DNA from: Nitrospira sp.
Lineage (GTDB): Bacteria; Nitrospirota; Nitrospiria; Nitrospirales; Nitrospiraceae
Direction: 5' to 3'
Length of the DNA: 64,000 nt
Assembly (NCBI GenBank): GCA_016873495.1
Contig: VGXC01000004.1
Location: 1-64,000, forward strand
This document shows positions 1-64,000 of the stretch, piece after piece. Below the pieces are notes generated by a model that was not told where the DNA came from, made no database searches, and worked only from the letters and a program-made list of their open reading frames with translations. The position numbers were made by a program, and so were the translations under genes. Positions within the stretch are counted from its first letter, which is position 1; each line of letters begins with the position of its first letter.

Positions 1-50
1 TTCCTTCCCACTCATCGTGACTCTGTCCTCTCCGACCATCCGGCCCTCCT

Positions 51-120
51 GGTGAAAGCCGACAGTCTAGCAATGAAGAGGACATTTCTATCTTGGCGAA
101 AGCGGACATTCTCATGTTGG
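51..120. repeat. Short degenerate direct repeats resembling an IS end
   Basis: Two related units are visible: GGTGAAAGCCGACAGT at 51-66 and GGCGAAAGCGGACATT at 95-110. GACATTTCTATCTTGG (81-96) and GACATTCTCATGTTGG (105-120) also match at 12 of 16 bases. Tandem degenerate units of this kind are typical of the multiple transposase-binding repeats at IS21-like ends. No transposase lies inside the window, so the element would have to extend left of position 1. The stop codon of the next gene (112-114) falls inside the repeat. Confidence 0.35.
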
Positions 121-1485
121 GATTACATTTTTGCGGCGATTCTCGCGTGGTTCTTTACCGTCATGCTCCGGTACAAGCAGCAAGAACCAGGGCGGCGCCT
201 CGTCCTTCATGTCCTTGAAGAGCCGGGCGGTCCGACCGGCCGGCAGCCTTTCGAAGGTCGCGCCCCGACGAATCTCGACATGCCGGAAGCGGTAGGGGCC
301 TTGCGATCCGCCGCTCTGGCCACCTCTACGGGAGCAATCCTGTCGCAGATCGGTGAGATCGGACAAAATCAGGGATTGTCCGACCGGCAAGGCCGAAAGC
401 CGCTCGTAGAGGGAGCCGAACACCTCCCGCACCGTGGCCTGTGTGAAGATCACGTCTGCCGGCCGATACCGTTCGTCCGCCGGAAGCTGCGCCAGGAGTT
501 CCCAAAACACCTCATTGTCGACTGCTCCCATCATGCAGAGCTGGCCCTTAGCGGCCATGAGTTCCAGCAAGGCCAGCGGCCCCTTGATGTCGAATTTCCA
601 GGGTGGAAACAACAGGGCCTTGTTCCCGTCGAGTACCTCCAGGGCGTCTTCTCCCTGGATGCGGACTTTTCGAAAATGACCCTTGGTCTTTCGAAGGTGC
701 GCCTCGATCACCGAGGCAGACAGGCGCGAAGGCTCATAGGCCACCGTCGGTGTCGGCGGGGCGTTGCACGTGACGATCGTGTAGCGAGGCCGGAGCTTCT
801 TGAGTTGGCTCAGATCGAAGCAATCCTGGTTGCCCCAGTAACGAAAGTCGAGCCGGCCCGGGGCATAGCCACGCAGCCGAGCCAATCGTTCCGGATCGGC
901 CTGTAGCGGACCGGCTAATTTCGAGCCCGGATCGATCCGGTCCACGCAATGCAGCACCAGCGGTGTGCCCTGCGATTGAAGCGGTGGGAGGCAACGGGCC
1001 ACGACTTCGTCGGCGAAGGTCAGATCGCCGGCCCCTACATCGAGCAGCGAGGGGGTCTTCGCTTGGAGCAGCAAGTCGAAGGGGTTTCGATGGGTGCGAA
1101 GGAAGGTTTCGATCTCGACCGGGGCGATCGCATCTTCCGGCATGGCCGCCGCCTCCGGATCGGCCACGGCGAACAATACGCACAGGGCGCGCATCGCTTT
1201 TGTGGCGGGCAGGCCGGTCAGATGTTTGAGCCGGTCTGCCGAAAGGTCCTGCACCCGCTCGACCGCCCCGCCCTGCAATCCGGCCAGCAGCGCCTCGCGC
1301 ATGGATGAAGGGAAGGAGGAGGCCTGGATGGCGGAGATCAGCCGGGGCAAGGTGGCGCGCAGATGGGCTTGCCCGACCAGGCGGCTGGAAGAGTCCCAAG
1401 CCTCGGGATGTTCCATGCGCGATCGGGTGAGTTGGGCTTTGAACTCGGCGAGGAGGGTGGCGTCAAGCTGCGGATCGAGTGTCAT
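112..1485 (-). CDS. SAM-dependent methyltransferase-like protein
   Basis: A 457-residue protein. Residues 147-155 read LLDVGAGDL, a glycine-rich motif I of Rossmann-type SAM-dependent methyltransferases. It is preceded by a mostly helical N-terminal half. VTCNAPPTP further on sits where a motif IV would be expected. The substrate cannot be told. No signal peptide or membrane segment is apparent, so it is probably cytoplasmic. It is divergent from the ChaN-like gene with a 124-base gap. The last residues (RRKNVIPT) are encoded within or beside the IS-like repeats at 51-120, so the natural C-terminus may have been replaced. The fold call is fair; any specific activity would be a guess. Confidence 0.6.
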   Translation of the reverse strand: MTLDPQLDATLLAEFKAQLTRSRMEHPEAWDSSSRLVGQAHLRATLPRLISAIQASSFPSSMREALLAGLQGGAVERVQDLSADRLKHLTGLPATKAMRALCVLFAVADPEAAAMPEDAIAPVEIETFLRTHRNPFDLLLQAKTPSLLDVGAGDLTFADEVVARCLPPLQSQGTPLVLHCVDRIDPGSKLAGPLQADPERLARLRGYAPGRLDFRYWGNQDCFDLSQLKKLRPRYTIVTCNAPPTPTVAYEPSRLSASVIEAHLRKTKGHFRKVRIQGEDALEVLDGNKALLFPPWKFDIKGPLALLELMAAKGQLCMMGAVDNEVFWELLAQLPADERYRPADVIFTQATVREVFGSLYERLSALPVGQSLILSDLTDLRQDCSRRGGQSGGSQGPYRFRHVEIRRGATFERLPAGRTARLFKDMKDEAPPWFLLLVPEHDGKEPRENRRKNVIPT

Positions 1486-1609
1486 CTGGCAGGAGACAAC
1501 CTTTTATTTTGCCGTCGCGGGGAGAGCTACCAGGCAGCATAGCCCCGCCTCTCCGGCCCGTCAAGGCTGTGGCTTGCTGTTGGTGGCGTGGTGTGGTAAG
1601 CAGCTGACT

Positions 1610-2596
1610 ATGAGATGGACATTTCTTACAACGCCGGTCCTCGTCGTGGCGCTCGTCTGCCCGAGCGCCCTTTTCGCCGGCCCGTCAACTGACACCGTCG
1701 CGGCTCCGGTCTTCCAGGAATGGCAGATCTGGGAGGTCAAGACCGGCCGGGCCCTGTCTTTTGAGCAACTGATCGGGGCTCTGGAGCAACTCGATGTCGT
1801 CTATTTCGGCGAGGAACACCATAATCAGTGGCATGTCGAGGCTGCGCGCAAGATTCTCCAGACCCTATTGCTTCAAGGGTTGCATCCGATCCTGGCGCTG
1901 GAGATGTTCGGGTGGGACGGACAGGCGGCGGTGGACCGCTACCTGGCCGACAAGGAATGGGGCCGGGACTCGTTCCTGAAGGAGTCGCATTGGGAGCAGA
2001 GCTGGGGGGGGGCCTTCGGGGACTATGAACCGCTGGTGGCCCTCGCCCGTGCGCAAGGACTTCCGGTGCTGGCGCTGAACCCGCCCAAGCAACTGGTGCG
2101 GCTGGTGGCCAAACAGGGACTGGCGCAGGCCCTGGTCGATCCGGAGATGGAACGTTGGGGGATGAAGGGCGAAGTCCTGGTGGACGAGCCGGCCTATCAC
2201 GACATGATCGTGAAGCCGTTGCGGCAATGTCATGGCGGCCTGTCCGATCACGCCTACCAGCGAATGTACGAAGCCTCCATGTTTCGCGATGAGGGGATGG
2301 CCAAGACCATTGCGGAGGCCTTGCGCCGCAGGTCACCCGGTACGACTCCCGATGCGAGGACCCCAAACGGTCCGATCATCAGTTATACCGGTGGCGGGCA
2401 TATCCAGTATCGGTTGCCGGTGCCCAACCGAGTCCTCAGGCGGCGTAAGGGCGCGGTCAAGCAAGCGACGATCTATCTTACGTCTTTCGAGCCCAGCCGC
2501 GCGGAGGAGCTGCGCAGCCTCATGCAGGAAGACGTGGCCGACTATCTGTGGCTGACGCCGATCGGGGCCCAGGGCGCGCCGAAGCGCTGCCGGTAA
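1610..2596 (+). CDS. ChaN-like / Tiki-superfamily secreted protein
   Basis: The frame is open from 1094, but the ATG at 1610 is preferred because it starts a clean signal peptide (about residues 1-24, cleavage near LFAGPS). The 328-residue product carries hallmarks of the ChaN/DUF399 haem-binding-uptake family (Tiki/EreA-like fold): YFGEEHHNQWH near residue 65, ALEMF, then the NPPKQLVR segment. Known members are periplasmic or outer-membrane-linked and some bind haem. No lipobox is visible, so a soluble periplasmic form is likely. The C-terminal part includes SYTGGGHIQY, another conserved histidine-bearing segment of the family. Actual haem binding is inference. Confidence 0.75.
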   Translation: MRWTFLTTPVLVVALVCPSALFAGPSTDTVAAPVFQEWQIWEVKTGRALSFEQLIGALEQLDVVYFGEEHHNQWHVEAARKILQTLLLQGLHPILALEMFGWDGQAAVDRYLADKEWGRDSFLKESHWEQSWGGAFGDYEPLVALARAQGLPVLALNPPKQLVRLVAKQGLAQALVDPEMERWGMKGEVLVDEPAYHDMIVKPLRQCHGGLSDHAYQRMYEASMFRDEGMAKTIAEALRRRSPGTTPDARTPNGPIISYTGGGHIQYRLPVPNRVLRRRKGAVKQATIYLTSFEPSRAEELRSLMQEDVADYLWLTPIGAQGAPKRCR

Positions 2597-2675
2597 TTTT
2601 GCCGTTCCCTTCTCTTTCAACTATCGAGTACAATACCTCCGTTCCCACCTCACGCAGATTGTTAAGGAGATGAAC

Positions 2676-2915
2676 ATGGCCGATGAAGTCGTGATTGCGC
2701 AACGGACTCCGTATGTCTTGGAAGTGGGCCCGGGCAAGGTCTACTGGTGCCAGTGCGGTCGTTCGAAGAACCAACCCTTTTGTGACGGGTCCCACACGGG
2801 TACGTCGTTCACGCCGATGGAAGTGGAATTCACCGAAAAGAAGCGGGTCGCCTTCTGCGGATGCAAGCATACGAAGAAGCCGCCGTTCTGCGACGGCACG
2901 CATTCCCGCCTGTAA
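2676..2915 (+). CDS. CDGSH iron-sulfur domain protein (two motifs)
   Basis: A 79-residue protein with two CDGSH-type 2Fe-2S motifs: C25-x-C27...C36DGSH40 and C61-x-C63...C72DGTH76. Each gives the three-Cys one-His ligand set of mitoNEET-like clusters, as in prokaryotic tandem CDGSH proteins. The start is the ATG at 2676, seven bases downstream of AAGGAG; the ATG at 2670 is too close to that ribosome site. There is no signal or membrane segment, so it is cytosolic. The role is probably electron transfer or Fe-S handling; the family has no single assigned reaction. It lies between the ChaN-like gene and the glycosylase, all on the same strand. Confidence 0.9.
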   Translation: MADEVVIAQRTPYVLEVGPGKVYWCQCGRSKNQPFCDGSHTGTSFTPMEVEFTEKKRVAFCGCKHTKKPPFCDGTHSRL

Positions 2916-2952
2916 CTCCCGCTCCCCTCGAACCCGGTCAGGCGGACAGGCC

Positions 2953-3603
2953 GTGGCGCTGCTGAGCCCCCGACCCTCTCGGCGCCGCGGCGGTCGAGCC
3001 GATCGGCACCGGGCGGCTGTGCGGCGTCTGAGCCAAGCCGACCCGGGCCTCGGCCGGATCATCGCCCGCATCGGCCCCTGTACGCTCAGCCCGCGCCGCG
3101 CCTACTTCGCGACGCTCTGCGACTCCATCATCTCCCAGCAGCTCTCCACCCGCGTCGCCGAGGTCATCTTCGCGCGGTTCACCGCGCTCTATCCGAAGCA
3201 GCGTCCGACGCCTGTGGCCGTGGCGAAGACGCCACTCTCGAATCTCCGAGCCATCGGGCTGTCCCGCCAGAAGGCGGCCTACCTCAAAGACCTCGCCGAA
3301 AGTTTTCAGGATGGGCGTGTGCAACCAGGCCGCCTGGTGCGCCAATCGAACGAAGAGATCATCGGCGCGCTCGTGTCGGTCCATGGCATCGGACGCTGGA
3401 CGGCCGAGATGTTTTTGATATTTTCGTTGAATCGGCTGGACGTGCTGCCCGTGGACGACCTGGGTATTAGAAAGGCGATTCAGCGTTGGTACGGCTTCAA
3501 GACCTTGCCGGCCGCAAGAACAATTCGAAAAATCGGCCGCCCTTGGCACCCGTACGAGACCGTCGCCTCCTGGTATCTTTGGCGAAGCCTGCGGCTGGAT
3601 TGA
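2953..3603 (+). CDS. DNA-3-methyladenine glycosylase (AlkA-type, HhH-GPD)
   Basis: A 216-residue base-excision-repair glycosylase. The helix-hairpin-helix segment VHGIGRWTAEMFLIF is followed by LPVDDLGI, which carries the catalytic aspartate position of the AlkA-like HhH-GPD superfamily. An earlier segment, CDSIISQQLST, matches the N-terminal conserved helix. There is no Cys cluster, so it is not an endonuclease III. It would remove alkylated purines from DNA. The start is uncertain: GTG at 2953 is used, and GTG at 3019 is a shorter option, neither with a good ribosome site. It ends nine bases from the convergent dedA stop. Confidence 0.85.
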   Translation: MALLSPRPSRRRGGRADRHRAAVRRLSQADPGLGRIIARIGPCTLSPRRAYFATLCDSIISQQLSTRVAEVIFARFTALYPKQRPTPVAVAKTPLSNLRAIGLSRQKAAYLKDLAESFQDGRVQPGRLVRQSNEEIIGALVSVHGIGRWTAEMFLIFSLNRLDVLPVDDLGIRKAIQRWYGFKTLPAARTIRKIGRPWHPYETVASWYLWRSLRLD

Positions 3604-3612
3604 CGGGCCAGG

Positions 3613-4251
3613 TCACGAGCCTGCGGAGGTAGGCTTGGCGGTCAGGCGCATCACCAGGACGTAGAGGACGCACAACAAGAGCGCAAACCCTCCGACCATT
3701 CGCGATTTTTGTTGAAGCACCCAGACGAGCTGCGAGGGATTCTGCACCAAGTCCGGCTGGCTCCCCAGCAGGTCGCCGCCGAACCAGGCCAGAACCCAGC
3801 ACCAGAGCCCGGCGCCGACAATCGTCATGGCACTGTAGAGGCCGAACGGCATGCGGACCAGGCCGGCCGGAATGCCGATGAGGTGTCGGACGACCGGGAC
3901 AAGACGGGCAAAGAAGACCCCGCCAGCTTCATAGCGTGCGAGCCAACGCTCCGCCCGAAGCAGCTTGTCTTCCGGGCAGAACAAGTACTTCCCATAGCGA
4001 ATCAGCAGCGGCCGACCCAGCCATCGGGCCACCCAGTACGTGGCCGCGGCGCCGAGGTAACTGCCCAGGGTCCCGGCGAGCACGACGCCGGCAAAACTGT
4101 AGCGGCCTTGTGTGGCCCAATAGGCGGCAGGCGGGATCACCACTTCGCTAGGAATGGGGAAGATCGAACTCTCCATGGCCATCAGTAGAATGATGCCCGG
4201 ATAGCCCCAGTCATGGACCCATTGAAACCAGATACCTACCCACTGCGACAT
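3613..4251 (-). CDS. DedA family membrane protein (VTT domain)
   Basis: A 212-residue integral membrane protein of the DedA/SNARE-associated family. The frame is open upstream to 4554, but the ATG at 4251 (MSQWVGIWFQWV) gives the usual family length and start. Conserved DedA features: ESSIFPIPSEVVIPPAAY, with its acidic residue and proline pair in the first re-entrant region; FFARLVPVVRHLIGIPAGLVRM, with the essential arginines; and several hydrophobic helices. The family is implicated in lipid (undecaprenyl phosphate/phosphatidylglycerol) scrambling and membrane homeostasis. It is convergent with the glycosylase gene. The exact substrate is unknown. Confidence 0.88.
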   Translation of the reverse strand: MSQWVGIWFQWVHDWGYPGIILLMAMESSIFPIPSEVVIPPAAYWATQGRYSFAGVVLAGTLGSYLGAAATYWVARWLGRPLLIRYGKYLFCPEDKLLRAERWLARYEAGGVFFARLVPVVRHLIGIPAGLVRMPFGLYSAMTIVGAGLWCWVLAWFGGDLLGSQPDLVQNPSQLVWVLQQKSRMVGGFALLLCVLYVLVMRLTAKPTSAGS

Positions 4252-4568
4252 CGTTGAAGCCCTTTCGGTTCGCAAAGCGGCGATTGTACGCAGGGAGTGG
4301 GTAGATTTCCACAAGAATTCCAGTTGGTTCGAGGCTTTTCTTGCGAATGGACTGATGGGTACCACGTTTTCGAGGAGGGAGGTTTTCGACAAGAGACCTT
4401 GAAGGCCCTCGTCTGAGTACCAATCTTGGATTTGGGTAGGTAAAGTTTCGATGAAAACGGACGATATAAGAAGAGAAGAGACGAGGGTATTATTGTGCCG
4501 GCCTCCTCGCGATGGGGGCAGGAGGGTGTTGATTGGCAGAATAGCCAATGTCAACGGGGGAGGAGACT
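4252..4568. other. Intergenic region between dedA and the PilZ gene
   Basis: A 317-base divergent intergenic stretch, more AT-rich than its flanks. It must hold the promoters for dedA (minus) and the PilZ gene (plus). No convincing -35/-10 pair, operator or RNA structure was picked out by eye. The only clear signal is a strong GGGGGAGGAG ribosome site just before the PilZ start. Confidence 0.5.
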
Positions 4569-4910
4569 ATGGCTACATGTAAAGTCGATGTAGAACGACG
4601 TGATTACTTCAGGGTTGACGTAGCCTTGCCGGTAGCCTACTGGCGCGAGGCCGACCATGTCCAGACCAAGCTCAACCTGACGCCTGTGAATATCTCCGGA
4701 AGCGGGATGCGGTTTGTCTCGGAGCGACCCCTGACAGTGGGGGACACAGTTTCGCTCCGGATAGGGTTGCCGAGCGGGATCGTGCCGGCGCAGGCCAAGG
4801 TCGTCCGCGTCCAGGGGAAGGCGAAGGAGGGGTCCTCGGTCAGTATGCAGTTCACGGCCATCGGGAGCCACGATCAGGAGCGACTGCTGGAATACATGTT
4901 TGCTGCGTAA
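4569..4910 (+). CDS. PilZ domain protein
   Basis: A 113-residue single-domain protein. R10-R11-D-Y-F-R15 is the PilZ RxxxR-type c-di-GMP-binding arginine motif, and N41-I-S-G-S-G46 is the (D/N)xSxxG motif, so both halves of the nucleotide site are present. The start is the ATG at 4569, placed by GGGGGAGGAG six bases upstream; an in-frame ATG at 4548 has no ribosome site. It would act as a cytosolic c-di-GMP effector, with the partner unknown. It stands alone, with no diguanylate cyclase or flagellar gene beside it in the window. Confidence 0.9.
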   Translation: MATCKVDVERRDYFRVDVALPVAYWREADHVQTKLNLTPVNISGSGMRFVSERPLTVGDTVSLRIGLPSGIVPAQAKVVRVQGKAKEGSSVSMQFTAIGSHDQERLLEYMFAA

Positions 4911-5044
4911 GCAGGCCGGTTTTTGAGTGGGTCAACCAGGCCTGGTACATCCCCCTTGCGTCCACCCCTGACAATTCTGTAGAATTCGCCCCGTTTGCCG
5001 TCTCGCGTCTGGCGGGAGGGGTGGGTCACACAGGAGGGGTTCCC

Positions 5045-5233
5045 ATGAACAGAAAATTGGCAGGCGTCCTGAGCGCGTGTGGGTCGGTGCTGTTGAGTGC
5101 GTCCCTGGCGATGGCCAATGCGCCGTCCGGCGACCATCCGCCCGATTACAGCGGCATCTCCAGCATATACTATACGCTGATAGGCTTGATCCTCGCCTAC
5201 GGCGTCTACGATACCTTCTTGAAGAAGTCCTGA
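5045..5233 (+). CDS. Small single-span membrane protein of unknown function
   Basis: A 62-residue product with a strong ribosome site (GGAGGGG, seven bases before the ATG). Residues 1-25 form a signal peptide ending in AMANA. A short exported loop (PSGDHPPDYSG) and one membrane helix (about residues 41-56) follow, then a basic end FLKKS. It would be an inner-membrane protein with the loop outside. I do not recognise the family. The tail architecture is reminiscent of small oxidase- or transport-associated subunits, but nothing beside it supports that. Confidence 0.65.
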   Translation: MNRKLAGVLSACGSVLLSASLAMANAPSGDHPPDYSGISSIYYTLIGLILAYGVYDTFLKKS

Positions 5234-5268
5234 TTCCTTCAGGTCTGCTTCCGTACCTTTATCGCAGC

Positions 5269-5301
5269 GTGCATGGCCGGGCGTACGGTCCGGCCATGCA
5301 C
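5269..5301. terminator. Perfect 12-bp stem-loop between convergent genes
   Basis: GTGCATGGCCGG (5269-5280) and its exact complement CCGGCCATGCAC (5290-5301) enclose a 9-base loop. It sits midway between the small membrane protein gene and the convergent tesA-like gene, where a shared terminator is expected. No long T-run follows on either strand, so a purely intrinsic terminator is not proven. Confidence 0.5.
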
Positions 5302-5339
5302 GTACTCTGCCTGTGCTTTCCACTCCCCGGTGCGTCGCC

Positions 5340-6137
5340 TTATGAAGGGGTCGGCCGGGGTTTCTCCAGCAGCGGTTCCAAGACCGGCAGCAAGTGATCC
5401 ACGACCAGGCGGTATCCCTCGCTCGTCGGGTGAATGCCATCGGCTTGGTTGAGCGCCGGATGGGCCGCCACCCCTTCCAGGAAAAACGGCAGATAGATGG
5501 CACGGTATTTTTTCGCCAAGTCCCCATAGAGAGCCGTAAACCGTCCCGTATAGTCGGCGCCGTAGTTGGGAGGTAATTTCATCCCGGCCAACACCACCGG
5601 CACGCTGGCCTCCTGGAGCCGCTGGAGAATCTGCTCGAGATTGGAGCCGGTCTCTTTGAGGTCCAGGCCGCGCAGTCCGTCATTTGCGCCGAGTTCGACG
5701 ATCACGATACGGGGCCGGCCTTTCAGCACCCAGTCGATGCGCCGCACCCCACCTGCGGTCGTATCCCCGCTGACTCCGGCATTGATAACCTGGTACCGGT
5801 ATCCGGCTTGATCGAGCTTACGCTGGAGCTGGGCCGGATAGGACTCATCGGGCGATACCCCGAACCCAGCCGTCAAACTGTCGCCGAAGGCGACGATCTT
5901 CGGACGCTCGGCTCGCAGTTCTGCGCCGCTTCTCCCCGGCTGGCTGGTGACGTCGGTGCCCAGGCGTTGCCCGAAGCCGTCGCGGGGGCCGCTCGGCTGG
6001 CTCGCTTCCCTGTTGGGATCGGAAGAGGGCTCGCAGCCGAGAACCACCGTACAAGCCAGGCCCACGAACAGGGCCTGGCAGGCAGGGTGAAGTGAGACGC
6101 TGCCTGTTTGGAAGAAGACCGTTGTGAACGACCGCAT
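5340..6137 (-). CDS. tesA: SGNH/GDSL hydrolase lipoprotein (TesA-like esterase)
   Basis: A 265-residue secreted SGNH hydrolase. Block I is FGDSL with Ser87, block III is GAND with Asn152, and block V is DGIHP with Asp233 and His236, so the catalytic set is complete. The N-terminus carries a signal ending in VVLGC, a lipobox with Cys35, so it is probably an outer- or inner-membrane lipoprotein with a 45-residue linker before the domain. E. coli TesA is soluble periplasmic and shorter. The family acts as thioesterase, arylesterase or lysophospholipase. It is divergent from an ABC exporter of the YbbA/YbbP type, the same neighbourhood as in E. coli. The start at 6137 is chosen for the signal peptide. 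Confidence 0.87.
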   Translation of the reverse strand: MRSFTTVFFQTGSVSLHPACQALFVGLACTVVLGCEPSSDPNREASQPSGPRDGFGQRLGTDVTSQPGRSGAELRAERPKIVAFGDSLTAGFGVSPDESYPAQLQRKLDQAGYRYQVINAGVSGDTTAGGVRRIDWVLKGRPRIVIVELGANDGLRGLDLKETGSNLEQILQRLQEASVPVVLAGMKLPPNYGADYTGRFTALYGDLAKKYRAIYLPFFLEGVAAHPALNQADGIHPTSEGYRLVVDHLLPVLEPLLEKPRPTPS

Positions 6138-6141
6138 AGGG

Positions 6142-6147
6142 TATAAT
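6142..6147 (+). promoter_or_regulatory. Candidate -10 box for the ABC exporter operon
   Basis: A perfect TATAAT lies 45 bases before the exporter ATPase start, in the tesA/exporter divergent gap. No good -35 hexamer is seen at 16-18 bases upstream, so it rests on the -10 alone. Confidence 0.35.
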
Positions 6148-6191
6148 AATGCCTTTACGCCTCCCTTGCACCATCGAATCGAGGAGCGGGC

Positions 6192-6896
6192 ATGATCGTC
6201 GTCCAACACCTCTTCATGTGCCTTAACGCCGGCGGGCACCCAGTCACGATCCTCAACAACATTTCCCTGGAGATTCCGGACAAGCAGATGGTGGCCATCG
6301 TCGGCCCCTCCGGCAGCGGCAAGTCCACGCTGTTGGGGTTGATGGCCGGCCTGGATAAGCCCACCTCCGGCTCCATCCGGTTGGACGGCATCGAGATCAC
6401 GGCCCTGGCCGAAAGCGAGATGGCCCGGTACCGGCGGAAGCAAATCGGCTACATCTTTCAGTCCTTCCATTTGATCCCCACCCTCACCGCACTGGAGAAC
6501 GTGGCGGTGCCGCTGGAACTGGCCGGCAGCCAACGCGCCAACGGGCGCGCGGCCGAGCTGCTGGCCGCCGTGGGCTTGCGGGATCGGCAGGACCATTACC
6601 CGGTGCAACTCTCGGGCGGGGAGCAGCAGCGGGTCGCCGTCGCCCGCGCCTTCGCCTGCCGCCCGCCCATCCTGCTGGCGGACGAGCCGACCGGGAACCT
6701 CGACAGCGCCACCGGCCGCCAGGTGATCGACCTGCTCCTGGCGCTGAACCGCGACCAGGGCAGCACGCTCATTCTCGTCACCCATGACCAGACCCTCGCC
6801 TCTCACGCCGAACGCATCATCACGCTCCGCGACGGCCGTATCGAATCGGACAGCCTCAAAGATTCCTTCCTGCTGTCTTCCGGAGCGCCAGGGTGA
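6192..6896 (+). CDS. ABC transporter ATP-binding protein (YbbA/LolD-like)
   Basis: A 234-residue nucleotide-binding subunit of the MacB/LolD-type class. Walker A is GPSGSGKST (38-46), the Q-loop FQSFHL, the signature LSGGEQQR, Walker B ILLADEPTGNLD and the H-loop VTHD. The NLD after Walker B is typical of the LolD/MacB/FtsE group, which drives mechanotransmission or lipoprotein/peptide export rather than nutrient import. Its stop overlaps the permease start in a GTGA, so the two are translationally coupled. The divergent tesA-like gene suggests the E. coli ybbA-ybbP arrangement. Substrate unknown. Confidence 0.9.
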   Translation: MIVVQHLFMCLNAGGHPVTILNNISLEIPDKQMVAIVGPSGSGKSTLLGLMAGLDKPTSGSIRLDGIEITALAESEMARYRRKQIGYIFQSFHLIPTLTALENVAVPLELAGSQRANGRAAELLAAVGLRDRQDHYPVQLSGGEQQRVAVARAFACRPPILLADEPTGNLDSATGRQVIDLLLALNRDQGSTLILVTHDQTLASHAERIITLRDGRIESDSLKDSFLLSSGAPG

Positions 6897-9721
6897 TCTC
6901 GTTTCCCCTGCGCATGGCGTGGCGGGAGACGCGCGCCGCCTGGCGCCACTTCCTCTATTTCTTCGCCTGCATCGCCGTGGGCGTGGCGGCCCTGGTCGGC
7001 GTGGCCCTGTTCGGCGTCAATGTCGAGCGGGCCGTGTCGAAGGAGGCCAGGAGCCTGATGGCGGGCGATCTCGAAGTGCGGACCTCGCGCCGGATGAGTC
7101 AGGCCGGCGAAGATCTGCTCAAGTCGCTGGGCGCGCGCGGCATCGAGACGACGCACGTGAGTGAACTGGTGGGTATGGCGTCGGTGCCCGCCGTCACCTC
7201 GCCCGTTGCCCCCGGGCTGCGCGCCGTGGCGCAAGCCTCGCAGATCGTCGAACTCAAAGCCGTCGAGACCGGCTATCCCTTCTATGGGACGCTCAAGGTC
7301 GAACCGAACGTGCCACTTCAAGACTTGCTGCACCCGCCGACCGGAGTCTGTCCCTCTGTCCAGCCTATCGCCCCTCAGCCGGTCCCTCAAGCCGCGACCC
7401 AGAAGAGAAAACGGTCGAGAAAGAAAGCCGCGGAAATCGTCGCACCGCCTGCGCCGGCTTCCTGCCATGGCATGGTGGTCCAGGACACGCTCCTGATTCG
7501 TATGGGGCTCAAAGTGGGCGATCAGCTCAAGGTTGGAGAGGCGACGTTTACGATTACCGGACTTGTGCGCAAGGAGCCGGATCGGACAGCAGGGGCGTTC
7601 AGCTTGGGGCCGCGGGTGTTCATTTCGCGCGAGGGTTTGGCCGGGACCGACCTCATCAAGCCGGGCAGCCGCGTCCGCGAACGGTACCTCCTGCGCGTCC
7701 CCGCCTCGATGCCGGTGACGTCGTTGCTGCATGAACTGCGGGGGCGGTTGGCGTCGGAATCCGCCCGGGTAGTTCCCTTTCAAGATGCGCAGCCGCAGCT
7801 CCGCGGGTTTCTCGATCAACTGACCCGGTACTTGGGACTGGTCGGCTTGACCGCGCTCTTCGTGGGAGGGATCGGCGTGGCCAGCACGATGCAAGCCTTC
7901 TTGCGCGAGAAGCTCCAGACGATCGCCATCCTCAAGACGGTGGGGGCCGAGTCGGGGACGATCCTGCACACGTATCTGACGCAGGCCTTCCTGCTTAGTC
8001 TGGTCGGAAGCCTGGCCGGATTGGCCTTGGGCGTCGCCATGCAACAGGCCCTGCCCGCCATCTTGTCCAGCTTTCTGCCCCTCGACACCATCGACGTGCC
8101 TGCCGGCTTGTCACGCGCATCGTCGCTCCCTCTGGTCAAGGGCCTGGCCATGGGACTTCTGACCACGCTGCTCTTTGCCCTCTGGCCGTTGCTGGGCATC
8201 CGCGACATCCGTCCGGCCTTGATCTTTCGGCGCGATGTGACGCAACCGGCCGACGCCTCTGCTCCGGGCCGGGGGAACCGGATGTACCTCGGCCTGTTGC
8301 AGCCAGCCGCCTGGCGGCAAGGGCTGCGAGGCTTGGATCCCTTGCGTGTGGCGATGGCAACGGGCATCCTTCTCTGTCTGGCGGGGCTCTCCATCTGGCA
8401 GGCCGGGAATCTGAACGTGGGGCTGATTTTCGTCGGCGCCTTGATAGTCGCCGTCTGTCTCCTGCGGCTGACCGCATTGTTGCTGGTGCGAAGCCTCCGG
8501 TCTGTCTCCAGGGTCCGATCGCTGACCCTCCGCTACGCGGTCGGCAATCTGCACCGGCCGGGGAATCAAGCGGCCGGGGTCATGGTGTCCATCGGGATTG
8601 GCGTCATGGTCATCGTGACGGTCTCGTTATTGGAGCGGGCCCTGGTGGACCAGGTGGGCGAGCAGCGGCCCAAGGACTCCCCCTCCTTCTTTTTCATCGA
8701 CATCCAGCCGGATCAGAAGGACTCGTTCCTGGCCATGATGCGGCAACGGATGCCGGCCGCGAGGGTCGAAGCCACGCCGCTCGTCCGTTCCCGGCTCTAT
8801 GCGGTGAACGGCCGGCTGGTTGAAACGGAAGAGGCAATGGAACAGCGGCTACCCGCCGACTCGGATGAGGCCAGGCGCGAGAAGGAGAAGCAGGCACGCA
8901 AGACCTGGTATTTTACGCGGGAATATGTGCTCACGCAAGGGGAGGCGTTGCCGAAGGACAACCGGATCATCAAGGGGACCTGGTGGCAGCCGGGCGAACG
9001 TCCGGCCAAACCATTGGTCTCGATGGAAGAGGATGCGGCCAAGCATCTAGGGCTGGACCTCGGCAGCACAGTGACGCTCGACATCCAGGGCTCGACGTTG
9101 GAGGCCAGCGTAAGCAGCATCCGGCAGGTCGAATGGGGTAATTTCTCGACGAACTTCTACATGATCCTCTCCCCCGGGGCGCTGGATGGAGCGCCGATGA
9201 CCTATGTGGCGACGATCAAGGTGTCGCCGGAGGAAGAAGTCCCGCTCCAGCAGGCGGTCGTCGCGGCTTTCCCGAACGTGACCGCCATCAACATCGGCGA
9301 CGCGCTGGAGAGCCTGGCGCGCATTCTCGAACGGCTGGCGGTGGCGATGCGGGCGGTGGCGCTGTTTTGTGTGCTGACCGGAGGGATCGTCATGGGCGCC
9401 GCCCTGGCGGCGACGCGCTACCGGCGGCTGTACGAGTCGGTGATCCTGAAGGCCTTGGGGGCGACCCGCGGACTGATCGCGCAGGCGTTTGCGATCGAAT
9501 ATGTCCTGCTCGGCTCCGTGGCCGGTGTCATCGGCTTGCTCCTCTCCACGGGACTCTCCTGGGCCCTGCTCTATTTCATCTTCGACCTGCCCTGGCACCT
9601 CCACCCGGACATTCTCGCAGCCGGCTTCGTCCTGACCCTGCTGCTCACCTTGGCCGTCGGCTTCTTAAGCACGTTCAGATTGCTGGGGCAGAGGCCCCTC
9701 ACGGTCCTGCGACATGAGTGA
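6893..9721 (+). CDS. ABC transporter permease (YbbP-like, duplicated FtsX domains)
   Basis: A 942-residue membrane protein with a GTG start overlapping the ATPase stop. An N-terminal helix (about 20-44) is followed by a large periplasmic MacB-type domain, a first FtsX bundle (about 310-440), further helices near 485-530, a second periplasmic domain and a final FtsX bundle (about 815-935). This is the ten-helix layout of YbbP-type permeases. Two charged low-complexity inserts stand out: about residues 150-190 (Pro/Gln then Lys/Arg rich) and about 640-670 (Glu/Lys/Arg rich). Both lie in periplasmic domains and look lineage specific. Probably exports or extracts a lipid- or lipoprotein-like substrate; inference. 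Confidence 0.88.
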   Translation: MISFPLRMAWRETRAAWRHFLYFFACIAVGVAALVGVALFGVNVERAVSKEARSLMAGDLEVRTSRRMSQAGEDLLKSLGARGIETTHVSELVGMASVPAVTSPVAPGLRAVAQASQIVELKAVETGYPFYGTLKVEPNVPLQDLLHPPTGVCPSVQPIAPQPVPQAATQKRKRSRKKAAEIVAPPAPASCHGMVVQDTLLIRMGLKVGDQLKVGEATFTITGLVRKEPDRTAGAFSLGPRVFISREGLAGTDLIKPGSRVRERYLLRVPASMPVTSLLHELRGRLASESARVVPFQDAQPQLRGFLDQLTRYLGLVGLTALFVGGIGVASTMQAFLREKLQTIAILKTVGAESGTILHTYLTQAFLLSLVGSLAGLALGVAMQQALPAILSSFLPLDTIDVPAGLSRASSLPLVKGLAMGLLTTLLFALWPLLGIRDIRPALIFRRDVTQPADASAPGRGNRMYLGLLQPAAWRQGLRGLDPLRVAMATGILLCLAGLSIWQAGNLNVGLIFVGALIVAVCLLRLTALLLVRSLRSVSRVRSLTLRYAVGNLHRPGNQAAGVMVSIGIGVMVIVTVSLLERALVDQVGEQRPKDSPSFFFIDIQPDQKDSFLAMMRQRMPAARVEATPLVRSRLYAVNGRLVETEEAMEQRLPADSDEARREKEKQARKTWYFTREYVLTQGEALPKDNRIIKGTWWQPGERPAKPLVSMEEDAAKHLGLDLGSTVTLDIQGSTLEASVSSIRQVEWGNFSTNFYMILSPGALDGAPMTYVATIKVSPEEEVPLQQAVVAAFPNVTAINIGDALESLARILERLAVAMRAVALFCVLTGGIVMGAALAATRYRRLYESVILKALGATRGLIAQAFAIEYVLLGSVAGVIGLLLSTGLSWALLYFIFDLPWHLHPDILAAGFVLTLLLTLAVGFLSTFRLLGQRPLTVLRHE

Positions 9722-9738
9722 CACGTGATGGGGATATG

Positions 9739-12285
9739 TCAGTGGTATCGTGAAAGTGAGTCTCCATCTCGCGTCCGCAGCGTCACCGCGATCCGGAGCT
9801 GTTCGAGGTATTGGTCCAGCGTCTTACCGCCCAGGTCGATCTTCCGATCGGCGATGAAGCGGTGGACATCCTGCTCCAGTTCCGGCGTGGCCAGCCCGAC
9901 AATCCCTTCCAACATCCTACGCAGCCCTTGCTTCGGGAACTGTTGGTCCATCCGCTCCCAGTTCGTCTTGACGAAATCCCAGGCCAACTCGCGACCGTAG
10001 ACGTTCGTCAACACCAAGCGAATGATGAAGGGCGCGTCCTGCGTGCGAATTTCGCCGCTGAGCGAACGGGCCAATGTCTGTTCCAGCAACGGCGCCGGTT
10101 TGAACGAAGCCAGTGCGTAGAGGTAGCGCCGTTCTTCTTGCGGCGTTGCCGCCTTGTGGAAGCGTGAGAGGAAGTCATCATAGCGGGCCGTGTCGCCGAC
10201 ATGAGCCAGGATGGCGATGAGGCTGGGCAGCAGGTTTTGGTCCACCGCCGTCGGCTGCGCGAGCGAGGTTGCATAGAGTTCCGAGGCCCGGCTCTGCACC
10301 GCCGGATCGTTGCCGACGGTGCCGACCGCTCGCAGCAGGTCGGCGCGCAGTTGCTTGGTCAGCTCGCTCTCCCCCGGCTGCGGCTCCCAGCCGAGCTCCG
10401 CGATCGATTGGCCGACCCGGTCCCGCACGAGCGATTCCAGCTTTGGCCGGTCGGCCGGTTGGATGATCCGGTTCAACAGGTGGAACGAGTCGATGAGCAC
10501 CGCCCAGACGTTTTTGTCCCGCTCGCCTCGGAACCGGGCGGTCAGGTCCAGGTAGTCGGGGAGGGGCATCAGCCCGGCGACGGTCGCGGCCCAGGCATCG
10601 TTGACCAGGTTGAACCGTTCGATTGCCGCCAGTTGCTCCGGCGCCTGGAGCAAGCGCGCGAGCAGATCCGGCGCATAGCGCACCCGGTAGAATCCGTGCC
10701 CCCCTTCGTTGACCAGGACCGACTCGAAGCCGGGCGGGAGGTCGAGGTGTGTGTCCGCGTCCGTCAACAGCAGGCGATGGGTCTGACGCTGCCCGTTCGT
10801 GACGAGACGGATTTGGAGCGGTACCTGCCATCTTCTGGGGGCGGATGCGGCGTCCGGCTCCGGGTCGGCGAGATAGGTAAAGTGCCGTTGCGTCAAGCGC
10901 AGCCGCGTCCCGTCGAGCGTGACGCTGATCAAGGGATAGCCGGGCTGGAAGATCCACCCGTCCATGAGATCGGGGATCGGTCGTTGGGCCGCCTGCCCCA
11001 GCGCAATCCAGAGATCGCCCGTGTCGGCGTTATTGTAGGCATGGGCGCGTAGGTACCGGCGGACGCCCTCGCGGAAGACGTCGGGGCCGATGTGCTGCTC
11101 CAGCATGCGCAGGACCGACGCGCCTTTTTCATAGGTCAGCACGTCGAACATGGCGTCCGCGTCTTTGGGCGCGCGGACCGGATATTCGATGGGCCGGGAG
11201 CTGCGCAACCCGTCCACGGCAAAGGCCGCGGCGCGCGAGACGCTGAAGGTGGTCCACCGCTGCCACTTCGGCTTCCAGGCATCCACGGCCAGCACTTCCA
11301 TGAAGGTGGCGAAGGCTTCGTTGAGCCAGAGGCCGTTCCACCAGGCCATGGTGACCAGATCGCCGAACCACATGTGGGCGTTCTCGTGCGCCACGACATC
11401 GGCGATCCGTTCCAGCTCCGTGTGTGTGGCGGCCTGTTCGTTGACCAGCAGGGCCGTCTCGCGGAAGGTGATGGCGCCGAGATTTTCCATCGCGCCGGAG
11501 GCGAAGTCCGGGATGGCCAGGAGGTCCAGTTTGTCGCCCGGATAGGGGAGGCCGTAGTAGTCCTCGAAGAAACCGAGTGAGAAGGAGCCGATTTCACGGC
11601 CGAAGGGCGCGAGGTGTTGCTTGCCCGGCACGGACCAGACGCGCAGCTGGGTGGCGCCGATGGCCACTGGTTCCGAGGCCTCCAGCTCGCCCACGACAAA
11701 CGCGACCAGGTAGGTGGACATGGCAATCGTGTCGGCGAAGCGCAGCACCTTCTTCCCGCCCTCGCGCATTTCGGACAGGACCCTGGCGTTCGAGACGGCG
11801 GTCAAAGTCGGATCGATCACGAGGGTTGTGGAGAAGACGGCCTTGAAGTCCGGTTCGTCCCAGCAGGGAAAGGCGCGTCTGGCGTCGGTGGCTTCGAACT
11901 GCGTGGCGGCCAGGGGCTTGGTCCGGCCGGCCTGGTCCTGGTAGGTGCTGCGGTAGAACCCGCGCAGCTTGTCGTTGAGGGTGCCCTTGAACGCGAGGCG
12001 CAGCTTCCAGACGCCCGGGGGGATGGCTTGGGAAAATGTGAGCCGGCACCGTTCCGCCCGTTCGTCCGGCTCGATGCGTCCGGCCAGCGCCGGGCCTGAG
12101 TCCTGCGCGATCTGCGCCTCCGTGATCTCCAGCTCGACGGCATTGAGCAGGAGTTCGGCCGTCGGCTCCTTGACCGTGACCGTCACCGTCTCGTTGCCGG
12201 CAAAGGTGAAGGCCGCAAGGTCCGGTTCCAGGCGGAGGTCGTAGCGGGTCGGCATAACATGGCGCGGCAAGCGATACTGGTCCAC
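9739..12285 (-). CDS. M1 family zinc aminopeptidase
   Basis: An 848-residue gluzincin aminopeptidase related to PepN and puromycin-sensitive enzymes. The exopeptidase motif GAMEN is at 264-268, and the zinc site HENAH (300-304) with E323 of NEAFA completes HExxH-x18-E. The C-terminal half is an ERAP1-like helical domain. It cleaves N-terminal residues from peptides in the cytoplasm; no signal peptide is seen. The start is a GTG at 12285 with AAAGGA upstream and the family-typical VDQYRLP opening; an ATG at 12405 would add 40 residues without a ribosome site. Its stop lies 17 bases from the end of the convergent ABC permease. Confidence 0.92.
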   Translation of the reverse strand: MDQYRLPRHVMPTRYDLRLEPDLAAFTFAGNETVTVTVKEPTAELLLNAVELEITEAQIAQDSGPALAGRIEPDERAERCRLTFSQAIPPGVWKLRLAFKGTLNDKLRGFYRSTYQDQAGRTKPLAATQFEATDARRAFPCWDEPDFKAVFSTTLVIDPTLTAVSNARVLSEMREGGKKVLRFADTIAMSTYLVAFVVGELEASEPVAIGATQLRVWSVPGKQHLAPFGREIGSFSLGFFEDYYGLPYPGDKLDLLAIPDFASGAMENLGAITFRETALLVNEQAATHTELERIADVVAHENAHMWFGDLVTMAWWNGLWLNEAFATFMEVLAVDAWKPKWQRWTTFSVSRAAAFAVDGLRSSRPIEYPVRAPKDADAMFDVLTYEKGASVLRMLEQHIGPDVFREGVRRYLRAHAYNNADTGDLWIALGQAAQRPIPDLMDGWIFQPGYPLISVTLDGTRLRLTQRHFTYLADPEPDAASAPRRWQVPLQIRLVTNGQRQTHRLLLTDADTHLDLPPGFESVLVNEGGHGFYRVRYAPDLLARLLQAPEQLAAIERFNLVNDAWAATVAGLMPLPDYLDLTARFRGERDKNVWAVLIDSFHLLNRIIQPADRPKLESLVRDRVGQSIAELGWEPQPGESELTKQLRADLLRAVGTVGNDPAVQSRASELYATSLAQPTAVDQNLLPSLIAILAHVGDTARYDDFLSRFHKAATPQEERRYLYALASFKPAPLLEQTLARSLSGEIRTQDAPFIIRLVLTNVYGRELAWDFVKTNWERMDQQFPKQGLRRMLEGIVGLATPELEQDVHRFIADRKIDLGGKTLDQYLEQLRIAVTLRTRDGDSLSRYH

Positions 12286-12542
12286 GGGATTCCTTTCTTC
12301 TGCCTGCAGGGATAGCGGCAACGGCTCGCCTGGTTCTCCCTGGGGCCGTCCGATGAGAAACGACTGGGCCTCCGCTCCAGACAATGTACCAACAAGCCGG
12401 CCCATCCGAGCCTGATGATCGATGTGGCGATCGCGGAATGCGAAGCGAGCGCGCGACGGCGGGTGATGGATCGGTGCAGGAGAGAGGGCTTGCTTAGCAA
12501 GCCGGCGATCCGCTCAAGCATCCTGCGCTCCGGCGGCCGGGG

Positions 12543-13259
12543 TTACCCTTTCTCTGCTTGCCGAACCTCGACTCCTTGTTGGGTCCCCACGATCAGGATA
12601 TCCGTCCGGCCTACGAACAGTCCCGTTTCGACCACGCCGGGAATCTCGTTGAGCTTGGTTTCGAATCCGGCCGGATCGTCGATGCGCGGGACATGCAAAT
12701 CCAGAATGTAATTCCCCGCCTCGGTCTTGAAGGGCTGGCCGCCTTTTTCTCGAATCACGACCTTGCCCCCGTACCCGAACGTATCGCTGACCGTCTGGAT
12801 TTGACGTTCCGTGCTGCGCCAACCGAAGACCGCCACCTCGATGGGTAGGGGAAAGTCGCCGCCCAGGGCCGGTACGCGTTTGGACGCGTCCACCACGACG
12901 ATAAATTGCCGGGCGGCGGCCGCGACGATCTTTTCCCGCAGCAAGGCGCCCCCGCCGCCCTTGATCAAGTTGAGCTGGGGGTCCACCTGGTCCGCTCCGT
13001 CGATGGCCACGTCGATCTGCCAGGCTTCGTCGTGGTTCAGGAGCGCGATCCCCTGGCGCTTGGCCAGCTCGGCTGTCTCGGTGGAGGTAGGCACCCCCTT
13101 GATGGCCAGACCGGCCCTGACTTTTTCTCCCAGTGTCAGTACCACGTACTTGGCGGTGGAGCCAGTGCCCAGCCCGACGATTTGTCCATGGCGGACGTAC
13201 CCGACGGCCGCCTCGGCTGCCCGGCGTTTGAGCTGTTCGGCTTGCTCGGAGGTCGTCAT
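12543..13259 (-). CDS. rpiA: Ribose-5-phosphate isomerase A
   Basis: A 238-residue RpiA, the usual length. It interconverts ribose-5-phosphate and ribulose-5-phosphate in the pentose phosphate pathway. Visible family motifs: GLGTGSTAKY (phosphate-binding loop), DGADQVD with catalytic-site acidic residues, LIKGGGGALLREK with the catalytic lysine region, and VDASK. The ATG at 13259 overlaps the glk stop in ATGA, so it is coupled to glk and is the last gene of the pgi-pgl-glk-rpiA operon on the minus strand. Confidence 0.96.
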   Translation of the reverse strand: MTTSEQAEQLKRRAAEAAVGYVRHGQIVGLGTGSTAKYVVLTLGEKVRAGLAIKGVPTSTETAELAKRQGIALLNHDEAWQIDVAIDGADQVDPQLNLIKGGGGALLREKIVAAAARQFIVVVDASKRVPALGGDFPLPIEVAVFGWRSTERQIQTVSDTFGYGGKVVIREKGGQPFKTEAGNYILDLHVPRIDDPAGFETKLNEIPGVVETGLFVGRTDILIVGTQQGVEVRQAEKG

Positions 13260-14332
13260 GCAGCCTGGGGGTGCCGTAACCGGGCCGCCACCGAAGCGGC
13301 GCCCAGCAGCGCGGTCTTGGGGTTCATGATCACGCGCACGGGAATCGAGTTGAGCAGGGTCTTGTACCGGCCCTTGGCGCTGAAAGCGCGCATGAAGGTT
13401 CCGTCCTTCAGCTTGGGAATCAGCTTGGGCGCAATCCCTCCGCCGACATAGAGACCGTTCAAGGCCAGGGCCTTCAAGGCCAGGTTCCCCGCCTCCGCCC
13501 CATAGATGGAGGCGAACATGTCCAGCGCCTGCTGGCATAATTCCGATTGGCCGGCCAGCCCCACCTCGGCGATTACGGCCGCCGGGTCGCCGACCTTGAT
13601 CCGCTCCGCGAGCCACGTCGGTTCGTTGCGTTTGGTGTCGCGCAGAAATTCATAGATCGCATGCAGTCCGGCTCCTGACAACACCCGCTCGTAACTTACG
13701 TGCAGGTAGCTGCTGCGCAGATGGCGGAGCAGATCGATCTCCAGATCGCTCGTCGGCGCGAAGGACGCATGCCCTCCCTCTGATGGCATGGGATGGTATG
13801 CGGCGCCGTCTCCATAGAGGATGGCTTCGCCGAGACCTGTGCCGGCGGCGATGAGCGCCATCGCCGCCGCGGGCTGAACCGGGCGCGCCGCGCCCGCATT
13901 CAATACCACGAACTCGTCCGGTCGCAGGACCAGCAGTCCGTAGGCCGTGGCTTCCAGGTCGTTCAGGAGCCGGACTTGTCCGACCTTAAGGTATGTGGCC
14001 AGGGCCGTTCCATCCACGACCCAGGGGAGATTCGTGGTCTTGCAGCGGTTCTCGATGATCGGGCCCGCGACCCCGAAGCAGGCGGCGTCGATGATAGTCG
14101 GTTCTTCTTGAGCGGGTGGAGGGGATTCGGCTGCCTCGATGGCCGGCTCATCTTCCGTGGGAGCAGGAGCCGGCGGCTCCGGTGGTTTCAGGAACTCGTC
14201 GATGACTTCCTCTAGCGACTTGAAGTCGGCGCTGGCGAACGTCCGTTCCCGTACCGGTTCGACCCGCTCGTCCTTCCAGTCGAAGAGCGCTAAGATGGTT
14301 TTTGTTCCACCGATGTCGCCTGCCAGTATCAT
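13256..14332 (-). CDS. glk: Glucokinase
   Basis: A 358-residue bacterial glucokinase (Glk/ROK-ASKHA fold). The phosphate-1 motif AGDIGGTKT is at 4-12, followed by LLNDLEATAYG (catalytic Asp region) and AAGTGLGEA (adenosine motif). It phosphorylates glucose to glucose-6-phosphate, feeding pgi and pgl next door. It is longer than typical Glk (about 320) because of a Pro/Glu/Ala-rich insert at about residues 50-78. The insert interrupts the N-terminal lobe before CFGVAGP. The start ATG is one base from the pgl stop at 14333 on the minus strand, so it is tightly coupled. Confidence 0.92.
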   Translation of the reverse strand: MILAGDIGGTKTILALFDWKDERVEPVRERTFASADFKSLEEVIDEFLKPPEPPAPAPTEDEPAIEAAESPPPAQEEPTIIDAACFGVAGPIIENRCKTTNLPWVVDGTALATYLKVGQVRLLNDLEATAYGLLVLRPDEFVVLNAGAARPVQPAAAMALIAAGTGLGEAILYGDGAAYHPMPSEGGHASFAPTSDLEIDLLRHLRSSYLHVSYERVLSGAGLHAIYEFLRDTKRNEPTWLAERIKVGDPAAVIAEVGLAGQSELCQQALDMFASIYGAEAGNLALKALALNGLYVGGGIAPKLIPKLKDGTFMRAFSAKGRYKTLLNSIPVRVIMNPKTALLGAASVAARLRHPQAA

Positions 14333-15121
14333 TTACTCCTCATGCGAGACCAGCCCTTGCTTCGATAGGGCCAACTCCGATGCGGCGGCCTGATCCAGAA
14401 ACCAGATCAGCCGTCCTTGTTCGGGGTGGATCAATTGGGCCGGAGGCCGGGTGCGGTCCGGCTCCCGCCCTTCCAGAACTTGCTTGACGACGGAAGCCTT
14501 GCTGCCCCCGCTCACCAGAAATACCACGGTCTGGGCCTGATTGACTATGGGAATGGTGAGGGTCAACCGTGGCGCGACCCCCTTCGGGGACCGGTTGGGC
14601 ACGACCAGGCGGATCCGTTCGTGCAAGGCCTCCGTCCCGGGGAACAGCGATGCGGTATGGCCGTCTTCTCCCAGGCCCAACAAGATCAGATCAAAGCGGG
14701 GCCGGGCCGGAGGCTTCGTGCCAAACTGTCTGTGAAGCACCGTCTCGTACTCGCGCGCCGCCTGGTCCTGATCCTTCGCCTCGCCGTGCATCCGAAAGAT
14801 CCGGTCCTGCTTGATCGCGAGCGGGCGAAAGAGCGTGGCGTCGGCCATGCCGAAGTTGCTTTCCGGATGGTCCGGCGGCACACAGCGTTCGTCCCCGAAA
14901 AAAAAATCCACCTGCGTCCAATCCAATTGCCTTGCCAGTCCTGGCGCAGCGAGTGCGCGATACAAGGCTGATGGCGTAGATCCGCCGGACAAGGCGACGC
15001 GAAACCGCCCGCTGGCCTGGATCGCTTGTTTGCCCAGCCAAACGAACAGGTCCGCCGCCTCAGCGGCCACCTCCTCGCTGTTCTCGATGATGCGCAGCTC
15101 CGGGCCGGCGCGCATCGTCAT
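14333..15121 (-). CDS. pgl: 6-phosphogluconolactonase
   Basis: A 262-residue Pgl (DevB/SOL family). It hydrolyses 6-phosphoglucono-delta-lactone to 6-phosphogluconate in the oxidative pentose phosphate pathway. The motifs VALSGGSTP, FFGDERCVPPDHPESN and LILLGLGEDGHTASLFPG are all present, including the catalytic HTASLFP segment. It sits between pgi and glk on the minus strand, immediately abutting glk. No glucose-6-phosphate dehydrogenase or 6-phosphogluconate dehydrogenase lies in the window, so the rest of the oxidative branch must be elsewhere. Confidence 0.95.
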   Translation of the reverse strand: MTMRAGPELRIIENSEEVAAEAADLFVWLGKQAIQASGRFRVALSGGSTPSALYRALAAPGLARQLDWTQVDFFFGDERCVPPDHPESNFGMADATLFRPLAIKQDRIFRMHGEAKDQDQAAREYETVLHRQFGTKPPARPRFDLILLGLGEDGHTASLFPGTEALHERIRLVVPNRSPKGVAPRLTLTIPIVNQAQTVVFLVSGGSKASVVKQVLEGREPDRTRPPAQLIHPEQGRLIWFLDQAAASELALSKQGLVSHEE

Positions 15122-15134
15122 CGTATGGATCCGG

Positions 15135-16823
15135 TCATCGTTTGGCGGTTCGCTTCATTGGTTTTTTCGTGGCGCGTTTCTTTTTCGTAGCCTTGGGGCG
15201 CCCCGGCTTGCGCAGCAACGCCCCAATCGCGGTCAATCCCTGTTTCCCGAGCTCGATATGCACGACCGGACACTGGTGCGTCTGGAGGGATTGGAAATCT
15301 CCGATGGCCTGCGCCTGAGCGAGGGTGCCGAAGGTATAGGGTTTCTCAGGCACAGGGACGTCCGGGACCATGTGCTCCATCAGTTGCAGGAACAGGCCCG
15401 CGTTCGGCCCGCCCTTGTGCAACTGGCCGGTGGAATGGAGGTAGCGGGGTCCGTAGCCGGCCGTCGTGGGCAGATGGTGTCGAACCAGCAGGGTCTTGCG
15501 GAGCGCCTTGATCGCCTGGTCCGCTTTCGAAGAAAACCGGAGATAGGCCAGGATCGCCAGGTACTTTCCCGGCGTTGCCCTGGCCAGCAAGTCCGCCAGG
15601 GTCCCGGTCGGAACAGCAGGCAGGGCGCCCCGGAGTTTGACTTCGTCCAGGATCCGGCTCGTGTTTTCCTTGCTCTCCTGCACGTTGGGTTGATCGAAGG
15701 GATGGATGCCGAGGATTCGGCCAGCGATGGCGGTGGCGAATTCCCAGCGAAAAAACTCGGCGGCCAGATCGTAGCGGTCGCGCAGGGTGAGCCGTACCAC
15801 CGGCTGACCGGCCCGCTCCAAGGCCTTCACATGGCGGTCCGTGAGGGTATTGGCGTCACCGTTGAGCCTGAGGTAGACGAAGAGACGGTCGCGGCCGTAT
15901 GCGGCCGGCGGGGCCAACGGCTCCTCTGCGATCGGGATCAGGCCCGTCCCTTCTTTCCCCGTGCTCTCGGCCAACAATTGTTCCGCCCAGAGGCCGAACG
16001 ATTTGACCTTCGGCGATGCGATGAGCGTGACCTTGTCCCGTCCCGATCGTCCGAGGGTGCCCATGACCGCGCCGAGCAAGGCGCCGGGATTGAACGACGG
16101 GGCGACGGTCATGCCGCAGGCCGTGGCCATATCATCGCCGCGCCCCAGGAGGGTAGTGAGGTCGAGGCCGATCAGCGCGGCCGGCACCAGGCCGAAGAGC
16201 GAGAGCACGGAATACCGGCCTCCGATATCAGGAGGATTCACGAACGTCGTCCTGAACTGCTGAGCCTGGGCCATGGCCGCAAGTCCGGTGCCCGGATCCG
16301 TCACCGCGATGAACTGCGCGCCGCCGCGGTTGCTTTTGGTCTTGGCGACCAGGGCTCGGAAATGGGCGTAGAGGGACATCACTTCGATCGTGCCGCCGGA
16401 CTTACTGGCCAGGATGAACAGGGTCTTTGCCGGTCGGATGGCCTGGGTGACGGCCCGAACGAGGCCCGGCACCGTCGAATCCAGCACGTGGAGGCGGGGA
16501 AAGCCACGGGCGGATCCGAAAGTGCAGCGGAGCACCTCCGGGCCCAGACTGCTGCCACCCATGCCGAGCAGCACGACATCGGTGACGCCTTCCGCGCGAA
16601 GCTCCCGGGCCAAACCGGTCAAGTAGGGCAGCTGGGTCCGCATTTCCTCGATCACGGTGAGCCAGCCGAGACGGTTGGAAATTTCCCGCGGGTCGTCCTT
16701 CCAGAGCCGATGGTCTTTCGCCCAGAGTCGGGGAATGACGTGGGCCGACACCATGTCCTCCAGGGCCGCATCGACGGCCGCTTGCAAAGCTCCGAGCTTG
16801 ACACTGATCCTGCTGTTGTCCAT
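15135..16823 (-). CDS. pgi: Glucose-6-phosphate isomerase
   Basis: A 562-residue phosphoglucose isomerase. Motifs: LLGMGGSSLGPEVL and SKSGGTIE in the first SIS domain, ending in a Lys/Arg-rich tail (PKATKKKRATKKP). It interconverts glucose-6-phosphate and fructose-6-phosphate. The length and motif layout resemble the isomerase module that in some bacteria is fused to transaldolase; here it stands alone. The start ATG at 16823 has AAAGGGG upstream; the frame is open to 16928. It heads the operon pgi-pgl-glk-rpiA. The basic tail is unusual for this enzyme and has no obvious role. Confidence 0.93.
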   Translation of the reverse strand: MDNSRISVKLGALQAAVDAALEDMVSAHVIPRLWAKDHRLWKDDPREISNRLGWLTVIEEMRTQLPYLTGLARELRAEGVTDVVLLGMGGSSLGPEVLRCTFGSARGFPRLHVLDSTVPGLVRAVTQAIRPAKTLFILASKSGGTIEVMSLYAHFRALVAKTKSNRGGAQFIAVTDPGTGLAAMAQAQQFRTTFVNPPDIGGRYSVLSLFGLVPAALIGLDLTTLLGRGDDMATACGMTVAPSFNPGALLGAVMGTLGRSGRDKVTLIASPKVKSFGLWAEQLLAESTGKEGTGLIPIAEEPLAPPAAYGRDRLFVYLRLNGDANTLTDRHVKALERAGQPVVRLTLRDRYDLAAEFFRWEFATAIAGRILGIHPFDQPNVQESKENTSRILDEVKLRGALPAVPTGTLADLLARATPGKYLAILAYLRFSSKADQAIKALRKTLLVRHHLPTTAGYGPRYLHSTGQLHKGGPNAGLFLQLMEHMVPDVPVPEKPYTFGTLAQAQAIGDFQSLQTHQCPVVHIELGKQGLTAIGALLRKPGRPKATKKKRATKKPMKRTAKR

Positions 16824-16955
16824 GGGCACCCCTTTGCTTGTTCGTTCGCGCGCAATCGGTGGCGTGGAAGCCGTGCGCGGGTTGCGCAATGCGCAGGATA
16901 TCTTAGGACGGCGGGGAGGAAAAGGCAATGAGCGTCGGGTTTGCCGGTCGAAGCC

Positions 16956-17630
16956 CTAGGGGGCGGTGACGGAGCCGATCAGCAGCGGCATCCCGTCGGT
17001 GACGGACCAGGCCAGCGAGCGGGCCTGGTCTTGGGAGAGGGTGAGGCGGAGCACTCGGTTGGGGGGCTGCGTGTCGCCGTTTCGTCCGGCCCAAGCCGAG
17101 AGACGCCGCCACCCTTCGCGCAGCCGGTTCTTGGCCCAGAGCCAAGGGTGCTCACCGGCCGGCGGGCCCACGTTCACGAGGAGGCCTGGGTCGAACTGCA
17201 GGAGATATTCGGCCGGCATGTCGTTCAGGTTGATCGGCTCTGCCTGTTCTGTGTTTTGGTCCTTGTCGGGGGCCGGCTGGACTTTCGGTCGCTCGACGAT
17301 GGGCCTGCCCCTGAGCCGATAGGCGCCGCCCCAGTTTTCTTTGTTGCCGGCCGCGTCCCAGGACAAGACCGCGATGCGGTGAAGCTCAATGCCACGCCCC
17401 TTGATTTGGAGGGATCGGGCGGACAAGTCCAGGAGCAGGTAGATCTGGGGGAGCGCCGCCAGCTTGATCTCTTCTTCCAGGACCCGATTGGCCTCTCGGA
17501 GGAGCGCGCGTTCATCGTTCCCGGCTGGCTGGGACGCTGGCTCTGAGGCCTGCGACGGAGAGCTGAGCAAGAAGCTGAGAGTGAGGAGGGCCGGCAATAT
17601 CCGACTGGAGAGCGGTGTCCTGCGAATCAT
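16956..17630 (-). CDS. Secreted protein beside L,D-transpeptidases; possible degenerate YkuD protein
   Basis: A 224-residue exported protein with an N-terminal signal (about 1-28, ending SQAS). The segment PQIYLLLDLSARSLQIKGRG (about 60-79) resembles the first two strands of an L,D-transpeptidase catalytic (YkuD) domain as seen in its two neighbours (HYIVVDTARNKLLVKR and SAAIVVSKADRRLFVYR). The catalytic His and the (S/T)xGC motif are absent. It may be a catalytically dead YkuD relative or an accessory factor. It follows the transpeptidase gene at 17689 with a 58-base gap on the same strand. The function is otherwise unknown. Confidence 0.6.
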   Translation of the reverse strand: MIRRTPLSSRILPALLTLSFLLSSPSQASEPASQPAGNDERALLREANRVLEEEIKLAALPQIYLLLDLSARSLQIKGRGIELHRIAVLSWDAAGNKENWGGAYRLRGRPIVERPKVQPAPDKDQNTEQAEPINLNDMPAEYLLQFDPGLLVNVGPPAGEHPWLWAKNRLREGWRRLSAWAGRNGDTQPPNRVLRLTLSQDQARSLAWSVTDGMPLLIGSVTAP

Positions 17631-17688
17631 CGAGTCCGTAAGTCGTTGACGCCTGCTTCTGGTTCGAGGGGAAACAGCGAGGCTCCTT

Positions 17689-18357
17689 TCAGAAGATCAT
17701 CACGGACGTGCCGATTTTGGAGAGTCGATAGACGGTGCGCAGGTCCTCGTCGCTAAGTCGAATGCAGCCGTGGGTGACGTTCTTGCCCAGCAACCGGCGG
17801 TAGAGCGTGCCGTGAATGAAATAGCCTTTGCCGAATCCCACGGCATAGTCGCCCAAAGTGCCCGGTTCGAGCCGCTGTGCCGGATCGGTCGGAACACCCA
17901 GGCCTTCTTCGAGAAAGGCCCAGTCCGGCTTGACCCACACAGGATTGGTCAGCCTCGACTGCACCTTGAATTCCCCCCTCGGAGTATCGAACACCCATCT
18001 GGTGCCGGGTTTGCCCGGGGCGTCCAGAATGGTGCCGCTGCCGGTCGAGGCCACGGCATCCAGGACGGTGTCGTCGCGACGCTTCACCAGGAGTTTGTTC
18101 CGCGCTGTGTCCACGACGATGTAGTGGCCTTCGGGCGCCAGTTGGTTCAGTTGTCGCTTGAGGGCGGCTTGTCTGGCGCGCAGGAGGTCGAGACTTTCGC
18201 CGGACCGCCGGACCGGCAGGTCCCGGCTCGCCGATACGGTCCCCGTCTCCGGCACCTCTCCGCCGTGGCTGGCCGCCAGCACCAGACTGCCGGCGCATGC
18301 GATGATGGCCGCCGCCATGGTTTTTGCGAGGTACGCCATCCTCAGCCTCGTGATCAT
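17689..18357 (-). CDS. L,D-transpeptidase (YkuD domain)
   Basis: A 222-residue periplasmic L,D-transpeptidase. Signal peptide about 1-30; the YkuD domain starts at HYIVVD and ends with the catalytic block HGTLYRRLLGKNVTHGCIRL, the canonical His...(S/T)HGC(I/V)R signature with the nucleophilic cysteine. It would form 3-3 peptidoglycan cross-links or attach proteins to peptidoglycan. The ATG at 18357 overlaps the stop of the upstream transpeptidase in ATGA, so the two are translationally coupled. A short helical stretch (LDLLRARQAALKRQLNQL) precedes the domain. Confidence 0.92.
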   Translation of the reverse strand: MITRLRMAYLAKTMAAAIIACAGSLVLAASHGGEVPETGTVSASRDLPVRRSGESLDLLRARQAALKRQLNQLAPEGHYIVVDTARNKLLVKRRDDTVLDAVASTGSGTILDAPGKPGTRWVFDTPRGEFKVQSRLTNPVWVKPDWAFLEEGLGVPTDPAQRLEPGTLGDYAVGFGKGYFIHGTLYRRLLGKNVTHGCIRLSDEDLRTVYRLSKIGTSVMIF

Positions 18358-19496
18358 CCCTCTTCGGTCTGTTCCAGCTCCGCCAGAGCGAGCGAGATCG
18401 CATTGCTCAAACCGAGGGCTCCGACGATCGTTACCGGGGCGCCTTCTTCGATCAGATCGAACAGGACGTCGATCTGGCGGTTTTCCAGCTGGACGCACCC
18501 GAGGGTCTCGCTCAGTGCGCGGTTTTCGCCCCCGTGAATCTCGATCTGTCCGCCGATCGAAGCATTCGGCGGCAAGGTGCCGGCGGCGCGGGCCTGCAGG
18601 AAGCGGCGGCGATCCTGGTTGTTCGGATAGTCCAACAACAGGGCCCGGTGGAACTTGGTATCGCCTCGGTCCCGCTTCCTGACGATTCGGTATTGCCCTT
18701 CCGGCGTCGCCCCGTCGCCCTGGTAGCGCTTTTCAAGAATACCATTGTACCCCAAACTGACCGGATAGGAAGCCACGGCCTTGCCGTTGCGGTAGACGAA
18801 GAGGCGGCGGTCTGCTTTGCTGACCACAATGGCGGCACTGTGGTGGCGGTATGACCAGGTGACGGTTTGCGCCACCATGTTCCGCCAAGCGGTCACGCGC
18901 CGCTCGTCGGCATAGCGGCCCAGCTCGGCCCCCAGCCGCTCGATCTGACGGTCCAACAGCTTGGCGGCTTGTTGGGAAGCCCGCTGGGAACGGACAAATT
19001 GTCCCTGTTCGAAAAACGACCGGGCTTGTTTGGCCAGCAGTTCCGTTTCCACCGGCCGCTGGCCGAGCACGACCCGCCCACCCATTGTATCCAAGTTGCC
19101 GGTGAACGTCTGGAGCCGTTCCTCCAACTGGGTCAACCGCGCTTCGGCTTGCTGACGCTCGGCCTCACGGCGCTGTGTGGCAGTCGAAACGGCCAGGACG
19201 CCCTGCTCTTGTACCTTGATCAGATCGGCGACCAACCGATTCGGTTCCCAGGGCAACCGAATTACGTCCGGCTCTGCGAGCATCCGCCCCCGCACGGCGG
19301 TCCAGTGTTCGACGAATTTGGCATATTCTTCCGGCGCGAACTCGGCCCCTTGTGCGGCGGTCAGTTCGCGATCCAGGGTCTCAACCGCCTGGACCAGCTC
19401 GGGTGGAGCTTTCTGCACGCAGGCCGCCATGCCCAGGACTAGGACCAGGGCTGCCAGGCTGATGCGTCTGGGCACGGGGCGTGAGTGGCTCATCAT
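18354..19496 (-). CDS. L,D-transpeptidase-family lipoprotein with coiled-coil region
   Basis: A 380-residue lipoprotein: signal with lipobox GMAAC, then a long helical/coiled-coil section (about 45-225, rich in Glu/Gln/Arg/Ala), then a YkuD domain beginning AAIVVSKADRRLFVY. The catalytic block reads IHGGENRALSETLGCVQL: Cys is kept, but the usual His before GC is Leu, as in YafK/DpaA-type divergent members, some of which cleave rather than form bonds. It would work at peptidoglycan from the membrane. The start could be ATG at 19496 or 19493; neither has a strong ribosome site. It is first of a coupled pair with the canonical transpeptidase. Confidence 0.85.
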   Translation of the reverse strand: MMSHSRPVPRRISLAALVLVLGMAACVQKAPPELVQAVETLDRELTAAQGAEFAPEEYAKFVEHWTAVRGRMLAEPDVIRLPWEPNRLVADLIKVQEQGVLAVSTATQRREAERQQAEARLTQLEERLQTFTGNLDTMGGRVVLGQRPVETELLAKQARSFFEQGQFVRSQRASQQAAKLLDRQIERLGAELGRYADERRVTAWRNMVAQTVTWSYRHHSAAIVVSKADRRLFVYRNGKAVASYPVSLGYNGILEKRYQGDGATPEGQYRIVRKRDRGDTKFHRALLLDYPNNQDRRRFLQARAAGTLPPNASIGGQIEIHGGENRALSETLGCVQLENRQIDVLFDLIEEGAPVTIVGALGLSNAISLALAELEQTEEG

Positions 19497-19547
19497 TCGA
19501 TCAGGGAATCTGCCGTCATGCAACATTGTAATCGAATCGCAGGACCC

Positions 19548-20165
19548 TTACTTGCCGGTCTTGCCTTGCTTACCTTTGGCGCCGGCCACTTTCGCCAGCG
19601 CGCCCTGGATTTCCTTGGCCACGGCCTGGCTCTTGTCCTGAATGGCCTTGGCTTTCGTCTGTGCCGTCAGATAATCCTCTGCGTCCATGGCCGCCTGTAC
19701 CTCAGCGAGCGATGCGGCTAAGCCTTCAGCATCCGCCTTGATCGCTTCCACCGCTGCCCGATCTTTTCCGACCGGCGCCTTGGCAACGAGCGCCTGGGTC
19801 GTCTTGACCGAAGCCTGCGCCTCTTGCTGCGCCAGGACGGCCGCCACCTTGGCTTCTTCCTTTTTCTTGGCCGCCTCGATCACGACCTTGGCCGCGTCGG
19901 CTTTTGCGGACGCCAGGAGCTGCTCGGCCTTCTCGTAGTCGCGCAGGAAGGCGAACTTGCCCTCTTCTTCCGCGATTTCCTTTTTGGCGTTGGCCACCAG
20001 GCTTTCGAGTTTCGCAAAATCTTCGGCCAAGTATGCAGGGGCGCCGGCCGTCCGCGCGTCGTTGACCGCTTGTTCTGCGGCCGTCAGCTTATCCGTCGGC
20101 GCCTTGGCGCAGGCCACCGTCAACAGGAACAGGGGCGCCAGTCCGAGCATAATCCAATGCTTCAT
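19548..20165 (-). CDS. Coiled-coil lipoprotein (DUF4398-like)
   Basis: A 205-residue lipoprotein with a strong ribosome site (GAGGAGG). The signal ends in LLTVAC (lipobox Cys about 19). The rest is almost entirely Ala/Lys/Glu/Gln-rich helix predicted to form a coiled coil: TAAEQAVNDARTAGAPAY followed by AKLESLVANAKKEI resembles DUF4398-type periplasmic proteins. These are often seen beside OmpA-like or L,D-transpeptidase genes. It lies 51 bases upstream of the transpeptidase pair on the same strand, so it may be a structural or scaffold partner. It ends with a basic GKQGKTGK tail. Confidence 0.72.
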   Translation of the reverse strand: MKHWIMLGLAPLFLLTVACAKAPTDKLTAAEQAVNDARTAGAPAYLAEDFAKLESLVANAKKEIAEEEGKFAFLRDYEKAEQLLASAKADAAKVVIEAAKKKEEAKVAAVLAQQEAQASVKTTQALVAKAPVGKDRAAVEAIKADAEGLAASLAEVQAAMDAEDYLTAQTKAKAIQDKSQAVAKEIQGALAKVAGAKGKQGKTGK

Positions 20166-20262
20166 CGAACGATCCTCCTCAACCATCGGTGGGGCCGCCT
20201 GTCCGTCACCCGGTGCGACGCTACGAGCCACAGAGGTTTCTCGAACATGGATGACTCAATGT

Positions 20263-20311
20263 AGAAAAAGACCGACGCCCCTCCGACTGCCCGAAGGCAG
20301 TCCGGAGGGGG
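20263..20311 (-). terminator. Intrinsic terminator
   Basis: On the minus strand a GC-rich stem (CCCCTCCGGACTGCC, loop TTCG, GGCAGTCGGAGGGG) is followed by GTCGGTCTTTTTC. It lies about 30 bases after the small Lys-rich gene at 20340-20492 and should end that transcript. Confidence 0.85.
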
Positions 20312-20339
20312 CAGGTCACTTGTCTTTGGAGAGGCCGGG

Positions 20340-20492
20340 TTACTTCTTCTCGGCCTTCTTCTCGTCTTTCTTCTCGGCCTTCTTGGCCTCGTCCTTCTTC
20401 TCGGCCGCCGGGGCGTTACCAGCCTGGACGAACGTGCCCATGCCGAACGTCAAACCGATGACCAGCGCCAACATCGTCATCAATGTCTTCAT
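20340..20492 (-). CDS. Small secreted Lys/Glu/Ala-rich protein
   Basis: A 50-residue product with an excellent ribosome site (AAAGGAGGTGATT before ATG). Residues 1-24 are a signal peptide (MKTLMTMLALVIGLTFGMG...FVQA). The mature part is about 26 residues made almost only of Lys, Glu, Ala and Asp. It is clearly a paralogue of the gene at 20553-20792, sharing the pattern MKTxMxMLALVxGLxF...TFVQA. It is followed by a strong terminator. The function is not recognised. A small, highly charged exported peptide could bind envelope polymers or metals, but this is speculation. Confidence 0.75.
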   Translation of the reverse strand: MKTLMTMLALVIGLTFGMGTFVQAGNAPAAEKKDEAKKAEKKDEKKAEKK

Positions 20493-20552
20493 CTTGAATC
20501 ACCTCCTTTCCCTAGTAGGCTCGCCTCTCAAGAGGCGGCAAACGAAGCCATC

Positions 20553-20792
20553 TTACTGCTTGGCAGCTTCTTCCTTCTTGGCCTCGCCTTTCTTCTTTCC
20601 GTGCTTCTTTCCCTTCTTCTTCCCTTCGTCCTTCTTCATCTCGCCCTTCATCTCACCGGCCGGAGCGGCGGGAGCAGCGGGAGCGGCCGCCGCAGGCGCG
20701 GCGTCTTTCTTCATCTCGTCGGCCTGCACGAAGGTCGCCGAGCTGAAGCTCAAGCCCAGGACGAGCGCCAACATTGCCATCGCTGTCTTCAT
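20553..20792 (-). CDS. Small secreted Ala/Lys-rich protein
   Basis: A 79-residue paralogue of its downstream neighbour. Signal peptide (MKTAMAMLALVLGLSFSSATFVQA), then a short acidic start (DEMKKD), an Ala/Pro stretch and a Lys/Gly/Glu-rich basic tail with repeats of GKKKGKKHGKKK. The ribosome site AAGGAGGT is strong, suggesting high expression. The mature part is likely disordered and very basic. No catalytic motif. The two genes lie 60 bases apart and read the same way, so they probably form an operon ending at the terminator near 20263. Unknown function. Confidence 0.75.
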   Translation of the reverse strand: MKTAMAMLALVLGLSFSSATFVQADEMKKDAAPAAAAPAAPAAPAGEMKGEMKKDEGKKKGKKHGKKKGEAKKEEAAKQ

Positions 20793-21172
20793 AGTGACTG
20801 ACCTCCTTAAGGGGTTATCAGTTCGCCGCTTGAAGGGACGAACCGCACATGAGGGATACAATCCTAACGAGATTGAAGGAGGGAGCAAGCTCGGTGCCAG
20901 ACTCGATGAAATGGCCGATCCCTTTACTCGTCAATGGCTTATGGCCCTCGTTCAGATGTTGTCAACTCTGCTTTCTTCCTCTGTTCTGTGGCGAAATGGT
21001 TGCCTGCCGACAGAACCGCCTCACGTCGATCATCGATGGAACTGACTCCCATCGCCGCGGACCGCACGATGCCTCCGCTTCGCTCAAGACCTTCGGTTGC
21101 GTGATTGACAGGGTAGTCCGTGGCCCCTATAATGGCCTGCTTTCTCAAGGAATTTGCTGGAAGGAGCAGACC
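20793..21172. other. Intergenic region upstream of rpmH
   Basis: A 380-base divergent region between the small secreted proteins and rpmH. In many bacteria dnaA and oriC lie here, but no dnaA gene is present and no cluster of TTATNCACA-type boxes was found by eye. The rpmH promoter is at its right end. Nothing else was recognised. Confidence 0.55.
21105..21133 (+). promoter_or_regulatory. Consensus sigma-70 promoter of rpmH
   Basis: TTGACA (21105-21110) and TATAAT (21128-21133) are separated by exactly 17 bases, both perfect consensus hexamers. Transcription would start about 21140 and run into rpmH-rnpA-yidD-yidC. Confidence 0.88.
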
Positions 21173-21310
21173 ATGTCCGCCACGTCGAGACAGCCGTCGA
21201 ATCTGAAGCGAAAAAGAGATCACGGATTCCGCAAACGGATGAGCACCAAGAACGGCCGGAAGGTGCTGGCCCGTCGGCGGGCCAAGGGACGAGTCCGGCT
21301 TGCTGTGTGA
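21173..21310 (+). CDS. rpmH: 50S ribosomal protein L34
   Basis: A 45-residue, strongly basic protein with the L34 signature ([20 protein letters not shown] then LARRRAKGR). It binds 23S rRNA in the large subunit. AAGGAG lies seven bases before the ATG. It is preceded by a perfect sigma-70 promoter and is first in the conserved rpmH-rnpA-yidD-yidC string. The N-terminus ([11 protein letters not shown]) is a little longer than the common MKRTYQPS form. Confidence 0.97.
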
Positions 21311-21324
21311 TCGAGACGCTGCTC

Positions 21325-21744
21325 ATGATCCGTCCGCTGGGAGATCGTCGGTTCTTCCTGCGGAACAGCGCTGAGATCGAGCGCGTTAAAAAAGAAGGAC
21401 GCCGGCTCCAGACCCCGTTGTTCAATTTGCTTGCCTGCCCTGCCGCCACGACTCCATCGGGACTGCATGCGGAGGACCACCGGCACAGCCGGATTGGGAT
21501 CGTTGTGGGCAAGCGTTTAGGACAAGCGGTGGCGAGGAATCGCGCCAAGCGCATCTTCCGGGAATTGGCTCGGCTGGTCCGGCCTCGGCTGGTGCCGGCC
21601 CGCGACCTCCTGGTCTTCCCCAGACGAGAGGCCCTGACCGTTCCGCACGCACAGTTGCGCGATGTGTGGCTGTCGGCCCTCCGGCGCGAAGAATTGCTGG
21701 CCCCCACAGAGGACTCGTCGTGCAACGATTCTCGATTGGGTTGA
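21325..21744 (+). CDS. rnpA: Ribonuclease P protein component
   Basis: A 139-residue RNase P protein that assists the RNA subunit in 5' maturation of tRNAs. The RNR motif RNRAKRIFRE and the upstream strand GIVVGKRLG are typical, as is the FLRNSAEIERVKKEGRRL start. An ATG at 21325 is used; an in-frame GTG at 21307 overlapping the rpmH stop is possible. It overlaps yidD by 25 bases. The order rpmH-rnpA-yidD-yidC is the universal oriC-side arrangement. Confidence 0.93.
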   Translation: MIRPLGDRRFFLRNSAEIERVKKEGRRLQTPLFNLLACPAATTPSGLHAEDHRHSRIGIVVGKRLGQAVARNRAKRIFRELARLVRPRLVPARDLLVFPRREALTVPHAQLRDVWLSALRREELLAPTEDSSCNDSRLG

Positions 21745-21929
21745 TCGGGCTGTATCGGCGATGGGTGTCTCCGTGGCTGCCGCCGGCCTGCCGGTTCGAG
21801 CCGACTTGTTCCCATTATGCCCAGGACGCGATTCGGCGGCATGGCGTGGTACGCGGCCTTGCGTGGGCCTTCTGGCGGCTCCTGAAGTGCCATCCGTTTC
21901 ACCCCGGCGGATATGACCCGGTCAAGTAG
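21720..21929 (+). CDS. yidD: Membrane protein insertion efficiency factor YidD
   Basis: A 69-residue YidD with a GTG start inside the end of rnpA. The family core SIGLIGLYRRWVSPWLPP-ACRFEPTCSHYA is present, with the paired cysteines, then KCHPFHPGGYDPV at the C-terminus. It is a small inner-face membrane-associated protein helping YidC-dependent insertion. The GTG at 21720 gives the normal family length; an upstream in-frame ATG at 21666 would add 18 residues unlike the family. Confidence 0.93.
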   Translation: MQRFSIGLIGLYRRWVSPWLPPACRFEPTCSHYAQDAIRRHGVVRGLAWAFWRLLKCHPFHPGGYDPVK

Positions 21930-22009
21930 GCCTAAAGCCGCCACCGGGACGCAGCGCTCCGCCTTCAATCGTTCATGTCGATGATCCCCCTGCAGGAGTT
22001 CTGGTACTG

Positions 22010-23794
22010 ATGGAAAAGCGAGTGATTCTGTTCCTGATCGTGTCGCTGGTCATCATCGTCGGCTATGAGTTCCTGTTGAAAGAGTTGGGGCTTGCGCCCC
22101 CGCCTCAACAGACAGTCGATGAAAACCGGTCTGCTCCGGCCAAGACGCAGGCCTCTTCGCCTGCCTCCCCGGGAACCACGCCCGCGCCAGCCGCTATGTC
22201 TGCCGCATCGGACACTCCAGGCACGCTCGGTGAACCATCCGGTTCTCCTGCCGGCCCTCCCCCGTCCGGCGAGCAAGCGGTCGACGTCGCGACGGATCTG
22301 TTCCACGTCCGGTTCACCAATCGCGGCGCCGAGATCAAGAGCTGGGAGCTGACCCGGTATCTGACGGCAGATCCGAAGAACGCCAAGCCGGTTGAACTCG
22401 TCCACCAGGAAGGCAAGTTTCGCGGCCCGCTGACGCTGCAGTCGGGAGACGCAGGGCTGAGCGCCAAGCTGCGCGAAGGGCTCTATCAGGTGGAGCGGGA
22501 CTTCACCACGCTGGACGAGGCGCATCCGACCGGCCATCTCATCTTTATGTACCAGACGCCCGACCAAGCCGTGCGCGTGACTAAGTCGTTGACCTTTCGC
22601 CACAACAGCTATCTGGTGGACATTGCAGTGCGGGCCGAGGGGCTGTCGGGCCCCATTGATCTTGGCCTGGGCACCAACTTCGGCGTGACCGAATGGGGCG
22701 AGGGGTTCATCGGGCTGATCGGCCCCGCGACCTGGGTGGACGACAAATTGGAAAAGGATACCCCGGAGACGGAGGTGGAACGCAAGGGCGCCGTCCGCTG
22801 GGTGGCCCTGCAGGATAAGTATTTTTTGAGCGTCCTGATTCCCTCCGGCGCCGCCGCGGCCCTGGTGAAGAAGGAGGGGGACAAGCTGGTGTCGGCCGGC
22901 GTCCGGTTCGCTCTTGCGCCGACGGGCGTCGCCGAGTTGTCCGCACAACTGTACGCGGGGCCCAAGGAATACGATACGCTGAAGGTCATGAACTTGGGCC
23001 TGGAAGACACGATCGACTTCGGTTGGTTCATCTTCGGGAGCTGGAGCATCGTCAAGGCCGTGGCCAAGCCGATCTTCTATGTCCTGCGCACGATCAACGA
23101 AATCACGCACAACTACGGGATCACGATCATTCTCCTGACCGTGGGCATCAAGCTGCTGTTCGTTCCGCTCCAGTACAAGAGCTACAAATCCATGAAGGAG
23201 ATGCAGCTCATCCAGCCCAAGGTGGTGGCCCTCCAAAGCAAGTACAAAGACGACAAGGAGCGGCTCAACCTGGAGCTGATCAAGCTGTACCGCGATCACA
23301 AGGTCAACCCCGTGGGCGGCTGTTTGCCCATGGTCCTGCAGATGCCGGTATTCGTGGCGCTGTTCAACATTCTCTACATGACGATCGACTTGCGCCAGGC
23401 CCCCTTCCTGCTCTGGATCACCGATCTCTCGGTGCAGGACCCCTACTACGTGCTTCCGATCATCATGGGCGTCTCGATGGTGGTGCAGCAGAAGATCATG
23501 CCGACCACGATGGACCCCACCCAGGCCAAGATCATGTTGTTGATGCCGGCCTTCATGACCATTTTGTTCGTCACCTTTCCGGCCGGTCTGGTGTTGTACT
23601 GGTTGACCAACAATGTGCTCACCATCACCCAGCAATTCGTCACGGACCGGTACGTCTACAAGCAGCCCACGTTCTCGACCTCCTTCGAGCCGGCCTCCGG
23701 CGGCCCCGAAGGCGAAAACCAGAAGCCGACGGGAAAACGGAAAAAAGACAAGAGTTCCGAGAAAGTCGAAGCCGGCGATCAGATCGAGACGTGA
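22010..23794 (+). CDS. yidC: Membrane protein insertase YidC
   Basis: A 594-residue Gram-negative type YidC: N-terminal membrane anchor (about 4-22), a Pro/Ala/Ser-rich linker, a large periplasmic beta-supersandwich domain (about 88-330), then the conserved insertase core with helices starting near 365 (NYGITIILLTVGIKLLFVPLQYKS). The cytoplasmic loop contains MKEMQLIQPKV, and NPVGGCLPMVLQMPVF is a strong family motif. It inserts and folds inner-membrane proteins, with or without SecYEG. The basic tail (KRKKDKSSEK) may contact ribosomes. AGGAG lies upstream of the ATG. mnmE follows nine bases later. Confidence 0.96.
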   Translation: MEKRVILFLIVSLVIIVGYEFLLKELGLAPPPQQTVDENRSAPAKTQASSPASPGTTPAPAAMSAASDTPGTLGEPSGSPAGPPPSGEQAVDVATDLFHVRFTNRGAEIKSWELTRYLTADPKNAKPVELVHQEGKFRGPLTLQSGDAGLSAKLREGLYQVERDFTTLDEAHPTGHLIFMYQTPDQAVRVTKSLTFRHNSYLVDIAVRAEGLSGPIDLGLGTNFGVTEWGEGFIGLIGPATWVDDKLEKDTPETEVERKGAVRWVALQDKYFLSVLIPSGAAAALVKKEGDKLVSAGVRFALAPTGVAELSAQLYAGPKEYDTLKVMNLGLEDTIDFGWFIFGSWSIVKAVAKPIFYVLRTINEITHNYGITIILLTVGIKLLFVPLQYKSYKSMKEMQLIQPKVVALQSKYKDDKERLNLELIKLYRDHKVNPVGGCLPMVLQMPVFVALFNILYMTIDLRQAPFLLWITDLSVQDPYYVLPIIMGVSMVVQQKIMPTTMDPTQAKIMLLMPAFMTILFVTFPAGLVLYWLTNNVLTITQQFVTDRYVYKQPTFSTSFEPASGGPEGENQKPTGKRKKDKSSEKVEAGDQIET

Positions 23795-23803
23795 GCTGGG
23801 CTT

Positions 23804-25234
23804 ATGGCCGGAGCGCTGCTGGATACGATCTTTGCCATCGCGACCCCCGTGGGAGAAGGCGGGATCGGCATCCTGCGCCTGAGCGGAGAAAAGGCATTGG
23901 ATGTGGCCGCCGGAATCGTCCGTCTCCGGTCCGGCCAGGCCCTCGTCTCCGCCCGCAGCCATCACCTCTATTACGCCGACGTCCTTGAGGCGGTTGCTGC
24001 GCCGTGTGGTCCCGCGAACTCCTTGCGCCCGATCGATGAAGTGTTGGTGGCGGTCATGCGGGCGCCCCACTCTTACACCGCCGAAGATGTTGTCGAAATC
24101 CACTGCCACGGCGGGCGCTACGTCCTCCAAGCCCTGTGTGAATCGTTGCAGCGAGGCGGAGCCAGGCTGGCCGAGCCCGGTGAATTCACGAAGCGCGCGT
24201 TCCTGAACGGACGGCTGGATCTCGCCCAAGCGGAAGCGGTCCTGGACACGATCCAGGCGAAAACCGCGACCGGCCTGCGCCTGGCTCAGGAACAATTGCG
24301 CGGCCGGCTCTCGCAGGAAATCAATCGGCTGCGCGACAGCCTCATTCAAGTCCTAGCGCAGGTGGAAGCGGCCATCGATTTTACGGAAGAGGATATCACC
24401 TTCATCCAACCGGGAGAGCTCGTCGACCGGCTGGGCGAGGCCCGGGGCGCCATTGTCTGCTTGGCCGACAGGGGCCGCGAGGGCCGAATTTTGCGGGAGG
24501 GCCTGACTGTCGCCATCGTCGGGCGGCCGAACGTCGGCAAGTCCAGCCTGTTGAATGCGTTGCTTGACAGCGATCGCGCAATCGTCACGCCGGTCCCGGG
24601 CACGACCAGGGATGTCTTGGAAGAAGTGCTGAATATCAGGGGAGTGCCGGTGCGGCTTCTGGATACGGCCGGCGTGAGACAGACGGAGGATCCGGTCGAG
24701 CAAGAGGGGGTGCGGCGCAGCCGAGCCGCCATGGATCAGGCCGAACTGCTGCTCCTCCTCGTGGATGGATCGTTGCCGCTCAGCGATGAGGACCGGGAGC
24801 TCTTGACGCTGCATCCGGACAAGAAGCGACTCCTGGTGGTCAACAAAAGCGACCTGCCCTGCCAGGTGGACGAGGCGGTCGTGGCCGCTCTCTTGCCCGC
24901 CCGGCCGGCTGAGCCGCTGCCCGTTGTCCGTATTTCGGCTCTGACGGGGGCGGGGTTGGATGGCTTGCGCGATGCGATCAGAAAGACGGTCCTGCGCGAG
25001 AATTTTGAGCCGGGCGACTCGGCTGTGGTGACCAGGCTCAGGCACCAGGCCTCTTTACAACAGGCCGGGGAGGCATTGGAGAAAGCGCTCGAATCGGTAC
25101 GAGGCGGCATGTCCGGCGAGTTCGTAGCCATGGATCTGCGCGCGGCGATCGATGCGCTGGGGGAGATTACCGGCGCTGTGACCACCGACGACATCCTGGA
25201 CCGGATATTCCGCGATTTCTGCATCGGGAAATGA
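23804..25234 (+). CDS. mnmE: tRNA uridine-5-carboxymethylaminomethyl GTPase MnmE
   Basis: A 476-residue MnmE. The N-terminal tetrahydrofolate-binding domain begins DTIFAIATPVGEGGIGILRLSG. Helical segments flank a G domain with G1 GRPNVGKSS (240-248), G2 TTRD, G3 DTAG and G4 NKSD. The C-terminal CIGK supplies the functional cysteine. With MnmG it modifies U34 of certain tRNAs using THF and glycine or ammonium. It is the usual neighbour of mnmG, with only a short repeat-filled gap between them. 456-480 residues is the normal range. Confidence 0.96.
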   Translation: MAGALLDTIFAIATPVGEGGIGILRLSGEKALDVAAGIVRLRSGQALVSARSHHLYYADVLEAVAAPCGPANSLRPIDEVLVAVMRAPHSYTAEDVVEIHCHGGRYVLQALCESLQRGGARLAEPGEFTKRAFLNGRLDLAQAEAVLDTIQAKTATGLRLAQEQLRGRLSQEINRLRDSLIQVLAQVEAAIDFTEEDITFIQPGELVDRLGEARGAIVCLADRGREGRILREGLTVAIVGRPNVGKSSLLNALLDSDRAIVTPVPGTTRDVLEEVLNIRGVPVRLLDTAGVRQTEDPVEQEGVRRSRAAMDQAELLLLLVDGSLPLSDEDRELLTLHPDKKRLLVVNKSDLPCQVDEAVVAALLPARPAEPLPVVRISALTGAGLDGLRDAIRKTVLRENFEPGDSAVVTRLRHQASLQQAGEALEKALESVRGGMSGEFVAMDLRAAIDALGEITGAVTTDDILDRIFRDFCIGK

Positions 25235-25240
25235 GAAGAA

Positions 25241-25330
25241 GCTTTCAGCCGTCAGCCTGTGGGAGACAACGGGGGGGCAGCGGATTTTCAGAAAGCTGAG
25301 AGCTGATGGCTGAGCACTAACGGCTTTCAA
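25241..25330. repeat. Self-complementary intergenic repeat (TCAGC words)
   Basis: GCTTTCAGCCGTCAGCCT at the left (25241) is an imperfect inverted repeat of AGCTGATGGCTGAGC at the right. Multiple TCAGC/GCTGA words fill the mnmE-mnmG gap. It can fold into a hairpin. Similar composition-biased palindromic spacers occur at 35236 and 52131 with different words. Confidence 0.55.
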
Positions 25331-25335
25331 CGATT

Positions 25336-27222
25336 ATGGCTCTTCAATTCGACATCATCGTGGTGGGCGGAGGCCATGCGGGCTGCGAAGCGGCGCTGGC
25401 GGCGGCGCGCATGGGGGCCCAGACGCTGCTGCTCACGATGGATGAGAGCACGATCGCCCAGATGTCCTGCAATCCCGCTGTGGGCGGCATCGCCAAGGGG
25501 CACCTGGTCAAAGAAATCGACGCGCTGGGCGGCGAGATGGGCCGCAATACGGACCGGGCCGGCATCCAGTTCCGGATGATCAATACCAGTAAGGGCCCGG
25601 CAGTGCGGGCGCTACGGGCCCAGTGCGACAAGCAGCTCTATCGGGAGGCCATGCAGGAAACCTTGCGTGCCCAGGCCAAGCTGACCATCGCCCGCGGGAC
25701 TGTGGATCGCGTGCTGACCCAGGGGGGCCGGGTCACCGGCCTGATCACGGAGTCGGGAGAACGGATCGACGCGAAAGCAGTCATTCTTACTTCGGGGACC
25801 TTCCTGAAGGGACTCATTCACATCGGGCTGAACCATTTTCCGGCAGGCCGCGCCGGGGAGGCGTCAGCCGAGCACCTCTCCGATTGCATGCGTGACCTGG
25901 GGTTTGAGGTAGGACGACTCAAGACAGGCACGCCTCCGCGCCTGGATCGCGACACGATCGATTTTTCGGCAACGATTCCTCAGCCGGGGGATGATCCCCC
26001 GCCGCCTTTTTCCAGCCGCACCGAACGGATCACGACTCCCCAAGTGTCTTGTCACCTGACCTACACGAATCAGGACACCCATGCGATCATCCGTGCGAAC
26101 CTGGATCGCTCGCCGATGTTCACCGGAGTCATTGAAGGGATCGGGCCTCGCTACTGTCCGTCGATCGAGGACAAAGTCGTTCGGTTTGCCGACAAGGAGC
26201 GGCATCAAATCTTCATCGAGCCGGAGGGGCTGGCGACCCACTCCTGCTATCCCAACGGTATCTCCACGAGCCTTCCGGTGGACGTGCAGGCGGCCATGCT
26301 CAAGACGATCCCCGGACTGGCGCGAGCCACAATGCTCAAGCCTGGGTATGCCATCGAGTACGATTACTTTCCGCCTCGGCAGTTGCACCCGACGCTGGAG
26401 GCCAAGCTGGTCGAGGGACTGTACCACGCAGGCCAGATCAACGGGACCTCCGGCTACGAAGAAGCCGCGGCGCAGGGAATCATGGCCGGGATCAATGCGG
26501 TGCTGAAACTGCGCGGCGAACCTCCGTTGGTGCTCGACCGGTCCCAGGCCTACATCGGTGTGTTGATCGACGACCTGATTACGAAGGATGCCCGAGAGCC
26601 CTATCGCATGTTTACCTCACGGGCCGAGTATCGGTTGCTGCTCAGGCAGGACAACGCGGATGTGCGGCTCACGGACATCGGCTATCGGCTGGGATTGGTC
26701 GCGGAGCCGGTCTTTGTCAAGTTTGAGAGGAAGCGTGAAGCGATCGATTACGAGGTCCAGCGGCTCCGGGAAACCAGGCTCAAGTGGACCGCAGAGGTTC
26801 GCCGGAAACTAGAAGAATGGAAAGTAGAAGCGGTTGCCCCCGATGCCAGCTTGGCCACCCTGCTCAAGCGGCCTGAAGTCAGCTATGCGGGGCTACTGGA
26901 TCTCTATGGATGGCCCCAATCAGAAGACCATGAAACTTCAGAAGCAATTGAAATTACTATAAAATATGAAGGATATGTCAAGCGGCAGCTGAGCCAAATC
27001 GCCTCGTTTAAGAAATTGGAAGAGCGCCGCATTCCCCTGGGCTTCAATTACGACAGCGTCATTGGTTTCTCGAGCGAAGTCCTCGAAAAATTGAAACGGG
27101 TCAGGCCTGCTTCGATCGGCCAGGCCTCCAGGATTTCCGGTGTTACGCCGGCTGCTATTTCCTTGCTCCTTGTGGCTCTCGAGCGACATCGCCGCCAGGG
27201 CCAGAGTCCAGTTCCAGCCTAA
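25336..27222 (+). CDS. mnmG: tRNA uridine-5-carboxymethylaminomethyl synthase MnmG (GidA)
   Basis: A 628-residue FAD-dependent MnmG. The N-terminal dinucleotide-binding motif [19 protein letters not shown] is at 8-26. The family-specific segments [34 protein letters not shown] and [16 protein letters not shown] follow, and the C-terminal helical domain binds MnmE. The complex installs cmnm5U34 in tRNAs. It is next to mnmE and rsmG as in many genomes. A short AT-richer stretch near 26935-26970 lies in the C-terminal domain but does not break the frame. Confidence 0.97.
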
Positions 27223-27300
27223 CAATCGCCTCGTCGCGTTCCCCTCGGCCGGCAGTTCTTTGTCCCATCTGACTTGACCTCTTCCCTTCACCTGGCGTAG

Positions 27301-27978
27301 ATGTTCCACGTGGAACATCGCACAGAACCAGGTGGTAGATTTTTGAAGGCCCTCGTTGATGGGGCGGCCGAATTGGCCGTGCCTCTCTCTCAGTCATTGG
27401 CCGACCAGTGCGCAATGTACGTTCATGAATTGCAAGTCTGGAACGACAAGACGAACTTGACGGCGATCACCGATGAGCGAGAAATAGCCGTCAAGCATTT
27501 TCTGGATTCTCTGGTTTGCACGAAGGCGCTTGACCAGTCCGGACAAGCCAGACTCTTAGACGTAGGCAGTGGGGGCGGTTTCCCCGGTATTCCCATCAAG
27601 CTGATGCATCCTGAGCTGGACGTGACTCTTCTTGAGCCAAGTCAGAAAAAGGCGGCTTTTCTGCGCCATCTCATTGGTACGTTGAAGCTTGACCGTATCG
27701 TGGCCATTCCAATGCGAATCGAGGAATTTTCGCGCGAGCCGATCTATCAGGCTGGCTTCACCACCATCATCACCAGGGCTGTGAATGTGGCCAGCCTGCT
27801 TGGCTGTTTCCTCCCGTTGCTCAGCCAAAATGGGGTCGTTATCCTTTGTCGCGCGAAGCCGTTGGAGGCTGAATTTCCATTGGACGGCTTGCAAATTAGG
27901 CGTGAAATCGCCTATACCTTGCCCATGGGGCACGGATCTCGTGTGCTGACGATCTTGGAAAGGAAGTCTCGTCCTTAG
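27301..27978 (+). CDS. rsmG: 16S rRNA (guanine-527-N7)-methyltransferase RsmG (GidB)
   Basis: A 225-residue RsmG that methylates G527 of 16S rRNA. NDKTNLTAITDEREIAVKHFLDSL and the SAM motif LLDVGSGGGFPGIPIKL (about 86-102) are diagnostic. The first residues MFHVEH are encoded by a parS palindrome that includes the start-codon bases, a situation known for gidB in other bacteria. No good ribosome site precedes the ATG, so a later start is possible, but none is better placed. It lies between mnmG and parA, with a second parS after it. Confidence 0.92.
   Translation: MFHVEHRTEPGGRFLKALVDGAAELAVPLSQSLADQCAMYVHELQVWNDKTNLTAITDEREIAVKHFLDSLVCTKALDQSGQARLLDVGSGGGFPGIPIKLMHPELDVTLLEPSQKKAAFLRHLIGTLKLDRIVAIPMRIEEFSREPIYQAGFTTIITRAVNVASLLGCFLPLLSQNGVVILCRAKPLEAEFPLDGLQIRREIAYTLPMGHGSRVLTILERKSRP
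27302..27317. promoter_or_regulatory. parS site 1 (ParB-binding palindrome)
   Basis: TGTTCCACGTGGAACA is a perfect 16-bp palindrome matching the bacterial parS consensus TGTTnCACGTGnAACA. It overlaps the rsmG start codon and lies about 1.5 kb from parB, the cognate spreading protein. Confidence 0.92.
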
Positions 27979-27986
27979 GCTCCCGT

Positions 27987-28002
27987 TGTTCCACGTGGAA
28001 CA
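27987..28002. promoter_or_regulatory. parS site 2 (ParB-binding palindrome)
   Basis: A second, identical TGTTCCACGTGGAACA copy, eight bases after the rsmG stop and 42 bases before parA. Besides nucleating segregation, ParB bound here could affect parAB transcription. Confidence 0.92.
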
Positions 28003-28043
28003 GGGCCTCGCAGGTTGGCTTGGCAGGCCATAAAAGGTGGATC

Positions 28044-28820
28044 GTGGCACGCATTATCGCCGTCGCAAATCAAAAAGGAGGGGTTGGAAAAACAACCACT
28101 TCGATCAATTTAGCTGCGGCCTTGGCGATCCAGGGCAAGGCTGTATTGTTGATCGATATGGATCCCCAAGGAAATACGACGGGCGGAATCGGAGTCGATC
28201 CGGCAAGCCTCAAGCACACGGTCTACGATTGTCTTCTGCGGGGAGTCCCCACAAGTGAGGCAATTCAGGCAACCGCCATTCAAGGACTTCAGATTTTGCC
28301 GGCAAACGCGGACCTGGCCGGAGCAGAAGTCGAACTCGTGCCTCTCCAAGACCGGGAAGCACTGCTCAAGGCGGCGATCCAAGCCCTTCCGGTGGCGCCG
28401 GAGTTCATCATTGTGGACTGTCCGCCGGCGCTGGGGTTGCTGACGATCAACGCCTTGACCGCAGCCTCGTCGGTCTTGATTCCGGTGCAGTGTGAATATT
28501 ACGCGATGGAGGGGCTCGGGCGTCTGCTCTCCAATGTGGCCCGTATCCAGGAATCGCTGAATCCGGCCCTGGCGCTGGAGGGCATTCTATTGACCATGTA
28601 CGACTCGCGAAACAGCCTAGCCCGCCAGGTGTCCGAAGAAATTCGATCGCACTTTAAGGAGAAGGTCTACCGCACCGTCATTCCTCGCAACGTGACACTC
28701 GCGGAAGCCCCCAGCTATGGCAAGCCGGCTATGTTGTATAACTCAGCTTCCGCCGGTGCCCAGGCCTATCTCGATCTAGCCAAGGAGTTGCTCGACCATG
28801 GAAAAGCGAGCCCTCGGTAA
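28044..28820 (+). CDS. parA: Chromosome-partitioning ATPase ParA (Soj)
   Basis: A 258-residue Walker-type ParA with deviant Walker A KGGVGKTT (11-18) following IIAVANQ, DMDPQGN as the A' motif, and FIIVDCPPALG as Walker B. It lacks the N-terminal HTH of plasmid ParA, so it is the chromosomal Soj type. It binds DNA non-specifically as an ATP dimer and pulls ParB-parS complexes. The GTG at 28044 with AAGGTGG upstream is chosen over an ATG-type start at 28020. It overlaps parB by 23 bases. Confidence 0.96.
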   Translation: MARIIAVANQKGGVGKTTTSINLAAALAIQGKAVLLIDMDPQGNTTGGIGVDPASLKHTVYDCLLRGVPTSEAIQATAIQGLQILPANADLAGAEVELVPLQDREALLKAAIQALPVAPEFIIVDCPPALGLLTINALTAASSVLIPVQCEYYAMEGLGRLLSNVARIQESLNPALALEGILLTMYDSRNSLARQVSEEIRSHFKEKVYRTVIPRNVTLAEAPSYGKPAMLYNSASAGAQAYLDLAKELLDHGKASPR

Positions 28821-29646
28821 GGGACTGGATGCCTTGCTGCCGACCGGCGTGGCGAAACCGCCAGCAGCCGGAGGCGAGTCGCAACAGGTTCCAGTCGAGC
28901 AGATCATCCCGAACCGGTACCAACCAAGAACCGAGTTCCATGAAGCCGAGCTGTCCCAGTTGGCCGAATCCCTGAAGCTACATGGTATCCTCCAGCCGCT
29001 CGTGGTCCGCCGCAAAGGTGACGGGTTTTTTGAGTTGATCGCCGGGGAGCGTCGCCTACGCGCGGCTAAGTTGGCTGGCTTGCGCCTAGTGCCGGTGACG
29101 ATCCGGAACAGTACCGATGAGCAAGCTCTGGTCCTAGCTCTCCTGGAAAACCTCCAGCGAGAGGATTTGAATCCGATGGAAGCGGCAAGGGCCTATCAAC
29201 GCATGGGCAAGGAGTTCGGATTCACCCAGGATTCGATTGCCCAGCAGATTGGGAAAGACCGGTCATCGGTAGCCAACATTGCCAGGCTTGTAAATTTACC
29301 TAATGAAATCCAGAGCTTAGTCGAATCAGGCAAGCTCTCGACCGGCCATGCGAAGGTCTTGCTCGGCCTCCCAAAGACGGAATCCCAACTCAAGCTGGCC
29401 CGCCACATTGTGTCGGCTGAGTTGTCCGTTCGCCAGGCAGAGCGGTTGGCCACCAGCCAGCCTCGAACGGCCAAGCCCAAACAGCAGGGCCGTGCAGCCA
29501 GAGCTTATCCGGACTTGGAGGAACGGCTCCAGCGGCGTCTTGGCACCAGGGTGAGTATCGTCAAAGGGCGCAGCGGAGGCCAGATACAGATTGACTATTT
29601 CACGCCGGCAGAGCTGGACCGTTTGGTCGAACTGCTGCTCGGATAA
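28798..29646 (+). CDS. parB: Chromosome-partitioning protein ParB (Spo0J)
   Basis: A 282-residue ParB/Spo0J. It opens with the conserved KRALGKGLDALLP. The CTP-binding ParB/Srx domain contains NRYQPRTEF, LxxSLKLHGILQPLVVR and GERRLRAAKLAG. The HTH region (about 140-205) includes QDSIAQQIGKDRSSVANIARL, followed by a C-terminal dimerisation domain. It binds the two parS sites just upstream and slides as a CTP clamp. It is translationally coupled to parA. Confidence 0.96.
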   Translation: MEKRALGKGLDALLPTGVAKPPAAGGESQQVPVEQIIPNRYQPRTEFHEAELSQLAESLKLHGILQPLVVRRKGDGFFELIAGERRLRAAKLAGLRLVPVTIRNSTDEQALVLALLENLQREDLNPMEAARAYQRMGKEFGFTQDSIAQQIGKDRSSVANIARLVNLPNEIQSLVESGKLSTGHAKVLLGLPKTESQLKLARHIVSAELSVRQAERLATSQPRTAKPKQQGRAARAYPDLEERLQRRLGTRVSIVKGRSGGQIQIDYFTPAELDRLVELLLG

Positions 29647-29661
29647 GCTACGATAGCGCCT

Positions 29662-29684
29662 GCAAGAAAAGCAGATTTTCTTGC
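29662..29684 (+). terminator. Hairpin after parB
   Basis: GCAAGAAAA (29662-29670) pairs perfectly with TTTTCTTGC (29676-29684) 15 bases after the parB stop. The right arm itself begins with T4. It probably separates parAB from the bactofilin genes. Confidence 0.55.
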
Positions 29685-29785
29685 CTTCCATCTGACCATT
29701 CAGTATGCTCAAATCTTCTGCTACGGGAAGATAATATCGATCATACGCCGTAGGAGTTGGTTTTCATGCCGAGGAGGTTCTAAGG

Positions 29786-30289
29786 ATGTGGAAAAAGGAC
29801 AAAGTCGAGGGCAAAAGCACCAGCGTCACCAGCGAGGAGGGAGGAGTCATGGCTAATCAGGAAGCGGTAGTGCCGAGCACGGAAAAAGACGAGAATGTCA
29901 TTGCCTTTGTCGGCAAAGGCGTGGAGTTCAAAGGCATCATCAGCTACAACGGCACGGTTCGCATTGACGGCGTGCTGGACGGGGAAATCCACACCGAGGG
30001 AACCCTGCTGGTCGGCGAAGAAGCCGTGCTTACCGCCAAAGTCAGCGCGGGCACGGTCGTGAGCAAAGGGAAAATCACCGGGGACATCATTGCCAAGGAA
30101 AAAGTCCGGCTCCTGGCGCCCGCGGTGCTCAATGGTTCGATCAAGGCTCCGATGCTCTCCATGGAAGAGGGAGTCCTCTTCAACGGCAATATCGAGATGT
30201 CGCGCGCGGAGGTCCATGACCTACAGCGTGAAGCCGGACTGCGAGCCATCAATGCGCCTTCCAGCAACATCAAGCGGGTGACGGGCTAA
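29786..30289 (+). CDS. Bactofilin (polymer-forming cytoskeletal protein)
   Basis: A 167-residue bactofilin. After a short unstructured N-terminus, the DUF583 beta-helical core runs about residues 36-140: GKGVEFKGIISYNGTVRIDG and GEIHTEGTLLVGEEAVL are diagnostic, followed by repeated six-residue turns (GKITGDIIAKEKVRLLAPAVL). Members polymerise without nucleotide and scaffold cell-wall or segregation proteins. GAGGAGG lies nine bases before the ATG. It follows parB and precedes a second bactofilin, an arrangement that suggests a role with ParABS. Confidence 0.9.
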   Translation: MWKKDKVEGKSTSVTSEEGGVMANQEAVVPSTEKDENVIAFVGKGVEFKGIISYNGTVRIDGVLDGEIHTEGTLLVGEEAVLTAKVSAGTVVSKGKITGDIIAKEKVRLLAPAVLNGSIKAPMLSMEEGVLFNGNIEMSRAEVHDLQREAGLRAINAPSSNIKRVTG

Positions 30290-30402
30290 CCACTCAGCCG
30301 TCATGGCATTGAAAGACCAGGGCATGTCGCGGGCAAAATCTGTGAGGGCATCCGCAGGGGGGATCAGCACCCTTGCGAGAATCGCCACCGGAGGTTAAGC
30401 CT

Positions 30403-30855
30403 ATGTGGAATCGCAACGGTAAAGGGAAAACGCCGATCATCGAAGACGAGAACTTCACTTTCCTCGGGAAGGGAGTCGACTTCAAGGGAGTGGTTCATTT
30501 CGACGGCACCGTCAGGATCGACGGCCGCCTCGAAGGAGAAATCCATACCAAGGGCACCCTCATCATCGGGGAACATGCCGTCATCAAAGGGATCATCACC
30601 ACGGGTACCCTTGTGAGCGGCGGGAAGCTTCAGGCGAACATCACCGCCCTCGAAAAAGTGCAGCTCCTGAAGACCGCCATCCTGATCGGCGATGTCCGGT
30701 CTCCGTCCTTCTCGATGGAGGAAGGGGGGCGTTTCCAGGGTATGTGCGACATGGGCGTGGACATGTGGGTGGATCAAGAACGTCCGGACCATGAAAACGT
30801 GCATGACCTCGCCGCTCACCGCGGAAAGGTGCGTCTCCAAGATATCCAGCCATGA
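30403..30855 (+). CDS. Bactofilin (second copy)
   Basis: A 150-residue paralogue of the preceding gene: GKGVDFKGVVHFDGTVRIDGRLEGEIHTKGTLIIGEHAVIKG gives the same beta-helix start. The C-terminal tail differs and is longer and more polar (DMWVDQERPDHENVHDL). The ATG at 30403 with GGAGG upstream is preferred over an upstream non-ATG start. Its stop overlaps the mnmA start (ATGA), so bactofilin and mnmA are co-translated. Two unlike bactofilins side by side could co-polymerise. Confidence 0.9.
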   Translation: MWNRNGKGKTPIIEDENFTFLGKGVDFKGVVHFDGTVRIDGRLEGEIHTKGTLIIGEHAVIKGIITTGTLVSGGKLQANITALEKVQLLKTAILIGDVRSPSFSMEEGGRFQGMCDMGVDMWVDQERPDHENVHDLAAHRGKVRLQDIQP

Positions 30856-31934
30856 CCGGTCCGACCGTGCTCCTGGGCATGAGCGGCGGTGTGGATAGCT
30901 CGGTTGCCGCCGCCTTGCTGGTCGAGCAGGGGTATCGCGTCCAGGGCGTCACGCTCCAAGTCTGGGAGCACGAGGACGAATCGGTCGCCGTTTCCAAGCG
31001 TTGGGAGGAGCGAGGCTGCTGCAAGGTCGGCTTGGCGCGCTTTGTCGCGCAGCGTCTGGGCATTTCCCACGAGGTCATCGACACCCGCGAGATTTTCCGA
31101 TCCGGTGTGATCGATGATTTTCTCTCCGGCTACCTTGCCGGCACCACCCCGAATCCCTGCGTCCGTTGCAATGAACGGGTGAAGTTGCGGTCCTTGCTGT
31201 GTCTTGCCGAAGAGCGGCGGGTGGACTTCGTCGCGACGGGCCATTACGCCAGGGTCGTGGAGCAACAGGGCAGATTCGGCCTGCACCGCGCCTGCGATGT
31301 CCGGAAAGACCAGAGCTACTTCCTCTACCGGCTCAACCCCGCGTGGCTCCCCAAGCTCTTGTTCCCCGTCGGAACCATGCAGAAGGCCGAGGTCTGGGCC
31401 AGGGCCGAGTCCCTGGGGTTGCCGGCGGATGAATTGAAGGAGAGTCAGGAGATCTGCTTCGTCTCTCACGGAGACTATCGGACCTTCATCGAGGCCGAGG
31501 CGCCGGAGTCGAAGCAGCGGGGAAACATTGTCGATCCTGAAGGCAATGTCCTCGGACAGCACGACGGCATCGCCTACTACACGCCGGGACAGCGCCGCGG
31601 CCTGGGCGTCGCCACAGGCCAGCGCCTCTATGTCCAGCGCGTCGAGGCGGCCACGCAGACGGTGGTGGTCGGACAAGAAGAAGAATTGTTTCGGTCGGAT
31701 TGTCGGGTCGGGGAGGTGAACCTGTTCGACGAGGCGCTCCGGACCTGTTCGACGGAGGCGCAAGTTAAAATCCGGTACGCCACGCCTCCAGCTCATGCGA
31801 CTGTGAGCCCCGATCAAAACGAGATGATGACCGTCCGATTTGCCGCGCCGCAGCGTGCCCTCAGCCCCGGCCAGTCCGCGGTATTCTATGACGGCGACCG
31901 CGTCCTGGGCGGCGGCATCATCCAGGCTCGGTAG
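30852..31934 (+). CDS. mnmA: tRNA-specific 2-thiouridylase MnmA
   Basis: A 360-residue PP-loop enzyme. The ATP-pyrophosphatase motif is GMSGGVDSS (9-17), the first catalytic Cys is in NPCVRCNERVKL, GHYA and KDQSYFLYRL follow, and the second catalytic Cys is in SQEICFV. It thiolates U34 of tRNA Lys, Glu and Gln. It is coupled to the upstream bactofilin by ATGA overlap. mnmE and mnmG, which modify the same uridine, are encoded 4-7 kb upstream. Confidence 0.96.
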   Translation: MTGPTVLLGMSGGVDSSVAAALLVEQGYRVQGVTLQVWEHEDESVAVSKRWEERGCCKVGLARFVAQRLGISHEVIDTREIFRSGVIDDFLSGYLAGTTPNPCVRCNERVKLRSLLCLAEERRVDFVATGHYARVVEQQGRFGLHRACDVRKDQSYFLYRLNPAWLPKLLFPVGTMQKAEVWARAESLGLPADELKESQEICFVSHGDYRTFIEAEAPESKQRGNIVDPEGNVLGQHDGIAYYTPGQRRGLGVATGQRLYVQRVEAATQTVVVGQEEELFRSDCRVGEVNLFDEALRTCSTEAQVKIRYATPPAHATVSPDQNEMMTVRFAAPQRALSPGQSAVFYDGDRVLGGGIIQAR

Positions 31935-31943
31935 CGATAAAGT

Positions 31944-32036
31944 CGTTACGTCTGTCCAGTTGAAAGGTCGCAGGTTTTTGGCTCTGCCGAGGGACTTTCA
32001 GACTTTACAGACCTTCAAACTTTCAGACGTCTGCTC
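31944..32036. repeat. Intergenic region with repeated ACTTTCAGAC words
   Basis: The mnmA-atpH gap carries GACTTTCAGACTTTACAGAC and ACTTTCAGACG as near-direct repeats, with a weak inverted partner (GTCTGTCC...TTGAAAGG) at its left. No gene. Confidence 0.4.
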
Positions 32037-32037
32037 C

Positions 32038-32067
32038 TTGACACCGCCCCGCGCCGGATGCTAGTCT
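32038..32067 (+). promoter_or_regulatory. Candidate promoter of the atp operon
   Basis: TTGACA (32038-32043) followed after 18 bases by TGC-TAGTCT (-10 at 32062-32067). The -35 is perfect and the -10 is weak. It would start transcription about 60 bases before atpH. Confidence 0.35.
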
Positions 32068-32078
32068 GGCGCGTTTTT
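32050..32078 (+). terminator. Intrinsic terminator after mnmA
   Basis: A CGCGCC stem and its complement GGCGCG flank a 12-base loop and are followed at once by TTTTTCT. It lies about 115 bases after mnmA and overlaps the candidate atp promoter. Confidence 0.6.
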
Positions 32079-32137
32079 CTCGTGCCCACCCGCACGAAAA
32101 ACATCCCAGTTCATCGCGGACTTCGCCGGAAACAGCT

Positions 32138-32677
32138 GTGGTAAAAAGCTCGGTCGCACGCCGTTACGCCAGAGCCTTGTTCGAGCTCCTCGATCCCGGA
32201 AGCGTGGCCACCATGAGGGCCGGCCTGACGGATCTCGGGGAGACCTACTCGACGTCGCCCCAACTCAAGCACGTGCTCGTGTCCCCGGCCTTCGGGGTCG
32301 AACAGAAGCAGGCGGTCCTGGCCGCGCTCGGACGGAAAGTCGGGTGTCCGCCGGTCGTGGAGGGCTTCCTCGCTCAGCTCGTCAAGAAAAATCGCGGCGG
32401 CTGTCTCCCGGAAATCGCCGACGCCTTTGCCTTCCTGGCGGATCAAGCTAAAGGCACTCAACAAGTCACGGTATGCTCCGCCGCGACACTGGACCGGGAG
32501 GAGCAGGACAGGTTGCGCCGGCAGTTGTGCGACCTGCTCAGGCATGATGTGGACTTGACGTTCCAGACGGACCCAACCCTGCTCGCCGGCCTGCAGATCA
32601 GGATCGGCAGCACGGTCGTGGACAGCACGCTGCGGAGTCGGCTCGCCGCCATGCAGAGCCGCCTGAGCAGAGCGTAG
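32138..32677 (+). CDS. atpH: ATP synthase F1 delta subunit
   Basis: A 179-residue delta subunit (OSCP), the peripheral-stalk connector of F1. [11 protein letters not shown] at the N-terminus and the C-terminal [22 protein letters not shown] are diagnostic. It starts with GTG. It is first gene of the atpHAGDC block. No atpB, atpE or atpF lies upstream, so the membrane-sector genes must be elsewhere. Confidence 0.94.
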
Positions 32678-32695
32678 CGTAAAGAGGAGCATCGC

Positions 32696-34213
32696 ATGCA
32701 GATCAAAGCCGACGAAATCAGCTCGATCATTAAAGAGAAAATCAAAGGCTTCGACAAGCAGGTCGACGTCAACGAGATGGGGTCCGTCATCCAGGTCGGC
32801 GACGGCATTGCCAAGGTCTATGGCCTGGATGGCGCCATGGCCGGCGAGATGTTGGAGTTTCCCGGCGGATTGTTCGGCATCGCGCTGAACCTCGAAGAGG
32901 ACAACGTCGGCGCCGTGTTGATGGGCGACGATGTGGGCGTTAAGGAAGGCGATCCGGTCAAGCGCACGGGCCGCATCGCCGAAATTCCCGTGGGCGAGGC
33001 CCTCATCGGCCGCGTGGTCAATGCCATCGGGCAGCCGATCGACGGCAAAGGTCCGATCAAGTCCACGCAGACGTCCCGTATCGAAGTCGTCGCGCCAGGC
33101 GTGATCACCAGACAGTCGGTCCGTGAACCGCTGCAGACGGGCATCAAGGCCATCGACGCCATGATCCCCATCGGCCGCGGGCAGCGCGAATTGATCATCG
33201 GCGACCGGCAGACCGGCAAGACGGCGATCGCCGTCGATACGATCATCAACCAAAAGGGCCTCGGCGTCTTCTGCATCTACGTCGCCATCGGCCAGAAGCG
33301 CTCGACCGTCGCGCGCGTCGTCAAGACGCTCGAAGAAAACCATGCGATGGACTACAGCATGGTCGTGTCGGCCACGGCCAGCGATGCCGCGCCGATGCAG
33401 TTCCTGGCGCCCTTCGCCGGCGCCGCCATCGGCGAGTATTTCCGGGACAACGGCAAGCACGCCCTCATCGTCTATGACGATTTGTCCAAGCACGCGGTAG
33501 CCTATCGGCAGCTCTCCCTGCTGCTCCGCCGGCCGCCGGGCCGCGAAGCCTATCCGGGCGACGTGTTCTATCTGCACTCCCGGTTGCTGGAGAGAGCGGC
33601 CAAGCTCAGCGACAAGCTCGGCGGGGGCAGCCTCACCGCGTTGCCGATCATCGAAACGCAAGCCGGCGACGTGTCGGCCTACATTCCGACCAACGTCATT
33701 TCGATCACCGACGGGCAAATCTATCTCGGCAGCGACCTCTTCTATTCGGGCATCCGCCCCGCGATCAACGTCGGCCTTTCGGTGTCCCGCGTCGGCGGTT
33801 CCGCGCAGATCAAGACCATGAAGCAGGTGGCCGGTACCCTGCGGCTGGACCTAGCCCAATACCGCGAGATGGCGGCCTTCGCCCAATTCGGCAGCGAGCT
33901 GGACAAGGCCACGCAGATGCAGCTGGCGCGCGGCGTCCGGATGGTGGAGTTGCTCAAGCAGGGGCAATACAAGCCCATGCCGGTGGCGGATCAGGTCCTG
34001 TCGATCTATGCCGGCGTCAATGGATTCCTCGACGACGTGGCCGTCGAAAAAGTGCGGCAGTTCGAGGAAGACCTGCTCCACTACGTCACGCAGCACCATC
34101 CGGAGCTCAAAAAAGAAATCGCCAGTATCGGCAAGATCGACGACAAGGTCGGAGGCCGGCTGAAAGAGATCATCGGGACGTTCAAGAAGTCGATGGGCTA
34201 CGGCGCGAAGTAG
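32696..34213 (+). CDS. atpA: ATP synthase F1 alpha subunit
   Basis: A 505-residue non-catalytic nucleotide-binding alpha subunit. The P-loop is GDRQTGKT (about 170-177), [14 protein letters not shown] follows, and the family signature [17 protein letters not shown] is near 350-367. GAGGAG precedes the ATG. It is followed by a palindromic repeat before atpG rather than the usual short gap. Confidence 0.98.
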
Positions 34214-34233
34214 CCTAACGTTTATTCCTGCGG

Positions 34234-34351
34234 CCGTTCAAAACGGTCAGCCAACGCGGCCGCAGGGAGTCCGGCGACTGAGGCGTACCCAGGCGGGTAC
34301 GTCGCAGGGAGACGGGCGACTGAGATCAAAGTTGGGGACCGTTTTCAACGG
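34234..34351. repeat. MITE-like palindromic element between atpA and atpG
   Basis: Terminal inverted arms CCGTTCAAAACGGTC (34234-34248) and GACCGTTTTCAACGG (34337-34351) differ at one of 15 positions. Inside are a direct repeat CGCAGGGAGnCnGGCGACTG at 34261 and 34303 and a hairpin GTACCC-AGGC-GGGTAC. The right arm ends three bases before the atpG ATG, occupying its ribosome-binding region. It resembles the element at 40365-40552. Confidence 0.65.
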
Positions 34352-34354
34352 ACG

Positions 34355-36767
<2,413 letters not shown>

Positions 36768-36891
36768 GTAAGCGGGTCGCGCGAGCGCCCTCTGTGCTCG
36801 CGCAACGCGCGGCCTCAGAAGCCCCTCGTTGGACGCGCGCAGTTGAGGGCATCTCGCACGCCCCGCTTGAGGAAGGAAGTAGGAAGGGAAG

Positions 36892-37305
36892 ATGGCAGGT
36901 AAGTTACTGTTGGAAGTGGTTACGCCGGAGAAGCTGCTGCTGAGCCAGCAGGTGGATGAAGTCATTGCGCCCGGCGCAGAGGGCGAGTTCGGCGTGCTCC
37001 CCGGCCACTGTCATTTTCTCTCCACCTTGAGCATCGGGGAGCTCCGGTATCGCGTCGGCGATCAGACCAACTTCATGTCGGTCCTCTGGGGCTACGCCGA
37101 GGTGACGCCGACCAGGGTCACGGTCATGGCGGAGATCGCCGAAAAGGCCGAAGACATCGACGTCGAACGGGCCGCGGCCAAGGTGGCGGAAGCTGAGGCT
37201 CGTCTGAAAGTCGGCGGCCTGCCCTCCGAAGTCAAAGAGGCCGAGATCAGCCTCGAAAAAGCCCGCCTCCGCAAGAAGATCGCCGAACGCGCCCACCGCA
37301 GATAG
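36892..37305 (+). CDS. atpC: ATP synthase F1 epsilon subunit
   Basis: A 137-residue epsilon subunit. N-terminal beta-sandwich (LLEVVTPEKLLLSQQVDEVIAPGAEGEFGVLPGHCHFLSTL) and a C-terminal helical hairpin rich in Ala/Glu/Lys/Arg that can inhibit ATP hydrolysis. GGAAGGG lies close before the ATG. It is last gene of the atp block, followed by the repeat-rich accessory zone. Confidence 0.95.
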   Translation: MAGKLLLEVVTPEKLLLSQQVDEVIAPGAEGEFGVLPGHCHFLSTLSIGELRYRVGDQTNFMSVLWGYAEVTPTRVTVMAEIAEKAEDIDVERAAAKVAEAEARLKVGGLPSEVKEAEISLEKARLRKKIAERAHRR

Positions 37306-37634
37306 TCCTCTCCTAAGCCGGCTGACGAACGGCGGGCAGCAGCATGGAGCGGGGTGGCGAAGGGTGGCCGGATTCGGGCTGTCCGACGATGCGTTGATGA
37401 CACTCTGCCAGGTTTAGCTTCCCTGTTGGCCGGGCGCCTTATCGGATGAGCAGAACGGCACCCGGCGCTTCGTTTGGCCTTTCAAGCTCCCACTCCCGCC
37501 GTTTCCGGCCCTCACCGGCCATCCCTTCCACCCCGAATTAAAAGAGAGTAACGGGACAGGTCCTCGCAAACCTGTCCCGTTAAGCTGCCGCATTGGATTC
37601 TTGACTCCGTGCCTTTCCTCCAGTATCGTATGCC
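37306..37634. other. Non-coding stretch after atpC
   Basis: About 330 bases with no plausible gene. It contains the word CGGCTGACGAACGG at 37319-37332, which recurs at 38412-38425 on the far side of the toxin-antitoxin pair. A palindromic repeat at 37543-37583 is listed separately. Confidence 0.5.
37543..37583. repeat. Palindromic repeat, copy 1 (GGGACAGGT hairpin)
   Basis: CGGGACAGGT and ACCTGTCCCG form a perfect 10-bp stem around CCTCGCAA. Flanking AGAGAGT and TTAA are shared with copy 2 at 38866-38908. The two copies bracket the vapBC-type pair. The hairpin could also act as a transcription stop for atpC readthrough. Confidence 0.75.
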
Positions 37635-37655
37635 ATGGTTCCAGTTTGGAACCAT
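37635..37655. promoter_or_regulatory. Palindromic operator of the toxin-antitoxin operon
   Basis: ATGGTTCCA and TGGAACCAT are perfect 9-bp inverted arms around GTT, 23 bases before the antitoxin start. Ribbon-helix-helix antitoxins of this class bind such palindromes to repress their own operon; this assignment is inference from position and symmetry. Confidence 0.7.
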
Positions 37656-37678
37656 TATGGTACTGCGAAGGAGGGGTT

Positions 37679-37921
37679 ATGGCCACGCTCACGATCAAGA
37701 ATATTTCCGATCGGGTCGTCAAACGTCTGAAGGATCGAGCCGTGCAACATCATCGGAGCTTAAATTATGAGGTGATTGCCTGCTTGGAAGCGGCGGCTCA
37801 GGCGACGCCTGTCGATCCTGATGCATTGCTGGCCCGCGTCCGGTCGCTCCGGCAAAAACCGGCGAACTTCAGGCTGACCGATCGAACCCTGGCACGGCTC
37901 AAGACGGCGGGACGGCCATGA
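37679..37921 (+). CDS. FitA/VapB-type antitoxin (ribbon-helix-helix)
   Basis: An 80-residue antitoxin. ATLTIKNISDRVVKRLKDRAVQHHRSLNYEVIACLE is the Arc/MetJ-like ribbon-helix-helix DNA-binding domain of the FitA/VapB group, and the C-terminal part (LRQKPANFRLTDRTL) would wrap the PIN toxin. AAGGAGG lies six bases before the ATG. The stop overlaps the toxin start (ATGA). It is probably autoregulated through the palindrome at 37635-37655. Confidence 0.87.
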   Translation: MATLTIKNISDRVVKRLKDRAVQHHRSLNYEVIACLEAAAQATPVDPDALLARVRSLRQKPANFRLTDRTLARLKTAGRP

Positions 37922-38319
37922 TCGTGGCCGACACCAACTTGTTGGTGTACCTCTATGTCGAGGGGCAGCGAACCGAGCAGGCGGAGGCTGCGTTGGCCAA
38001 GGACCCGCTCTGGGCGGCACCGCTCTTGTGGCGATCCGAGTTTCGGAATACCGTCATCGGGCTGGTGCGAAAGAAGGCGCTGATGCTGGACGATGCAATG
38101 CGGATGGTAGATGACGCAGAGCGAGCTATGGCCGGGCGCGAGTACAGCGTCCTGTCCCACGATGTGCTCCAGCTTGCCGCTCGATCCGGTTGCTCGGCCT
38201 ATGATTGCGAATTCGTAGCCCTAGCCCAGAACCTGGAGGTAGCCTTCGTCACGTCCGACCGTCAGGTGCTCAGGGCATTCCCCGCCATCGCGGTATCCCC
38301 CGACCAATTCACGGCCTAG
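37918..38319 (+). CDS. PIN-domain ribonuclease toxin (VapC/FitB-type)
   Basis: A 133-residue PIN nuclease with the full acidic set: D5 (VADTNLL), E41 (WRSEF), D95 (SAYDCEFVALA) and D113 (TSDRQ). Such toxins cleave tRNA or rRNA when freed from the antitoxin. It is coupled to the antitoxin by ATGA overlap. The pair sits between copies of a palindromic repeat in the accessory zone after the atp operon, consistent with acquisition. Confidence 0.9.
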   Translation: MIVADTNLLVYLYVEGQRTEQAEAALAKDPLWAAPLLWRSEFRNTVIGLVRKKALMLDDAMRMVDDAERAMAGREYSVLSHDVLQLAARSGCSAYDCEFVALAQNLEVAFVTSDRQVLRAFPAIAVSPDQFTA

Positions 38320-38865
38320 CACCTCGCTTGGCGCCGATAAGCTCACGACGGCTGATGATGGCAGAAGAAGAGTCGCACGGGCCCTGTCGCTGAGCCCTAA
38401 GAATCTACAATCGGCTGACGAACGGTGGGATTTTCTCACCCGCCCGCCACGAGTGCGCCGAGACGCGCGCCTTTCCCGTGGCGCGGCCGGTCTCGACCAA
38501 TCGCCAAGAAAGAGTACGAGGGCATAAGGCTGCTCGCTCTCCGCCTCCCGCCTGGCACCCCTTCCACGCCGTTTGAGCCGGAATGACCTTCCGGTATTCC
38601 CGCCGCCATGGTCTTCGACCATGTGGCGTTGGTCAGTACCGGCTTTCCGTCCTCAAACGGCGGGCGGGGCCCCGCCGCTCCCGGCGAGGTCGCTCGCCTC
38701 CGCATGCCCTCTTTTTAAAACTGGAAAGGGGATGGCGTCGCTGGTAGACCCCATCCCCTTTCAACCGCTTCCCTAAATTATCTGTCGCGTAATGGATTTG
38801 TCCCACGCGAGCGGTAGCTCGGTCTACTGATTAATGAGCCATATCCGTACCAGCCGAGAAGAGAT
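38320..38865. other. Non-coding repeat-rich stretch after the PIN toxin
   Basis: About 550 bases without a credible gene. It carries CGGCTGACGAACGG at 38412-38425 (also at 37319), a CCCTTCCAC word shared with the region before copy 1, and a perfect 12-bp hairpin GAAAGGGGATGG/CCATCCCCTTTC at 38724-38762. It looks like a diverged copy of the sequence on the other side of the toxin-antitoxin pair. Confidence 0.5.
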
Positions 38866-38908
38866 AGAGAGTGGCGGGACAGGTCGCTCGCAAACCTGTC
38901 CCGCTTAA
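38866..38908. repeat. Palindromic repeat, copy 2 (GGGACAGGT hairpin)
   Basis: AGAGAGT-GGCGGGACAGGT and ACCTGTCCCGC-TTAA match copy 1 at 37543-37583 except for small differences in the loop (GCTCGCAA region) and stem ends. Same orientation. Confidence 0.75.
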
Positions 38909-39149
38909 ACTCGGTTTCTCTTTTCTTCGGCAAAGGCTCGATGTGGTTAAGAGAACGTGGTCAGCCCCCTACAAGTGGAGAGCGGACCCAGGAATTCACC
39001 CTCTCGCGGCTAAAACGGATCTATGCCGGTCTGTATAGCACGCCGATCCCGTGCTGTGGAGAAGGTTGACAAGTGATGGAATACGCGCAAGAATCACACG
39101 CCAATGTGCAGTCCGTCTGTGCGTACTATGTCGGTCAGTATACTCAATA
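38909..39149. other. Non-coding stretch left of the gene cassette
   Basis: About 240 bases without a gene. A TTGACA at 39066-39071 with AAGAAT 17 bases later is a weak promoter candidate reading into the cassette. No integrase and no attC-type hairpin is seen, so this side is either an attI-like or a secondary integration site. Confidence 0.45.
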
Positions 39150-39150
39150 G

Positions 39151-39940
39151 TTGGGCGGCATGGGGACGACGCGGGAATTGCGGAGAATCATGAGACTGTT
39201 GGTAGCGCTGTTGCTTACGCTGCCTCTTGTATCTCTCTCTGCTCAGGTAGAGAGTGAGGATGAGAGTTTCAAGAATGAGGTGCGCGCACGCATCGCTAGG
39301 GAGAAGCTTGAGCGGTTGAAGGGCTGGAAGCGAATAGTGTTTCTTTGTTCGCCTACTGAAATGACGAACTCCAAGGAGAAGTTTGATCGAATCTGTGATC
39401 GTATAAACACGAATGCAAAGTTACTGGCTGCCACCGCGAACGCCGACGTTGTCGTAGTGAACGACGGCGAAAACCTTGGCTTCCTCAGTAGTTACCGAGG
39501 GATGTTGCGATTGGAAGTAGACCTATCATCCACCGGCTGTGACGGAAGCGCATGTGCTGTCCATGCCACAGTATCGGCGAGCTTCCCTTACGACAAGGCC
39601 ATCGACCAAGCAGCTGGAAGCTATCCCGTTAACGAAGAAAACCGACGCGGACCGAGCGATTCACCAGCCTCTGTCCCTCGGCCCATACTGGCGTTAATGT
39701 GGGGACCTCGCCAGCTCATTGCTTCCGGCTATCCGAGCGAGGAACTGGGGTCTGGCGTCGTCAATGGCGTCGACTCCCTCCTTAAGGAGTTCTTCACCGA
39801 CTATCTGAACGCCAACCGACAATAGACTTTGGGAACTGATCCGTGCCTGTTCGAATCTGGCGAAGCCGCCCAACCACGGGCTCCAGGCGACCCGCGACAG
39901 CGGCGCTGCATTTGCTGCCGCGGGCGCCTGAGCGCGGACG
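39151..39940 (+). mobile_element. Integron-type gene cassette
   Basis: The left boundary is GTTGGGC (39150-39156), matching the G/TTRRRY crossover core. The right boundary is the core-like GTTAGCC (39940-39946) ending an attC-like palindrome. The attC begins with GCCCAAC (39868-39874), the exact complement of the left GTTGGGC, as required if both came from one circular cassette. One ORF fills the interior, in the cassette-typical orientation. No integrase gene is in the window. Confidence 0.72.
39190..39825 (+). CDS. Cassette-borne secreted protein of unknown function
   Basis: A 211-residue exported protein: signal peptide about 1-20 (MRLLVALLLTLPLVSLSA), then a charged helical segment (ESFKNEVRARIAREKLERLKGWKRI) and a mixed domain with VVVVNDGENLGFLSSYRG and a Cys pair (TGCDGSAC). 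I do not recognise the family. Base composition is visibly lower in GC than neighbouring core genes, in keeping with transfer. The ATG at 39190 has CGGAGAA upstream. It is the only ORF of the integron-like cassette and starts 39 bases after the cassette boundary, as is common. Confidence 0.7.
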   Translation: MRLLVALLLTLPLVSLSAQVESEDESFKNEVRARIAREKLERLKGWKRIVFLCSPTEMTNSKEKFDRICDRINTNAKLLAATANADVVVVNDGENLGFLSSYRGMLRLEVDLSSTGCDGSACAVHATVSASFPYDKAIDQAAGSYPVNEENRRGPSDSPASVPRPILALMWGPRQLIASGYPSEELGSGVVNGVDSLLKEFFTDYLNANRQ

Positions 39941-39946
39941 TTAGCC
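39868..39946 (+). repeat. attC recombination site
   Basis: Starts GCCCAAC and ends GTTAGCC with imperfect inverted arms between: CAGGCGACCCGCGACAGC on the left versus GCTGCCGCGGGCGCCTG on the right. The left arm has extra unpaired bases (notably A at 39890), the asymmetry that gives attC strand selectivity. The loop is about 12 bases. Length 79 bp, within the normal range. Confidence 0.72.
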
Positions 39947-40024
39947 GATATGTCAGATGCCAGCGATTGTGAACTTGGGGGGGGATAAAGGGAGTCTTTT
40001 TAGCCGGGCCGCTGAAGAGGCACT

Positions 40025-40363
40025 ATGCCGAAAGAGCCGAATGTAATGAGCGAACTTGAAGGCGTCGTCGCGCTGGCCGAACTCATCCAGTATCAGCCGG
40101 GCGCGGTGGTCAGTCGGACGATCGTCAAGAAGCCGGCGGGGACGGTGACGGCCTTTGCCTTCGATCAGGGCGAAGGTCTCAGCGAACATACGGCGCCCTT
40201 TGACGCGCTCGTGATTCTGATCGAGGGCGAGGCGGAGATCTCGATTGCCGGCGTGCCTCATCGTGTATCTGCCGGCCAGCTCTTGCGCCTTCCTGCCGGT
40301 CGGCCTCATGCCCTCAAAGCGGTGACGCGGTTCAAGATGCTTCTGGTCATGGTCAAGGCATAG
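40025..40363 (+). CDS. Cupin-domain protein
   Basis: A 112-residue single-domain cupin. The first cupin motif region is GEGLSEHTAPFDALVILIEGEAEI and the second is GQLLRLPAGRPHALKAVTRFKMLLVMV, with His ligands H52-like and PH. The metal-binding set is incomplete in motif 1 (one His, no second His), as in many small cupins of unknown activity. AAGAGG lies before the ATG. It lies just after the attC site, but no second attC follows it, so it is probably chromosomal. The role could be ligand sensing; not determinable. Confidence 0.8.
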   Translation: MPKEPNVMSELEGVVALAELIQYQPGAVVSRTIVKKPAGTVTAFAFDQGEGLSEHTAPFDALVILIEGEAEISIAGVPHRVSAGQLLRLPAGRPHALKAVTRFKMLLVMVKA

Positions 40364-40364
40364 G

Positions 40365-40552
40365 CAGGATGTTGAAAAAGTCCGCCAGCTTTGTTCTCGG
40401 TCGCTCGACCCCCTCGACGTACGGTAAGGCGAGGGCAAAGTAACTATCCGCTCGCAGATGATTGAAGCGAGCGGCTCAAGCGAAGCTTGGTATGTACCGC
40501 CTCGCCTCCTCGCTTGCTGCGGCCTCGCTGGACGGTCTTTTTGATCATCCTG
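40365..40552. repeat. MITE-like element with terminal inverted repeats
   Basis: CAGGATGTTGAAAAAGTCCGCCAGC at the left and GCTGGACGGTCTTTTTGATCATCCTG at the right are imperfect inverted repeats (188 bp overall). Inner inverted segments (ACGTACGGTAAGGCGAGG and its near-complement GTACCGCCTCGCC) extend the cruciform. No ORF. It is of the same family as the shorter element at 34234-34351. Confidence 0.7.
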
Positions 40553-40683
40553 TGGGGCATCCGAGACGGCGAGAGTCGCCCGATTTGCATAGCACCAAAT
40601 TATTTTTGTTAGGGCCAGCCATCCCTCCAGGGGTCTGAGGCGAGCGCCATAAGCGGTTGCGCTGACGCGGGCCTGAGAGCCCC

Positions 40684-40796
40684 TTATTCCAGCGGAAAGC
40701 TGATCAGCACCCCGCCGAGCACGTCATTGATCTTGAAGTCCTGCTTCGTGCTGCGCGGGTGCGCGTTGTGGCAGCCGATGCAGGCCTGCGAGAAGG
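40684..40796 (-). pseudogene. Duplicated 3' fragment of the c-type cytochrome gene
   Basis: 109 bases (40688-40796) match 44311-44419 with a single mismatch and in the same orientation. They encode the last 37 or so residues of the haem protein at 44307-44891 (FSQACIGCHNAHP through LISFPLE, including CxxCH), but no start or upstream part. The fragment lies right after the Anbu gene stop (40805). It is a remnant or recombination footprint, not a gene. Confidence 0.85.
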
Positions 40797-40804
40797 TCAG
40801 CTCC

Positions 40805-41575
40805 TCAGGGAGAAACATCACGAGGAGTATTGGATGCGGTTCGGGTTTCCTGCGGGAGTGACGAGAGGAGACGATCGGCCCACTTCGACGGCAGTTTTTC
40901 CACTGAGTCGTAAATTCTGGATTGCCACCAAGAGGCAATCTCGGCGAGGTCCTCTTTCTCGAACCGGTGCTCGACGATGTCAAAGGTATCATGCCGATAG
41001 AGCACGACATCGATGGGATATTCAACGCTGGTCGAGCTGGTACGCGTGGCATCGAAGGCGAGGAAGCCCACCTTCAGGGCGAGGTCCATGCCGGTGTTGT
41101 ACCGTAACACGCGATCGAGGAGCGGTTTCCCATAACCGGTTTCACCGATGATGCAGTAGGGCGTGCCTTCGCTCACCTCGACCCAGCTCCCTTGTGGATA
41201 AATGAGATACAGCTTGTGCTCCTGGTCGTTTTCTAACTGCCCGCCGACTAAGGCGTGAAGGTTGAAGGACAACCCTGCCTGTTCGAGCGCGTCTTTGTCC
41301 TCTTGTGCGACCCGACGGATCTGCGTGGCGAACACATTGACGGCTTTGAAGAGCTTGTCGAAGGACTGGTCGCTTTCGCTGATGGCTTCATCGAAATAGG
41401 TAACGGCTTTGTCTCGCACCGAGCGCAGCCCCGATGTCATGAGAAACATCGAGTGCCGTCCATGCTGATGGATGGAGACCTTCCGTGCCGTGATGCACTC
41501 CACGCCGGTCGTGACCCGGGTATCGGCAATGCCAATCAAGCCGTCCTCGACTTTCATGCCCAAACAAAACGTCAT
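40805..41575 (-). CDS. Anbu proteasome-type peptidase
   Basis: A 256-residue proteasome-beta-like Ntn hydrolase of the Anbu (ancestral beta subunit, COG3484) family. After loss of Met the N-terminal nucleophile is Thr1 (TFCLGMKVEDGLIGIADTR), with Asp17 and Lys31 completing the beta-subunit catalytic set. It forms ring- or lock-washer-shaped assemblies in known cases; the substrate is unknown. The ATG overlaps the alpha-E stop in ATGA. It is last of the ATP-grasp / alpha-E / Anbu operon. The transglutaminase-like gene usually found with Anbu is missing here. Confidence 0.92.
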   Translation of the reverse strand: MTFCLGMKVEDGLIGIADTRVTTGVECITARKVSIHQHGRHSMFLMTSGLRSVRDKAVTYFDEAISESDQSFDKLFKAVNVFATQIRRVAQEDKDALEQAGLSFNLHALVGGQLENDQEHKLYLIYPQGSWVEVSEGTPYCIIGETGYGKPLLDRVLRYNTGMDLALKVGFLAFDATRTSSTSVEYPIDVVLYRHDTFDIVEHRFEKEDLAEIASWWQSRIYDSVEKLPSKWADRLLSSLPQETRTASNTPRDVSP

Positions 41576-42552
41576 TGTGCCTCCCCTCTCTGAATTGTAC
41601 TGTGAATCGGGCGCGGAGCAAAGAAGGTTTCGAAAATTGCCTCCCCGACACCATTCAGCTGCTCTTGGAATTGATCCAGGAATTCGTGCAGGCCGTCAGC
41701 GACGCATTCCTCAAGATCGCCGAAGTCCAACTGTGCGCGCAAACGACCCAGTCGTTTTTCGGCTTGATTCTGATAGGACCCATGCTCGGACCCGGAAATG
41801 GCGTGCAACGAATCTTCGCTCTTGATGAGGCAGTACCGGATGGCTCGCGGAAAGGTAGCGTCGAGAATCAAGAATGCGCTCACGTCGTCCGGCGAAATGC
41901 GGCCATAGCGTTTGTAGTACATTTCGAGCGCGCTCGCCGATTTCAAGAGGGCGGACCACTGAATAATATCGAACGGCGTGCCGATCTCGGCTACGGTCGG
42001 GAGCAACATGAAGTATTTCACGTCGAGAATGCGAGAGGTCTTGTCCGCGCGTTCCAGGAGACGGCCGAGCCTGGCAAAGTGCCAGCCTTCTCCGTGCGAC
42101 ATGGTCGCATCGGTAATTCCCAGGAAGAGATGGCTGGCGGCTTTGACGTCCGTCAGAAACGTATGGAGATTGTGGCTGGCTAGTCCGTGAGATACGGCGT
42201 CCCTGACCATCAAATGGAACCGGTTGACCTGCTCCCACATGTCGGTAGAAATGATCTCCCGGACCGATCGAGCGTTCTCCCGTGCGGCCACGAGGCAGGA
42301 TAGAATCGAATTGGGATTTGCGGCATCGGAGGAGAGAAACTGGATCACGGTCTCCTTGGTCGCCTTTCCGTACCGGACGGTGAAATTTTCATGATCGCCC
42401 GTGGTCGCCACCAAGGGCTCCCATTGCTCCGTCGTTCCTCTGGGCAGATCGAGCGTGAGATTCAGATTGACCTCGATGAACCGGGCATAGTTCTCCGCGC
42501 GTTCGATATAGCGGTTCAACCAATAGATGGAACTTGCGACTCGGCTCAACAT
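41572..42552 (-). CDS. Alpha-E domain protein (DUF403)
   Basis: A 326-residue, mostly helical protein of the alpha-E family. The family opening MLSRVASSIYWLNRYIERAENYARF is intact, as are SILSCLVAARENARSVREIISTDMWEQ and FARLGRLLERADKTSRILDVKYF. Members occur in operons with circularly permuted ATP-grasp proteins and Anbu, proposed to make or degrade a peptide-like conjugate; the chemistry is not established. It is coupled to the Anbu gene. Confidence 0.92.
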   Translation of the reverse strand: MLSRVASSIYWLNRYIERAENYARFIEVNLNLTLDLPRGTTEQWEPLVATTGDHENFTVRYGKATKETVIQFLSSDAANPNSILSCLVAARENARSVREIISTDMWEQVNRFHLMVRDAVSHGLASHNLHTFLTDVKAASHLFLGITDATMSHGEGWHFARLGRLLERADKTSRILDVKYFMLLPTVAEIGTPFDIIQWSALLKSASALEMYYKRYGRISPDDVSAFLILDATFPRAIRYCLIKSEDSLHAISGSEHGSYQNQAEKRLGRLRAQLDFGDLEECVADGLHEFLDQFQEQLNGVGEAIFETFFAPRPIHSTIQRGEAQ

Positions 42553-42625
42553 TGGTGACCAGGCCTTGCTTGCTCGGCCATCCTGAAATCGGTGCCCATG
42601 CGCAACTCTGCGGTAGAAGAGGCGT

Positions 42626-44059
42626 TCATGAGAGGACCCAGGTGTCTTTGTTTCCCCCGCCTTGGGACGAATTCACCACCAGGGACCCTTTCCTCAAGGC
42701 CACCCGCGTCATGCCTCCCGGTAAGACATACACATCGCGACCGTACAGCACATACGGGCGCAAGTCGACATGGCGCCCCTCCAAATGATCCTCCACGAGA
42801 GTCGGCACGCGCGAGAGCGCCAGCGTGGGCTGGGCGATATAATTGCGTGGATCGGCCTCTATGCGCCGGGCACAATCCTCACGCTCTTGCTTCGAGGCCT
42901 GCGGGCCGATCATCATCCCATACCCGCCGGCTTCGTTGGTGGCCTTCACCACCAGTTGGTCCAAATGTTCCAATACGTAATCCCGATCCCGTCTATCCGA
43001 ACAGAGATAGGTAGGGACATTCTGGAGTATCGGTTCCTCCGCCAAGTAATAATTGATAATCTTCGGGACGTACGCATAGATGGCCTTATCGTCCGACACA
43101 CCTGTGCCGGGCGCATTGACGAGCGCCACTCTACCCTTTTGGTACGAGTCCATAAGACCGGGGACGCCGAGCACAGATTCGCGGCGGAACGCGAGTGGGT
43201 CTAAGTAGTCGTCGTTGATTCGTCGGTAGATGACGTCCACGCGCTGAGACCCTTTGGTGGTTCGCATGTGAACGTACCCATCCATCACCACGAGATCGTT
43301 GGCTTCGACCAGTTCCACACCCATCTTTTGCGCGAGCAAGGAATGTTCGTAATAGGCCGAGTTGAAGATGCCGGGGGTGAGAATCACCACGGTCGGATCG
43401 GGAAGGTCCGACAGATACCTGAGCGTCTCCAGGAGGTGGCTCGGATAGCCATCGACCGGCCGCACGCGATACGCATCGAAGAGCTCCGGAAACGTCCGCT
43501 TCATGACCTGCCGGGCTTCTAACACATAGGCGACGCCGGACGGACACCGCATGTTGTCTTCAAGGACATAATACTGGCCATCGCCGATGCGGACCAGATC
43601 GATTCCGGCGATGTGGCACCAGATTCCTCGCGGTGGATTGAGACCCGTACAGGCTTGCAAAAAACCTTTGCTGGAATAGATGAGTTCGCTAGGCACCACT
43701 CCGTCTTTGAGGATTTTTCGCTCGTGGTAGACATCGTCGATGAACAGATTCAGCGCACGCATGCGCTGGCGAAGCCCGGATTCGATATGCTCCCAATCCG
43801 ATGGCTCGACAATCCGAGGCACGATGTCGAAGGGAAAGATCTGCTCATGCCCGCCATCGCTGCCATAGACGCCGAACGTCATCCCCATATTGAGAATCAC
43901 ACGCTCCGCTGCTTGCTGGCGCCTCTTGAGTTCCCCTTGCGGCAGTGAGGCAAACTTTTTCAGCAAGAGGTCGCTGCCGGGCCGTGGCTGACCGGTCCCC
44001 TCATACAGCTCGTCGTAGAACTCTCCCGGGTCGTAGGCTGAGCCTCTCATGCTGGCCAT
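42626..44059 (-). CDS. Circularly permuted ATP-grasp protein (DUF404/DUF407)
   Basis: A 477-residue circularly permuted ATP-grasp ligase-like protein. Conserved blocks: [76 protein letters not shown] and [13 protein letters not shown]. Such enzymes ligate a carboxylate to an amine with ATP, and this one heads the Anbu operon. The start is ATG at 44059 (or 44050, MRGSAYDPG). A small ORF with a much better ribosome site ends inside the start region, suggesting translational coupling. A 73-base gap separates it from the alpha-E gene. Confidence 0.9.
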
Positions 44060-44130
44060 TCAGAAGCCTTGCACGCTTCATCACCTGCGCCGCAGCCGGC
44101 CGACAAAGCCACGATGAGCCGTGTCTTCAT
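44047..44130 (-). CDS. Possible leader peptide upstream of the Anbu operon
   Basis: A 27-residue ORF ([13 protein letters not shown]...) with a strong AAGGAGG ribosome site six bases before its ATG. Its stop TGA overlaps the start region of the ATP-grasp gene, whose own ATG lacks a ribosome site. It may serve mainly to deliver ribosomes to the operon. The N-terminus is signal-like, ending in Ala-Gly-Cys. Alternatively it is a truncated exported protein. Confidence 0.4.
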
Positions 44131-44306
44131 GATGCCTCCTTCCATCACAGCGGATGTCAGGTCAAACGGGGCCTGCGATCGTGTAGGGATTTGGTCTGGC
44201 TTGCTTCGAGTCCCTGAGAATCGCCGTTCGCCAGAGATTCTATGCCTTTTCAACCGGGGGTCAAGCGTCCTTCCCATAGATCTCGCCTTCCGGATCCAAA
44301 GGTCGC

Positions 44307-44891
44307 TCACTCCAGCGGAAAGCTGATCAGCACCCCGCCCAGCACGTCATTGATCTTGAAGTCCTGCTTCGTGCTGCGCGGGTGCGCGTTGTGGCAGCCG
44401 ATGCAGGCCTGCGAGAAGGCCCGGTCCGCATAGATGGCTTGGAAATATCGGTTGCCGCCGAGCGTGATCACGCCGGTATAGGGCCGTTCCGGATGCGCCC
44501 GCACCTCTTCCAGGCCTTTTTTCTCGAAGTCAGTCGAAGCCGCGTTCTGTGGATTGATCGGCCAGAGTCCGATGAGCCGGTATTGGATTTTGGCCCCCGT
44601 GATGGCGGCCAGTTCGCCGGACTCCTTGAGGAACTGCGCCGGCAGCGGGAGCGTGTGCGACACCCGCCAGTTTTCGGAGGCCGTCGCCACGCCTGTGGCC
44701 TGCATCCGCTCGACCACATGCAGAGTGTAGAAAATTCGGTCGGCTTCGATCACCGCATGGACATAGTCGGCCACGGTCTCGGGCGCGATCTTGATCGACG
44801 CCCCCTGGTCCTTCTCAGCGGCCCGGAGGGGTCCGCCCCATAAGGCCACCGTCAGAGTCAGCACCGCCGTCAACACAAGCCTGGTTGCCAT
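44307..44891 (-). CDS. Periplasmic c-type haem protein (DUF3365/Tll0287-like)
   Basis: A 194-residue exported protein: signal about 1-24 (ending LRAAE), then a PAS-like sensor fold in which DRIFYTLHVVERM and RYFQAIYADRAFSQACIGCHNAHP match DUF3365 (Tll0287-like) proteins. One CxxCH motif (CIGCH) for covalent haem c is followed by the usual HPRSTKQDFKINDVLGG tail. It is a redox or gas sensor or small electron carrier. GGAGGG precedes the ATG. The final 109 bases are duplicated at 40688-40796, on the other side of the Anbu operon. Confidence 0.85.
   Translation of the reverse strand: MATRLVLTAVLTLTVALWGGPLRAAEKDQGASIKIAPETVADYVHAVIEADRIFYTLHVVERMQATGVATASENWRVSHTLPLPAQFLKESGELAAITGAKIQYRLIGLWPINPQNAASTDFEKKGLEEVRAHPERPYTGVITLGGNRYFQAIYADRAFSQACIGCHNAHPRSTKQDFKINDVLGGVLISFPLE
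44311..44419. repeat. 109-bp direct repeat, right copy
   Basis: Matches 40688-40796 at 108 of 109 positions in the same orientation. The copies are 3.6 kb apart and bracket the Anbu operon. Here the sequence is the 3' end of the intact haem-protein gene. Confidence 0.9.
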
Positions 44892-45062
44892 GATCGCCCT
44901 CCTCTGTGTGCCGGCCTCTGATCGCGCTGCGCCACGCAGCATCATTCTCGAATCATACGCTCATTCCTGTGATCAAGAAAGGCTCGGGGTTGGGCGGATG
45001 GACGCGCAGAATTCGATGCTGAAGGCGGTGGAGCGGCGAGAACTCCCGCGCGGGGCCGGACG

Positions 45063-45689
45063 TCAGGAGGCAGGCTTGTGCTTGTTGATGGTGTCGAGCA
45101 ACGCCTTGGCGTCCTCGACCGAGCGGTCCAGCCGCGCGAAGTCCCGTTCCAGTTCCGTCTGGCTCGGCCAGCTGGTGACGGGCTTGTCGCCGGGTTTATA
45201 GGTCTTGGCCCAGATGGTGTGTCCGCCGCGGCTCATGGGCGTGGACTCGGAAATGGTCATTGCCCGCTCGTCGAACAGAATGAGGAGCAGAAGATCTCCC
45301 GAGCGTCCCGGTTCGGCCGGATAGGCGCTGAGGCCGAATTGCGAATAGGGATCGAGTTGGCTGCCGTCGGCATTTTCGGTGACGTCGGCGAACAGATACC
45401 CGCTGAACGGAACCGGGTTGGGACCTTGCCCCCAGGCGGCAGCCAGCTCGCGGGGAATCATGCCGGGCAGGCCCGGCGGCCCTCCTTCTTTCTGAAAGAG
45501 GTCCGGCAGCCGGCGCGCGAAGCTCTCCGTTTCGTTCTGGAGCACGTTCTGCGCGACTTGATATTGCCTAAGTTTCGCCAGCGCGTTGGTTTCGTTCACC
45601 CGCTTGTGGATGGCTCCTGTATCGAGCCGGTCTCCGCAGCCCCCCAACAGCAGGCTGATGGCAAGGGCGTTCAACAGACACGTCTTCAC
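45063..45689 (-). CDS. Lipoprotein of unknown function (DUF2950-like features)
   Basis: A 208-residue lipoprotein: signal with lipobox LLGGC (Cys 18). The central region has FSGYLFADVTENADG and FGLSAYPAEPGRSGDLLLLILFD, which recalls the YHGYYF...FALVAYPAEYG...GVMTFIV pattern of DUF2950 proteins; this is a motif impression only. The C-terminal helix is charged (DRSVEDAKALLDTINKHK). It lies 14 bases from the upstream hypothetical gene on the same strand, so the two likely form an operon. Confidence 0.6.
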   Translation of the reverse strand: MKTCLLNALAISLLLGGCGDRLDTGAIHKRVNETNALAKLRQYQVAQNVLQNETESFARRLPDLFQKEGGPPGLPGMIPRELAAAWGQGPNPVPFSGYLFADVTENADGSQLDPYSQFGLSAYPAEPGRSGDLLLLILFDERAMTISESTPMSRGGHTIWAKTYKPGDKPVTSWPSQTELERDFARLDRSVEDAKALLDTINKHKPAS

Positions 45690-45703
45690 AGGGGCTGGTT
45701 CCT

Positions 45704-46264
45704 CTATTGCAAGGATACGGTCACGTACCCCATCGGGGTCTCCTTGACCCAGATCCCGCTCACCGGCCCGTTCGAAAATGTGGCGACCTGCTGTTGGCGT
45801 TGGAAAATGGCCATCCCGTATACCGATGCGTTGGAGCCGACCGTGCGGGCGGTAAAGTGCAGTTCCCCGCCCCCCAGCTTACCCCAATAGCCGAGCAGGA
45901 ACGTCGAGACAGTCGTCGGGCGCCACGCGCCCATCTCGGGCGGGAGGATATACATGCCGACGACTGTCTTCAGATGCCCCTTGTCGTCCGTCACCAAGGC
46001 GACGGATTCCTTGAAGCCGCCGGACTTCTCCACTTGCGCCACATCCACATATTCGGTGCCGACCACTTCCTGGTTCAGGTCGGGAACGGAAATCGCGACA
46101 TTCGGCCGTTTCTGCAGGCCCATTTTGGTCAAGTGCCGATCCAGCGCTTGCACGTGCCCGAGCGGCGCCGTAGGCGCGATGCCGAGCGATTGCCCCGGGC
46201 CCTTGTGGGTATACCAATAGTAGGCGCCGCCGATCAGCAACGCCACGATGATAAGCTTCTTCAT
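45704..46264 (-). CDS. Membrane-anchored protein of unknown function
   Basis: A 186-residue protein with an N-terminal membrane anchor or uncleaved signal (MKKLIIVALLIGGAYYWYTH). The rest would be exported. It has no cysteine pairs or catalytic motif. GWRPTTVSTFLLGYW-type aromatic segments (here GAWRPTTVSTFLLGYWGKLGGGELHF) and the final ETPMGYVTVSLQ suggest a beta-rich domain. It is first of a two-gene unit with the lipoprotein at 45063. Family not recognised. Confidence 0.6.
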   Translation of the reverse strand: MKKLIIVALLIGGAYYWYTHKGPGQSLGIAPTAPLGHVQALDRHLTKMGLQKRPNVAISVPDLNQEVVGTEYVDVAQVEKSGGFKESVALVTDDKGHLKTVVGMYILPPEMGAWRPTTVSTFLLGYWGKLGGGELHFTARTVGSNASVYGMAIFQRQQQVATFSNGPVSGIWVKETPMGYVTVSLQ

Positions 46265-46562
46265 GTCGTCCCCCCTCGTCGAAGCCTCTGCCGGGCATAG
46301 TCCGCCCCCCTGCGTCGAGGCCGTAGGTCCACGGGCGACCTCTACGTGGTATTCACGGTATCTCGCGGTGATTTCTTAAGGGATTTGTCTGGACTGTTTG
46401 GAGTAATCGCGGTCCGGCATGGTCACGTTTTTCCAAACGTCACGGTATTGGCCAGTATTTTGAACGGCTTGTGCGGCAGGGCTGTATCGATCGGAGGTGT
46501 TTTCTGTATGGCGAGATAGCCGGACAGGCGGATCGTGAAGGCCGCTGGACAAGCTGCGGTCG
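46265..46562. other. Intergenic region before the response regulator end
   Basis: About 300 bases between two minus-strand genes. A small palindromic string (ACGTTTTTCCAAACGT, near 46427) could be an operator for the gene at 45704, but there is no other support. No gene or terminator with a T-run was recognised. Confidence 0.45.
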
Positions 46563-46964
46563 TTATTCCGGAAGAGCCTGGTCCAGTGCCTCACGAACCT
46601 TGCGCAGCAAATCCTCATGAGAGAAAGGCTTCGACAGGAGCCGGGATCCGGCAATCAGCGCCGTCTTGCTCAGCGGGTCTTCCGTGTAACCGGACATGAA
46701 CAGCGTGTGAAAATTCGGGTTTCGGTCGGCCATGAGCAGAGCGAGATCATACCCGTTCATCTTGGGCATCACCAGGTCGGTGAGGAGGAGATGGATCGGT
46801 CCCGGGTGTGCCACGCTGACGGCCAGCGCATCCAGGCCGTCCAAGGCGGTCAATACTTGATAGCCGGCTTTGGTGAGTAATTCCCGAAGCAACGTCAGTA
46901 CTTGTTGGTCATCTTCCACCAAGAGGATGGTCTCGGTCTTGTGGGAACAGTCGGCTTTGTCCAT
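46563..46964 (-). CDS. Single-domain response regulator (CheY-like)
   Basis: A 133-residue receiver domain only. Acidic pair E17-D18-D19, phosphoacceptor D63 (LLLTDLVMP), Thr/Ser switch in LFMSGYTED and conserved K112 (LLSKPF). The SGYT-xD and LLxKPF pattern is typical of receivers attached to hybrid PAS kinases. There is no output domain, so it acts by protein contact or phosphorelay. It is 167 bases downstream of the NarL-type regulator on the same strand; a link with the neighbouring kinase is plausible but unproven. Confidence 0.93.
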   Translation of the reverse strand: MDKADCSHKTETILLVEDDQQVLTLLRELLTKAGYQVLTALDGLDALAVSVAHPGPIHLLLTDLVMPKMNGYDLALLMADRNPNFHTLFMSGYTEDPLSKTALIAGSRLLSKPFSHEDLLRKVREALDQALPE

Positions 46965-47131
46965 GGTGGTTCTTGCAACGGGTGCAGTGCCGCAGCATCC
47001 GACCAGGAGCGCTATACGATAGTGAGAAACGGGAAGGTGGAACAGGTGTGATTGTCTGATTGTGCTATCAGGTTTTGTCCGACAGGCAAATCCGGCGTAT
47101 CCGATTGGTCGGGCGGCGGGTCTGGCGCGGG

Positions 47132-47764
47132 CTAGTCCACCAAGCGGTTCTGAATCGCGTAGCGGATCAGTTCGGCGGTGGTGGTCAGGCGGAGCTTTTT
47201 CAAGATCCTGGTGCGGTGCGTGCTGACGGTCTTGACGCTGAGCGCCAACTGATGTCCCACGTCCGTGACCGTTTTCCCCGCCGCCAGCAACCGGAATACT
47301 TCATCCTCGCGGTTGGACAGCGTCTGATGGAGCGGACGGTCCGAGGGCGTGACGACATCGACGGCCAGGGCTTCGGCCAACGCGGGGGAGAGGTACCGCC
47401 CTCCGGCGACGACTTTCCTGATCGCTTTGACGAGCTCCTCCGGCGCGCTTTCCTTGTTCAGGTAGCCGGCGGCCCCGGCCTTGAGGGTGCGAATCCCGAA
47501 CTGCTCCTCCGCATGCATGGTCAGGATCAACACCGGCAGTTTCGACGAACCTTGCTTCAGCTCCTTCAAGACCTCCAGCCCGCTTCGCCCCGGGAGGGTG
47601 ATGTCCAGCAGCACCGCGTCGCAGGCGCATTTCTGGACACAGTCGAGCAGTTCCTGGGCCGTGGCCGCCTCGGCGACGACCTCCATGTCCGGCTCGGACG
47701 AGACGATCTCTTGAATGCCTCGACGAACGACGGCATGATCGTCGGCGGTGACAATGCGGATCAT
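47132..47764 (-). CDS. NarL/LuxR-family response regulator
   Basis: A 210-residue regulator with an N-terminal receiver (D8, D9, phosphoacceptor D54, KAGAAGYLNKES around the conserved Lys) and a C-terminal LuxR-type HTH (LSNREDEVFRLLAAGKTVTDVGHQLALSVKTVSTHRTRILKKLRL). It binds DNA as a phosphorylated dimer. The ATG overlaps the stop of the sensor kinase (ATGA), so the two are a cognate pair. Confidence 0.95.
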   Translation of the reverse strand: MIRIVTADDHAVVRRGIQEIVSSEPDMEVVAEAATAQELLDCVQKCACDAVLLDITLPGRSGLEVLKELKQGSSKLPVLILTMHAEEQFGIRTLKAGAAGYLNKESAPEELVKAIRKVVAGGRYLSPALAEALAVDVVTPSDRPLHQTLSNREDEVFRLLAAGKTVTDVGHQLALSVKTVSTHRTRILKKLRLTTTAELIRYAIQNRLVD

Positions 47765-50445
47765 GACGCGGCCTCCCAGGGAATTCGAACGATGACCCGG
47801 GTGCCCCGGCCGCGGCGCCCCTGGAAGGCGACCGTTCCGCCCAGGAGTCTCACCCGCTCTTGGATGCCGATGAGCCCGAAGGACGTCGGTTTCGTCACGT
47901 CTGCCTCGTTGAGTCCAATCCCGTCATCCGCGACCGTCAATCGGAGGTGCTGCTCCTCATGGGCAAGCTCCACGCGCATGGAGGCGGCTTTCGCATGCAA
48001 AACGCCGTTCGTCATCGCCTCCTGCGCGATACGAAACAGGGTCGTCGCGGCGGAGGCGTCGATGGTATCGAACGATCCCACAGAATGGAACTTGCACAGG
48101 ATACCATGGCATTTTTGGAAATCGTGCGCCAGCCATTCCAATGCGCCGTCCAGCCCCAGATGGTCCAGCACCGGCGGACGCAGTTCCAGGACCATCCGTC
48201 GGATGCCTTGAATGGCGACGCTCAGCTGGGCTTGCATGTCGTCCAATTTGGCGCGGGCATGGGAGGTATGCAATTTCGTGAACGGCGGCGTCAGGCTTTT
48301 GGCCAGCGACGCGAGATCCATCTTCATCCCGGTTAAGGCCTGGCCCAGATCGTCGTGCAGCTCCCGCGCGATCCGCGCCCGCTCATCCTCACGCACGGAC
48401 TCCAAGTGCGCCGTCAGCGCTTGCAAGTGCTCGTGTGACTGCGTGAGCTGCTCCTCCACCTGCTTGCGCTCGATGGCGATTCCGGCGAGCTGCACCGCCG
48501 CGTCCAGCAACGCCACCTCCTCGGGGCGCGGCGCGCGTGGTTCGTGATAGTACATGGCGAAGGTGCCGAGGACGCGACCGGCCGATGTACAAATGGGTTT
48601 CGACCAGCAGGCGGCCAAGCCGTACCGCTGGGCCAGCTCACGGCTCCCGCGCCACAGCGGATCGGTGCCGATATCCTCCACGATCACCGTCGTTCCTCGA
48701 TACGCCGCCGTGCCGCAGGAGCCCACCTCCGGGCCGATCTCAATCCCGTCCACGGCGCGACAGTAGTCTGGGGGCAGGCTCGGGGCCGCTCCATGGGCGA
48801 GACGTCTTCCTTCTTTGTCCAGCAGCAGGACCGACCCCAGAATTCCGGGGGCCTGCGCTTCGATGTTGAGCACCAACGTTTCGAGAACCAGCGTCAGCGG
48901 CTGTCCGGTGGTCAGCATCTCCAGCACCAGGCGGTGGCTCATTTGACGCTGCTCCGCGCGGTGTCGCTCCGTGATGTCGGTAATGATGGAGCAGCAGCAT
49001 TCTTCGTTCGCCAAGGGCAAATACGCGATCGACACCTCGACGGGGAATGTCCGGCCGCTTTTCGTCCGGTGGATCGTCTCGATGACGAGGCGGCCGGCGG
49101 TTTTCAGCTCCTGCCAGTGCGACGGCCAGCGTTCGCGCGGAAACAGCGGATCGATGTCGGGAATGCTCATGGCCAGGATCTCGTCGCGGGAGTATTCCAG
49201 CCGGCGGCAGACGGTGTCGTTGGCGGCCAGGATGCGCCCGTCGGCGGCAATGACGAACATGCCTTCGGACGAGTGGTCCACGGCAAACTGGGTCAACCGG
49301 AGCGCAGTTTCCAGTCGCCGGCGCTCCGTAATGTCCACGAAGGACGCCACGGCGGCGTACGGCTTGGTCTCCTGGGGGCGATAGAGGGGCTGGGTGTTGA
49401 TCGAAATCCATGCTAGGGTCCCGTCCGGTTTGCGGACGCCCATGACCACGTTCTTGCACGGCTTGCCGGTCCGGACGGTGACGATAATCGGATGCGTCTC
49501 GCCCGGGAACGGGGACCCGTCTTCGTGAACGGTGCCCCAGTCGGGATCCAATGAGGTCTTGCCCATCATTTGGTCGGCCGACAATCCGAGAATGCGCTCG
49601 GCGCTCTGGTTGCAGGCCAGGATGACCCCGTCGGCATCCTCCAGGACGATCCCTTCATCCAGCGCGGTTACAGCGGATCGATACCGCTCTTCGCTGTCCT
49701 TCAGTTCACGCTCCGACCGCTTATGCTCGGTGGTGTCCCGGAAGATGACCACGGCCCCGCCGATCGAGCCGTCTGCCGAACGGGTCGGGCAGCTGGCATA
49801 GTCCACGGGAAAGCTCGTTCCGTCCTTTCTCCAGAACACCTCCTTGTCGGACTGTCGCAGCGTGCCGGTTTTGATCGCCGCGTAGATCGGACAATCTTGC
49901 GCCGGGTAGGACGAGCCATCGGGATGCGAGTGGTGGAGCAGCCGATGCATCGGTTGGCCGAGCAGCTCCGTGTCCTTCCATCCCACCATCTGGGCTCCCG
50001 CCCGATTCACGAACGTCAGGCGGCCCTGAACGTCCAGCCCATAGATGCCGTCTTGGGCTGTGTCTAGGATCAACTTGTGTCGGCGGAGTATCTGGTCCAT
50101 CTCCCTCGCCATTCGTTTGTGCAACAGGCATCCTCCCGCGACAAGCCAGAGGATGGCGATGCCCAGCGTGCGGTTGAAGAGCGCCGCCGGCATGTTGTCC
50201 GTCTGAGCCGATGGCCAATCCAGGTATCCCAGTAGAATCAGGATGGTGCAAAGGCCCGCCAATGCCGGCGCGTCCCAGCGGTATGGCAGCGCCAGCGTAA
50301 GCAACAGGGCCGGCAGGTAGACCAGCCAGGGCACATACCCCAGCGGAGTCGTGAGATCCCAAAGGAATCCCGTCAGGAGCAGTCCGAATATGGCGGCCAA
50401 CGTTACGGGGGATGAGCCGAGCGATTGCAGGGAACGCGGAGGCAT
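47761..50445 (-). CDS. Multi-PAS/GAF sensor histidine kinase (HisKA_3)
   Basis: An 894-residue NarX/DegS-class kinase. About residues 1-110 are hydrophobic helices (a MASE-like membrane module), followed by three PAS domains (about 119-243, 246-380, 383-500; each ends in a DITE/DTTEH motif), a GAF domain (about 505-660, LEMLTTGQPLTLVLETL to IAIERKQ), and a HisKA_3 dimerisation domain with RELHDDLGQAL (H697). The HATPase_c domain has DDGIGL and GLIGIQERV. The many input domains suggest redox or ligand sensing. The partner is the coupled NarL-type regulator. Confidence 0.93.
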   Translation of the reverse strand: MPPRSLQSLGSSPVTLAAIFGLLLTGFLWDLTTPLGYVPWLVYLPALLLTLALPYRWDAPALAGLCTILILLGYLDWPSAQTDNMPAALFNRTLGIAILWLVAGGCLLHKRMAREMDQILRRHKLILDTAQDGIYGLDVQGRLTFVNRAGAQMVGWKDTELLGQPMHRLLHHSHPDGSSYPAQDCPIYAAIKTGTLRQSDKEVFWRKDGTSFPVDYASCPTRSADGSIGGAVVIFRDTTEHKRSERELKDSEERYRSAVTALDEGIVLEDADGVILACNQSAERILGLSADQMMGKTSLDPDWGTVHEDGSPFPGETHPIIVTVRTGKPCKNVVMGVRKPDGTLAWISINTQPLYRPQETKPYAAVASFVDITERRRLETALRLTQFAVDHSSEGMFVIAADGRILAANDTVCRRLEYSRDEILAMSIPDIDPLFPRERWPSHWQELKTAGRLVIETIHRTKSGRTFPVEVSIAYLPLANEECCCSIITDITERHRAEQRQMSHRLVLEMLTTGQPLTLVLETLVLNIEAQAPGILGSVLLLDKEGRRLAHGAAPSLPPDYCRAVDGIEIGPEVGSCGTAAYRGTTVIVEDIGTDPLWRGSRELAQRYGLAACWSKPICTSAGRVLGTFAMYYHEPRAPRPEEVALLDAAVQLAGIAIERKQVEEQLTQSHEHLQALTAHLESVREDERARIARELHDDLGQALTGMKMDLASLAKSLTPPFTKLHTSHARAKLDDMQAQLSVAIQGIRRMVLELRPPVLDHLGLDGALEWLAHDFQKCHGILCKFHSVGSFDTIDASAATTLFRIAQEAMTNGVLHAKAASMRVELAHEEQHLRLTVADDGIGLNEADVTKPTSFGLIGIQERVRLLGGTVAFQGRRGRGTRVIVRIPWEAAS

Positions 50446-50664
50446 CGATCCTGCCCCTCAGCGAAGATGACGTCTATGCGCCGTCCTCAACGCACGAAAC
50501 CCCGTGTCGTGATTCCGTGAGGACGGACGGCAAAAGGTTGCTGGCAATGCGGGCCCATCCTACGTCTTGTGCTCCCTGCCGCGCAAGGCCTTTGCTTTTT
50601 TATGGTGCCTCGGAGGCCCCCCAGGTCGCTACCGCGCTTCTTGCGGATCGGCGGGCCGATTGAG

Positions 50665-50670
50665 TAGTCT
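50665..50670 (+). promoter_or_regulatory. Candidate -10 box close to the pseudouridine synthase start
   Basis: TAGTCT ends seven bases before the ATG at 50677, with TTGCGG 18 bases upstream. The same TAGTCT is used in the candidate atp promoter. If real, the mRNA would be leaderless or nearly so; no Shine-Dalgarno is seen. Confidence 0.25.
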
Positions 50671-50676
50671 TAGCCG

Positions 50677-51627
50677 ATGCACACGGAGCTGATTGTCACG
50701 GCCGGGGAAACACCCAAACGCCTGGACGTGTTTTTGACCCACCGGCAGCCGGACCTGTCCCGATCGGCCATCCAGCGGTTCATTGAAAAGAAACGGATCC
50801 TGGTGAACGGCCTCCCGGTCAAACCGAGCCTGAAGATCAAGCCCGGCGACCGGATCACCATGGACACGCCCAAAGCCGAGCCGCTGACGCTGCATGGCGA
50901 GCCGATCCCCCTGGATATCCTGTATGAAGACGAGGCCCTGGTCGTCCTGAACAAACCGGTCGGGCTGGTGGTGCATCCGGCTCCCGGCCACTGGTCGGGC
51001 ACCCTGGTCAACGCGCTGCTCCATCATTTTGAGCGGCCGGGCGGATCGCTCTCGACCGTCGGCGGCAAGGAGCGGCCGGGGCTCGTGCACCGACTGGACA
51101 AGGAGACCTCCGGCGTCATGGTGGTGGCCAAGACCGACCAGGCGCATCGGTCGCTGGCCGGGCAGTTCAAGCACCACAGCATCGCGCGGGCCTATGAGGC
51201 CCTGGCGTGGGGCGCGATCAAGAAGTCCGAAGGGATTATCGAGCTGGCGATCGGGCGGGATACGAAAGAGCGGAAGAAGTTTTCCGCCCGCACCAGCAAC
51301 CCGAAAGCCTCCGCCACCGGCTACAAGGTGTTGTCCCGGCTCGGCAAGCTGGCGACCCGCGTGGAGCTGCGTCCGCGCACCGGCCGCACGCATCAGATCC
51401 GGGTGCACTTGACCTCGCTCGGCCATCCGCTGCTGGGCGACCCCACCTATGGCGGCAGCAAGGTGAAGGCCCTGGAAGGCGTCATGATCCCTCGTGTGAT
51501 GCTCCATGCGCGAACCCTGGGATTTACGCATCCCCTCAGCGGCGAGTACCGGGAATTCTCAGCGCCGGCGCCCGCGGATTTTGAAGGGATCTTCGAGGCG
51601 CTCCGAGCCGTTCCCTCCAGGAAATAA
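50677..51627 (+). CDS. RluA-family pseudouridine synthase (RluD-like)
   Basis: A 316-residue enzyme: N-terminal S4 RNA-binding domain (about 10-75, RLDVFLTHRQPDLSRSAIQRFIEKKRILVNG), then the catalytic domain with HRLDKETSGVMVVAKT (catalytic Asp) and RTGRTHQIRVHLTSLGHPLLGDPTYG. This matches RluD/RluC rather than short RluA. It makes pseudouridine in 23S rRNA, most likely U1911/1915/1917 if RluD. No ribosome site precedes the ATG. The next gene follows 71 bases later. Confidence 0.92.
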   Translation: MHTELIVTAGETPKRLDVFLTHRQPDLSRSAIQRFIEKKRILVNGLPVKPSLKIKPGDRITMDTPKAEPLTLHGEPIPLDILYEDEALVVLNKPVGLVVHPAPGHWSGTLVNALLHHFERPGGSLSTVGGKERPGLVHRLDKETSGVMVVAKTDQAHRSLAGQFKHHSIARAYEALAWGAIKKSEGIIELAIGRDTKERKKFSARTSNPKASATGYKVLSRLGKLATRVELRPRTGRTHQIRVHLTSLGHPLLGDPTYGGSKVKALEGVMIPRVMLHARTLGFTHPLSGEYREFSAPAPADFEGIFEALRAVPSRK

Positions 51628-51698
51628 GGGGGCGCGCAAGTGCTGCTTGACACCCTGGTCACGGCAAGGTATTTCTCAGCCACCCAAGAGGCACTCAC

Positions 51699-52124
51699 GT
51701 GACGACGGGCGAGGTTCTTGAAATCGTCGGAAGTCTGGTTTCGGCACTGAAAACCTACTGCGCCAAGCTGCCGACGGTGGTGCATCTCTCGATGATCCCC
51801 GGCGGGGTCAAGCCGACTCCGGAGGCGATCGAGGCGTACGAGCAGATGATCTATCGCTTCCGGACGCAGAGCGCGCCGACGCCGTTCCGTTCGTTCACGG
51901 ATCTTTTCATCGAATCCTTAGAGGCGTTTGAGGTGGGCAAGGTGCTGGCCGCAGTCCAACCGCTGCTCGCGGTCTTGGATCATTTGGAGCGGATGCAGCA
52001 GGACAAGGAAATCGTGATCGCCTCGGCCGACGACAAGCGGCTGAAGGACTATCGGCAATCGCTCTATAAGATCATGCCGGGCAATCAGCCCGAATTGGAA
52101 GGCGCGGGGAAGGGGCTCTTGTGA
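51699..52124 (+). CDS. Conserved cytosolic protein of unknown function
   Basis: A 141-residue helical protein with a GTG start preceded by AAGAGG. No signal, membrane segment or motif. Segments such as VLEIVGSLVSALKTYCAKLP and FTDLFIESLEAFEVGKVLAAVQPLLAVLDHLERM predict amphipathic helices, possibly a small helical bundle. It follows the pseudouridine synthase on the same strand. I do not recognise the family. Confidence 0.65.
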   Translation: MTTGEVLEIVGSLVSALKTYCAKLPTVVHLSMIPGGVKPTPEAIEAYEQMIYRFRTQSAPTPFRSFTDLFIESLEAFEVGKVLAAVQPLLAVLDHLERMQQDKEIVIASADDKRLKDYRQSLYKIMPGNQPELEGAGKGLL

Positions 52125-52130
52125 CGCAGT

Positions 52131-52226
52131 TAATTCTCAATGATGAACTTTCAATGTTGAATCGTAAACGCGCCCGATGGTCTTAATTCAGCATGCATCA
52201 TTGAAAATTGAGCATTGTATTCAATG
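52131..52226. repeat. Self-complementary AT-rich intergenic repeat (TTCAATG words)
   Basis: AATTCTCAATGATGAACTTT on the left is an imperfect inverted repeat of CATCATTGAAAATTGAGCATT on the right, with TTCAATG/CATTGAA words recurring. It is much more AT-rich than the surroundings. It can form a long hairpin and may stop transcription from both sides. Confidence 0.6.
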
Positions 52227-52400
52227 GCCCATTTTAGGGCCGGCCGCATTGGCTCCCTGCGAGACCAAGGCAACCCGGACCGACTGTTTGCAATGGGGGC
52301 AGGTGGTGCGCACGGTGTTTTCGTCCAGATACTCGATCTGGTCTTCTTGCACCCACATGAGCAGGCTGCACCGGGGACAAGCTTTGACGAGCTGAGCCAT
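52221..52400 (-). CDS. Small zinc-ribbon protein
   Basis: A 59-residue protein with two CxxC knuckles, C9-P-R-C12 and C34-P-H-C37 (AQLVKACPRCSLLMWV and RTTCPHCKQSVRVALV), separated by about 21 residues: a classic zinc ribbon. GAGGG lies five bases before the ATG at 52400; two further in-frame starts lie just upstream. It probably binds nucleic acid or a protein partner. Its last codons border the AT-rich repeat at 52131-52226. It is divergent from the GNAT gene. Confidence 0.65.
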   Translation of the reverse strand: MAQLVKACPRCSLLMWVQEDQIEYLDENTVRTTCPHCKQSVRVALVSQGANAAGPKMGH

Positions 52401-52469
52401 CATCACCCTCTACGACGGTGGACGGAGAGGGCCCTACTGTAATACAAGGGAGCCCGCTCACTCAAGCCT

Positions 52470-52874
52470 ATGGTGACTTTCTCGGAACGAAAAGACCTGG
52501 ACCCGGCGCAGCTGGTGCGGCTCTATGCCCAAGCGCCCTGGGCGGCCGGACGGACGGCGGACGATGCGCGGGACATGCTGGCGCATTCGGACCTGGTCCT
52601 CTCGGTCTGGGACGGTTCCAAACTGGTCGGCTTTGGCCGTGTCCTCACCGACTATGTCTACCGCGCGTCGATCTGGGACGTGATCGTGGACAAGGACTAT
52701 CAGGGACAGGACATCGGCACCCAGATCATGCAGCGCATCCTCAGCCACCCTTCGCTCAAACGGGTCGAGCTCTTCTGGCTCTGTACCCGCGACAAGCAAG
52801 CCTTCTACGAAAAGCTGGGCTTCAGCGCCAAGGAACAGACCGGGATGGTCTGGGCCCGGTCCCGCCAGGGATAA
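52470..52874 (+). CDS. GNAT family N-acetyltransferase
   Basis: A 134-residue GNAT-fold acetyltransferase. LVGFGRVLTDYVYRASIWDVIVDKDYQGQDIGTQIMQRIL gives beta strand 4, and QGQDIGT is a variant of the Q/RxxGxG/A acetyl-CoA pyrophosphate loop. LCTRDKQAFYEKLGFSAKE is the C-terminal signature. The acceptor substrate is unknown. The region just downstream holds a truncated gene on the other strand. Confidence 0.88.
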   Translation: MVTFSERKDLDPAQLVRLYAQAPWAAGRTADDARDMLAHSDLVLSVWDGSKLVGFGRVLTDYVYRASIWDVIVDKDYQGQDIGTQIMQRILSHPSLKRVELFWLCTRDKQAFYEKLGFSAKEQTGMVWARSRQG

Positions 52875-52889
52875 CGGCCGTTGGAAATG

Positions 52890-53137
52890 GCTCTGGGAGC
52901 GCGATAGTCCGGCGGGTTGCCGATGACCAATCCGTTGACGGTCGCGCAGCCGGAGAGGAACGAAATCGGGAGGGTGTCCACTGAGGCGGGGGTCTTGGTG
53001 ACCAGCGGCCCGACCCGTTCGACGCCCGCCTTGATCAGCGAGCCGAGCCAGCGGTAGAGCGCGATCAGTCCCGCCAGGTCGAGCAGGTCCAGGGTGACCG
53101 GGACGATGACCCAGATCCGTTTCAGCCATCGTATTGG
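52890..53137 (-). pseudogene. Truncated AsmA/DUF748-like membrane protein remnant
   Basis: Read on the minus strand directly after the TGA at 53138-53140, one frame gives a membrane helix (WVIVPVTLDLLDLAGLIALY), then SLIKAGVERVGPLVTKTP and FLSGCATVNGLVIGNPPDYRAP. This is the typical opening of small AsmA-like periplasmic proteins (KAGVExVGP...LxGLxxGNPxGY). It has no ATG in frame, and after about 80 residues the similarity stops where the frame runs antisense to the GNAT gene. Frame breakage plus truncation argue for a decayed gene. Confidence 0.55.
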
Positions 53138-53680
53138 TCACGGTTTGGCCGGGGGAGCGGACACCTGGCCCGCCTGACCCTGGACCGGGGTGGCGGCTCG
53201 CTCCCGCTCGTCCAGTTGCATTGAGACCAGCCGGATGATCTCCGTGGCGGTCGCTGCGTCCTTCAAAAAAAAGCCGCGGTTGGCCACAATACGCATGCGG
53301 GTGACCTGAGGGCTCAGCAGTTCGAGGTCGATTTCGACTTCAAGCGTCTCGGACGGATTGCCGGCTTTGGCCATGATGTCCACCCCGGACGTATTGCGCG
53401 ATTCCCACCGAATGGGAAACTCCATGGACTTGAGGGTTGCCCTGGTGGCTTCGGCGACCGTGTCGAGCGGCGAGGTGAAGGTCTTGTAGGCGATGCTGTC
53501 CATGGTATAGCTGACGCCGGATCCGGTCGCGGTGCCGGCTCCGGCTCCGAGCACCAGCGAGCTGGCGCCGACACAGCCGCTCAGGAGACAGAGCGACAGC
53601 AGGCCCAAGAGATATGTCCCTTGGATGAACCCAAGCCCGTGTCTGGATGGAATGAGGGCCATGCCGGACATGGGAGGCAT
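53138..53680 (-). CDS. DUF3568-type lipoprotein
   Basis: A 180-residue lipoprotein: signal about 15-40 with lipobox LLSGC, a short Gly/Ala-rich segment (VLGAGAGTATGSGV), then a beta-alpha domain with YTMDSIAYKTFTSPLDTVAEATRATLKSMEF and VDIMAKAGNPSETLEVEIDLELLSPQVTRMRIV, the pattern of DUF3568 proteins. Unknown role in the cell envelope. Several ATGs are possible (53680, 53671, 53662); the first has AGAGGG upstream. It lies downstream of the MFS gene on the same strand. Confidence 0.72.
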   Translation of the reverse strand: MPPMSGMALIPSRHGLGFIQGTYLLGLLSLCLLSGCVGASSLVLGAGAGTATGSGVSYTMDSIAYKTFTSPLDTVAEATRATLKSMEFPIRWESRNTSGVDIMAKAGNPSETLEVEIDLELLSPQVTRMRIVANRGFFLKDAATATEIIRLVSMQLDERERAATPVQGQAGQVSAPPAKP

Positions 53681-53723
53681 GGTAGGGATTTCCCTCTGAC
53701 GATGCAAGCGTGGCTTGGTCCGT

Positions 53724-54998
53724 TCAACCGGCGGGTACATTCTCCGGCGGCAGCAATTGATGTTCCTGCAAGTGCTTGGCGAGCGCCGGCAGCGCACGCC
53801 AAAATAGAAGCGCGGCGATCAGCGTCAAGACTCCGCCGGCCGCGACCGTGGCCTGGGCGCCGAAATAGCTGGCGCTGGAGCCGGCCAAGAGGCTGCCGAA
53901 GATCGTGCAGCCCAGCGACGCCGTCGTGTAAAGGCTCACCACCCGTCCCCGCATTCCCTCCGGCGCCAGGCTTTGCAGGATCGTATTGGTTCCGGCTAGA
54001 CTGCTGACCATGCTGAACCCGACCACGACCAGGATCAGCATGGAGAGCCACAGAGTCTGACTCAAGGCCAGCGCCAGTAGCCCTGCGCCGAACAAGGTCA
54101 CGGCCTTGGCGATGGAGGTTTTGAGTCCCCGGACGGTGTTGCGTCTGGCCAGCCTGAGCGCGGCGGTCAACGCGCCGATTCCGGTGGCAGCCATCAAGAG
54201 CCCCAGCCCGTTGGGCCCGATGTCGAGCACGTCGGAGGCGAACACCGGCAACAGGGTCGTATAGGGCATGGCGGCCACGCTCAGCACGAGGGCGAGGAGC
54301 AGCAAAGCGCGGGCGTGCGGCGTCCGCCAGGCATAGACAAAGGCTTCGCGCAGGAGGCCGAGGGAGCCGGCGGTCGAGCCTGGTTGAGGCGGGGGGAGGC
54401 GCATGGCCGCCAGGCAACCGAGGATCACGAGGAAGCTGGCCGTATTGATCAGGAAGCAGATGCCCTCCCCGACCTGGCTGACCAGCAGTCCGGCGATCGA
54501 GGGGCCGATGACCCGCGCCGAATTGAACATGGACGAATTCAATCCGATGGCCGAGGGCATGTCGGTTCGCGGCACCAGATCGGTCATGAAGGTTTGACGC
54601 ACCGGCGTTTCCAGCGCGTAGACCAATCCCTGGAGGAAGGCCAGCCCCAAGATCCAGCCGACGGTCACGGTCCCGCTCAACGTAAGTGCGGCCAGAATTC
54701 CGGCCAGGGCCATGAGCAGTGTCTGGGCCAGGAGCATCAGCCGGTAGCGGGGCCAACGGTCCGCGGCAAGCCCGGCGAAAATTCCCAAGACCAGAATCGG
54801 GCCACGGTTGAAGAACTCCACCAGTCCCAGCAGAAAGGGGGAATGGGTCAGTCGCCAGACCAACCAGGCCTGGGCCAGGCTTTGCATCCAGGTGCCGCAG
54901 ACGGAGATGCCGTGACCGGCCAGGAACAGGGAAAAATTGCGATGAGCCAGAGCCCGCCAGGGGGAGCTGTGCGACGCGAGTTGTGTCACGGCCGGCAC
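53724..54998 (-). CDS. MFS transporter (EntS-like exporter)
   Basis: A 424-residue, 12-helix major facilitator protein of the MFS_3 group. NFSLFLAGHGISVCGTWMQSLAQAWLVWRLT is the first helix pair. GIFAGLAADRWPRYRLM is the loop 2-3 signature. ETPVRQTFMTDLVP and GLNSSMFNSARVIGPSIAGLL are typical of enterobactin-exporter-like proteins. An efflux pump for a small hydrophobic compound or siderophore is likely; the substrate cannot be told. It is divergent from the malic enzyme gene with a 166-base gap. Confidence 0.87.
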   Translation of the reverse strand: MPAVTQLASHSSPWRALAHRNFSLFLAGHGISVCGTWMQSLAQAWLVWRLTHSPFLLGLVEFFNRGPILVLGIFAGLAADRWPRYRLMLLAQTLLMALAGILAALTLSGTVTVGWILGLAFLQGLVYALETPVRQTFMTDLVPRTDMPSAIGLNSSMFNSARVIGPSIAGLLVSQVGEGICFLINTASFLVILGCLAAMRLPPPQPGSTAGSLGLLREAFVYAWRTPHARALLLLALVLSVAAMPYTTLLPVFASDVLDIGPNGLGLLMAATGIGALTAALRLARRNTVRGLKTSIAKAVTLFGAGLLALALSQTLWLSMLILVVVGFSMVSSLAGTNTILQSLAPEGMRGRVVSLYTTASLGCTIFGSLLAGSSASYFGAQATVAAGGVLTLIAALLFWRALPALAKHLQEHQLLPPENVPAG

Positions 54999-55164
54999 AC
55001 CAATTCAGTCACTCCTCTCGGACGTGGAACAGACGGGAGTCGCCGTGTGTTCCGCGGACCCTTGTTCTCTTATCGGAAACCCAGCGCGAAAAGCAACGAG
55101 CACGGGTCTCGTGGATTCGCGCCGGTCACTGAGGTATGCTGGCGGGCCATGGAGGGATCGGGTG

Positions 55165-56883
55165 ATGATAGAGATTCAACCGACTCGTGATCCGAAGACA
55201 GGCGAAGAGGTCCTCGGCTGTTTCTTGACCGGCCAGGCGCTCCAGGAACAGCCGTTCTTGAACAAAGGCCTGGCGTTTACCTTCGCCGAGCGGCGCGAGC
55301 TGGCGCTACAGGGGCTGCTGCCGCCCCATGAAGAAACGCTGGCGGTGCAGTTGGAGCGGGCCTACCAAGCCTATCAACAAAAGGTCACCGATCTGGAGCG
55401 GCATATCTTCCTGCGGGCGCTGCAGGACGAGAACGAAACGCTCTTTTACGCCCTGCTGCTGGGGCACGTCGAGGAAATGATGCCCGTCGTGTACACCCCC
55501 GTCGTCGGCGCCGCCTGCCAGCAATTCAGCCATATCTACCGGCGGCCCCGCGGCTTGTTTATTTCGGTGCCGGAGCAGCAGGACATCGACACCATTCTGG
55601 AGAACCGGCCCTACCGGGATGTGGACGTGATCGTGGTGACCGACGGGGAGCGGATACTCGGCCTGGGCGACCAGGGAGCCGGCGGCATGGGGATTCCCAT
55701 CGGCAAGCTGTCCCTCTACACCCTCTGTGGCGGCATCCATCCGACGCGTACGCTGCCGATCATCCTGGACGTCGGGACGAACAATGCCGAGGCGCTACGC
55801 GATCCCCTCTATGTCGGGTGGCGTCACGAGCGGGTGCGCGGGCAGGAGTACGACGACTTCATCGACGCCTTCGCCCAGGCGGTGAAACGCAAGTTGCCCA
55901 ACGTCCTGTTGCAGTGGGAGGACTTCGCCCAGGCCAACGCCGGCCGTCTGCTGGACCGGTACCGGGACCAGCTCTGCACCTTCAACGACGACATCCAGGG
56001 GACCGCCTCAGTGACGACCGGCACCCTGCTGGCGGCCGTCAAGGTCACCGGTTCCCCGCTCCGCGACCAGCGTGTGGTGACGTTCGGCGCGGGATCCGCC
56101 GGTTGCGGGATCAGCGAACAGATCTGCGCGGCGATGGTTCGGGAGGGGCTGTCGGAGGCGGAGGCCCGTTCCCGATTCTGGTTGATCGACCGGCCGGGCC
56201 TCCTGCGCGAAGGGCTCACCGGCCTGCTCCCCTTCCAGCAGAAGTTCGTCCAGCCGCGCTCCGCCTGGTCCGGGTGGACGCTAGCGCAAGCAGGCCAAGC
56301 CGGCTTTATGGATGTCGTCAAGAACGTGAAGCCGACGATCCTGATCGGGGTCTCCGGCGTCCCGGGCGCCTTTTCCCAGGACGTGATCCGCGAGATGGCC
56401 GATGGAGTGGCTCGTCCGATCATTTTTCCCCTCTCGAACCCGACCTCGCGTTGCGAGGCAACTCCGGCGGACCTGCTCGCCTGGACGGATGGCCGGGCGC
56501 TGGTGGCGACCGGCAGTCCCTTCGCCGATATCGCCTACAAGGGCCGGACGATCCCCGTCACCCAATGCAACAACAGCTACATTTTCCCCGGCCTGGGCCT
56601 CGGCATCCTGGCCGCCAAGGCGCGCCGGGTGACGGACGGCATGTTCATGGCAGCCTCCATGGCGCTGGCCGAATCTTCGCCGGCCCTGTCGAAGCCGGAT
56701 GCGCCGCTGCTGCCGTCGCTGGAAGGAATTCGCCAGGTGTCGCGGCGTATCGCGCTGGCGGTCGCGGCCGAAGCCCAGAAGGCCGGTGTAGCCGAGCGGA
56801 CGTCGGAAGATGAAACCGCTCGGCTCGTGGACCAGCACATGTGGGTGCCGCGCTATGCCCGGTTGAAAAAGCGATCGGGCTAA
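55165..56883 (+). CDS. NAD(P)-dependent malic enzyme
   Basis: A 572-residue large-form malic enzyme (malate to pyruvate plus CO2). Conserved blocks: VVYTPVVGAACQQ, GDQGAGGMGIPIGKLSLY, DVGTNN, QWEDFAQANAGRLLDRY, FNDDIQGTASVTTGTLLAA with the metal-binding Asp pair, and FGAGSAGCGISEQI as the dinucleotide site. The ATG at 55165 has GGAGGG eight bases upstream; a GTG at 55162 is possible. The acetolactate synthase gene 182 bases downstream would use its pyruvate. Confidence 0.95.
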   Translation: MIEIQPTRDPKTGEEVLGCFLTGQALQEQPFLNKGLAFTFAERRELALQGLLPPHEETLAVQLERAYQAYQQKVTDLERHIFLRALQDENETLFYALLLGHVEEMMPVVYTPVVGAACQQFSHIYRRPRGLFISVPEQQDIDTILENRPYRDVDVIVVTDGERILGLGDQGAGGMGIPIGKLSLYTLCGGIHPTRTLPIILDVGTNNAEALRDPLYVGWRHERVRGQEYDDFIDAFAQAVKRKLPNVLLQWEDFAQANAGRLLDRYRDQLCTFNDDIQGTASVTTGTLLAAVKVTGSPLRDQRVVTFGAGSAGCGISEQICAAMVREGLSEAEARSRFWLIDRPGLLREGLTGLLPFQQKFVQPRSAWSGWTLAQAGQAGFMDVVKNVKPTILIGVSGVPGAFSQDVIREMADGVARPIIFPLSNPTSRCEATPADLLAWTDGRALVATGSPFADIAYKGRTIPVTQCNNSYIFPGLGLGILAAKARRVTDGMFMAASMALAESSPALSKPDAPLLPSLEGIRQVSRRIALAVAAEAQKAGVAERTSEDETARLVDQHMWVPRYARLKKRSG

Positions 56884-56884
56884 G

Positions 56885-57006
56885 GTTGCGTCCCGAAAAT
56901 ACCTTCGTGGTGAGCCTGTCGAACCATGAACGGAACTGCGTGAAAGCTTGCGCTCTTCGACAAGCTCAGGGCGAACGGATTGTCATTGGAACTTCTGGGA
57001 CGCAAC
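56885..57006. repeat. REP-like palindromic element
   Basis: Outer arms GTTGCGTCCC (56885-56894) and GGGACGCAAC (56997-57006) are perfect inverted repeats. Inside, TTCGTGGTGAGCCTGTCGAAC and CTTCGACAAGCTCAGGGCGAAC are imperfect inverted repeats of a motif dispersed widely in bacterial genomes. It lies between the malic enzyme and acetolactate synthase genes, about 60 bases before the latter. Confidence 0.7.
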
Positions 57007-57065
57007 ACTAGGATTGCGTCGATCGATGTGCGGCTTGCGGCTTGCAACTTGGATGAGGTGACGCG

Positions 57066-58727
57066 ATGGAATTCAAGGCCGCGCGCAATGGTGCGGAGTT
57101 GTTGGTGCAGTCGCTTGAGGCGCAGGACGTCGAGTACATCTTCGGCGTGCCCGGTGGGGCGGTGCTGCCGATCCTGGATGTCTTGGCGGACCATGGGCCG
57201 ACATTCATCGTCTGCCGCCACGAAACCGGGGCGGCCTTTATGGCCCAGGCCTGGGGACGGGTGACGGGAAAGCCCGGCGTAGTCCTGACCACCTCCGGGC
57301 CCGGATTGATCAATGCGGTCTGCGGCGTGTCCACCGCGACGGAGGACCGGGACCCGCTGGTCATCATCACCGGGCAAGTGCCGCGCGCGCTGCGGTTCAA
57401 ACAGAGCCACATGAACGTGGACACGGTGAGCCTCTTTGCGCCGATCACCAAGTGGAGCATCGAGGCGGAAGAGCCCAACAGCATTCCGGAGATCGTCGCG
57501 AACGCGTTCCGGATCGCCGTCCGCTCGCGTCCCGGTTCCGTCCACATTTCGATGCCCGTGGATGTGTCCCAGGCGGCCGTCACCGCCAAGCCGATCCCGG
57601 CCGGCGAGTCGCCTCGCCTTGGCGCCGCGACAGCCGAGGCCCTGGATCGGGCGGCGACGCTGTTGAGCGCCGCTCGGTTTCCGGCGATTCTTCTGGGCGT
57701 CAGCGCCAGCGGGCCTTCGGCGGCCGAGGCCGTCCGCCGCCTGATCCGCAAGCACCCCCTGCCGGTGGTCGGCACGTTCGAAGCGGCCGGGGTCGTATCG
57801 CGGGATTTGGTCGATCGGTTTGTCGGGCGCGTCGGCTATGTCCGCAACCAGCCGGGCGATCTCGTGATCCAGAAGGCCGATGTGATCCTAACGGTCGGCT
57901 ACGACCAGGTGGAATATGACCCCACGGCCTGGAACGTCTCGGGACACGCGAAGATCGTCCATGCGGATGAGAATCCGGCCACCGTGGATCGGGCTTATCG
58001 GCCGACGGTCGAGCTGGTAGGCGACATCGCCCGTAACCTGGATGCCTTATCGGAGCGGCTGCGCCTCTCCGCGACCGGCGAATGGGCCGACGTGGCGGCT
58101 GCGCGAAAGGTCGTGCTGGAAGAACAGGAGAAGGGGGCGACGCTCTCCGGCACGCCCATCCATCCCCTCCGCTTCATCCACGATCTCCGGCAGACGATCG
58201 GCGATGACGTGACCGTCACCTGCGACACGGGCGCGCATGAAATCTGGATGGCGCGCTACTTTTTCAGCTACGAGCCGCGCCGGCTCCTGTTCAGCATGGG
58301 CCATCAGACGATGGGTGTGGCGCTGCCCTGGGCCATCGGAACGGCCCTGGCCAGGCCGGGACAGAAAGTGGTGTCTGTTTCCGGCGATGGCTCCTTCCTG
58401 ATGACCTGCATGGAATTGGAAACGGCGGTCAGATTGAAATTGCCGATCGTACACGTTATTTGGAAGGACGGAGGCTACAACCTGATCCAGACACTGCAGA
58501 GAAGGGACTATGGCCGGATCTTCGGCGCGACCTTCGGCGACCCGGACTTCGTGAAATTGGGCGAGGCCTTCGGCGCAACCTCATTCCGAATCGACGCGGC
58601 CGACCAGATCGTGCCGACGTTGAAGAGGGCGCTGGTCTGCGAGGGGCCCGCGCTGATCGAGATGCCTGTAGACTATCGGGACAACCAGGAATTGGTCAAG
58701 GCGATGGACGTCTTCGCCCAACATTGA
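57066..58727 (+). CDS. alsS: Acetolactate synthase, catabolic (AlsS) type
   Basis: A 553-residue ThDP enzyme. The N-terminal Pyr domain has FGVPGGAVLPILD and catalytic E53 (CRHETGAAFMA), and the ThDP motif is GDGSFLMTCMELETAVR...DGGYN near 440-475. VGYDQVEYDPTAWN matches the YDPxEYDPxxWN segment of AlsS/BudB proteins rather than IlvB, and no ilvN regulatory gene follows. It condenses two pyruvate to 2-acetolactate. With malic enzyme upstream and acetolactate decarboxylase 2.6 kb downstream it would make acetoin. An IlvG-like biosynthetic role cannot be excluded. Confidence 0.85.
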   Translation: MEFKAARNGAELLVQSLEAQDVEYIFGVPGGAVLPILDVLADHGPTFIVCRHETGAAFMAQAWGRVTGKPGVVLTTSGPGLINAVCGVSTATEDRDPLVIITGQVPRALRFKQSHMNVDTVSLFAPITKWSIEAEEPNSIPEIVANAFRIAVRSRPGSVHISMPVDVSQAAVTAKPIPAGESPRLGAATAEALDRAATLLSAARFPAILLGVSASGPSAAEAVRRLIRKHPLPVVGTFEAAGVVSRDLVDRFVGRVGYVRNQPGDLVIQKADVILTVGYDQVEYDPTAWNVSGHAKIVHADENPATVDRAYRPTVELVGDIARNLDALSERLRLSATGEWADVAAARKVVLEEQEKGATLSGTPIHPLRFIHDLRQTIGDDVTVTCDTGAHEIWMARYFFSYEPRRLLFSMGHQTMGVALPWAIGTALARPGQKVVSVSGDGSFLMTCMELETAVRLKLPIVHVIWKDGGYNLIQTLQRRDYGRIFGATFGDPDFVKLGEAFGATSFRIDAADQIVPTLKRALVCEGPALIEMPVDYRDNQELVKAMDVFAQH

Positions 58728-58737
58728 CAGGATAGAG

Positions 58738-59790
58738 TTACATCCCCGGTCGTTCGTCTTTCGACAGGACGACTTTTCCCCGAAAGCAGCGGTAGACGTA
58801 GAGCGAATAGGCGACGACCAAGCTAAAGCCGACGAGGAACCAGCCGAGCGCCGTCCGCAAACCCTCCGGGGAGGCGGCGGCGTTCGAAACGGTGAGGCTG
58901 TGGGTCGGATGGACGGTCGAGATCAGCAGGTTCGGATAGAGGCCCCAGGCCGTGCTGCCCAGTAAACCGAAAATCAGAAGGCTGGAGGCCAGAAACGACG
59001 CTCCGTCCTGCTGCCGCCGGCGCCAGTAGAAGAGGCTTGCCAGCGTGCCCAGAACCAGTACGGGCAAGACATACCCGATCGGGTGAGCGTCGTAATTGCG
59101 GCGCAGGCCTGGTTGCACGAACGGGATGGCCATGAGCGAAGCCACCGTAAGCGCAAGCACGGCCCAAAGGCCCAGAGTCGCGATGCGCCCGGCCCGGTCT
59201 CGGACCGGCCCGTCCGTTTTCATGGCCAGGTAATTGGCCCCGTGCACGGCGAGGATCGCGGCCCCCTCCAATCCCATCAGCAGCGTATACCAGTCCAGGA
59301 TGCCCGGCACGGGCCCGGGAAGAAAATCCGTCCAAAGCGCGGCGAAAAAGTAGCCCTCGGCGTTCAACGGCACGCCGCGGATGAGGTTGCCCAGCGCCGC
59401 GCCCAACACGATCGCCAGCAGCAAACTGGCTCCGGCAAAGATGCAATCCCAGAACGTCCGCCAGAGGGGGTTGGCTAGGTGCGAGCGCATGGGAAGGGCG
59501 ATCCCGCGCAGAATCAACAGCCAGAGCACGAGCATGAGCGCCAGGTAAAACCCGCTGAAGCCGGCTGCATAGACCCGGGGGAAGGCCATGAACAATAGGC
59601 CTCCCGAAGCGATGAGCCAAACCTCGTTCCCGTCCCAGACCGGTTCGATGGCCTGCAAGGCGGTCCGTCGTTCGGCGTCGGTGCAAGCGACGAAGAGGTA
59701 GACGATGCCCGTTCCGAAATCGAATCCGTCCAGAACGACGTAGATCGCCAGCATCAGCGCCACGATGGCAAACCACAGGGTCTCCATCAC
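58738..59790 (-). CDS. cydB: Cytochrome bd-type quinol oxidase subunit II
   Basis: A 350-residue polytopic subunit. METLWFAIVALMLAIYVVLDGFDFGTGIVYLFV at the N-terminus carries the conserved DGFDFG; WDGNEVWLIASGGLLFMAFPRVYA is the second signature. About eight to nine helices. With CydA it forms a quinol oxidase that reduces O2 to water without proton pumping, in the inner membrane. The ATG overlaps the cydA stop (ATGA). It is convergent with the acetolactate synthase gene, 10 bases away. Confidence 0.95.
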   Translation of the reverse strand: MMETLWFAIVALMLAIYVVLDGFDFGTGIVYLFVACTDAERRTALQAIEPVWDGNEVWLIASGGLLFMAFPRVYAAGFSGFYLALMLVLWLLILRGIALPMRSHLANPLWRTFWDCIFAGASLLLAIVLGAALGNLIRGVPLNAEGYFFAALWTDFLPGPVPGILDWYTLLMGLEGAAILAVHGANYLAMKTDGPVRDRAGRIATLGLWAVLALTVASLMAIPFVQPGLRRNYDAHPIGYVLPVLVLGTLASLFYWRRRQQDGASFLASSLLIFGLLGSTAWGLYPNLLISTVHPTHSLTVSNAAASPEGLRTALGWFLVGFSLVVAYSLYVYRCFRGKVVLSKDERPGM

Positions 59791-61139
59791 CGGTCTCCCG
59801 CCGCCGGCTGCGGCTGCTGGCTCGCGGCCGGACCCTTATTGATGGTGTCGAAGATGAGAAAGAGAAAGAGCAACCCCAGGAGCGTGTAGAGGCTCATGAA
59901 TCCCAACAGTGTAAACAGCGCGTTGCCGGAACTGACCAGGGGCGAGGCGCCGTCCGCGGTCCGGAGCAATCCATAGACGAGCCAGGGCTGGCGACCGAGT
60001 TCCGCGGTCATCCAGCCGGCCGTGGTGGCGATATAGGGCAAGGGCGCGCTCAACATGAGGATCCACAAGAGCCAGGGGCAGTCGAAGAGCTTGCCGCGCC
60101 AGAGCCAGACCAGGGCGGTCCCGGTCATCGCGACGAAGATCGTGCCCAGAACGATCATGATGTGATAGGCGTAATAGAGCAGCGGCACGTTGTCCGGCCA
60201 GGTCTCGCGCGGGAAGGCGTCCAGGCCACGCACTTCGGCCTTGGCCCGCTGGTAGACGAGGATGCTGAGCACCCAGGGGACCGTGATGGCATTGTCGATG
60301 GTCAAGGTGTCCATGTTGGGCTGGCCGACGAGGACGATACCGGCCCCCTTCTCATTGTGAAACACGCCTTCGAAGGCGGCGCCGGTCGCCGGCTGATAGG
60401 TGAAGACTTGCTTGCCCGCTTCGTGTCCGGTCGGGAACAAGAGGAGGAAACTGGCGAGGGCGGCCGCGACCAGACCCGTGCGCAGGAAGGTCCTGGCATA
60501 GAGATCGTGGGCCCCCGAAAGCCGGTAATAGGCGCCGACGCCTGCCATGACGAAGGAGGCGGTGGCGACCGATGCCGCCATATTGTGCGGGTATTGCCAG
60601 AGCAGCCAGTCGTTCGTGAACAGCCCCGACAGGCTCGTGACGTGCAGCGTCCCGTCTGCGGCCATACGGTAGGCCACCGGGTGCTGCATCCAGGCGTTGG
60701 TGGCGATGATGAGCCATCCCGAGAGCCAGGAGCCGAGGAGCAGCATCACGGACGCGAGCCAGTGAACTCTGGGCCCCAGTTTTTCTTCGCCGAACAGCAG
60801 GATGCCGAGGAACGAGGATTCCAGGAAAAAGGCGAAGAGGCCCTCCATGCCGAGAGTCTGGCCGATAACGCCTCCGGCATAGTTGGAAAACCTGGCCCAG
60901 TTCGTGCCGAACTGGAATTCCAACGGGATGCCGGTAACGACGCCGAAGGCGAAGCTGATTGCGAAGATCTTGATCCAGAAGCGCGCAACCTGGTGGTAAT
61001 GGTCGTTGCCGGTCCAGAGGGCGCGGCTCTTGAGGTAGACGATCAGCAGGGCCAGGCCCATGGTCAGTTGGGGAAAGAGATAATGGAAGGTCGCCGTGAA
61101 GGCGAATTGTAGACGGTCGTACAACAGAGCGCTGGCCAT
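59787..61139 (-). CDS. cydA: Cytochrome bd-type quinol oxidase subunit I
   Basis: A 450-residue haem-bearing subunit. The ligand set matches the canonical enzyme: H19 (ATFHYLFP), E99 and E107 (GMEGLFAFFLESSF), H185 (WQYPHN), a Met in YHIMIVLG, and GWMTAELGRQPW. The Q-loop is short, so it is closer to the cyanide-insensitive (CIO) type than to the long-loop E. coli enzyme. The ATG at 61139 is chosen for the family start (LYDRLQFAFT); the frame is open further. It is divergent from the acetolactate decarboxylase gene. Confidence 0.95.
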   Translation of the reverse strand: MASALLYDRLQFAFTATFHYLFPQLTMGLALLIVYLKSRALWTGNDHYHQVARFWIKIFAISFAFGVVTGIPLEFQFGTNWARFSNYAGGVIGQTLGMEGLFAFFLESSFLGILLFGEEKLGPRVHWLASVMLLLGSWLSGWLIIATNAWMQHPVAYRMAADGTLHVTSLSGLFTNDWLLWQYPHNMAASVATASFVMAGVGAYYRLSGAHDLYARTFLRTGLVAAALASFLLLFPTGHEAGKQVFTYQPATGAAFEGVFHNEKGAGIVLVGQPNMDTLTIDNAITVPWVLSILVYQRAKAEVRGLDAFPRETWPDNVPLLYYAYHIMIVLGTIFVAMTGTALVWLWRGKLFDCPWLLWILMLSAPLPYIATTAGWMTAELGRQPWLVYGLLRTADGASPLVSSGNALFTLLGFMSLYTLLGLLFLFLIFDTINKGPAASQQPQPAAGDR

Positions 61140-61311
61140 AGAATTCTTCGGAAACGAAGCCGGGTGGAATGGCCGTCGCAGGTCGTCGTCATGCGTCGGG
61201 CCGTAGGGGATGCTAGCACCGGCGTGGTGGCGCGTCAAATGTCGGGGTCGAACAGTTGTGCGGCCGTTTCGATCTGTGTTACAAGCCCTCAGGCAGACGA
61301 GGAGTCCTCCC

Positions 61312-62100
61312 GTGGCCATCGATGACGTGTTTATCAAAGCCTTCCGGTCGCACCGGACCAAGGGCGATCTCTTTCACCACGACCAGCGGCAGGCGCACGA
61401 GCTGTTTCAAACCTCGACGATCGGCGCGCTGATGGAAGGCATCTACGACGGCGAGGTGACCTACGGCGAGCTCGCCAAGCATGGCGATTTCGGCCTGGGC
61501 ACCTTCAACGCCCTGGACGGCGAGATGATCGCCTTCAACGGCCAGTTCTACCAGATCACCGCCGACGGCAAGGCGCGACCCGTCATGCCCTCGGCCAAGA
61601 CGCCCTTTGCCGTGGTCATGTTCTTCGATCCGACGGTCAAGGTCCTCTGGGAGGAGTTGACCGACTGGGACCATTTTCAGCAGGCCGTGGACAAGGCCGT
61701 GCCGAGCAAGAACATCTTCTACGCGGTCATGGCCACCGCGGCCTTCGACTACATCAAGGTGCGCACGGTCCCGCGCCAGCAGAAGCCCTATCCGCCGCTG
61801 GCCGAGGTGGCCAAGCGGCAGGCGGTCTATGAGCACGAAGGCGTCCGCGGCACGCTCGTCGGCTTCCGCTTCCCGGATTACGCCCAGGGCGTCAATGTGC
61901 CCGGCTACCACGTCCACTTCCTCACTGAAGACGGCCGGACGGGAGGCCACGTCCTGAATTTCCGCATGTGCGACGCGACGGTCCAGATCGACGTGACGTC
62001 GGACCTGCACATGGAAGTGCCGGACTGCGGCGACTTCCTGGACGCGGATCTGGGCAAGGATCAGACAGAAGCGATCGAACGGGCGGAAAAGGAACGATAA
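61312..62100 (+). CDS. budA: Alpha-acetolactate decarboxylase
   Basis: A 262-residue enzyme converting 2-acetolactate to acetoin plus CO2. [40 protein letters not shown] is the strongly conserved N-terminal region, with the catalytic Glu in [40 protein letters not shown] carries the catalytic Arg and the three zinc-binding His residues (HVH and GGH). The GTG start at 61312 has GAGGAG upstream. It is separated from the acetolactate synthase gene by the divergent cydAB pair; ettA follows 17 bases later. Confidence 0.95.
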
Positions 62101-62117
62101 GGAGCATTGCGACGCGC

Positions 62118-63797
62118 ATGAGCACGAACGACAAACAGATTATTTTTTCCCTGATCGGAGTCGGGCGGGTCTATCCGCCCAAGAAGCAGGTACTGAAAGA
62201 CATCTATCTCTCCTTTTACTACGGGGCCAAGATCGGCGTCCTCGGGTTGAATGGGTCCGGCAAGAGCACGTTGCTGAAGATCATCGCCGGGTTGGATAAG
62301 GACTACCTGGGCGAGATCACTATGTCCAAGGGCTATACGGTGGGGCTTCAGGAGCAGGAGCCGCAGCTGGAGGCGGGCAAGACCGTCAAAGAAGTGGTCG
62401 AAGAGGGCCGCAAGGAGCTGGTCACGCTGCTGAAGGACTATGAAACGATCAGCAACAAGCTGGGCGACTGCAGCCCCGACGAAATGGAAAAGCTGCTGGA
62501 CAAGCAGAGCCAGTTACAGGAGAAGATCGAGGCGGCCAACGGCTGGGAGTTGGAACACCAGCTCGAGATCGCCATGGACGCGCTGCGCTGTCCCCCGCCG
62601 GATGCAAAAGTGGACCAGCTCTCCGGCGGCGAGAAGCGGCGGGTGGCCCTCTGCCGTCTCCTGATCCAGGAGCCGGACATCCTGTTGCTGGACGAGCCGA
62701 CCAACCATTTGGACGCCGAGTCCGTGCAATGGCTGGAACAGCATCTCCAGCAGTATAAAGGCACGGTCATCGCGGTCACCCATGACCGGTATTTTCTGGA
62801 CAACGTGGCCGGCTGGATTCTGGAACTGGATCGGGGCCAGGGCATTCCCTTCGAAGGCAACTACTCCTCTTGGCTGGAACAAAAACAGGCGCGGCTCGAA
62901 AAGGAAGAAAAGGCCGAGTCCCGGCGGCGCAAGACCCTGGAGCGCGAATTGGAGTGGATTCGCATGTCACCCAAGGGCCGGCACGCCAAGGGCAAGGCCC
63001 GCATCCAGCGCTACGAGGACCTGCTCAGCCAGGAGAACGAAAAGGCGGCGGACGATCTGGAAATCTACATTCCACCGGGCCCGCGCCTGGGCGACATCGT
63101 GGTGGAGGCCAAGGGGCTGACCAAAGCGTTCGGCGACAAGCTGTTGTTCGAGAATCTCAACTTCAATCTTCCGCGCGGCGGGATCGTCGGCGTCATCGGG
63201 CCCAACGGGGCGGGCAAGACCACCCTGTTCAGGATGATCGTGGGGAAAGAGAAGCCGGGCGCCGGTGTCTTGCGCATCGGCGAGACCGTTACGTTGGGCT
63301 ACGTGGATCAGGACCGGACCCTGGACCCCAAGAAGACGGTTTGGGAAGTGATCTCGGACGGGTCCGACACGATCAAGCTGGGCAAGTCCGAGGTCAACTC
63401 GCGGGCCTACTGCGGCAAATTCAATTTCGGCGGGACGGAGCAGCAGAAGAAGGTCAAGGACCTCTCCGGCGGCGAGCGCAACCGGGTGCACCTGGCGCGC
63501 ATGCTGCGGGAGGGAGCCAACCTGATCATTCTCGACGAGCCGACGAACGATTTGGACGTGAACACGTTGCGGGCGCTGGAAGAGGGACTGGAGAAGTTCG
63601 GCGGGTGTGCGGTCGTGAGCAGCCACGACCGGTGGTTCCTGGACCGGGTCGCCACTCACATTCTGGCCTTCGAAGGCGAGAGCAAGGTGACCTGGTTCGA
63701 AGGCAACTACAGCGACTACGAGGCGGACCGCAAGAGGCGGCTGGGCAAGGAAGCGGATCAGCCCCACCGGATCCGCTATCGGAAATTGACGAAGTGA
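62118..63797 (+). CDS. ettA: Energy-dependent translational throttle protein EttA (ABC-F)
   Basis: A 559-residue ABC-F ATPase with two nucleotide-binding domains and no membrane segments. NBD1: Walker [10 protein letters not shown], signature LSGGEKRR, Walker [12 protein letters not shown]. The arm/linker region ([34 protein letters not shown]) is the EttA-specific P-site interaction motif. NBD2: [27 protein letters not shown]. It gates ribosome entry into elongation according to the ATP/ADP ratio. The ATG at 62118 lies 13 bases after GGAG. Confidence 0.95.
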
Positions 63798-63836
63798 CGG
63801 ACGCGCGGTGCCCGCACAGGGTAGGGAGGTAGTGCC

Positions 63837-64000
63837 ATGACACCATCACTCGGCATGTCGATTTTGCTGGGCGCATCGGTCTGGTTCGCCGGCTGGAGCG
63901 GGGGCCCGGCCTTGGCCCAGAGCACCGACCCGTCGCAACTGCTCGGCAGCGGCTCCAATCTGCTCAAACAGCAACAGGACGTGGAATCCAGGCTGGCCGA
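63837..64000 (+). CDS. Secreted protein, 5' part only (cut by window end)
   Basis: 54 codons are visible. GGGAGG lies seven bases before the ATG. Residues 1-28 form a signal peptide ending GPALAQ, followed by STDPSQLLGSGSNLLKQQQD, a polar Gln/Ser-rich start of the mature protein. The product cannot be identified from this fragment. Confidence 0.6.
   Translation, partial: MTPSLGMSILLGASVWFAGWSGGPALAQSTDPSQLLGSGSNLLKQQQDVESRLA

Follow-up and report, generated by a model that had tools for sequence, protein, structure and literature searches.

In Myxococcus xanthus, the gene that comes directly after parAB is bacM, whereas bacNOP and padC sit at a separate operon, and it is BacNOP that, acting through PadC, provides the ParABS scaffold; deletion of bacM did not significantly affect ParA localization and left ParB localization unaffected, as far as the excerpted text of PMC5703909 goes. 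The same paper is cited for E. coli K-12 having no bactofilin of its own. Cells without BacM are bent to crooked, according to the excerpt of PMC4372379. In Bdellovibrio bacteriovorus, parA3, parB and the bactofilin gene bd3904 are co-transcribed, and a Myxococcus-like role has already been proposed in print in the portion of PMC7186360 that concerns them; the gene order also appears in the excerpt of PMC10547168. Our literature search found these two papers only on bd3904, nothing related by title on bactofilins in Nitrospira and, among the open-licence papers searched, no published survey of the parB–bactofilin order. The gene order itself is already known in these two model bacteria.

The window analyzed here, a 64,000-nucleotide stretch of a Nitrospira sp. 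contig, carries on a single strand mnmE, mnmG, rsmG, parA, parB, two bactofilin genes (bac1 and bac2), mnmA and atp genes. Like BacM of M. xanthus (Mxan_7475), the window bactofilins lie directly behind parAB and fall on the same side of the tree, in which M. xanthus is represented by copies from Hyalangium and Archangium; a core with short tails is a further likeness, and BacM polymerizes, as the window bactofilins are predicted to do. However, BacM is one gene rather than two, its shown role is in cell shape, and the BacM copies examined are without the VHDL..HR.K tail of Bac2. Bdellovibrio shares the parA–parB–bactofilin order and, through related records, the same side of the tree, but has one bactofilin, with short tails in three related copies (L238, L242, L243). 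The Myxococcus BacNOP–PadC system resembles the window in its tandem bactofilin paralogues and proposed link to ParABS; its other clade, separate operon, PadC adapter and basic BacP tail were none of them found in the window. Lying directly 3' of parB and grouping with BacM apart from BacNOP, the window bactofilins are of BacM type, with neither a BacNOP-type core nor a long basic-ended BacP tail (the end KKKVVVKKK, present in Hyalangium, was not found in them). Caulobacter BacA and the Thermus thermophilus bactofilin (2n3d, 6ria, 6rib) share the beta-helix core and polymerization Phe, and the membrane-targeting N-terminus of BacA is another likeness; differences are that BacA recruits the cell-wall synthase PbpC and that the Bac2 model is 25–31% identical to solved bactofilins.

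Layout of the locus and its proteins

Table 1. Features of the parABS–bactofilin locus, in window coordinates
Feature	Position	Strand	Evidence
parS site 1, TGTTCCACGTGGAACA	27302-27317		exact 16-mer match
parS site 2, rsmG–parA gap	27987-28002		exact 16-mer match
rsmG (gidB)	27301-27978	+	TIGR00138 1.8e-39; sequence
parA, Walker-type partition ATPase	28044-28820	+	GTG start; Pfam AAA_31 8.1e-61; KGGVGKTT motif visible
parB	28798-29646	+	Pfam ParB_N, HTH_ParB, ParB_C; nearest solved chain 7bnk_A 2e-55
bac1, bactofilin 1, 167 aa	29786-30289	+	Pfam Bactofilin 6.3e-25; PDB 6ria 3.3e-9 by sequence; Bac1 clade
bac2, bactofilin 2, 150 aa	30403-30855	+	Pfam Bactofilin 4.6e-26; core model vs 6ria TMt 0.95; Bac2 clade
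Bac2 tail motif NVHDLAAHRGKVRLQD, aa 132-147	30796-30843	+	pattern match
mnmA	30852-31934	+	MnmA equivalog NF001138 1e-118; Pfam MnmA 6e-63

The locus has the full set of marks of a chromosomal ParABS system: a ParA ATPase, a ParB with its N domain, HTH and C-terminal dimer domain, and parS. The two perfect parS 16-mers are the only ones in the whole 3.19-Mb genome, the reversed control giving 0. ParB carries GERRLRAA and ENLQR boxes, an HTH, a C-terminal dimerization domain and an N-terminal LGKGLDALL, motifs that we presume to have their usual ParB roles. As called, rsmG opens with six codons (27301-27318, ATGTTCCACGTGGAACAT, MFHVEH) that are themselves a parS site, a layout with a long open frame that occurs otherwise only in genome G250 among the loci scanned in families f1-f20.

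The original prediction of ParA–ParB followed by two unlike bactofilins agrees with the gene calls, with Pfam and with the common core and differing tails of the two proteins, whose scores against the Bactofilin family PF04519 (87.7 bits for Bac1, 91.4 for Bac2) compare with a curated cut-off of 27.9. The parA and parB genes overlap by 23 nt, and 139 nt separate parB from bac1 on the same strand; for bac2 we place the start at the ATG at 30403, preceded by GGAGG, the mechanical TTG at 30373 being less likely. A terminator scan of the coding strand in the parB–bac1 gap found none, and the best sigma-70-like matches at 23 loci averaged 7.4, against 7.5 in approximate shuffles, so that bac1 may or may not be transcribed separately. 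The gap folds only 1.7 sd better than shuffles, with a hairpin that, by eye, is absent from most relatives.

Bac2 is modeled as a beta-helix whose two ends are floppy (block pLDDT 87-98 for residues 21-120, near 50-65 at both ends), and the model also matches 6rib (TMt 0.92) and 2n3d (0.82); for Bac1, a beta-helix core is supported by alignment only. The polymerization-interface Phe, F130 of BacA in the excerpt of PMC12448750, aligns with F132 of Bac1, and its Bac2 counterpart, F111, does not vary across 41 sequences. At their N-termini, Bac1 (MWKKDK) and Bac2 (MWNRNGK) follow a general pattern M-W/F/L-x-K/R that resembles the published membrane-targeting consensus MFSKKKK. Because of the beta-helix model, the kept Phe and these N-termini, membrane filaments are, from what is known of the family, the likely product of both genes.

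The Bac2 tail shows V-H/R-D-L/I/F..H-R-x-K, or something close, in 15 of 20 Bac2 proteins from tandem loci as well as in G133 and a stray G288 copy, by a pattern drawn up after the sequences had been seen. No other row matched it; two Bac1 proteins, the window's and its nearest relative's, have VHDL without the remaining motif. Since a short motif kept in a floppy tail suggests some partner, this lineage-specific VHDL..HR.K is plausibly a partner-binding site, and it offers a ready target for binding work.

Bactofilin phylogeny and the search for PadC

Our large tree covers 105 bactofilin cores over 101 columns, with many forks unresolved. Its BacM and BacNOP rows, the Hyalangium and Archangium copies, were assigned by place, BacM as the copy behind parB and BacNOP as the three-gene run before a padC-like gene. 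Here the Nitrospirota parB-adjacent copies, BacM and other parB-adjacent copies share one branch (support 90), to which a long-branched Gemmatimonas copy is the sole parB-adjacent exception, and the BacN, BacO and BacP of Hyalangium and Archangium split from them (99). A careful 30-row tree separates the parB-adjacent copies plus BacM from BacNOP at 100/100 and rejects a clade that joins the Nitrospirota copies to BacNOP without BacM (p-AU 0.00013). Also rejected is a clade of the Nitrospirota copies and BacM alone (p-AU 0.0044), because BacM groups with the Bdellovibrio copies. The parB-adjacent kind of bactofilin thus appears distinct from that of the sole known ParABS scaffold, a distinction that separates two easily merged ideas. 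Some Nitrospirota have an extra bactofilin, not near parB, that the tree places with BacNOP (L015 and L035 of family f8, and L306).

Within the Nitrospira order, the Bac1 clade has support of 97 and the Bac2 clade 94 (96 without family f3), and the two sit on a joint branch (82; 97/93 in the 30-row tree). Since each is a clade within one branch, Bac1 and Bac2 stem from a single duplication at the root of this order. The single copies in family f2 (G133, G081) are Bac2-type, so that bac1 was lost in those. The genome holds three bactofilins, two of them at the parAB locus; the third (L218:6546-7115, G000:C27), a long branch inside the Bac1 clade, is solitary on another contig, with a desaturase-like ORF and small lipoprotein-like ORFs, named by eye, nearby.

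As a PadC query we used the Hyalangium PadC-like protein (L323:2282-3157) encoded beside that organism's BacNOP-like genes. In the window genome it matched only ParB and a ParB-like ORF on contig C81, so that no padC was found, and a ParB_N family search returned the same two. This second ParB-like gene (L217, G000:C81:857-1129) lies beside what by eye is a recombinase-like ORF and probably belongs to a mobile element. At E 0.01 the query matched in 118 of 295 genomes; we rejected these as evidence of PadC, since nearly every listed match is, by place and length, either ParB or a further ParB-like ORF. The original prediction had drawn an analogy to the Myxococcus ParABS scaffold, which on this point is not supported: the precedent in Myxococcus involves a different bactofilin group, another locus and an adapter not found here, and a scaffold reading, though possible, is thereby deprived of its main support.

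Spread of the parB–bactofilin order

ParB was sought in 127 Nitrospirota genomes, about one per genus with some bactofilin-less genera left aside, and found at E 1e-25 in 118; bactofilins around it were detected with a profile made from the loci themselves. A bactofilin lies directly 3' of parB on the same strand at 51 of 119 Nitrospirota loci and recurs there in other phyla, so that the adjacency picked out by the original prediction is not restricted to this genome. (G110 and G145, two of 121 loci, were picked by bactofilin place; they are excluded from the adjacency counts and included in the tail-motif, sigma-70-like and mnmA-overlap tallies.) The order is nearly universal in the window's class (families f1-f11; 33 of 34 loci, the miss being one genome's second ParB), as against 18 of 85 Nitrospirota loci outside it. 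All 14 such loci in the window's family, window included, have two parB-adjacent bactofilins, a tally that takes in the G165 bac1, a 54-aa C-terminal ORF that is perhaps broken and was kept out of the trees; there are two in four of six loci of family f2 and three in the one locus of f3. At two loci (L135 and L139, families f6 and f9) another bactofilin gene, encoded on the opposite strand, lies just past mnmA.

Families f12, f15, f18, f19, f21-f23 and f25-f36 have parAB without an adjoining bactofilin. No bactofilin was found in the ten f19 genomes listed, and since this family keeps both parAB and parS (5/5 loci) the bactofilin is dispensable for them. At four of the five f19 loci read (L124, L130, L137, L197) mnmA lies directly behind parB, a natural bac-less block; the fifth contig ends earlier.

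A wider set of 80 ParB loci, sampled across bacteria at large, includes 13 with a bactofilin no more than 2.5 kb from parB. They come from relatives of Myxococcus, Bdellovibrio, Acidobacteria, Aminicenantes, Gemmatimonas and others, with the caveats that the L233 case depends on a long overlapping frame and that the L222 bactofilin is 2 kb off; none of the records named gamma- or alphaproteobacteria in this set has one within that distance. Two Firmicutes/Bacillota records (L223, L226) have bactofilins some 3-5 kb behind parB, beyond the adjacency count. In a sample of the Bdellovibrio phylum (49 genomes searched, 48 with ParB), 43 have a bactofilin directly behind parB, three second stretches inside one frame being omitted from the count. 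The corresponding figure for the phylum of Myxococcus and Hyalangium is 24 of 35 ParB-bearing genomes (38 searched), a count in which 36 listed bactofilin rows were entered and the rest checked by eye, none of these lying on the ParB contig of a genome scored non-adjacent. The parB–bactofilin order is thus old and widespread rather than peculiar to the window genome, and the survey points to a long-standing association of a bactofilin with parAB in several phyla. Because two of the genome's three bactofilins are here and the arrangement recurs across families and phyla, we take the adjacency to go beyond chance.

Possible roles of the bactofilin pair

The chromosomal parABS locus of the window has, as its third and fourth genes, BacM-type bactofilins that arose as a pair by duplication. 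We give an even chance to the reading that envelope or shape is their main duty. Bac1 and Bac2 would then assemble, probably together, as nucleotide-independent filaments on the inner membrane face; their unlike tails, foremost the VHDL..HR.K of Bac2, may dock different client proteins; and their chief task would be organization of the cell envelope and shape, as for BacM, with the filaments produced alongside the segregation proteins. This envelope-first reading is supported by the grouping with BacM, by the BacM deletion, which had no significant effect on ParA placement, none on ParB placement and altered shape, and by the bactofilin-free parAB and parS of family f19, although the transfer of function from BacM to Nitrospirota across phyla is a weak analogy. 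Counting against it, the adjacency of parB and bactofilin persists without mnmA or rsmG and in other phyla, more than co-expression alone would call for in a shape gene, which favors some tie to ParABS. That Bac1 or Bac2 tethers ParA or ParB directly is possible and not our default. The concrete question raised is what a parB-adjacent bactofilin contributes, if anything, to segregation.

A polar or subpolar scaffold, built from the two bactofilins and holding ParA and ParB by direct contact or through an adapter other than PadC, strikes us as rather doubtful. The deep conservation of the parA–parB–bactofilin order in several phyla speaks for such a scaffold, as do the unlike tails with their conserved Bac2 motif and the Bdellovibrio co-transcription, for which the excerpt of PMC7186360 prints the same idea. 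Weighing against it are the parAB-adjacent BacM of Myxococcus, without effect on ParA or ParB localization in the passages of PMC5703909 concerned, and the window copies, which are not BacNOP-type; moreover, the PadC search gave nothing beyond ParB's own ParB domain and the ParB-like gene by the recombinase-like ORF, and in many Nitrospirota that have parAB the bactofilin is missing or lies at another place. It seems improbable, too, that a BacM-type bactofilin was the ancestral third gene of the chromosomal par operon in several phyla and that its doubling in the Nitrospira order yielded a two-protein filament serving as a PadC-independent ParABS anchor, evolved separately from BacNOP, in which the Bac2 motif would dock ParA, ParB or a new adapter.

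We also think it unlikely that the order mnmE-mnmG-rsmG-parA-parB-bac-mnmA-atp is merely old, with a bactofilin functionally unconnected to ParABS. The same-family loci do keep the block from mnmE to mnmA, mostly through atpA, the tRNA enzyme gene mnmA is an equally long-standing neighbor, and the bactofilin-free f19 retains parB next to mnmA; yet parB and the bactofilin stay together where mnmA is gone (f16, f24, f37) or rsmG is (several loci), and in phyla with a different block. The original prediction had further coupled the second bactofilin to mnmA. The 4-nt overlap of the bac2 stop with the mnmA start is real here, but such an overlap is found at only three of 16 same-family loci, so we treat it as a local detail rather than a functional coupling.

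Follow-up and report, generated by a model that had tools for sequence, protein, structure and literature searches.

Related integrons and the architecture of the locus

Integrons without an integrase are already a known kind of element, and integrase loss has been described elsewhere. In the inactivated integrons of Xanthomonas, intI is lost or broken while the cassettes stay and become stable (PMC12444791), and the loss of a costly integrase is an established explanation (PMC3510236). The chromosomal integrons of Treponema provide a second point of comparison; they are of the 'inverted' integrase type, in which intI is read towards attI and has the same direction as the cassettes (PMC3607928). 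A third is the CALIN, in which attC sites occur without a nearby intI. By default, IntegronFinder 2 calls a CALIN only from at least two attC sites and does not look for attI outside class 1 integrons (PMC9024848), beyond which attI sites are poorly described (PMC9024848). The IntegronFinder 2.0 count for the phylum is only two CALIN, both in Ca. Nitrospira inopinata (PMC9024848), which bears out the remark in the first-pass annotation that integrons are little discussed in this lineage.

The locus described here lies in a stretch of 64,000 nucleotides from a Nitrospira sp. draft genome, referred to in its entirety as the window, and resembles each of these systems in part. As in Treponema, intI is transcribed towards attI and in cassette direction in the relatives of the locus; unlike the Treponema integrons, the locus itself has no intI, and its attI type is found almost only in one family. 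It shares the missing integrase and retained cassette with Xanthomonas, but there a single ancestral platform lies beside ilvD, whereas here attI sites are dispersed, up to several in a genome, and often carry a single cassette. The absence of intI near an attC is also the mark of a CALIN, an assignment offered in the first-pass annotation; however, the window holds one attC, below the default of two, together with an attI site and promoter, and the assignment does not apply. We consider it very probable that the locus is a relict chromosomal integron, made up of an attI site and its promoter, a single captured cassette and the attC of that cassette, from which intI has been deleted. Its features are as follows.

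38982-39013, + strand: probable last ~10 codons of the lost intI, ending in TAA at 39011-39013 (alignment to intI-bearing loci; weak similarity, low certainty)
39003-39156, + strand: attI recombination site, from homology to family copies, position after intI in relatives, and the core TCAATAG|TT
39022-39037, + strand: attI direct repeat 1, TATGCCGGTCTGTATA, a candidate integrase-binding site
39066-39094, + strand: candidate cassette promoter Pc, TTGACA (39066-39071), 17 nt, AAGAAT (39089-39094), between the direct repeats
39127-39142, + strand: attI direct repeat 2, TATGTCGGTCAGTATA
39150-39156, + strand: left core G|TTGGGC, crossover between 39150 and 39151
39151-39940, + strand: gene cassette of 790 bp in integrated form, running from the attI core to the attC R' core
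39190-39825, + strand: cassette gene P0001 (open reading frame), 211-residue protein with a signal-peptide-like N-terminus
39868-39946, + strand: attC, with R'' at 39868-39874 (GCCCAAC) and R' at 39940-39946 (GTTAGCC), from fold, shuffles and covariance model
39883/39884 (C) and 39890 (A), + strand: extrahelical bases of attC, G and T on the bottom strand

The window also contains two dispersed repeats (38534-38715 and 40364-40556), both short, non-coding and present in many copies in the family, and an Rfam scan of the window gave nothing at the gathering threshold.

The cassette and its attC site

The cassette had first been delimited by GTTGGGC at 39150-39156 and by a palindrome at 39868-39946 that begins with GCCCAAC (39868-39874) and ends with GTTAGCC (39940-39946), and these coordinates are correct. 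The complementarity proposed for the two ends is exact but had been taken as too short: it extends over 10 bp without a mismatch, 39150-39159 against 39865-39874 (GTTGGGCGGC / GCCGCCCAAC), and the left and right ends rejoin into a complementary attC core. Within the palindrome, the R''/R' cores, L''/L' arms, spacers and extrahelical bases of an attC are all present, and the unpaired bases already noticed in one arm are a T and a G bulging from the folded bottom strand.

For an independent score, of the kind that the first-pass annotation had asked for, a covariance model was trained on 37 attC sites from relatives, leaving out that of the window. Training sites were located in two ways: as the complement of the left core of the first cassette, downstream of attI, and, within arrays that follow intI, as hairpins. 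The central loop varies, so the model was built on the two arms only. Covariation in the training structure is strong (0.370 against 0.135 in shuffles). Against the whole model the window site scores 40.4 bits, with E = 4.6e-6 in 64 kb (a rough value, the calibration having been short), while the second-best match in the window reaches 17.8 bits; the two extrahelical bases occupy the same model columns as those of the training set. When the downstream 1 kb was shuffled by dinucleotides 1000 times, the matching R'' box never came with an equally good hairpin, and 1 of 100 shuffled windows contained any comparable site. The segment 39868-39946 is thus a genuine attC, the only one that the model finds in the window, and the cassette identity suggested by the first-pass annotation stands.

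The cassette carries one open reading frame reading towards attC, and the lower GC content ascribed to its gene is evident (open reading frame 54%, cassette 56%, window 62%). That the gene might be fixed core content had been named as a ground for rejecting the cassette; it is absent from 60 relatives, so it is not fixed core content but varies between relatives. P0001 has no family match in Pfam, NCBIfam or PHROGs, and no relatives among genome contigs, viral contigs, plasmids and 396 genomes of the phylum, where only weak chance matches were returned. Two PADLOC matches (E 0.004 and 0.049) were too weak for use, and an AlphaFold2 model built without an alignment was unusable (pLDDT 42.8). 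Judging by its N-terminus, the protein may be exported to the periplasm or beyond.

The attI site and the missing integrase gene

What lies left of position 39150 had escaped the first-pass annotation. The 150 bp preceding the cassette have 73-88% identical counterparts in other genomes of the family, with homology ending at the cassette junction. In two relatives (loci L062 and L064) the homologous element immediately follows intI at its 3' end, and the first cassettes there start at the same TCAATAG|TT, the crossover core that is conserved among the copies; in L062 the left core of the first cassette complements its attC over 12 bp. By this homology and position, therefore, 39003-39156 is an attI site. 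A scan with an IntI alignment also turned up intact integrons of other types (L121, L122, L127, L141); their attI sites, different in sequence, likewise stand just after intI. The attI contains two 16-bp direct repeats, which could be sites of integrase binding; they are 105 bp apart in the window, an offset shared by 19 of the 32 attI copies that keep both. A sigma-70-like promoter in the Pc arrangement is conserved in 50 of 71 attI copies, compared with 1.8% of random stretches, and this sequence evidence suggests that it probably transcribes the 211-residue gene.

One relative shows a more complicated arrangement. On the minus strand of G135:C126, at locus L229, the stretch from the attI copy near 4000-4049 to that near 3342-3384 reads attI, cassette, attC, a 25-bp delta-attI (TTATGCCGGTCAGTATACTCAATAG) and the next cassette, the second attI repeat having served as recombination core and left the delta-attI behind. 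Delta-attI cassettes of this kind have been reported for mobile integrons (PMC12901181). The window attI type itself was not found on plasmids.

The platform is incomplete, as no intI lies next to the attI. Searching the window by tblastn with six IntI proteins returned noise only, in agreement with the earlier observation that no integrase is nearby. Similarity to the intact intI-attI regions extends 169 nt upstream of the core and ends there, which takes in about ten codons of the 3' end of intI. This remnant is so short, and its similarity so weak, that a deletion of intI in place, as opposed to the arrival of a block that already lacked it, is an inference. Nor does the sister genome G002, checked as a possible empty site, fix the ancestral state, since its corresponding interval is occupied by unrelated sequence in which the model finds no attC.

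A search of the rest of the genome, as the first-pass annotation had proposed, yielded six attC sites and fragments of intI but no full intI, which could be missing from the assembly because this is a draft of 89 contigs. One fragment (L001; 91 residues, C31:3-275, minus strand) directly follows rsmE and runs off the contig end; its N-terminus is missing and a glutamine replaces the HxxR arginine. The other comprises about 54 residues near C3:11.4 kb. Two more attI copies of the window type lie on contigs C3 and C7. Besides the attC of the window, the model places two on C35, one near each of the C3 and C7 attI copies, and one behind the C3:11.4 kb fragment. Contig C35 (L247, 1-2900) starts inside a second attI type, followed by a short cassette array with attC at 581-649 and 2626-2685; between two of its cassettes, an attI-like core, GCCTAATCAATAGTTAGCC, stands in place of attC. 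From these attI copies, attC sites and intI fragments, we count at least five integron remnants in the genome, with intI present only as broken fragments, and the cassette, described at first as lone, has at least four counterparts.

The attI type of the window is present in 66 of 175 Nitrospiraceae genomes, the family accounting for 36 of the 37 genomes that match it in a sample of the phylum, and intI above a curated cut-off is present in 18 of the 175. Beside the 72 attI copies with a recognisable core, intI was undetected at 53, truncated at 11, at least 700 bp long at four and obscured by a contig edge at four, in a survey that was seeded with the window's attI type and so leaves intact integrons with other attI sequences uncounted. 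Of the four long genes, three are broken or partial, with stops or missing parts (G025, G064, G154). The fourth (L058, G015 C1, between 5425 and 4045) is the only open intI beside this attI type, and there the attI is split by an insert of about 1.4 kb; no assessable copy among the 72 combines an intact intI with an unbroken attI. Homology upstream of the core ranges from 37 to 900 nt among copies, which fits many independent losses of intI. The same contig of G015 also carries an orphan attI with one cassette (L027, 6720-7740), which encodes a putative TIR-like protein, possibly anti-phage cargo, and has an attC-like end.

Origin of the locus and implications

Other explanations for this arrangement have to be weighed. 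The region is GC-rich and the hairpin strong, as might be expected of a chance palindrome or a terminator, but nothing terminator-like turned up in the region, and the shuffles and the independent covariance score refute this reading, to which we attach practically no probability. Insertion at a secondary site outside attI by an integrase acting in trans, one of the options in the first-pass annotation, would agree with the lack of an integrase nearby and with a right core, GTTAGCC, that deviates from GTTRRRY. Yet GTTAGCC also ends other attI-borne cassettes of the family (L027, L029), and on the left lies a complete attI homologue whose repeats, promoter and core are conserved; homology to attI sites adjacent to intI refutes a secondary site, which makes this option exceedingly improbable. 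It is very unlikely, too, that the left element has nothing to do with integrons and is a mobile promoter or dispersed repeat standing beside cassettes by chance. The element is indeed multi-copy, with up to five matches per genome and mostly without intI. However, wherever intI survives the element is directly behind it, cassette left cores start exactly at TCAATAG|TT, a downstream attC complements the left core at 19 of 72 attI loci against 0-7 in the null, and all 30 of the best attC matches lie on the attI strand.

More credible, if still unlikely, is the possibility that the platform remains alive, with IntI from another integron or a visitor excising or inserting cassettes in trans. Neither the attI core nor the attC structure is damaged, those 18 genomes of the family have full intI genes, and recombination at an attI repeat is seen in L229. 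Against this, the genome itself has no full intI, and the one intact intI beside this attI type is that of another genome, G015, where the insert interrupts attI. A related idea, that orphan attI sites, each with a promoter, are kept as dispersed landing pads, allowing capture and expression at many loci with an integrase in trans rather than in one long array, seems to us improbable.

For the relict integron that we favour, we suggest the following scenario. The exact anatomy of the junctions points to an integrase that brought in the cassette as a circle, recombining attI with attC at G|TT. The integrase gene, transcribed towards attI in this group, would then have been deleted from the locus, after which the cassette may have been frozen in first position, its gene probably transcribed from the conserved attI promoter. 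The same decay appears to have been repeated across the Nitrospiraceae.

To our knowledge, and as far as the open-licence literature extends, the attI type, its several dispersed copies per genome and the predominance of copies without intI are new. An attI found throughout the family, with fixed repeat spacing, promoter and core, provides a searchable signature for integrons that lack intI and have a single attC, a class that goes unreported under standard software defaults. With it, integron traffic in nitrite-oxidising relatives proves far more widespread than published counts indicate, and the many independent losses of intI could serve as a natural test of the idea that an active integrase is costly (PMC3510236).
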